Positions 1 through 20,979 of a stretch of 20,979 nucleotides of DNA are shown here, one piece after another. The notes beneath the pieces were generated by a model. The model was not told where the DNA came from, did no database searches, and worked only from the letters and a program-made list of their open reading frames with translations. Position 1 is the first letter of the stretch; the number at the start of each line of letters is the position of its first letter. The translations under genes and the position numbers were made by a program. Source of the DNA: a virus; the IMG/VR virus record IMGVR_UViG_3300031578_000408, positions 1 through 20,979 of that record; one strand, written 5' to 3'.

Positions 1-254
1 TGGCATACGATACAAAGTGGAATATGGTTATCTAGCTTCTTAAATAGGTACTCGTCCCCTTGGTGTGGTCGTAGGTGATCCACAACGACCGCAGGTGCCC
101 CGCAACAGTAGCAAGTCGGGTTCACAGACAGGAAACGTTTCCTGTACTTCTCCCAGGCATGGTCGTACATATCATCAATGTGTTTTCTAGAGTTCAGGGA
201 ACGAAAGTTGCTCGTCTGTCTGTGTTTCGGCTTGAAGTTCCTCTGTCCCGCCAT
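1..254 (-). CDS. HNH endonuclease, 3' end cut off by window edge
   Basis: The first 84 codons of a minus-strand gene are visible. It begins at ATG 254 after a GGGGGAC ribosome binding site and is still open at base 1. The protein shows a basic N-terminus (residues 1-40), then CYCC (Cys48/Cys51), VVVDH (Asp59-His60), RPHQGD, DNH (Asn76-His77) and CIVC (Cys81/Cys84). This is the zinc-stabilised beta-beta-alpha metal (HNH) nuclease fold with its Cys4 zinc site and catalytic His/Asn. Small HNH proteins with a DH-x-PHxGD core often sit beside phage terminase genes and are needed for DNA packaging in phages such as HK97 (established for the family). Whether a terminase follows here lies outside the window. 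The start overlaps the 3' end of the preceding 109-aa gene by 68 bases in another frame. A homing-type HNH is the alternative. Confidence 0.85.
   Translation of the reverse strand, partial: MAGQRNFKPKHRQTSNFRSLNSRKHIDDMYDHAWEKYRKRFLSVNPTCYCCGAPAVVVDHLRPHQGDEYLFKKLDNHIPLCIVC
128..145. repeat. 18-bp perfect palindrome inside the HNH gene
   Basis: The sequence ACAGGAAACGTTTCCTGT is perfectly self-complementary with no spacer. It lies in the coding sequence of the HNH nuclease (residues about 37-42). A palindrome this long is expected less than once in a window of this size by simple base statistics, but no function can be read from it. An operator for a dimeric regulator or chance are both possible. 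Confidence 0.6.
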
Positions 255-516
255 AAACGTCCCCCACGAGTTTCTTATAGTGAAGTTCAACAGCCACGAG
301 TCTTGTAAGTTCGGGCTCAATGCTTCTTATTATAGCCTGAAATTCCTCTGCTGTCTTTAGGGCCTCTTTTGCCGCGCCGCGTAAAAATGTAGCCTCCTCT
401 CGGAGTTCTTTAACGTAGTGCTTAAGGATATCAGTACTGCATTTTGTCGTCGGGGAATGTGCGTCCATGCAAAACTGACATCTTTGCGTGGCGTTCATAT
501 CAAACATACTTGTCAT
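187..516 (-). CDS. Hypothetical 109-aa protein with Cys/His cluster and helical body
   Basis: I do not recognise this protein. It starts at ATG 516, preceded by AGGGGAG six bases upstream, which supports this start. The N-terminus holds Cys13, Cys16, His20 and Cys26, a spacing that could bind one zinc ion although it does not match the standard zinc knuckle exactly. Residues 30-75 are rich in Lys, Glu, Ala and Leu and look like one or two long helices. The C-terminus is acidic and Gln-rich. The start overlaps the end of the upstream helix-turn-helix gene by 17 bases, and its own 3' end overlaps the HNH gene, so all three are probably translated together. A small accessory or DNA-binding role is possible but is only inferred from the Cys cluster and the neighbours. 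Confidence 0.7.
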   Translation of the reverse strand: MTSMFDMNATQRCQFCMDAHSPTTKCSTDILKHYVKELREEATFLRGAAKEALKTAEEFQAIIRSIEPELTRLVAVELHYKKLVGDVYGGTEELQAETQTDEQLSFPEL

Positions 517-715
517 ATTGGACTCCCCTATCTATTTTCCAGCCTATTAAGTGAATTATCTTAACAAAAGTCTCAGAGTCTATAACCCTACGCCCGTTTA
601 AATATCTGTTTACGGTTACGCGAGACACCCCAACGTATTTGGCTACCACTTCTTGAGAGATATTTCTCCGCCGTAGCTCAAATTTTATTTCTTTGGTTAT
701 CGGGCTACCATCCAA
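500..715 (-). CDS. Small XRE/Cro-type helix-turn-helix protein
   Basis: This 71-aa protein carries a helix-turn-helix at about residues 19-41 (SQEVVAKYVGVSRVTVNRYL). It has the Gln and Val spacing typical of Cro/C1-type DNA-binding domains and is almost nothing but that domain. It probably acts as a phage transcription regulator. The reading frame has no ATG near its beginning. The best start is TTG 715, which has AAAGGA about nine bases upstream. An ATG at 711 belongs to another frame. The gene overlaps the 36-aa membrane ORF upstream by 11 bases and the 109-aa gene downstream by 17 bases. There is no divergent partner of the C1/Cro type in the window, so this is unlikely to be the core of a lysogeny switch. 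Confidence 0.8.
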   Translation of the reverse strand: MDGSPITKEIKFELRRRNISQEVVAKYVGVSRVTVNRYLNGRRVIDSETFVKIIHLIGWKIDRGVQYDKYV

Positions 716-815
716 TGGGAACGTCCTTTAATAAATACATAATGCTGGCGTTGGCCATTACTATAGCCGCCGCCAGAACTAAGCATTTCCATACGATATT
801 AGTATAATAATTCAT
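705..815 (-). CDS. 36-aa single-pass membrane protein (very short ORF)
   Basis: A short ORF of 36 codons fills the space between two confident genes. It starts at ATG 815, inside the last codons of the upstream 142-aa gene, and stops at 705-707, inside the start of the XRE-like gene. The predicted protein has a hydrophobic stretch at about residues 12-29 (LVLAAAIVMANASIMYLL) between short polar ends, so it looks like a single transmembrane segment. Its position and overlaps at both ends fit the packed layout of this operon. There is no clear Shine-Dalgarno sequence, so it would depend on coupling to the upstream stop codon at 799. Without homologues this stays a candidate. A pinholin, superinfection exclusion or other small membrane role would be speculation. 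Confidence 0.45.
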   Translation of the reverse strand: MNYYTNIVWKCLVLAAAIVMANASIMYLLKDVPIGW

Positions 816-1227
816 CGAGGGAAGACAACATTGCCGGAGTGACAGGGTCTTTTACGTCTTTGAAAATAGCTTCTGAGGAAACTTTCAATACTTCGACTTC
901 CTGAAGGAGAAGTTCCCCTATTTCTTTTCCGAATGCCTCTTGAGCTTCGTCGTCTTTAAATTTAACTCCGCCATTTTCGTCAACAACGAGTTCTTTTTTC
1001 TCGTCCAGTTCGCAATATTTTTTAAGCGCGGTTACTCTGGTTTCGTCGTAGTCTTTTAAATGGGACTTAATTTTAGTGAGGGACTTTCCTACCCAATATC
1101 CGGTTTTTGCCTCTATGTTCATATTCGACAGCTTTGAAAGTGCTGTCATAAACTCTGGATTTGCCATAGATCCAAGTTTCATGTTTTCTTTTTTTGTGAT
1201 TATTTTAGTTACATTTGCTTCTGACAT
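799..1227 (-). CDS. Hypothetical 142-aa helical protein, possibly DUF1617-like
   Basis: The start ATG 1227 is preceded by AAAGGGG seven bases upstream, which makes it secure. The protein is polar and mostly helical: a basic N-terminus, a helix around residues 25-65 (TALSKLSNMNIEAKTGYWVGKS), an acidic turn near EKKELVVDENGGVKF, and a second acidic helix at 105-135. The layout of helix, 'VDENG..KFKD' and 'EAFGKEIGELL' recalls DUF1617-type phage proteins of unknown function, but this is a resemblance by eye only. No enzymatic motif is visible. The last codons overlap the start of the 36-aa membrane ORF. Confidence 0.75.
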   Translation of the reverse strand: MSEANVTKIITKKENMKLGSMANPEFMTALSKLSNMNIEAKTGYWVGKSLTKIKSHLKDYDETRVTALKKYCELDEKKELVVDENGGVKFKDDEAQEAFGKEIGELLLQEVEVLKVSSEAIFKDVKDPVTPAMLSSLDELLY

Positions 1228-1268
1228 TATATACCCCTTTGGTTACATAGTTTTCTATATTTGAGGGA

Positions 1269-1478
1269 CTATAGTGTCAAAAGAATTATAAACAAAATCG
1301 CAAAAATATGGCCTGTGTGATATGGATGTATCCGACAGGCCTCGACAAAGATATTTACATACGCATGGCCAATGTCCTTGATCCCGCGCTCTAGAGTAAG
1401 TAATCGCCTAACATGGGGCCACATTTGCTTGAAGAAATCTTTTATGTGGAGTCCGTCTTTGTCTAATTTCCAGCCCAT
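1269..1478 (-). CDS. 69-aa tail-anchored membrane protein, unknown
   Basis: The gene starts at ATG 1478 after a strong AGGGGGG ribosome binding site. The N-terminal two thirds are amphipathic and basic (KQMWPHVRRLLTLERG). The last 16 residues are strongly hydrophobic (IFAILFIILLTL at the very end), giving a single C-terminal membrane anchor. It lies just after the endolysin and a 79-aa gene in the reading direction. Small membrane proteins near an endolysin may be holins or antiholins, but a single C-terminal anchor is not the usual holin layout, so I leave the function open. Confidence 0.7.
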   Translation of the reverse strand: MGWKLDKDGLHIKDFFKQMWPHVRRLLTLERGIKDIGHAYVNIFVEACRIHPYHTGHIFAILFIILLTL

Positions 1479-1486
1479 GAGTCCCC

Positions 1487-1726
1487 CTATTGGAGAATAC
1501 GGTATTTGGATTCCCGTACAAATACTACCGCTTTTTTTAAAAATCCGAGAAGTCTCTCCGCATCTTCGAGAGTAAGCGCGAGAGTTTCTGCGTCACATTG
1601 GTTTATGAAGACTGGGCGCATAATTCCGTCCGCGCCGATTGCCGTCATATCAATGACCGCCTCTATTTCACTCCCCGAGCTAGGGCCAAGTTCTGGGTCT
1701 TCTAATAGCTTTTCCTTAGCGGCCAT
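1487..1726 (-). CDS. Hypothetical 79-aa protein
   Basis: I do not recognise this protein. ATG 1726 has GGAG six bases upstream and lies inside the last codons of the endolysin gene (25-base overlap). The sequence has an acidic N-terminus and a central 'VIDMTAIGADGIMRPVF' that looks like beta strands, followed by 'CDAETLALTLEDAERLLGFLKKAVVFVRES', which looks like a helix. It has no signal peptide or membrane segment. The ALTLEDAERLLGFL helix resembles the small soluble phage proteins that have a short beta sheet and one helix. Function unknown. Confidence 0.7.
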   Translation of the reverse strand: MAAKEKLLEDPELGPSSGSEIEAVIDMTAIGADGIMRPVFINQCDAETLALTLEDAERLLGFLKKAVVFVRESKYRILQ

Positions 1727-2388
1727 CGTATCTCCACAAGATCTTCAGGAGAATATAAACTCTCTTTAAGCATATTAGATTGGTTGCCGCCCAAACACAG
1801 CAACTTTTCCCCGTGTCCTCGACCTACGTAAAAGGTTACGTGCCTTCCAGATCCCCCAGTGCGCTTAAATGTAAGGATTGCCCCATACTTTAGTTCTGAT
1901 TTGGTCCCGTAAGTGTCAAATTTAATTGCCGCAGCAGAGTTAGGGCTTGTATATCCGAATTTCTCAAGTGCTGCACAGGCCAGAGCCGCACACCAAGCCG
2001 TCTCGTCCGAGGTCGCCAGTGGATGTCCCGCCAGAGAAGTGTATCTGAATAAGTCCGTGATAAATGGGTTTGCCTTCTCCCCAGAGATTTCTTTCTCGCC
2101 AATGTGTGCCTTCAGCCAAGTCATCCAGGGAGTTTCTTCTTCTGTAACTACCGGATTTCTGTCATTTGGCAATGAAGCTATTTTCCTGCGCATTATTTCA
2201 TCAGTGGCATCCCCGAATTTTCCGTCCGGAGCCAACTTATTGTCGCGCTGGAATGCCTGGAGATTTTTTTGGGTTTCTTTGCCAAAAATTCCGTCAATTG
2301 TCGTTAAATATCCGAGCCTATTTAGCCATCCTTGTAGGATTCTAACCAGTAGCTCTTTTTTACTGTTCTTCCTCAGAATCGCCGCCAC
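1702..2388 (-). CDS. Endolysin: peptidoglycan-binding domain plus NlpC/P60-like (TIGR02594-type) peptidase domain
   Basis: This is the cell-wall lytic enzyme of the phage. Using the GTG start the protein has 228 residues. Residues about 10-67 form a PG_binding_1 domain (LLVRILQGWLNRLGYLTT, DGIFGKETQKNLQAFQ). The C-terminal half matches the TIGR02594 type of cysteine peptidase: PWMTWLKAHIGEKEI, the acid-flanked DETAWCAALACAAL with the probable nucleophile Cys133, GRHVTFYVG with His183, and GGNQSN with a polar third residue. The protein lacks a signal peptide, so it needs a holin. The open frame reaches TTG 2403, but GTG 2388 has GAGGGGG six bases upstream and is preferred. It overlaps the 55-aa membrane gene upstream and the 79-aa gene downstream. 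Which peptide or amide bond is cut cannot be told by eye. Confidence 0.88.
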   Translation of the reverse strand: MAAILRKNSKKELLVRILQGWLNRLGYLTTIDGIFGKETQKNLQAFQRDNKLAPDGKFGDATDEIMRRKIASLPNDRNPVVTEEETPWMTWLKAHIGEKEISGEKANPFITDLFRYTSLAGHPLATSDETAWCAALACAALEKFGYTSPNSAAAIKFDTYGTKSELKYGAILTFKRTGGSGRHVTFYVGRGHGEKLLCLGGNQSNMLKESLYSPEDLVEIRWPLRKSY

Positions 2389-2527
2389 TTTTTTCCCCCT
2401 CAAAATAATCTTTACTTAAATACATATCCTTCGGTCTTCTTGCCCTATGGACAAGTTCAAATACAGAGTAGATTACGTACGTCCCAGCCACGATGTATAT
2501 TCCGATAAGGAAAAGATCCCCGGTCAT
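2360..2527 (-). CDS. 55-aa single-pass membrane protein directly before the endolysin
   Basis: This short ORF starts at ATG 2527 with AAGGTG six bases upstream and ends at 2360, 29 bases inside the endolysin gene. The protein has a hydrophobic segment at about residues 5-26 (LFLIGIYIVAGTYVIYSVFE), then a basic stretch HRARRP, and a very acidic tail ending SGGDSEEEQ. That gives one membrane helix with a soluble charged C-terminus. Its start overlaps the stop of the upstream 50-aa gene in an ATGA arrangement, so the two are coupled. Its place immediately before the endolysin makes it a candidate holin-like or inner-membrane lysis protein, although one TM helix and an acidic tail are also common in unrelated phage membrane proteins. 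Confidence 0.65.
   Translation of the reverse strand: MTGDLFLIGIYIVAGTYVIYSVFELVHRARRPKDMYLSKDYFEGEKSGGDSEEEQ
2395..2401 (-). promoter_or_regulatory. Ribosome binding site that decides the endolysin start
   Basis: On the minus strand GAGGGGG is followed by six adenines and then GTG at 2388. The upstream TTG at 2403 overlaps this element and has no good Shine-Dalgarno of its own. The GTG start is therefore the better choice. Confidence 0.7.
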
Positions 2528-2676
2528 TTTTTCACCTTGCGGGAAAACTTGTCTACGTAAATTGGATACGAATTATTGTTCGTAATTACCAGCCCTTTTA
2601 CAGTAGTGGTTTTTTTGGGCTCAAGTTTAAATCCGGAGCGTTTATTTGGCCTAGTTAGTTTTTGCAAGCGAACCAT
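2524..2676 (-). CDS. Hypothetical 50-aa basic protein
   Basis: The ORF starts at ATG 2676 after a near-perfect AGGAGG ribosome binding site, which is the strongest evidence that this short gene is real. The protein is basic and Lys/Arg-rich with a central segment KTTTVKGLVITNNNSYPIYV that looks like two beta strands, and it ends KKVKK-like with FSRKVKK. It overlaps the upstream helix-turn-helix gene by 26 bases and shares ATGA with the 55-aa membrane gene. I do not recognise a family. Confidence 0.65.
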   Translation of the reverse strand: MVRLQKLTRPNKRSGFKLEPKKTTTVKGLVITNNNSYPIYVDKFSRKVKK

Positions 2677-2923
2677 CTTTATTCCTCCTGAACATTCTTT
2701 GGTTTTTCTTCTTAAGTTCCTTTTTTACAGTACATACTGTGAACTGGCTACACCCTATTATCTTAGAAATTTCCCGGAGAGTCTTGCCATCTACCAGCAT
2801 TTCAGCAATTTTACTGCGATCATAGACCATCGGTGTTTTGTACTTAGTTCCAGAGTCTTTTATCTCGGCCCATTTTTCCTTACGTTTTTCCATAACTTCG
2901 ATTTGCTTTTTTGTAGTAGGCAT
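2651..2923 (-). CDS. Small helix-turn-helix DNA-binding protein
   Basis: This 90-aa protein is highly basic. Residues 38-70 contain a helix-turn-helix of the resolvase/Hin or sigma-70 region 4 type: KIAEMLVDGKTLREISKIIG, then CSQFTVCTVKKEL as the recognition helix. The N-terminal 25 residues are a charged helix. ATG 2923 has GAGGGGG upstream. It follows the SNF2-type helicase by 14 bases and is probably the last product of the replication operon, perhaps a regulator or a replication accessory factor. The target is unknown. Confidence 0.75.
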   Translation of the reverse strand: MPTTKKQIEVMEKRKEKWAEIKDSGTKYKTPMVYDRSKIAEMLVDGKTLREISKIIGCSQFTVCTVKKELKKKNQRMFRRNKDGSLAKTN

Positions 2924-2937
2924 TTGTCCCCCTCAGT

Positions 2938-4212
2938 TTAAGTAGCCTTCTCAATTGTCTCTATTTTAGATTGAATCGTCTCCATAATATATTCGTCCTG
3001 CGGGCTCCCAATAATTCTGTGTACTGTACAGGGAGATGTTTGCCCAATGCGTTGAATCCTGTAAATTACCTGTTTTAAGTCCCCAGGAACCCAGGGATAG
3101 TCGTTAAATATGATGTGATGTGACCTAAATAGGTCTTTTCCTTCCTTCATTGAGCCGATAGTAGCCACAAGAACGTTTCCTTGGCCCGCCTGGAATGCGT
3201 CTGCCATCGCAGACCGGGTATTTGCGGGTACTTTTCCGGTTATGGCTGTAACTCCCATAGCAGCAGCAATGGCCTCGGCAGAAGCAACGTGGTCGGTATA
3301 GATAAGCAAACAGTCCACTTCTTCGAGCAAATTGTTTGCATATTTGATCGTAAATGGGGCTTTTTTCAGTGCCGCCTCTGCTTTAGCTGTCGGATTTATG
3401 GATTTATTCCCCTCGCCCTCGAAATGTGCATTAAACTGTCCGAGCAGGGCATCGTCAGGGGTATCCGAAATTAGCAGTGATTTGTAGCTCAGTGGTGGCA
3501 GATTTAGGACATCTGAGGATTTAATTCTTATATATTTTCCCACAAGCCATTTTTTCAACTCCTTAGTATTTTTCAGGCCAGTCCACTTCATTATTGTGAC
3601 CATCCTATTGCGAACAGGAATTGAATATTCCTCTCTGTGGGAGAAATGATCGGCAAAGTCCACCTCAGAGGGAAAAAGGTCTAAAAATTTAGTGTCCGCT
3701 ACGGAAGGATTGTAGAAACATAGGGCTAAAAGGCTATAAAATTCCTGAACTCGGTTCTTTATGGGAGTTCCCGTAAGAATATGCACTCGTTTCGTGGAGT
3801 TTTCGTAGACATTTTTGTGGATGAACGTGGTGCGCTTGGCCTTCATTGATTTTATGGCATGGCCCTCGTCGAGCCCTACCATATCCGCCCACTCGAAAAG
3901 GTATTCCGCTTTTTGAACTAAGTCGTAGCTAGTTATAATGTAATCAGAATCGTCAGCCCGGCATAGTTCCTTGCCAGATCTAAACATAGTAATCTTAGCG
4001 GAGCCGTCGTCCCACTTTCGGATTTCCTTTTGCCAATTTAGAATAAGATAACTGGGGCAAACTACCAGGCATTTTATTCCCAGCCGCTTGCGTACTTCTA
4101 TAAGGCAAAGAGATTTACCAAGTCCGGGGTCAAGGGCAAGGATACTGTAGGGATTTTCAATGGCGTAGGAAATGGCCCGAGATTGATATTCCTTTATCGC
4201 GGGCCTTTCCAT
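2938..4212 (-). CDS. SNF2-type DEAD/DEAH helicase (SMARCAL1-like)
   Basis: This 424-aa protein is a superfamily 2 ATPase of the SNF2 type. Visible motifs in order: Q-like motif around residues 8-12, Walker A DPGLGKS (28-34), VVCPSYLILNWQKE (motif Ia, 50-63), Walker B variant LDEGH (114-118, the DEAH box), LTGTPIKNR (motif III, 146-154), GSMKEGKDLF (motif V, 353-362) and QVIYRIQRIGQ (motif VI, 381-391). It has no visible extra domain, so it is the bare two-lobe motor. Phages use such proteins to remodel forks or anneal strands during replication and recombination (family knowledge). The gene follows the K/E-rich gene by one base and lies in the same operon as polymerase, ssDNA-binding protein and exonuclease. 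The Gly in DEGH instead of Ala is common in this group. Confidence 0.92.
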   Translation of the reverse strand: MERPAIKEYQSRAISYAIENPYSILALDPGLGKSLCLIEVRKRLGIKCLVVCPSYLILNWQKEIRKWDDGSAKITMFRSGKELCRADDSDYIITSYDLVQKAEYLFEWADMVGLDEGHAIKSMKAKRTTFIHKNVYENSTKRVHILTGTPIKNRVQEFYSLLALCFYNPSVADTKFLDLFPSEVDFADHFSHREEYSIPVRNRMVTIMKWTGLKNTKELKKWLVGKYIRIKSSDVLNLPPLSYKSLLISDTPDDALLGQFNAHFEGEGNKSINPTAKAEAALKKAPFTIKYANNLLEEVDCLLIYTDHVASAEAIAAAMGVTAITGKVPANTRSAMADAFQAGQGNVLVATIGSMKEGKDLFRSHHIIFNDYPWVPGDLKQVIYRIQRIGQTSPCTVHRIIGSPQDEYIMETIQSKIETIEKAT

Positions 4213-4213
4213 A

Positions 4214-4702
4214 TTATTTATCCAGTGTCTCGATTAATTTTTCTTCAAACTTTGGGAGAACAGTTCCGGCTTCATCCAAGAACTCAATTCCTTCCATTGC
4301 CTTAGATACTTTCTTTGCTTCGCTTCTAGTTTTTGCGTCAGTTTTCCAAGTAGGAAATACCTTTGTCAGAACTCCAGAGAATATTTCTTTGTGAGTGTCG
4401 TTTGTTCTTTGGTAAACCTGCGGCTTTGACTTAAACTTTTTCTTTTTCTCGGCCTTCGCAGCAACAGGGAGAACTTCTTCTTCTTCCTCTACTGTAACAA
4501 CTGGCTTCTTCTTTTTTGCCGCTGATTTAGTGGGGGCTACCGCCGCTACCCGAGTCTTAGCAACTTCAACGTCCGCCTGTAATTGAGCAATGACGTTTGC
4601 CGTTACTTCGTTTTCTTCAACGGTTGCCTGTAAAGTATATTCCTCAAACTCGAAATTTCCTGTGTTGTATCTTCTGGTGTATGTAACTGTGTTTGTTTTC
4701 AT
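4214..4702 (-). CDS. Hypothetical 162-aa protein with Lys- and Glu-rich linker
   Basis: The gene begins at ATG 4702, sharing ATGA with the end of the exonuclease gene, and ends one base before the helicase start. The protein has three parts. The N-terminal 45 residues form likely beta strands followed by an acidic helix. Residues about 55-95 are a low-complexity linker with AAKKKK, VEEEEE and EKKKKFKSK blocks. The C-terminal 65 residues (YQRTNDTHKEIFSGVLTKVF onward) look like a small helical domain. No catalytic motif is visible. Its fixed place between exonuclease and helicase suggests a replication or recombination accessory protein, but the function is unknown. Confidence 0.75.
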   Translation of the reverse strand: MKTNTVTYTRRYNTGNFEFEEYTLQATVEENEVTANVIAQLQADVEVAKTRVAAVAPTKSAAKKKKPVVTVEEEEEVLPVAAKAEKKKKFKSKPQVYQRTNDTHKEIFSGVLTKVFPTWKTDAKTRSEAKKVSKAMEGIEFLDEAGTVLPKFEEKLIETLDK

Positions 4703-5652
4703 AGTAAATCTTTATCCTTTATTATTAAGTGTTCTAGTTCATACGGCAGGGGCTCTAAAGTGTCCACAAAATCAATAACTTCCCAGTTGTTTTTCTTACA
4801 ATCTGCTAGCTTGATAAGTGCTTTCATATATTTAGCCCGTCCCACTTTTATATTGTTTTCAGTGGCCTTGTAAACTCTGCAATTATAGTAATCCTTAGAC
4901 GCAAATATCCAAACGAACTCCCGTAGAGTCGGCCTCATAAGTGAAAACATATCCAGGTAAAGTGACGCCGATAAATCATAGGTGTAGTCACTAATTTTTT
5001 TACGCATTGATATGTTAGACCTTGCATTTCCAGTAGTGGACTTAAGGTCTGATATAAAAGTGTCGCCAAGAGTATCCGACCGAACTTTAATTACGAAAAC
5101 TACTTCTGGTTTTTCCGTTAGTATTTGAGTAACCCATCCGTCTATTGTGAGTTTCCTATTAAAATAAGGAGCGAATATTTCTCCGTCATGGACTGCAACG
5201 TCAGTAAACAAAGATACCTCTGGAGTCCCAGTGATAAATTCCTTTGCCATCTTGCACTCCAGCACACTTTTAACAAGCCCCTCGGCTTGGTCCTTCTGTG
5301 AACTCGAAACAATTACCTTGTCCTTGTTCTTTTCTTTGAAGGAATCCCACTCTTTCCCCCGGCGAACTTTCCCAGGGAACACGACGCACTCCATTTTAAG
5401 TTTATGGGGCTCCAATACTCCTGTGTGAAAGTAAGTTCCGACATCAAACGCGGCAACTTCCTCACGCGGTATTTCATTAAGAATATATTTCTTAATGAAA
5501 AGGCCCTCGTCATCGACGAGGTCCTTTAGTTGTGAGCTAGAATAAGTTCCCTCAGTGCCGTGATACTCTGCGCTGGACATATCCGTAATTAACTCGTGGA
5601 GTTTATAAGCCTTCTTCGTCTTCGTCTTCGTATTCGTCGCTGTCTGAGTCAT
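4699..5652 (-). CDS. PD-(D/E)XK exonuclease (RecE/exonuclease VIII-like)
   Basis: This 317-aa protein carries the marks of phage/RecE-type nucleases. They are GTYFH (residues 72-76), a Glu at 145, VIKVRSDTLGDTFISDLKST with Asp193, Asp202 and Lys204 forming the D-x(n)-D-x-K active site, and YDLSASLYLDM (225-235), which matches the C-terminal QxxxY-type helix. The family (PDDEXK_12/DUF2800-like) resects DNA ends for single-strand annealing or protects replication. Start ATG 5652 has GAGGACGGGG upstream but lies 50 bases inside the ssDNA-binding protein gene. The first 17 residues are therefore an unusual Thr/Lys repeat (TKTKTKK) dictated by that overlap. ATG at residue 25 is an alternative start. 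No beta-type annealing protein was recognised, so the ssDNA-binding protein may take that place. Confidence 0.82.
   Translation of the reverse strand: MTQTATNTKTKTKKAYKLHELITDMSSAEYHGTEGTYSSSQLKDLVDDEGLFIKKYILNEIPREEVAAFDVGTYFHTGVLEPHKLKMECVVFPGKVRRGKEWDSFKEKNKDKVIVSSSQKDQAEGLVKSVLECKMAKEFITGTPEVSLFTDVAVHDGEIFAPYFNRKLTIDGWVTQILTEKPEVVFVIKVRSDTLGDTFISDLKSTTGNARSNISMRKKISDYTYDLSASLYLDMFSLMRPTLREFVWIFASKDYYNCRVYKATENNIKVGRAKYMKALIKLADCKKNNWEVIDFVDTLEPLPYELEHLIIKDKDLL
5472..5500 (-). repeat. 12-bp perfect inverted repeat with 5-nt loop inside the exonuclease gene
   Basis: TTTCATTAAGAA (5472-5483) and TTCTTAATGAAA (5489-5500) are perfect reverse complements separated by TATAT. The transcript of the operon would form a 12-bp stem-loop in codons 51-61 of the exonuclease. 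There is no T-run after it, so it is not a simple terminator. Confidence 0.75.
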
Positions 5653-6031
5653 CGTCCCCGTCCTCTGTTACTAGATCAACTTCAATAGAGTGTGCGTCTT
5701 TACCCGCATACTTTCCCTTTTCGATTTCGCCCATGCCGTTGTACATAACTTGAACCAACTCGCCTTCAGCTACTTTTTCCATAGCTTTGTCAAACTGGCC
5801 AGCAGAGTTTAATCCGATTATTTGGCCAATAAGTTCTTTGGATTCTTTCTTCTTGGAGAAAGATGCCTCAACAACTTCAACCATCCAATTAGGCTTATCG
5901 TAGTTATCTGTTTTACTGCCGACGTATTTACCGATTAGGTAGTCGCCTACTGCCCAGTTCTTCCACGCTCTGTAAGTACAGCGCGAGCCGGACAATTTCT
6001 TCTTTGATTTGAACACTCTCTTTGCTTCCAT
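5603..6031 (-). CDS. Probable OB-fold ssDNA-binding protein with acidic tail
   Basis: This 142-aa protein has the pattern of phage single-strand DNA-binding proteins. It contains a beta-rich core from about residue 20 (WKNWAVGDYLIGKYVG), IIGLNSAGQFDKAMEKVAEG (71-90) and VMYNGMGEIEKGKYAGKDAH (95-114). It then has a 20-residue tail of almost only Asp, Glu and Ser (122-142). Acidic tails are used by SSB-type proteins, such as T7 gp2.5, to contact polymerase and helicase and to occlude the DNA site. Its place between polymerase and exonuclease supports the role. ATG 6031 has GAGGAGGGA upstream. The tail is encoded by a GAA/GAC repeat that also encodes the Thr/Lys N-terminus of the exonuclease in another frame. 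The assignment is by pattern, not by search. Confidence 0.68.
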   Translation of the reverse strand: MEAKRVFKSKKKLSGSRCTYRAWKNWAVGDYLIGKYVGSKTDNYDKPNWMVEVVEASFSKKKESKELIGQIIGLNSAGQFDKAMEKVAEGELVQVMYNGMGEIEKGKYAGKDAHSIEVDLVTEDGDDDSDSDEYEDEDEEGL

Positions 6032-6047
6032 ATTCCCTCCTCGGGTG

Positions 6048-8096
6048 TTACAGCAAGTCCGAATCGGACCCGCTAAAATATTTTGAAAATCGGTTGTATT
6101 CTTCTAGGGCTCTTTCGTCTATGTACATATTTGAACAGGGAACTTCTAGGCGACTGCCGTCCTTCATTCCTATTTCAAACGAAGAATCCTTTTCATAATT
6201 TGGAGACCATGCAAACGGATCTAACTTAATTTTCCCCGCAGTTTTTTCATGCTTGGTGCCCAAGTAGTAAAACACGAATGCTTCCCTCATTGCGTCGTTA
6301 AGAATTGCAATATCAACTTCACAGCCCACGTCTCCCTCGATATAAATTGCATCGTGAAGTGTGAAAATAACTTTGCATCCATTTCTTACTGCAATATCTA
6401 CGGCCTTTCTCATTACCGATGCGCCGAACCCCTGTATGGGTACGTTACAAACTGACCGTAGATTTTCATTGTCGCAGAACATTCTCCAGCCACACGGGAG
6501 ATAAATTCCACATCCGTCAGTGTAGTCGTCCATAGTTTTTAGCTGCAATGCCCGTAGGTCAGGATACGCATTATAAAAAAGATCTATTTGTTCTTGGGCT
6601 TCGTCTTCAGTCCAAGTTCTTCCGGTATCGTTCGTAAGTTTTATTGCGAGCCCGTACTTGGTCATTTGGTAGCTGATTCCAAGTGTAGTGTTCTTAAATA
6701 AATCCCGGATTTCTTTGTAGTCTTCTCGTTTACCGTCTTTAGGTATAGCCCCACACAGCTTGCCCGTGTGAAGATATGGGTCTCCAGAAAGGTACGCCTC
6801 AATCATTGCTTTGTCGTCGGCCTCAATAGCCGACACGAAAAATTCTTGCTGTCCGTAATCTATTCCCGCGAGAAACTTTCCCTCGGAAGGTTGAACAAGA
6901 GCCCGCATCCACGCAGGTTTGAGGAACATAAATCCGCTAGCAGCAGGTTGTGAACGACTGCTTTGGGCTCCATAAATATTCATATAAGGACGGACTCTGC
7001 CATCAGAGCCTACGGAGTCCCAGAAGTTTTTCCTCTTGCCTCCGGTATCACTGAACCCATACAAGGATTGTTTCAGTTTCAAGTACCTAACCATTTGTGC
7101 CCCGAAGTTTCCTTCAGGATACGAGTGTTTGAACGAGTAGAATTTTTCCCATGCTTCTAGACTAAGACTTATTCCCTTTTTGTCGGTCTTCATCCATTTG
7201 TCTACGTCATGGTTTTGTCGAATCCATTCCTTAGTTGCTAATTGATTCCATGCGAATCTTGATGATCTTTTTTCCCAGCGAAATGGAAGTAGTGTCGGGA
7301 ATTGTTTGTTAATGTCACGCTGACATCCCATGAGAATATTTGGGATTTGTCGGCTAAAATTTTTTGTAGCCTCGACATTGATTGGGTATCCTCTCGACTC
7401 CATGATTGCTGTATGCGCAGAGTAGCGACCACGCAAGATAGCCTCATTAAGATAAGTCGAGTACGGAGTCTCAGCGTCAAGTTTTCTAAATTCTTCCTTA
7501 ACTCTCTCCCAAAGTTTCGGAAGGAACACGACATCCTCCATACAATACTTTGAAATATCGCGTTGCTCGACTGGAGAAAACTTATCTGGGGCGGAGATGA
7601 TAAGGTCCCGCATTTTTGTTTTTTCTTTCGTGTCACGTATAGTTTTGGTAAGTTTGTAGGTTGCTTCCGCGAGCGAATGCGTTGCTTTGAAACTTTTTTG
7701 CGCTTCCCCTTCGACTCTTTCCCACTTCGGCCTTGGCTTTTGGACATTTCGTACTCTCCCCTCTACAAGTTGGTCTCCCCACTGTAGCGCATCATTATGA
7801 TTTGTTAACATCCTGTATTCTAGGAATAGATCTACCCATCTAAACTTAAGTGGGTCAAGGCCAAGGGCCAAAAATGAACGGGCCTCTGCAACACAGGCGA
7901 ACCCTATAAAATTTTTAAATTGCTTTAGATACGTGGCTAATTTAGCCTGTCCTTCAGGGGAATTATGCAACCACCACTCGATTTTTTCATCAGCAGCTAC
8001 GTCATAGGTAGCACAGCAAACAAGGTTTACTTGGGCCTCCGTGACATCATTAAACTCGAAGTCTATATAGCAAGTGGTCTTGGTTTTGTTAGCCAT
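6048..8096 (-). CDS. polA: Family A DNA polymerase with 3'-5' exonuclease domain
   Basis: The replicative polymerase of the phage, 682 aa, lacking a 5'-3' exonuclease domain. The proofreading domain shows Exo I YIDFEFN (Asp12, Glu14), a degenerate Exo II around GFACVAEARSFLALGL (Glu71 where Asp is usual) and Exo III YCMED (Tyr184, Asp188). The polymerase domain shows motif A GIDYGQQE (Asp413), motif B RDLFKNTTLGISYQMTKYG (Arg464, Lys468, Leu472, Tyr476) and motif C LHDAIYIEG (His581, Asp582). Both metal-binding aspartates are present. Leu472 aligns with E. coli Phe762, and Ala583 replaces the usual Glu of the HDE triad. No thumb or finger truncation is seen. ATG 8096 has only a GGGTAGGG directly before it. 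A TTGACT at 8134-8129 is a possible -35 element, but no good -10 follows it. Confidence 0.95.
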   Translation of the reverse strand: MANKTKTTCYIDFEFNDVTEAQVNLVCCATYDVAADEKIEWWLHNSPEGQAKLATYLKQFKNFIGFACVAEARSFLALGLDPLKFRWVDLFLEYRMLTNHNDALQWGDQLVEGRVRNVQKPRPKWERVEGEAQKSFKATHSLAEATYKLTKTIRDTKEKTKMRDLIISAPDKFSPVEQRDISKYCMEDVVFLPKLWERVKEEFRKLDAETPYSTYLNEAILRGRYSAHTAIMESRGYPINVEATKNFSRQIPNILMGCQRDINKQFPTLLPFRWEKRSSRFAWNQLATKEWIRQNHDVDKWMKTDKKGISLSLEAWEKFYSFKHSYPEGNFGAQMVRYLKLKQSLYGFSDTGGKRKNFWDSVGSDGRVRPYMNIYGAQSSRSQPAASGFMFLKPAWMRALVQPSEGKFLAGIDYGQQEFFVSAIEADDKAMIEAYLSGDPYLHTGKLCGAIPKDGKREDYKEIRDLFKNTTLGISYQMTKYGLAIKLTNDTGRTWTEDEAQEQIDLFYNAYPDLRALQLKTMDDYTDGCGIYLPCGWRMFCDNENLRSVCNVPIQGFGASVMRKAVDIAVRNGCKVIFTLHDAIYIEGDVGCEVDIAILNDAMREAFVFYYLGTKHEKTAGKIKLDPFAWSPNYEKDSSFEIGMKDGSRLEVPCSNMYIDERALEEYNRFSKYFSGSDSDLL

Positions 8097-8137
8097 CCCT
8101 ACCCGTGTAGCACGTCACCCCAAATGGTAGTCAAGAA

Positions 8138-8518
8138 GTGAAATCAAAAATGCCGCAAAAGGACTTAGATTTTGTAAAAAAGCTGCTGCGACGGGGCTCC
8201 ACAAGATGGCCTGGAAGATCTGAATGCCTTAAAAGGCACAGAAAAAAGGTGTTCGTCAGGAACGGCAAGAACGGCGCTCCTATATATAAGTTCCATTGGC
8301 AGTGCGCTATCTGCAAGGAATGGACGGACGATCTGTCTACGATAGAAGTAGATCACATTGAAGAAATAGGAACGTTCGTTGATTGGAACTCGTTCATAGA
8401 AAAATTATTCTGTGGGCAGGAAAACCTACAAGCCCTGTGCATCCCTTGTCATATGAAAAAGACCCAGGTTTACAACTCTGCTAGGACTAGATGGGAAAGA
8501 AAGGTGCCCCACAAGTGA
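8138..8518 (+). CDS. HNH endonuclease, the only plus-strand gene
   Basis: This 126-aa protein has an N-terminal RRGSTRWPGRSECLKRHR segment followed by a complete HNH domain. The domain has CAIC (Cys56/Cys59), IEVDHIEE (Asp72-His73), WNSFIEKLFCGQENLQALC (Asn96) and CIPCH (Cys101/Cys104, His105). The 'R..RWP.R.E.LKR' start plus 'VDHI..IG.F..W..FI..LF' core is typical of phage HNH proteins found in replication modules (pattern memory). The frame begins at GTG 8138, and ATG 8150 is a good alternative, with only a weak AAGAAG nearby. It lies between the minus-strand polymerase (divergent) and the minus-strand Ig-like gene (convergent). It must have its own promoter or ride on a plus-strand transcript, and I could not find a convincing promoter. 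A homing-type insertion or a recombination nuclease are both possible. Confidence 0.88.
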   Translation: MKSKMPQKDLDFVKKLLRRGSTRWPGRSECLKRHRKKVFVRNGKNGAPIYKFHWQCAICKEWTDDLSTIEVDHIEEIGTFVDWNSFIEKLFCGQENLQALCIPCHMKKTQVYNSARTRWERKVPHK

Positions 8519-8525
8519 GACACCT
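8502..8525 (-). terminator. Probable Rho-independent terminator of the envelope gene cluster
   Basis: Read on the minus strand, AGGTGTCTCA and TGGGGCACCT pair as a 10-bp stem (two G-U pairs) closed by a CTTG tetraloop. A TTCTTT tract follows, ten bases after the stop codon at 8535. On the plus strand the two G-U positions become C-A mismatches and no T-run follows, so it should act only on minus-strand transcripts. It separates the envelope/lysis genes from the polymerase operon. Confidence 0.5.
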
Positions 8526-8534
8526 ATCGTACTG

Positions 8535-8852
8535 CTACTGAGGAACTGCGTTGGCTTCAAGTTCAAATACAACAGCTTCTCCAGCCATGCACTCCAACTC
8601 TACTTCGCCAACGATTAGCTTCACGCCTTCGCCAAGGTCAGCGTCACCGCTTACTTGTACGATTGCTAGGCCAACTGCGCCGTTGCGTTTGAAAATAGCA
8701 CTCATGCCGTCTTCAGAAACTTCTAGGTCGCCAAGGGCTAAATCGCCGCCCACTGCCCATGAAAGTGCGCCGTCAATAGCCGCATCATTTCCAGCAGCGT
8801 CTTTAATCGCCTTTACTTTGATCTCTGCATTTTCGTTTAACTGTAGCTTCAT
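8535..8852 (-). CDS. Nested in-frame product: free Ig-like domain protein (105 aa)
   Basis: ATG 8852 (residue 103 of the longer ORF, beginning MKLQLNENAEIK) has AAAAGGGG ending about eight bases upstream, as strong as the sites of the main genes here. The protein started there is exactly the Ig-like domain, the form in which this type of phage protein usually stands alone. Either both products are made, giving an anchored and a soluble version, or the upstream 102 codons are a separate gene that lost its stop codon. The sequence cannot decide between them. Confidence 0.55.
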   Translation of the reverse strand: MKLQLNENAEIKVKAIKDAAGNDAAIDGALSWAVGGDLALGDLEVSEDGMSAIFKRNGAVGLAIVQVSGDADLGEGVKLIVGEVELECMAGEAVVFELEANAVPQ

Positions 8853-9158
8853 ATTGGTATCCCCTTTTATTCGCCCATTTATTGTTAGTTTATAAACTTC
8901 CAACTCGAACATCACGGCAGGTAGAACGGGCTTTAATTCTCCTTCGATCCGTAAGAGTATATCTCTTATTTCTTCTAAAATTATTAGCTTTTTACTTTTG
9001 TAGTTCTTAAAAAATAACAAAACCCACACTGCGGCCCTTGCTAGGTAAACAAATATGTTGGAAAATAAAAGCCCCAGCTTATTTAAAAGTCGTCCGAGGC
9101 CACGACATACCCGAATGGGGATCTCCCTGACAAGTTCGATCAACTCTAATTGTTGCAT
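8535..9158 (-). CDS. Membrane-anchored protein with C-terminal Ig-like domain (207 aa)
   Basis: Start ATG 9158 has AGAGGAG upstream. The N-terminal half has a basic amphipathic helix and a strong membrane helix at about residues 28-50 (LGLLFSNIFVYLARAAVWVL plus LFF), then a charged helix KSKKLIILEEIRDILLRIEGE. The C-terminal half (103-207) has the pattern of a small phage protein predicted to be Ig-like (bacterial Ig type): KVKAIKDAAGNDAAIDGALS, then WAVGG, DGMSAIFKRNGAVGLAIVQV, SGDADLGEG, and a closing VELECMAGEAVVFEL. The two halves may be a fusion, because the second half begins with a Met that has its own ribosome binding site. Ig-like domains on phage proteins often decorate virions or bind surface sugars, which is inferred only. 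Confidence 0.75.
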   Translation of the reverse strand: MQQLELIELVREIPIRVCRGLGRLLNKLGLLFSNIFVYLARAAVWVLLFFKNYKSKKLIILEEIRDILLRIEGELKPVLPAVMFELEVYKLTINGRIKGDTNMKLQLNENAEIKVKAIKDAAGNDAAIDGALSWAVGGDLALGDLEVSEDGMSAIFKRNGAVGLAIVQVSGDADLGEGVKLIVGEVELECMAGEAVVFELEANAVPQ

Positions 9159-9187
9159 TGATATTCTCCTCTAACAAGACTGTAATT

Positions 9188-9556
9188 TTAATCAGTTAGT
9201 CTTTTTATGATGCGAGTTTTTCCTAGACCACTATCTATAGTCTCAAAAAGATCGTCAAACACACCGATGGCCTGTTTGCATTCCATACTAAGACAGTTTT
9301 TCAATAGTGTATATCGTAGGATGGTCCAGTCTTCACTTAGTAAAACGATTCCGTGCCTACGAAGTTTGTCCCATTCTTCCTTGGGGATTCTTCCTTCTTC
9401 TGCTGAAACTGTTTTTACATAGTAGCCGTCGCCACTTGCTGGCAGAGTTACGTGCGCTTTGAAGTCAGGAATTTTTACGCTTGCGCAACTTACCAAAGCT
9501 AGCAAACCTACGCAGAGCAATAATGACTTCATCGTCGATAGCTTTAATTTCTTCAT
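9188..9556 (-). CDS. Small lipoprotein, candidate outer-membrane lysis protein
   Basis: The protein starts KKLKLSTMK and has a hydrophobic segment ending in the lipobox LVSC at Cys24, so the mature form should be a lipoprotein. The second residue after Cys is Ser, with no Asp at +2, so sorting to the outer membrane is allowed. The rest (about 98 aa) is soluble with IPKEEWDKLRRHGIVLLSED and a Cys pair (KNCLSMECK). This layout recalls lipoproteins found in phage lysis cassettes. ATG 9556 has AGGGA eight bases upstream. Met9 is an alternative start that gives a tighter signal peptide. It starts 92 bases inside the upstream 125-aa membrane gene in another frame, as o-spanin genes often do inside i-spanin genes. 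It lacks the Pro-rich stretch of classic Rz1. Confidence 0.78.
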   Translation of the reverse strand: MKKLKLSTMKSLLLCVGLLALVSCASVKIPDFKAHVTLPASGDGYYVKTVSAEEGRIPKEEWDKLRRHGIVLLSEDWTILRYTLLKNCLSMECKQAIGVFDDLFETIDSGLGKTRIIKRLTD

Positions 9557-9842
9557 CGGTTAAGTCCCTGCCTTCATTGCGTATCTTTTGAATTAATTCT
9601 TCTGCGGTTTCCCAGCTTCCGTCGAAATATTTTTCGTCGGACATTGTTTCCATTCTCGCCGCTCCAATATTTAATACAATCAATCCGGCGTTTGCAAGAG
9701 TCTCACAGAAATATTTTAAGAATAGGAAGACAACTTTTCCCAGGAAACCCTGGGTTAAAAATAGTGTCGCGGGATTGGCGGCAAGACCCGCCATAATAAC
9801 AGAGGCCCCTGTCGCGCCAATTCCGCTAAACTTATGTTTCAT
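9465..9842 (-). CDS. Holin- or inner-spanin-like membrane protein
   Basis: This 125-aa protein has a Gly/Ala-rich, mildly hydrophobic N-terminus (IGATGASVIMAGLAANPATL) and a strong membrane helix at about residues 32-58. A charged helical region follows (ELIQKIRNEG, TDEEIKAIDDEV), and it ends with LRKRKNS. A basic C-terminus after one or two TM helices is typical of holins. A TM plus a charged helix followed by an overlapping lipoprotein gene is typical of the spanin pair. ATG 9842 has no good ribosome binding site but starts one base after the stop of the 66-aa gene, so it should be coupled. It is not clear which of the two roles it fills. Confidence 0.7.
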   Translation of the reverse strand: MKHKFSGIGATGASVIMAGLAANPATLFLTQGFLGKVVFLFLKYFCETLANAGLIVLNIGAARMETMSDEKYFDGSWETAEELIQKIRNEGRDLTDEEIKAIDDEVIIALRRFASFGKLRKRKNS

Positions 9843-9843
9843 T

Positions 9844-10044
9844 TTATAATGCTACTAATTTCTTAATCCAAGCAATTGCTTGGTCGTCGATTGGAGTAGA
9901 AGACTTTGCAGCAAGTTTTTCAACTTCAGCAATAAGATCAATCTCAACTGCCAACTCAACTTTTACTTTTAGCTGACCGTCGATATCAACAGACGCCACA
10001 CCGTAATCACCTAATTTTTTTTCTAATTCTTTTCCTTCAAACAT
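9844..10044 (-). CDS. Hypothetical 66-aa acidic protein
   Basis: ATG 10044 has a strong AGGGGGG seven bases upstream. The protein has a short helix, then GVASVDIDGQLKVKVELAVEID as two likely beta strands, then an amphipathic helix LIAEVEKLAAKS and a final helix DDQAIAWIKKLVAL. It has no membrane helix. I recognise no family. Its stop is one base before the start of the holin/spanin-like gene, so the two are translationally linked. Confidence 0.7.
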   Translation of the reverse strand: MFEGKELEKKLGDYGVASVDIDGQLKVKVELAVEIDLIAEVEKLAAKSSTPIDDQAIAWIKKLVAL

Positions 10045-10054
10045 TTTATCCCCC

Positions 10055-10384
10055 CTAGGAATGTAGTTTTTTATCTCGCTCTAAATTGTCCACTCTTTGG
10101 CTTATTCCGTCCAGTCTTTCCCCGTGTTTTTGAAGATCTAGCCTAAGTGCGGCGGCTACGTTATTGATGGCCTCTGTAATTGCCCCGAAGTTTTTTGATA
10201 TCTCTTTCTTTACTCTGCCCGAATGAATCCATGCGGCAACGGCGAAGAAGAATCCAGCCTGGGCAATTTGACTGTTTGCTGTGGCCATTATGCCCTGTAT
10301 GACGGCCTCCGGGTCTGATACGGCGAACATTCCTAAGCCCGCGCCCCCTGCAATTCCGGCTGTCTTCTTAAAACTATTAATCAT
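10055..10384 (-). CDS. Membrane protein with coiled-coil tail, lysis-cluster candidate
   Basis: The 109-aa protein has a Gly-rich weakly hydrophobic N-terminus (AGIAGGAGLGMFAV, residues 9-22). A hydrophobic segment at about 38-53 (QIAQAGFFFAVAAWIH) is followed by basic residues (GRVKKE). A long helix with heptad-like spacing comes next (AINNVAAALRLDLQKHGERL, then DGISQRVDNLERDKK). One or two TM helices plus a coiled coil fits an inner-membrane lysis protein (i-spanin or holin), but no family was recognised. ATG 10384 has GGGGGA upstream, and this site is part of a hairpin described separately. Confidence 0.7.
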   Translation of the reverse strand: MINSFKKTAGIAGGAGLGMFAVSDPEAVIQGIMATANSQIAQAGFFFAVAAWIHSGRVKKEISKNFGAITEAINNVAAALRLDLQKHGERLDGISQRVDNLERDKKLHS

Positions 10385-10386
10385 AT

Positions 10387-10423
10387 ATCCCCCGAGAAGT
10401 ATTGATTAAACACCTAGGGGAAT
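10387..10423 (-). promoter_or_regulatory. Hairpin covering the ribosome binding site of the 109-aa membrane gene
   Basis: On the minus strand ATTCCCC (10423-10417) can pair with GGGGGAT (10393-10387) in seven pairs including one G-U. An inner GTGTT/AATAC stem with a TAATC loop stacks inside it. The downstream arm is the Shine-Dalgarno of the gene starting at 10384, so folding would block translation. A perfect TATAAT also lies at 10427-10422, but with no matching -35, and transcription from it would skip the upstream arm. Confidence 0.45.
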
Positions 10424-10442
10424 TATACGACAAGAAGGATTT

Positions 10443-11123
10443 TTAGTGGTATTTTTCCGTCTCTGACCAAGACTTAGATATTGCGTTAAAGTGCCACACC
10501 TTGTCGAAGAATCTACGGCCAAATTGGAGGTTAAAATCACGGCTTAAAAGGTCTAGTAATTTGTATTCATCCACCCCGTGTAGCTCCCCAGTAATCCATT
10601 TAACTTTCGATATGTCGGGGATGGCACTGAGTATTTCGTACTCCGCCCCCTCCACGTCTATTTTAATGAAGTCTGGAGTCCCTACTTCCTGACATATTTT
10701 GTCCATTCTTACTATGTTTACTGTCTGACTTTCAGACCCGTCCTTAATGAAATTAGAAAATCCTCCGAGGTTTGTTTCGTCAGTACTGGAATACAAAATC
10801 CGGTCTTCCGTCTTGTTGCCTAGGCCAACTTTTAGTGCCCGGATATTTTCGTACGATGCCGTGTTCTTTATGAGTAGATCGAAGTTTTCTTTTTCGGGCT
10901 CGAAGCAATGTATTTTAGCAGCAGGATAAATATTGGCCAGCAGACTAGATACCACTCCGATGTTAGCCCCGATATCAAACACAAGTTTAGGCTCGAAGTT
11001 GGGAAATAAGTATTCAGACTTGTCGATAATAACTGCTTTTATAATTGCCTCGTCACTTGTTCCTGGTCGGTAGCATATCGGAGGTCTGTCTTCAAAGGCC
11101 TCAAATTTCTTAATTGGTCTCAT
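10443..11123 (-). CDS. FkbM-family methyltransferase
   Basis: This 226-aa enzyme shows the SAM-binding and FkbM motifs. They are LVFDIGANIGVVSSLLANIY (motif I, 47-66), IHCFEPEKENFDLL (motif II, 71-84), and TPDFIKIDVEGAEYEIL (149-165), the family signature with the acidic residue and IDVEGAE. Such enzymes usually O-methylate sugars or related small groups. The length is normal for a stand-alone domain and nothing is missing. Its start overlaps the end of the GT9 gene by 14 bases, with GGAG seven bases before ATG 11123. The pair is expected to act on one pathway: glycan transfer followed by methylation of a host LPS/capsule sugar or of a phage tail glycan. Confidence 0.9.
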   Translation of the reverse strand: MRPIKKFEAFEDRPPICYRPGTSDEAIIKAVIIDKSEYLFPNFEPKLVFDIGANIGVVSSLLANIYPAAKIHCFEPEKENFDLLIKNTASYENIRALKVGLGNKTEDRILYSSTDETNLGGFSNFIKDGSESQTVNIVRMDKICQEVGTPDFIKIDVEGAEYEILSAIPDISKVKWITGELHGVDEYKLLDLLSRDFNLQFGRRFFDKVWHFNAISKSWSETEKYH

Positions 11124-12102
11124 TGTATTTCTCCATAGCCCATTGAGCCATATCTACAGGATTAGGTAGCCAAGACTCTAATATTTTTGGGTCGACAAAT
11201 TCTGCCTCTACGGATTGTTTTTTGTTTGGGCAGAAATCTATTAGGTCCCACACACCGCCGAGTCCGAAATTCTTTTCTCTCCATTGCCATTCGCCGTGAC
11301 GCCAGTGAGTAATCATATCGGGTTGCTTGCAAGTAGCAATGTACCCGATCCATGCGTCTCCGCAAGCGGCCATATGTAATGGGGCAGAGTCGTTTGTCAG
11401 AAGTACCTTAGCGTTTTTACAAAGCCAGATAGACTCGGAGATAGTTAGCTTGTTCCTTAGATCTAAACACCCGTCTGCGTTTACATCCACTGTCCCTCGA
11501 TTGTCGTCGGCGTCTGCTCCGATAAGTATTGGAGTTATTCCGCGAATTTGTAGTCCAGCTATAACCCTATCCCAAAAGGATTTCGGGAATGTCTTCGACT
11601 GCCAATGTTTCCCGGCGTGAATAAGTACGCCCCCCTTTTTAAGATTTAATTCCTTCCGAGGCTCCGGCGGAAACATTTGTATCTCTCTGTCTGAAACAGG
11701 AAGTTGTAATCGGAGCGCACACAGCGAAGGAAAATCCACACAGTTTGTAAGCATATGCGAGAAGAATTGCCACACTAAATTGGATTCGTCGGGAGGAGTT
11801 ATAGTCTCGAAGCAAAAGAATCTGCTGTACATAGGAACTTCTTCCCGAAGATCATACACCCGTTTAAATTTTAAGTGTGAAAATAGCTCCGGTATTTCAC
11901 TGGCTATGCTTATCTCACAGTCCTTGAACATCTTCAGCGCATATCTGAGGGTGGGCTCTGCGCATATCTGATCGCCTATCCCGCCCCAGGTTTTGAATAA
12001 AAGTTTGCGCTCTACCCCGGCATCAATAGCAATCTGTGTTCGGAATATGGGCAAATGGGTAACAGGCAAGGCTACCCGCTTAGTGGTGTCTATCTTTTCC
12101 AT
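11110..12102 (-). CDS. Glycosyltransferase family 9 (heptosyltransferase-like)
   Basis: This 330-aa protein has the GT9 layout. The N-terminal lobe carries FKTWGGIGDQICAEPTLRYA (36-55, the GxGD loop). The C-terminal lobe carries VLIHAGKHWQSKTFPKSFWD (159-178), PILIGADADD (191-200) and VLLTNDSAPLHMAA (233-246), the nucleotide-sugar binding NDS-P-HMAAA loop. GT9 enzymes such as WaaC/WaaF transfer heptose onto lipid A-core oligosaccharide, but donor and acceptor cannot be told here. ATG 12102 is preceded by GGGGAG, which lies in a hairpin. It is flanked by tail fibre and FkbM genes, so the target may be host surface glycan (serotype conversion, blocking reinfection) or the fibres themselves. Confidence 0.88.
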   Translation of the reverse strand: MEKIDTTKRVALPVTHLPIFRTQIAIDAGVERKLLFKTWGGIGDQICAEPTLRYALKMFKDCEISIASEIPELFSHLKFKRVYDLREEVPMYSRFFCFETITPPDESNLVWQFFSHMLTNCVDFPSLCALRLQLPVSDREIQMFPPEPRKELNLKKGGVLIHAGKHWQSKTFPKSFWDRVIAGLQIRGITPILIGADADDNRGTVDVNADGCLDLRNKLTISESIWLCKNAKVLLTNDSAPLHMAACGDAWIGYIATCKQPDMITHWRHGEWQWREKNFGLGGVWDLIDFCPNKKQSVEAEFVDPKILESWLPNPVDMAQWAMEKYNETN

Positions 12103-12105
12103 TGG

Positions 12106-12158
12106 TTTACTCCCCGTAGTGTTGAGACCTAATTATCTCATAAACATAGGGGAGTAAA
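12106..12158 (-). promoter_or_regulatory. Hairpin sequestering the ribosome binding site of the GT9 gene
   Basis: TTTACTCCCC (12106-12115) and GGGGAGTAAA (12149-12158) are a perfect 10-bp inverted repeat. Inside it TGAGA (12123-12127) pairs with TCTCA (12136-12140) around an 8-base loop. On the minus-strand RNA the downstream arm contains GGGGAG, the Shine-Dalgarno seven bases before ATG 12102. The fold would hide the site between the late fibre gene and the glycosyltransferase. No T-run follows, so it is not a standard terminator. Confidence 0.65.
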
Positions 12159-12166
12159 GGCATTGT

Positions 12167-14566
12167 TTACGTAAAATATTCCAATTCTACTTTATATACG
12201 TTCTTGCCTATTGGACTGTTTCCAAAGAAGGCCAGTCCGTCTCCAAGAGAAATTGTATAAGAATTGCCCGCTGTAACTGGGATGTCCAGAGAGGTAATAA
12301 ATTCCCTTCCGTCCGGAGCAAATCCGCCAAGAACTGCAACTGGGGATGATCTTGGAGCCACGTCTCCGACGCCCAAAGTTCCGTTTGTATTATTTCCCCA
12401 TGCGTAGAGCCCTCCATTAGTTGCTATTCCGAATACTGAATATACATCATTGGCACTGTCCGCAAAAAAGATATCCGCAAACTTAAATCCGCCAAGAACG
12501 GCAACAGGAGAAGATCTGGAAACTATATCCCCAAGTCCAAGCTGTCCGTTCGCGTTTATTCCCCATGCGTACGCCGTGCCATCATTGGTAAGTCCTATGG
12601 ACATACTTCTGAATGTTTTAACATCCTTAAATTCTAGTCCGCCAAGAACTGCGACAGGAGAAGACGCTGCACTTGTACTTCCTATTCCTAAAGCCCCTTG
12701 CGTATTGTCTCCCCACGCATATAGAGATCCGCCAGAAACTATGCCGAATATTGATTCACTCTTAGGGCATTTTATTAGTCTCTCGAATGTTAGTCCGCCG
12801 ATAACTGCAACTGGAGAAGACTTAGCAACAACGTCTCCGTGTCCAAGTTGTCCAGACGAGTTATCTCCCCACGAATAGGCGTTGCCAGAATTGTCCAGTG
12901 CTGTGAATGAATATCTGCTAGACACTGCTCCGCCAACTATTTGTTTAATTTGCAATCCGCCAAGAACCGCAACGGGAGAAGACTTTGCAGCTACCGTTCC
13001 GTCGCCCAGTTGTCCATTTACATTATTCCCCCAAGAATATGCCAGACCTCCGGGAGTTACAGCCACTACAGATCCGTTTGCAGCAGACCCAGAAATGAAT
13101 GACATCGTGCTAAATGACAGTCCTCCGAGTACCGCAACAGGGGAAGATCGAGGGACAACGTTTCCTACTCCAAGTTGCCCGTTCGTATTTACGCCCCAGG
13201 CATACGCGGAGTTATCAGAAGATATTCCAAGTACCGAAGTGTCCCTTGGATATATGTCCATAAATTTAATTCCGCCAAGAATTGCAACTGGAGAAGACTT
13301 TGCCGCTACCGTTCCGACGCCAAGCTGTCCGTTACCGTTCACTCCCCAGGAATAAACAGATCCGTTAGCTGCAATTCCGTAGCTATTCATAACAGTGGCG
13401 GACACGGTAGTTCCGTAAATTTTGTTGAATGCAAGACCACCAAGAACCGCAACAGGCGAAGACTTGGCTACTATAGATGCGTCGCCAATCTGCCCATTCG
13501 TATTTAATCCCCATGAATACGCATTGCCGAATACGTCAACCATCCCAGTTTTTTCTTTAGATACACCGACAATTCCCCTATAGGAATGCACTTTTACAGA
13601 GGATACTCCTACCGGAGCGGTCCAAGATTTATTAAGAATATACAGTGTTTCAGAAGTAGCTCCGGCAACTCTGTCGGCGGTGGAAAGAGCCTTCCACCTA
13701 GAGTCTGTCGTGCAATAAAACAATGTCATAGAACTTTCTGGCTTCAAGGAGTAGTCCGCCGCTGAAGGAAGTATAATTCTCTCAGTAGCAGCAGCGCCAG
13801 TGTCTTGATGTTTTATCGTTACATACGCAGTAGATCTATTGTGAATTGTGACTACCTTACTGTCGTGAGATATATTTATCCCCTGAATATCGGTCGCAGT
13901 AGACCCAGTCATTTCCACTACTACTTTAGTGGCCGATAGCTGCGCAATGGTAGCAGTGGTAGCAACGTTCTGTCCCACTAATATCTGGGAATTTAATTTG
14001 TGGGGAACTATTGTTTCAACTTCTCCACCAACAAATTTCATATGTTCTGTCAAAGTTGCACTTCCGTCTGGAGTGGACCAGAATGAAAGTTCTCCCCCGT
14101 AGGCACTGGATGTTTGGTCGTCGGTAGCATTCCAAATAATTTTAGCAACTACTGGATTTCCGGATGAATCTGTTCTTCCAACTACTCGTATCTCTCCGAC
14201 TACGTCTCCGTCCAAAACTTGGCCGTTGGTAGCTATTCGTCTTTTTACTAATTCCATTACAGCGCCAACTGCATCCGCGCTTATTTTCTTTACTTGGAAT
14301 GAATCAGTAGCAAGAGAAACAGAAGCCAGTCCAGTTGTTAGATTTATCTGGAATATCTCTACGTCAGTAGTTCCAGTCCAAATCTTGAAGGACCAAGAGG
14401 TAGGGTCATTTGTCATATCGACCCACGATCCCCCTATGTCTGTCTCTGTTGGGCGGGAGGTTCCACTGCATCCAGACATTAACGCATCTTTAAAATCGTT
14501 TAGTGTTGTTGCCAATGTTGTCCCGCTTATGGTCGGGTCGATTGTGCTAAAAATTGTCTGACTCAT
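12167..14566 (-). CDS. Tail fibre / receptor-binding protein with eight RCC1-like repeats (copy 1)
   Basis: This 799-aa protein begins with a segment common to phage fibres (LNDFKDALMSGCSGTSRPTE, residues 22-41, then GGSWVDMTND). A beta-rich shaft follows, ending SKSWTAPVGVS-type 'LYILNKSWTAPVGVSSVKVH' at about 310-330. Residues about 347-748 hold eight repeats of 50-55 aa with core 'aYsWG.N.nGqLG.GdvvakSSPVAVLGGl.F', the RCC1 (regulator of chromosome condensation) signature that folds into a beta-propeller. The last 45 residues (FITSLDIPVTAGNSYTISLG) resemble the closing domain of Gly-rich fibre tips. ATG 14566 has AGGAG five bases upstream. It is a paralogue of the upstream fibre gene, separated by 8 bases. 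The propeller is likely the surface-binding tip. Confidence 0.85.
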   Translation of the reverse strand: MSQTIFSTIDPTISGTTLATTLNDFKDALMSGCSGTSRPTETDIGGSWVDMTNDPTSWSFKIWTGTTDVEIFQINLTTGLASVSLATDSFQVKKISADAVGAVMELVKRRIATNGQVLDGDVVGEIRVVGRTDSSGNPVVAKIIWNATDDQTSSAYGGELSFWSTPDGSATLTEHMKFVGGEVETIVPHKLNSQILVGQNVATTATIAQLSATKVVVEMTGSTATDIQGINISHDSKVVTIHNRSTAYVTIKHQDTGAAATERIILPSAADYSLKPESSMTLFYCTTDSRWKALSTADRVAGATSETLYILNKSWTAPVGVSSVKVHSYRGIVGVSKEKTGMVDVFGNAYSWGLNTNGQIGDASIVAKSSPVAVLGGLAFNKIYGTTVSATVMNSYGIAANGSVYSWGVNGNGQLGVGTVAAKSSPVAILGGIKFMDIYPRDTSVLGISSDNSAYAWGVNTNGQLGVGNVVPRSSPVAVLGGLSFSTMSFISGSAANGSVVAVTPGGLAYSWGNNVNGQLGDGTVAAKSSPVAVLGGLQIKQIVGGAVSSRYSFTALDNSGNAYSWGDNSSGQLGHGDVVAKSSPVAVIGGLTFERLIKCPKSESIFGIVSGGSLYAWGDNTQGALGIGSTSAASSPVAVLGGLEFKDVKTFRSMSIGLTNDGTAYAWGINANGQLGLGDIVSRSSPVAVLGGFKFADIFFADSANDVYSVFGIATNGGLYAWGNNTNGTLGVGDVAPRSSPVAVLGGFAPDGREFITSLDIPVTAGNSYTISLGDGLAFFGNSPIGKNVYKVELEYFT
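12322..13526 (-). repeat. RCC1-like repeat tract of fibre copy 1 (8 units)
   Basis: Eight units spaced 150-165 bp share a DNA core of about 25 bp, e.g. CCAAGAACNGCAACNGGAGA on the plus strand, encoding SSPVAVLGG. Cores start near 12327, 12492, 12642, 12798, 12960, 13125, 13275 and 13440. Third-codon positions differ between units, so they are old duplications rather than recent ones. Confidence 0.85.
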
Positions 14567-14574
14567 TTTATCTC

Positions 14575-16953
14575 CTACGCCTCGTATGCTATTGTTATAT
14601 AGTCCAAATCATAATCCATAATTGTCGTCCCAAAACTACTTACTAATTTAGAAAGATGTATTGGGTATGACACTCCTTCTTCTACTCTTACAACGTAACT
14701 ATTTATAACTGTTCTGTGGTCTCCGGACACCCCGGAAATAACGGCAACAGGAGAAGACCTATTAGTTAAGTCCCCTACGCCAAGTTCTCCGCTATTATTT
14801 ACTCCCCAGGAATAATATTTTCCGTCGGTACACATTCCGTATGTTTGTTGGGAAGATGCAAAAACATTGGTAAATTTTAATCCCCCCAGAACAGCAACCG
14901 GGGAAGATTTCGCAAGCTGATCTCCTGTGCCTAAGTTATAGTTGTTATTAATTCCCCATGCGTACAGGGTTCCGTCAGCAGTAAGAGCAAATACAGAAGA
15001 TGAGCTTCCGCTGAAAAATTCTTTGAATAATAATCCGCCAACGACAAGAACTGGAGAAGACCTTGGTGTTATGTCACCCACTCCTAGTTGCCCGGCTTGG
15101 TTTCTTCCCCAGGAATATAGCTCTCCATTTTCCTTTAGTCCGTAGAAAGCTTCCCCTCCGGCACTGTAGATATCTTTAAATGTGTGCCCACCTATCACTA
15201 GAACGGGAGAAGATCTGTCGACATCGTCTCCAACTCCAAGTTGTCCAATATAATTTCTGCCCCAGGAGTACACATCCCCATCGTCAGTAATTCCGGCAAT
15301 CGACCCAGAATTTCCCGATGTAGTTATTTTTCTAAATGAAAGTCCTCCAAGAACGGCCACTGGGGAAGACCTGTCTGTCAGATCTCCGACCCCTAGTTGC
15401 CCGTAACTGTTATATCCCCATCCGTACAATGCCCCATTATCTCTTATTGCGAATGTGGAATAGGCTCCTGGGGCCCGGAAAATATAATCAAATCTAAATC
15501 CCCCCAATACTAACACTGGGGAAGACCTTGAAATAACATCCCCCAGACCTAGGTTTCCTCTAAAATTTAGTCCCCATCCGTATGCTGATCCGGATGTGTC
15601 CAACCCAAGAGTTTCAAAACCCCCATGCTCTACCGATACAAACTTAAGGCCGCCAAGGACTGCCACTGGAGAAGACTTGCTAAGAATTGAATCTCCTCCT
15701 CCCCCATTGCCGTATTGGTTGTTTCCCCATAAATACGCAGAACCATTTTTTGTTATCACTCCCCTTGTGTACGGAATAGAGTCGTCTCCATACATAACTC
15801 TTTGAGGGAGGGCGGACAGTCCGCCAATAACTAATACCGGAGAAGATTTTTCAACTAAAGTTCCGTCTCCAATTTGCCCACCGAAGTTATCTCCCCATCC
15901 AAATATGTTTCCATAAGAATCTACTAGGGAAGTATAATGAAATAGTGTTTTCCTGTGCGCCGTTATTTTAACAAGCCCAGTTATTGGAGAAACCCAAGTT
16001 GAATTTCTTTGATATATTGTTTCAAAAATGCCGTCTATGTTCTGCCCAAGAACTGTAGATCTTATTTTCCACCTAGAGTCTGTCGTTGAGTATTGTAATA
16101 TTGCGGTAGATTCGGGAATGATTATGTAGTCTTCTCCGGACGGAAGTTTTAATCTATCAGAGGCCGCTGCTCCCGCATCTTGATTTTTTAAGGTTACTTC
16201 CGCAGTAGATCTATTATGGATTATAAGTACTTTTGATTCCCCGGCAGAATCTATTCCATAGATATCCGTTGCTGTAGATCCCGTCATTTCCGCCAATATT
16301 TTAGTGGCGGAAAGTTGCGCTATGCTGGCTGTAGTTGCCACGTTCTGGCTTGCCAGTACTTGCGAATTTAATTTGTGGGGAGCTATTGTTTCAACAAGCC
16401 CGTCTATAAATCTTATATGCTCGGATAGTGATGCGTCTCCGTCGGGAGTCGAGTACATAGAAAATGTTCCGCCGCTAGCCGAAGACGTCATATCGTCAGT
16501 TGAAGTGAATCTTAGTATTGCTGAAACTGGATTTGTGGAAGTGTCTGTTCTTCCAGTAAATTTTAATTCGGCTAAAACATCTCCGCTAAGTACCTGTCCA
16601 TTGTTTGAGATCCTGTTCTTAATTAATTCTAAAATAGGTCCGACGGTATCCGCCGAATATCTTTGCACAGAAAACGTATCGTCAGCGTTTAGTACTCCGC
16701 CAAAATTGCTTAATATGGAAACTCGAAATACTTCAATATCAACTGTGCCGTCGAATATTTTGAAGGCCCAATAATAATCTGGGGCGGTCTGGTTTGTTGT
16801 GTCTATCCACATCCCGCCAGCCTGTAAACTTGTTGGCCTGGAAGTTCCAGAACACCCAGACATAAGGGCATCTTTAAAATCGTCCAACAATGCCGATAGC
16901 ATTAATCCGGAAGTTGTTAGCGGATTTATCGACGACCAAATTTCTTGACTCAT
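14575..16953 (-). CDS. Tail fibre / receptor-binding protein with eight RCC1-like repeats (copy 2)
   Basis: A 792-aa paralogue of the downstream fibre. The first 330 residues align well by eye (DDFKDALMSGCSGTSRPT, then LNSQVLASQNVATTASIAQL in both with few changes), ending with ETIYQRNSTWVSPITGLVKI. Residues about 348-743 again hold eight RCC1-like units with the YSWG, GQLGVGD and RSSPVLVLGG cores, but the repeats have diverged more and use RSSPVLV/SSPVAV mixtures. The C-terminus (VVRVEEGVSYPIHLSKLVSS) is different from copy 1. ATG 16953 has AGGGG upstream. Two fibres with a common base and different tips suggest two receptor specificities, or a hetero-oligomeric fibre. Confidence 0.85.
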   Translation of the reverse strand: MSQEIWSSINPLTTSGLMLSALLDDFKDALMSGCSGTSRPTSLQAGGMWIDTTNQTAPDYYWAFKIFDGTVDIEVFRVSILSNFGGVLNADDTFSVQRYSADTVGPILELIKNRISNNGQVLSGDVLAELKFTGRTDTSTNPVSAILRFTSTDDMTSSASGGTFSMYSTPDGDASLSEHIRFIDGLVETIAPHKLNSQVLASQNVATTASIAQLSATKILAEMTGSTATDIYGIDSAGESKVLIIHNRSTAEVTLKNQDAGAAASDRLKLPSGEDYIIIPESTAILQYSTTDSRWKIRSTVLGQNIDGIFETIYQRNSTWVSPITGLVKITAHRKTLFHYTSLVDSYGNIFGWGDNFGGQIGDGTLVEKSSPVLVIGGLSALPQRVMYGDDSIPYTRGVITKNGSAYLWGNNQYGNGGGGDSILSKSSPVAVLGGLKFVSVEHGGFETLGLDTSGSAYGWGLNFRGNLGLGDVISRSSPVLVLGGFRFDYIFRAPGAYSTFAIRDNGALYGWGYNSYGQLGVGDLTDRSSPVAVLGGLSFRKITTSGNSGSIAGITDDGDVYSWGRNYIGQLGVGDDVDRSSPVLVIGGHTFKDIYSAGGEAFYGLKENGELYSWGRNQAGQLGVGDITPRSSPVLVVGGLLFKEFFSGSSSSVFALTADGTLYAWGINNNYNLGTGDQLAKSSPVAVLGGLKFTNVFASSQQTYGMCTDGKYYSWGVNNSGELGVGDLTNRSSPVAVISGVSGDHRTVINSYVVRVEEGVSYPIHLSKLVSSFGTTIMDYDLDYITIAYEA
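14724..15911 (-). repeat. RCC1-like repeat tract of fibre copy 2 (8 units)
   Basis: Eight repeats of 49-57 aa with the same core as in copy 1. One unit reads QYGNGGGGDSILSKSSPVAV, with an extra residue and a Gly run where GQLGVGD is expected, and the last unit ends VISGVSG instead of VLGG. Cores occur near 14736, 14885, 15035, 15194, 15350, 15500, 15650 and 15830. Confidence 0.82.
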
Positions 16954-16962
16954 ACTTTTCCC

Positions 16963-19900
16963 CTAAATTGTAGTCGTAGCTCGACGACCGTATCCTTTTG
17001 CCACTAGGTCAAATTGCCTTACTACTTGCGTGTCGGTTTTATCATAAAATCGAATTGATAGTCCAGCAAGGGACTTGTAGCCAAATGTCCAATAATCCCC
17101 TGTCTGCGCATTGTCTATTGAAATCTGTACGTTTGGCGTAGTTCCTGGGCCATTGAACACACTTATATATGTTACCACTAGCGCGTCCGAGGCCGATGAA
17201 ACTAGGTTTTCAAACGAATCAATCCTATCTGGCATATCGGCCTGTACCGTAGAGTCGAATAGTCTTGGGGTAACGTTGGCAAAATTGCTGGTAAGTCTTG
17301 CCCTAAACTGGAATATCCGCCCAGTAGCATCTCCGATTGTTGGAATTGGTCTCCAGTCAGTATATCCTATTCCGGCCCCTGCGTTTATGTTATCGACAAG
17401 CTGTAACTGCACCCAGTCTGCCATTGCCGAGAAAACATCGGTAGCCCTATACTCAACTCCTACTTCCCAGTCACTACTTTCGGAAGTATTCAAATGGTCC
17501 ACTGTGTCCAAGGACAGCCAGTCAGACATTAATTCCCCTAGCTTGTACCCATCCGCACGTATTTGAGACTGGAGCCGGACGGTATATACATCCCCAACAT
17601 CCAAAAGATTGATAGCTGAGTAGTATCCGGAGGAGTAATATTTTCCAAAATCAGGGTCGGGGGAAACTATTTCTTGATCTAGAACTACCGCATCGCCAAG
17701 AAGAACAACCCGGTCTTTAGTTCCTCCAAAATTCGGAGCGTCATTTACAGAGTCGATAATATTTAATTCAAAAAGATCTGGAACTGTAGTTACTGACCTA
17801 GCAGCATTCTCGGATTGGTTGCCAGCAAAATCTACCGCTTTTATTAAATATACTCCAGTCCTTGCCTGAACTGCGGTATTGTTTACATCCCTTGCCACTG
17901 TAGCAAGTGGAATAGATGCCTCCCACGCATCATTTAATCCGGGAGAGTACCGTATGTCATAGCTGGCAACATCACAGTCCACTACTTTTTTCCACGAAAG
18001 TTGTACTACCTGATTCGTAATACTCATATCCAGAACTTCCACATCACTTGGAGGCTCAGTCTTGGAAGTGGGTATTACAAGAACTTCTGGCATTTGATTT
18101 ACTTGGAGTTTCTTTCCTGACGCGGACACAGCAACAACTTTAAATCCATATTGTATGTTTAATCTGGATTGTTCCACATCGTATCTGTAAATTTTATCTG
18201 TAGTCGTGTCGTAAGATCTGTAGCCTCGTCCGTCGTTTACCCATATCTCAAAAAATTCGTAAACAGATCCGGCAGGAATGTCCCATACCAATTCCACAAA
18301 GTAGTTATATCCAGACTTAGTTACTGAGCATTCCCAATCATTATCTGTTGCTGCAAGCCCAATGACTGCTCTTGGGGGCTTGAAGTCAGGACTGCTAGAA
18401 GTAGATATTTGCGGGTCATAATCCGGCAATGTGTCTGTAGACTCATACTCAAATATCGCATCTACTTTTTCAACAAGAACTAGGTTTGCTGAGAGATCAT
18501 CATTAGGGCTTATTGATTTTATAATACAGTCGTAAACAATTTCCCCAACAATTCCTATGACAATGAGGTCTCCTACTGCTGGAACTGTTCCGTCAACATC
18601 GAAAGTACTTGCAGTGAGTACTGTGAGAGTGGAAGTTACTATTGCCCCTGTTGCTGAGTTTCTATACACATATCCATAAGACTCAAGTGGGTCTATGTCC
18701 AGGCTGTCGTCAACTGTAATTGTAACTCCAGACACAGCTTTTACTCTGGCAGGAGTTCCGCCAACTCGCATCGCATCCTGGGTTATTTGTACATAATCCC
18801 CACGCGAACAAGCTAAATGCTCAAAGTCAACATCGAGGGAAATTGTTTCCACGCGCAATTTGTTTTGCGCAATCATGTATCTTCCAAAGCGCCATGCTTG
18901 TTCGTGATTCGTACAGGCGAAAGAAGAAAGTTCATCAAACTCCGTTGCATTTAATTCTGTGTATCCATTGTCATATACTACTGACTCGCCAACTTCCCAG
19001 TTTAGCTGCGGGTCGATGTATCTTACTTTTAGTGCATGGGGCTTTGGCCCGTAAATTCTCGACGCCGCAAAGTTGTTTGAATTTCTTGGAGTAAATATTT
19101 GAACGGGAACAGACACAAGTCTGTCCACCAATACTCCATGCTTGCCATCTACTAGGTTTATGCTCGCCTGTGCTGCTCCGCACACTTGCGCTATTACTCC
19201 GCTAAGTGAAGTAGCGTAATCCAAAATAAAATTACATTGAAATCTTGGCTCAAGGTAAGTTGCCGACGGCGGAGGAGTAGGAACTTCTCCGCAGTATTCA
19301 TCCCAGGCTACTATAGAGTCCATATCAAGTTGTGATTGCGCAAGTGGCTTTTTATTTACTTCCCCTGTAAGTAAGTCACAAAATACCCAAGCCGGACTAT
19401 TGGTTGCTCCCCTTGTCCATGTTTGAGTGTTCGGGTCATATACAGGAATAACAGAGGTTACGATCCCGGATAGGTTTTGAATATTTCCGTTTAGCTGATC
19501 TGTGGCGCGTATTTTTAATTCTAGAAATACGTGTCTCTTTTTAGAATTTATCGGAGGCTGTTGGTACGCGGTAGTTATTCCAACCCATGTAAGTGCGTCC
19601 CCAACTTGAGTGGTAAATGTTCCGTATGTGCTTACTCTGCGCACCCTAACTTTGTATTGTCCTGTTACTTTTGGAGTAAATCTAAAATGAGAATATACCG
19701 GAGTTTGTCTTTCCCCTCGGATAACTGCCGCCGCATCGCCATGCCTTGATGTTACTATTTTAGCAGCGTCGTAGGCTATATTAGTTATAGTCTCACTGCC
19801 GCCGTACGTTATTGTAGATGTGTACTTGTATCCGCTGAATACTGGGTAAGTAGGAATATTTCTGTCCAACAATAATTCTGTATTCGGCCCAGCTATATTA

Positions 19901-20979
19901 TTTATGGAGGATATCTTTCCTAGTAGAGTCCCGCCCTTAAATACTTTTGCTCCAACGATAAAATCAGAGTTATCCGGAACAAGCAATTTGTTTTGCCCCG
20001 GCTTAATTCTCATTGTTGATATATTATTATTGGTATTGTTAAATCCATACGACCCAGAACTTTCCTGATACACCGTATCGTAGTACGCACTTGATGAGGT
20101 TCCGAAGATAGCTAGCTCGGATTCAAAGTCAGTTAGATCGTCTCCGCCAACGGCACTGTAGCTGTCTACGTAATCTGTGTCGTTGTATGCTCTCCAGTCC
20201 TCTGTTCCAACTAGAGCGAAGTGGACATTTAATCCTATGTTCCTTTCCCCAGTTACTCCGTTGGAGGAATATCCGAAAAGACCCCTTGGGCATATGAAAT
20301 CCAAAAGTATTTCCTGGGGAAGTGTATCGCTATTGTTATCCGCAAACTGAATAGTTTCAGATCCATTTACAAAGTCTATTGATAGAGGAGTGGCTACCCG
20401 CTTGTTTCTATAGTTTGAAAAATCCTGTTTTAAAAATTCATCATAAACGTCAGCAGGAGTAGTAGGCGAAAGTGGGTCAACGAAGTTGTATTCAAAATCC
20501 AGGAAGCTGTCCGTTGTAAGCGGAGTGTCCCCTATTTTTAAATCTGTTACTGTCGATGTTCCCATTCCGAAGTCATAGATAGCATATAAGTATTGTATTG
20601 TTTCCCCGGCATTTGTTCCGCCAGAAAGAGTGTCTACAACTCCCGTAACTAATTGAGTTTCAGATCCAGCGGCTACTCGATTCGCTGATACCAATGCGCT
20701 TGCTGCTGTACTCGCAGTAATCTTTGAAATGATTTGGTCAGCAGTCGATACCCCAGATTCTATTTTTACTGAGATTGCTTTTCCTACGACAGTGACAACT
20801 TCACTTCCGGCAGTTCCCCCCGAAGTGTAAGTAATAGTAATGGTATTATATAGCGTACCAAGATTCTTGGATGTGTACCTTACGTCCTGATAACTGACTG
20901 CGGATTTTGTTCCGCGAGATACCGCCAATTCTGTGTACGGGGTTACAGCTAAATTAGGAAACATCCTGTGAGTTCCATA
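16963..20979 (-). CDS. J-like central tail (tail tip/host specificity) protein, 5' end outside window
   Basis: The frame is open through the right edge. Its first ATG in the window (20964) is probably internal, because the codons before it read YGTHR and continue MFPNLA, matching the 'PVxYGTxRxxGN' segment inside J-type proteins. Further J-like parts are LYAIYDFGMG (126-135), NYRNKRVATPLSIDF, an LDFICPRGLFGYS segment, KKRHVFLELKIRATDQLNG and SPAWVFCDLLTG with MDSIVAWDEYCGE. Two fibronectin type III-like domains lie at about residues 860-968 and 970-1065 (VVQLSWKKVVDCDVASYDIRY), before a beta-rich C-terminus. J proteins form the tail tip that carries fibres and contacts the receptor. Residues 24-120 are an extra Gly/Thr/Ser-rich beta module (see findings). 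The stop is nine bases before fibre copy 2. Confidence 0.85.
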   Translation of the reverse strand, partial: YGTHRMFPNLAVTPYTELAVSRGTKSAVSYQDVRYTSKNLGTLYNTITITYTSGGTAGSEVVTVVGKAISVKIESGVSTADQIISKITASTAASALVSANRVAAGSETQLVTGVVDTLSGGTNAGETIQYLYAIYDFGMGTSTVTDLKIGDTPLTTDSFLDFEYNFVDPLSPTTPADVYDEFLKQDFSNYRNKRVATPLSIDFVNGSETIQFADNNSDTLPQEILLDFICPRGLFGYSSNGVTGERNIGLNVHFALVGTEDWRAYNDTDYVDSYSAVGGDDLTDFESELAIFGTSSSAYYDTVYQESSGSYGFNNTNNNISTMRIKPGQNKLLVPDNSDFIVGAKVFKGGTLLGKISSINNIAGPNTELLLDRNIPTYPVFSGYKYTSTITYGGSETITNIAYDAAKIVTSRHGDAAAVIRGERQTPVYSHFRFTPKVTGQYKVRVRRVSTYGTFTTQVGDALTWVGITTAYQQPPINSKKRHVFLELKIRATDQLNGNIQNLSGIVTSVIPVYDPNTQTWTRGATNSPAWVFCDLLTGEVNKKPLAQSQLDMDSIVAWDEYCGEVPTPPPSATYLEPRFQCNFILDYATSLSGVIAQVCGAAQASINLVDGKHGVLVDRLVSVPVQIFTPRNSNNFAASRIYGPKPHALKVRYIDPQLNWEVGESVVYDNGYTELNATEFDELSSFACTNHEQAWRFGRYMIAQNKLRVETISLDVDFEHLACSRGDYVQITQDAMRVGGTPARVKAVSGVTITVDDSLDIDPLESYGYVYRNSATGAIVTSTLTVLTASTFDVDGTVPAVGDLIVIGIVGEIVYDCIIKSISPNDDLSANLVLVEKVDAIFEYESTDTLPDYDPQISTSSSPDFKPPRAVIGLAATDNDWECSVTKSGYNYFVELVWDIPAGSVYEFFEIWVNDGRGYRSYDTTTDKIYRYDVEQSRLNIQYGFKVVAVSASGKKLQVNQMPEVLVIPTSKTEPPSDVEVLDMSITNQVVQLSWKKVVDCDVASYDIRYSPGLNDAWEASIPLATVARDVNNTAVQARTGVYLIKAVDFAGNQSENAARSVTTVPDLFELNIIDSVNDAPNFGGTKDRVVLLGDAVVLDQEIVSPDPDFGKYYSSGYYSAINLLDVGDVYTVRLQSQIRADGYKLGELMSDWLSLDTVDHLNTSESSDWEVGVEYRATDVFSAMADWVQLQLVDNINAGAGIGYTDWRPIPTIGDATGRIFQFRARLTSNFANVTPRLFDSTVQADMPDRIDSFENLVSSASDALVVTYISVFNGPGTTPNVQISIDNAQTGDYWTFGYKSLAGLSIRFYDKTDTQVVRQFDLVAKGYGRRATTTI

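Follow-up and report, generated by a model that had tools for sequence, protein, structure and literature searches.

The question raised by this locus is what a glycosyltransferase and a methyltransferase encoded directly behind two putative tail-fibre genes act upon, the phage's own virion or a glycan on the surface of its host. The stretch analyzed here, hereafter the window, is the 20,979-base virus record IMGVR_UViG_3300031578_000408. As a preliminary description had it, two overlapping enzyme genes occupy 10443-12102; both open reading frames lie on the minus strand and overlap by 14 nt, the FkbM start falling within the last GT9 codons. The order of transcription on this strand is J-like tail tip, RCC1b, RCC1a, GT9, FkbM, small proteins, DNA-metabolism genes and lysin-like gene, and the features on which the argument turns are the following:

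16963..20964, minus strand: J-like tail tip protein, 1333 aa (phrog_31 central tail fiber J, 1.5e-67; PF13550, 4.5e-7)
14575..16953, minus strand: RCC1-repeat protein b (RCC1b), 792 aa, putative beta-propeller tail fibre (PF25390, 2.1e-67; PF00415, 7.2e-53)
12167..14566, minus strand: RCC1-repeat protein a (RCC1a), 799 aa, putative tail fibre and proposed sugar acceptor (PF00415, 1.2e-57; PF25390, 2.3e-57)
12097..12171, minus strand: predicted RNA hairpin, end of RCC1a to GT9 start (-23.2 kcal/mol, z -3.87, 0/200 shuffles as stable)
11110..12102, minus strand: GT9 glycosyltransferase, 330 aa (PF01075 Glyco_transf_9)
10443..11123, minus strand: FkbM family SAM-dependent methyltransferase, 226 aa (PF05050, TIGR01444)

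RCC1a lies directly upstream of GT9, 64 nt before its start, and no promoter-like site was detected between the two, site numbers in the region being no higher than in shuffles. The cassette had been placed between fibres and lysis genes, which holds on the upstream side, where the two RCC1 proteins stand, but only in part on the other: the genes directly downstream of FkbM (8535-10384) encode short proteins without a solid family match, and the sole recognizable lysin-like gene of the window (1702-2403, PG_binding_1) is 8 kb away from the cassette. The DNA-metabolism genes further downstream comprise PolA, DUF3799 and SNF2. A small HNH-like protein is encoded on the opposite strand (8138-8518, plus) between PolA and the small late genes and is possibly a homing endonuclease, as read from its sequence.

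The glycosyltransferase belongs to the family defined by PF01075 (3.6e-11; 43.3 bits for a cut-off of 22). Across 38 GT9 sequences, G40, G41, G43, D44, D238 and H243 are invariant and K170 nearly so, and the relatives share the motifs GG-x-GD, D-x4-H and a lysine in HWxSKTFP. Since these catalytic residues are kept in distant relatives and purifying selection acts on the gene (dN/dS 0.073 and 0.075 for two GT9 pairs, the ones among four with an estimable dS), its presence is more than chance. That a GT9 is unusual in a phage, as previously remarked, is borne out by the lack of any match to this one at E 1e-3 in 50,697 phage records. Its subfamily comprises 52 loci, 47 in IMG/VR and five in genomes of 84,980 species (GTDB), the latter all in metagenome-assembled genomes, three with RCC1 adjoining the GT and one with RCC1 about 1 kb away; with just five such loci, most of them near RCC1, the subfamily is phage-borne rather than freshly acquired. 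The closest Escherichia coli K-12 protein is WaaF (profile E 4e-13; BLASTP 21% over 141 residues), and direct transfer from a host waa gene is unsupported, local identity to K-12 proteins amounting to 21-30%. The NCBIfam models for LPS heptosyltransferases I, II, III and RfaQ scored far under their cut-offs (18.5 vs 467, 17.8 vs 170, 13.4 vs 185 and 11 vs 134.6 bits, respectively). Hydropathy revealed no membrane segment in either GT9 or FkbM, the highest 19-residue value being 1.30. Long GT9 frames of 422-583 aa occur in nine loci (L019, L020, L021, L022, L050, L051, L053, L094 and L186); those of L019 and L022 are fusions with a GT8 domain in front of GT9, and the other long frames look similar in length or sequence.

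A structure model of GT9 (pLDDT 92.8) adopts a GT-B fold, with TibC, WaaF, 3tov and WaaC as the best matching folds. Foldseek ranked TibC first (3.2e-10; WaaF 4.3e-9), while VIA-align gave Z scores of 20.9 for 3tov, another GT9, 19.6 for TibC (294 residues, 4.5 A) and 19.6 for WaaF (263 residues, 3.5 A); folds further down, namely epimerases and UGTs, were taken as reflecting the common GT-B arrangement. The predicted fold would hence fit the protein heptosyltransferase TibC and the LPS heptosyltransferases about equally, in a near tie. The N-lobe of the model is compact and four-stranded, and the accessible text of PMC4358343 gives TibC four strands there versus six in a typical Rossmann fold.

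The AAH/TibC enzymes, with their partners AIDA-I/TibA, resemble the present case in that a GT9-type GT-B enzyme, here also the top Foldseek match in the PDB, is encoded next to a surface protein rich in repeats and of beta structure; serines of the partner receive heptose from TibC, according to the part of PMC4358343 at hand. They differ in several respects. The four-cysteine iron finger described in that part of the same source is absent from the window GT9, which has one cysteine in residues 269-300, C47 being the only one conserved over the 38 sequences. By alignment, D238 and H243 stand where TibC has Pro-300 and Trp-305, so that the TibC sugar contacts are not reproduced (Trp-305 aligns with H243, and Arg-286 with a variable position), while residues equivalent to the catalytic D110 and K230 of TibC are present (alignment and accessible text of PMC4358343). 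Moreover, the GT9 partner is an RCC1-repeat phage protein instead of an autotransporter, and an extra tailoring gene is present. As judged from the alignment, the catalytic residues appear to be of the LPS-heptosyltransferase type rather than of the TibC type. WaaC, WaaF and WaaQ share the fold and the catalytic signature, with WaaF as the best K-12 match, but the window GT9 scores far below the curated cut-offs, is phage-borne and linked to a tail gene, and has the compact four-strand N-lobe. Combining a TibC-like N-lobe with neither iron finger nor Trp-305, it would be an enzyme of its own kind between TibC and the LPS heptosyltransferases.

The second enzyme falls within the FkbM family (PF05050, 2.8e-15; TIGR01444 fkbM_fam, 91.1 bits for a cut-off of 37.7) and is thus a methyltransferase. 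The earlier wording of two sugar-modifying enzymes accordingly applies to GT9, which adds a sugar, and has to be amended for FkbM, which adds none.

The RCC1 genes of the window stand next to the J-like tail gene, and both proteins match phrog_4219 (9.2e-34 for RCC1a, 2.1e-41 for RCC1b), RCC1b also matching the tail protein family phrog_20500 (7e-17). In PollyC the RCC1 gene lies between an internal virion protein and the holin, and more generally in PollyC and SeaP phages it follows an internal virion or transglycosylase gene and precedes small genes, the position of the tail fibre in T7. RCC1-repeat proteins were found in virions by mass spectrometry in phage W70 (a phrog_4219 member; accessible text of PMC11370258) and in GAP32 (accessible text of PMC5259590). 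The PHROGs database files the RCC1-repeat families phrog_4219, phrog_7220 and phrog_16766 under DNA, RNA and nucleotide metabolism, despite their tail-gene neighbours and their presence in virions. A single-sequence structure model of RCC1a failed (pLDDT 35.7). Against the fibre as substrate, the RCC1 repeats of GT9 loci show no clear Ser/Thr excess, with 5.0 Ser and 4.4 Thr per repeat vs 5.2 and 5.6 in other RCC1 phages; for the SSP loop, the S/T value is 0.78-0.81 in GT9-locus RCC1 vs 0.66-0.73 in other RCC1 phages.

To what extent GT9 and RCC1 belong together can be read from the relatives of the locus. The GT9 set of 54 loci formed 47 clusters at 90% identity and includes two loci (L094 and L186) contributed by the RCC1 search; a strict motif count placed RCC1 adjacent to GT9 in 36 of this whole set. 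Leaving these two out, 45 clusters were fetched by GT9 similarity alone, and RCC1 is directly adjacent in 37 of them (35 by motif count, L016 and L050 by BLAST). Beyond these 37, RCC1 lies about 1 kb downstream of GT9 in L024. It is found 4 kb upstream in L051 and elsewhere in the record in L018 (as also, far from GT9, in L186, one of the two loci left out), while L021 and L025 have a GT gene cut by the contig start and no RCC1 in the record. In L017, L044 and L045 the GT9 gene lies among early DNA-metabolism genes, and the records (25.6, 42.2 and 43.7 kb) gave no RCC1 match; some GT9 members must therefore have another target.

Shuffling genes within the 36 loci that hold both under the strict motif count excludes mere co-residence: RCC1 and GT9 are same-strand neighbours in 34 of these, whereas 2000 shuffles averaged 6.1 and never exceeded 13. 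GT9 is downstream of RCC1 in 31 of the 34 neighbour pairs, the order being reversed in the other 3, and the gaps range from -59 to 223 nt with a median of 13, such that some pairs overlap or nearly touch. GT9 distances correlate with RCC1 distances (r 0.59-0.77) no less well than with the distances of three further tail genes (r 0.36-0.64; n 14, 15 and 19), which supports a joint history of GT9 and RCC1, not a reaction between them. BLAST detected no relative of the window's J protein among the GT9 loci fetched.

The same association was approached from the RCC1 side. RCC1a as a single-protein query in viral contigs yielded five pattern matches of which none was confirmed, hence the use of a DNA pattern of the repeat motif; this pattern, blind to GTs, fetched 120 loci. 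A match to the GT9 alignment was present in 4 of 79 whole RCC1 records, one being the L016 contig again and one a weak match (5.8e-5) to the proteins described below, and RCC1 thus does not need this GT9. Among 136 proteins beside RCC1 in 76 loci were 12 sulfotransferases, 8 Methyltransf_11 members, 2 APS kinases and several TPR proteins. By weak PF01075 matches and an HHalign comparison with the GT9 alignment (94.9%, 4.7e-8), the TPR proteins are a second, distantly related glycosyltransferase family (TPR-GT).

Counted with separate profiles for TPR-GT and sulfotransferase, TPR-GT stands no more than 700 bp from RCC1 in 26 of 98 RCC1 loci, or in 25 of 73 when the count is restricted to loci with 1.5 kb or more downstream; 45 of these 73 have no recognized GT nearby. 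Where both genes occur (28 loci), TPR-GT is the direct neighbour of RCC1 in 22 (shuffles: mean 8.3, maximum 15). A search from the TPR-GT side, based on the best 80 of at least 594 relatives and grouped into 40 clusters, found RCC1 directly adjacent (within 300 bp) in 36 clusters, a narrow sample because these best 80 are close to one seed that was itself found beside RCC1; two of the other four clusters lack room for it, and one of the last two has a single-motif RCC1 frame there. Of the six phage records matched by TPR-GT, RCC1 is also present in the two of S-SRM01 and in those of BUCT-ZZ01 and AG-345-E08; in BUCT-ZZ01 the protein encoded after RCC1 joins a TPR-GT to a methyltransferase. The S-SRM01 order is tail fibre distal subunit, RCC1, small gene, RCC1, TPR-GT and 2OG oxygenase, with RCC1, sulfotransferase and glycosyltransferase further on. 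Fusions are also encountered directly beside RCC1, namely of TPR-GT with a sulfotransferase (L113:6228-7997) and, beside RCC1 too, with a methyltransferase (L097:10574-12250 and L062:7881-9605; L141:10543-12294 looks alike). Most cultivated RCC1 phages examined have no annotated GT beside RCC1, so that the proposed modification would be optional.

The gene that follows GT9 is far less constant. The 60 proteins scanned downstream of it include 6 FkbM, 10 phrog_24975 (class I methyltransferase-like through weak Pfam matches), 2 DegT aminotransferases, 1 sulfotransferase and 2 second GT9 proteins, and FkbM is beside GT9 in few loci. Tandem GT9 genes after RCC1 are seen at L046:7923-10000 and L052:7863-9988. 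As a control, loci were fetched with FkbM as the query: among 80 of 333 viral relatives, RCC1 was present in 1, this GT9 in 0 and TPR-GT in 5, and with this GT9 absent nearby in all 80, FkbM is not the constant part of the cassette. A varied third gene would fit a glycosyltransferase laying the first sugar and other enzymes tailoring it, and the same variation would be expected of a host-glycan modifier. The Aphanizomenon phage Yong-DA (L058, ON073792.1) has RCC1 and FkbM matches but was not counted, bacterial-type polysaccharide genes surrounding them; Yong-DA and two records of identical length carry polysaccharide-export and sugar-transferase genes, in a stretch that looks bacterial rather than phage.

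On balance we lean, by a little more than even confidence, towards GT9 glycosylating the phage's own RCC1 tail fibre and FkbM methylating the sugar. The preliminary description had weighed a change of host LPS against decoration of the tail and, given the late position, preferred the virion; the tail is still favoured, now on the better grounds of the RCC1-GT pairing (37/45 clusters, shuffling and a second GT family), and host LPS stays the main rival. Computed support comes from the genes themselves, their intact catalytic signatures, the pairing that two GT families show, with shared orientation and small gaps, and the varying third gene. From this we infer RCC1 as the substrate, as well as the activity, donor, linkage or acceptor site and benefit. 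A cytoplasmic GT9 would act on the RCC1 fibre before virion assembly, probably drawing on host ADP-heptose or a related ADP/NDP sugar and linking it to side chains of the propeller; FkbM would then O-methylate the sugar already added. The gain may lie in altered adhesion, in protection from recognition by the host or by grazers, or in stability. More broadly, and more tentatively, RCC1 fibres could be dedicated substrates of phage-borne protein glycosylation. A GT9 or a TPR-GT would then serve each propeller as its own GT-B writer, and exchangeable enzymes adding methyl, sulfo or amino groups or a second sugar would tailor the product into a phage-specific glycan.

Adjacency, however, fits the fibre as substrate and the fibre's receptor as substrate alike. 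GT9 and FkbM might instead modify the host LPS or surface glycan that the RCC1 fibre binds, sparing progeny from being trapped on debris or making the cell resistant to a second phage, and the need for the fibre to suit the altered receptor would keep the genes together, so that this reading, too, predicts linkage to a host-binding protein. Among functionally characterized GT9 enzymes, LPS heptosyltransferases predominate; no K-12 protein is closer than WaaF, whose motif D238/H243 also resembles, and glycosyltransferases of the pelagimyophage tail-fibre region were so read by their authors in the accessible text of PMC7029224. On the other hand, a change in LPS brought about by genes of the late tail block would come late. 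The Gtr-type families of a serotype-conversion operon (GtrA flippase, GtrB and membrane transferase), which the preliminary description names for most serotype-converting phages, had no match among the 20 window proteins scanned against Pfam, and all four LPS heptosyltransferase models scored far too low, the best being the 18.5 bits given above. The pairing also extends to Synechococcus phages, whose hosts are said to have a heptose-poor LPS. We regard host-glycan modification as rather unlikely, albeit the strongest competitor.

Two other readings would detach the enzymes from the fibre. They might act on another phage product, such as a tail protein, the capsid, a nucleotide or a metabolite, the RCC1 neighbourhood being simply a conserved late block; the early-region GT genes of L017, L044 and L045 and the distant RCC1 of L018 and L186 would agree with this. 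The pairing recurs, however, in two GT families, beside different tail genes and with occasionally reversed order, and shuffling speaks against co-residence as its source, which makes such a product improbable as the target. The cassette might also be cargo without a virion role, host genes acquired where tail-fibre loci form a hot spot and exchanged through recombination, as the change of third gene from phage to phage and the rarity of FkbM beside GT9 might suggest. We hold this to be very improbable, given the purifying selection on GT9 and its phage-borne distribution, with three of the five GTDB loci RCC1-adjacent and one about 1 kb off.

Glycosylation of the RCC1 fibre, the reading we favour, would have precedents of a different kind. 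In mycobacteriophages (Freeman et al. 2023), phage-encoded glycosyltransferases reportedly modify virion proteins, as stated in PMC12619734, which cites that study; the targets there are capsid and tail tube, whereas a receptor-binding propeller is proposed here, and the window has a different GT family with a Gram-negative-type enzyme. Pelagimyophages likewise have GTs among their tail-fibre genes, but the accessible text of PMC7029224 mentions neither an RCC1 protein nor a fixed GT partner and reads the GTs as host LPS modifiers. No RCC1-glycosyltransferase pair in phages was found in searches of an open-licence library, most subscription journals lying outside it. Phage virion glycosylation and gene pairs of a GT and its substrate are known; the combination of an RCC1 tail gene with a GT-B enzyme did not turn up in that library. 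What began as a two-gene cassette widens to a pairing of an RCC1 tail gene with a GT-B enzyme that recurs in many uncultivated viruses. Glycosyltransferases in phage tail regions are usually read as host LPS modifiers, and a fixed propeller-GT pair, which involves two GT families and is also present in cultivated Synechococcus phages, makes modification by a phage of its own host-touching protein directly testable. RCC1-repeat phage proteins, assigned by PHROGs to DNA metabolism and suspected elsewhere of packing DNA, gain a different likely role. If the broader and more tentative reading is true, a seemingly passive fibre is a glycoprotein, and its sugar, not just its sequence, could set host contact.

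Finally, the predicted hairpin at 12097..12171 begins right after the RCC1a stop, and its closing stem pairs with the GGGGAG preceding the GT9 start codon. Masking of the GT9 ribosome site in this folding prediction suggests that GT9 may be translated in step with RCC1a. When 18 intergenic RCC1-GT9 gaps were folded, strong structures appeared only in L010 (z -7.2), L037 (-3.5) and L011 (-3.3); as 15 of the 18 do not stand out, such a hairpin was rejected as a general feature of the pair. A comparable but weaker hairpin (about -20 kcal/mol across 84 nt) lies on the minus strand upstream of 10384, over the start of the gene that follows FkbM (10055-10384).

Follow-up and report, generated by a model that had tools for sequence, protein, structure and literature searches.

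The window, that is the whole stretch of DNA analysed here, is a 20,979-base virus record in which nearly all genes lie on the minus strand. Its genes encode a tail protein, two RCC1-repeat fibre-like proteins, a glycosyltransferase of family 9 (GT9), an FkbM methyltransferase, several small membrane or lipoprotein-like proteins, a DNA polymerase A and, as judged by eye, a helicase-like protein. The two fibre-like genes form a tandem pair (12167-16953, minus strand) with a common N-terminal part; both are matched by Pfam RCC1 and they resemble each other at the DNA level. The gene at 12167-14566 (minus strand) encodes an RCC1-repeat tail-fibre-like protein of 799 aa and ends with a stop codon at 12169-12167. 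Downstream of it lies the GT9 gene (11110-12102, minus strand), coding for a predicted enzyme that is placed in the family by Pfam PF01075 (43.3 bits, curated cut-off 22). The end of the GT9 gene is overlapped by the FkbM-type methyltransferase gene (10443-11123, minus strand), whose own start lies outside any hairpin. At 9188-9842 (minus strand), a gene for a TM protein and a lipoprotein-like gene (lipobox LVSC) overlap by 92 nt and look, by eye only, like a lysis or spanin-type pair.

The fibre and GT9 genes are separated by 64 nt that read, in minus-strand order and up to the GT9 start, acaaugcc UUUACUCCCC UAUGUUUAUGAGAUAAUUAGGUCUCAACACUAC GGGGAGUAAA cca AUG. The bases at 12106-12115 (TTTACTCCCC) are complementary to those at 12149-12158 (GGGGAGTAAA) at 10/10 positions, with a spacing of 33 nt. 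The 5' arm of the resulting hairpin, UUUACUCCCC (12149-12158, minus strand), starts 8 nt 3' of the fibre stop codon, and neither arm is part of the fibre reading frame. The 3' arm, GGGGAGUAAA (12106-12115, minus strand), includes the entire GT9 Shine-Dalgarno (SD) sequence GGGGAG (12110-12115), 7 nt 5' of the GT9 ATG (12102-12100). Between the arms, UGAGAU (12140-12135) and GUCUCA (12128-12123) fold into an inner stem of 6 bp with a 6-nt loop (12123-12140, minus strand). All statements on RNA made here are computed. The 53-nt minus-strand RNA folds at -21.9 kcal/mol, compared to a mean of -9.4 for dinucleotide shuffles (z -4.5, 0/200 as good), and in a context of 121 nt the z-score is -2.3. 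In the whole window, this is the sole perfect inverted repeat of at least 9 nt (within 60 nt) with arms more than 10 nt apart. The hairpin is thus confirmed as a real feature of the sequence, and the first-pass annotation, which had proposed structure prediction as a check, was correct on the arms, their coordinates and the SD sequence.

The hairpin does not have the make-up of an intrinsic terminator, a GC-rich stem followed by a U-tract: the minus strand runs on with CCAAUGG and no terminator was predicted in the gap by the scan. A search with Rfam riboswitch, leader and thermometer families gave no match in the window at the gathering score. A derivation of the ribosome-binding site (RBS) from an RCC1 repeat was also considered, GGGGAGTAAAC encoding W-G-V-N as well, and was rejected, the local alignment being no better than that of shuffles (fraction 0.255).

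The opening cost of a start was defined as the energy needed to open positions -14 to +3 around the start codon. For GT9, it amounted to 15.7 kcal/mol (about 16-17 overall and 17.5 in read-through RNA), and the other genes of the window required 2-10 kcal/mol, except those starting at 10384 (16.9) and 1227 (15.9). When shuffling was limited to the part of the gap upstream of -16, with the SD sequence, the start and the coding region left unchanged, the sequestration had a p of 0.007 (150 shuffles) or 0.02 (100 shuffles); therefore, it goes beyond chance, but only to a moderate extent, given that the feature had been picked by eye in 21 kb. The gene starting at 10384 (ORF 10055-10384) encodes 109 aa with one likely TM segment in the neighbourhood of the lysis region, and a search for its relatives found none. 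It is preceded by a second RBS-occluding hairpin, UAUAAUUCCCC...GGGGGAUAUAUG (10385-10442, minus strand), with a TATAAT within the 5' arm, an opening cost of about 13-20 kcal/mol depending on the context and a gap-shuffle p of 0.007-0.01. The cost of 15.9 kcal/mol at the start of ORF 799-1227 (gap 1228-1280, minus strand) was obtained with the end of the preceding gene included; in RNA from the stop codon on, it was 5.7 kcal/mol (p 0.56).

Relatives of GT9 were taken from IMG/VR and GTDB genomes, and two further profile searches returned almost only the same contigs; a tblastn search of GT9 against 50,697 annotated phage records gave no match. In the closer relatives, GT9 lies directly 3' of a fibre gene with a similar C-terminus, and the order fibre-then-GT9 is conserved across many uncultured phage contigs (L009-L023, L030-L046 and the window, 11110-14566). 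Contigs related through the phage's own DNA polymerase (L099-L104) had no GT9 in the part that was inspected, which suggests that the fibre-GT9 pair travels independently of the core genome; the pair may represent a mobile receptor module equipped with a sugar transferase.

Two styles of junction were found. In most relatives, GT9 overlaps the fibre stop or follows it after a short gap, without a hairpin (for example L009, L010, L011, L019, L022, L023, L032, L034, L040, L058 and L059); stop-start overlaps (ATGA) are present in L009, L010, L019, L022 and L023, among others, and leave no room for such a hairpin. In L019, a strong terminator-like hairpin with a T6 tail (5991-6067) follows immediately after GT9. 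In relatives with gaps of at least 36 nt, the gap usually pairs with the SD sequence or the start codon; the sequences are unrelated, and sometimes GT9 codons take part. A 14-bp stem covers the SD sequence in L017, a 13-bp stem covers GGGGG in L018 and an 11-bp stem includes the AUG in L039. The stem takes in the AUG in L043 as well, where pairing is weaker, as it is in L016 and L041; it is small in L030 and weak in L044. In L015 and L091, positions -9 to -1 pair with the gene's own GT9 codons, and synonymous recoding lowers the structure (p 0.003 and 0.027). In L047, a textbook intrinsic terminator, AAGGGGAGGGAGGCGCAGACCTCCTTCCCTTTTTT (3824-3887), lies between a fibre-like gene and GT9. The first-pass annotation had stated that GT9 relatives without pairing arms would refute a switch; many such relatives exist among the stop/start overlaps, but most of those with gaps of at least 36 nt have a non-homologous structure of their own. 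Because so many relatives are without pairing arms, the comparison of contigs indicates that the hairpin is not an obligate part of GT9.

The sequence of the hairpin is not conserved among the relatives. The exact hairpin of the window was not found in other viral contigs, and a search for its arms with a variable loop gave three matches, unrelated to GT9 and at about chance level by our own estimate. No close relative of the window was found, so that compensatory changes could not be counted for its own stem; among L039, L041, L043 and L044, L044 was not alignable and the sequences were too few to count changes.

For the recurrence of the structure, 12 fibre-GT9 junctions with gaps of at least 36 nt, the window included, were compared to 48 other gaps of 36-110 nt from the same contigs. 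Each junction was tested against two nulls, in which either the gap was shuffled or codons 2-10 were recoded synonymously, and twice the smaller p was taken; the final test was run with 100 shuffles. With starts checked by hand (GT9 starts were hand-picked with the help of homology, control starts were automatic) and a 36-nt limit set after inspection of the data, pairing of the ribosome site was stronger in the 12 fibre-GT9 gaps than in the controls (Mann-Whitney p 2.8e-4), and the median opening cost was 12.1 versus 8.3 kcal/mol (p 0.006). L045, L046 and L049 had been left out, since their gaps shrink to 31 nt or less when better starts are chosen. Without L041 and L043, near-duplicates of L039, and without L047 with its terminator, p was 0.0011. 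In this reduced set, a combined p of 0.1 or less was reached by 7/9 junctions and 8/48 controls (Fisher 6e-4), and a p of 0.05 by 4/9 and 5/48 (Fisher 0.027). Of the 12 junctions, L030, L041, L043 and L091 individually miss a combined p of 0.1. An earlier, cruder comparison of all gaps of 25-110 nt with 61 controls gave a p of 0.10 for the opening cost. The gap before the gene at 10384 of the window ranks among the strongest controls and, therefore, the device is not confined to GT9.

These data are best accommodated by a model that we consider rather probable, in which an autonomous intercistronic hairpin occludes the RBS and throttles translation of GT9 on the polycistronic fibre mRNA. RNA that reads through from the fibre gene would have its SD sequence paired and the GT9 start closed. 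Because both arms lie 3' of the fibre stop, translation of the fibre gene would pass through neither of them, and a ribosome at the stop codon would cover no more than about 2 bp of the stem. The fibre stop and the GT9 start neither overlap nor lie less than about 20 nt apart and, because reinitiation becomes almost nil once a gap reaches about 20 nt (PMC10666635), the gap of 64 nt should not be coupled by reinitiation. A structure of such kind lowered T4 lysozyme synthesis 100-fold (PMC3014915), and the output of GT9 in cells would likewise be strongly cut relative to that of the fibre. Overlapping relatives could couple GT9 to the fibre by stop-start reinitiation; in gapped ones, weak independent initiation would presumably take its place, uncouple GT9 and hold its output down. 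GT9 might be switched on by an internal start, an RNase cut, temperature or a factor. Against the throttle, most GT9 relatives are without any hairpin, so GT9 can do without one, and the p of 0.10 in the cruder comparison speaks against it as well.

We think it unlikely that the hairpin is a switch like that of T4 gene e, as the first-pass annotation had proposed, in which GT9 is not translated from transcripts that read through from the fibre gene but from a second one that begins between the two arms. Its silent half agrees with the folding: in RNA from 12300, 12240 or 12166, the unpaired probability of GGGGAG is about 0, that is, its pairing probability is near 1. As to the active half, folding predicts that the shortened RNA would be open: in RNA starting at 12148-12120 the opening cost drops from 17.5 to 3.5-4.9 kcal/mol, and a start inside the 5' arm leaves the SD sequence mostly open at 4/6 bases, two bases staying partly paired. 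For the start, only a weak -10-like match was found, the candidate internal promoter TGA-GATAAT in the inner stem-loop (12132-12140, minus strand; shuffle p 0.05). The promoter scan, which covers sigma-70 sites and not phage-specific promoters of other kinds, found no -35 match 16-18 nt from it and listed no sigma-70 site here, and the hairpins of nine relatives contain no comparable -10 signal. The precedent invoked does exist, since T4 e, soc, 49 and I-TevI operate in this way, but the 5' strand retains the late promoter across related T4-type phages (PMC3014915), unlike in the relatives here. Besides, fibre and GT9 are both expected late, and a separation of early and late expression is not obvious. 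Coupling by unfolding, in which ribosomes that finish the fibre gene melt the base of the hairpin so that GT9 is made only along with the fibre, is in our view quite improbable. The distance from the stop to the 5' arm is 8 nt in the window and in L017 and 6 nt in L018, and masking of 12 or 14 nt past the stop reduces the opening cost to 11.8 or 7.8 kcal/mol; however, a ribosome usually reaches about 10 nt past the stop, at which 15.0 kcal/mol remain, the fibre frame contains neither arm and the stem covering the start is far from the stop in L015, L091, L039 and L043. Other relatives can couple by overlap, and E. coli rpmI-rplT couples across a gap of 52 nt, but structure just 3' of the stop lowered coupling in a library screen (PMC12548453).

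The hairpin could also serve the fibre mRNA, as an RNase III site or a barrier to exonucleases at its 3' end, and overlap the GT9 RBS merely as a result of the short gap. The stems of the window and of L017 have about 18-21 bp, which is near the size of RNase III substrates, and the terminator of L047 demonstrates that fibre 3'-end signals occur in this gap. We nevertheless regard such a role as very improbable: the 3' arm in L015 and L091 is GT9 coding sequence and the stem in L039 and L043 includes the AUG, neither of which is needed by a fibre 3'-end element, and the hairpin of the window has neither a U-tract nor an entry in the terminator scan. Just as doubtful is plain chance, by which a GC-poor gap happens to complement its own SD sequence. 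The choice by eye in 21 kb, the gap-shuffle p of merely 0.007-0.02 and the strong hairpins in some control gaps would allow for it, but non-homologous structures recur at the same junction, synonymous codons are biased in L015 and L091 and nearly all other starts of the window have a low opening cost.

Beyond the throttle itself, we tentatively suggest, as an idea that is rather unlikely to hold in full, that the mobile fibre-GT9 module carries a repeatedly re-invented translational valve, either an overlap (coupled) or a gap in which a hairpin, whatever its sequence, covers the GT9 start (uncoupled); selection would act on how much GT9 is made relative to the fibre, or when, rather than on a particular RNA sequence, and the same device would guard the gene at 10055-10384. 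The fibre-GT9 pair appears to travel between phages, and selection on the relative output of its genes, which seems to take place, may bear on the role of the glycosyltransferase, modification of the fibre or of the host surface. These metagenome-only phages offer an example of structures that hide an RBS and come up repeatedly at one gene junction while their sequences differ; such structures are invisible to sequence-profile searches.

Intercistronic hairpins that hide an RBS are a known phage device (T4 gene e); what is new, judging from the contigs compared, is its occurrence at a mobile fibre-GT9 junction, where it recurs although its sequence is not conserved. As in T4 e, soc, 49 and I-TevI, an intercistronic stem hides the SD sequence and/or the AUG of the downstream gene (PMC3014915) and, as in T4 e, RNA without the 5' strand would be open, here by computation. 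Unlike in T4 e, where late promoters give transcripts without the 5' strand and the inhibition was measured (PMC3014915), the fold here is computed and no convincing promoter is present, and the relatives do not share a promoter within or immediately before the 5' strand. In f1 VII/IX, MS2 coat/lysis and E. coli rpmI-rplT, a structure also closes the downstream RBS in a polycistronic mRNA, but upstream ribosomes reach part of it there (PMC12548453), whereas here the fibre stop precedes both arms. Termination-reinitiation at stop-start overlaps (ATGA) is the arrangement of the same fibre-GT9 junction in many relatives; unlike these, the window has a hairpin-filled gap of 64 nt that lies beyond the reach of reinitiation (PMC10666635).
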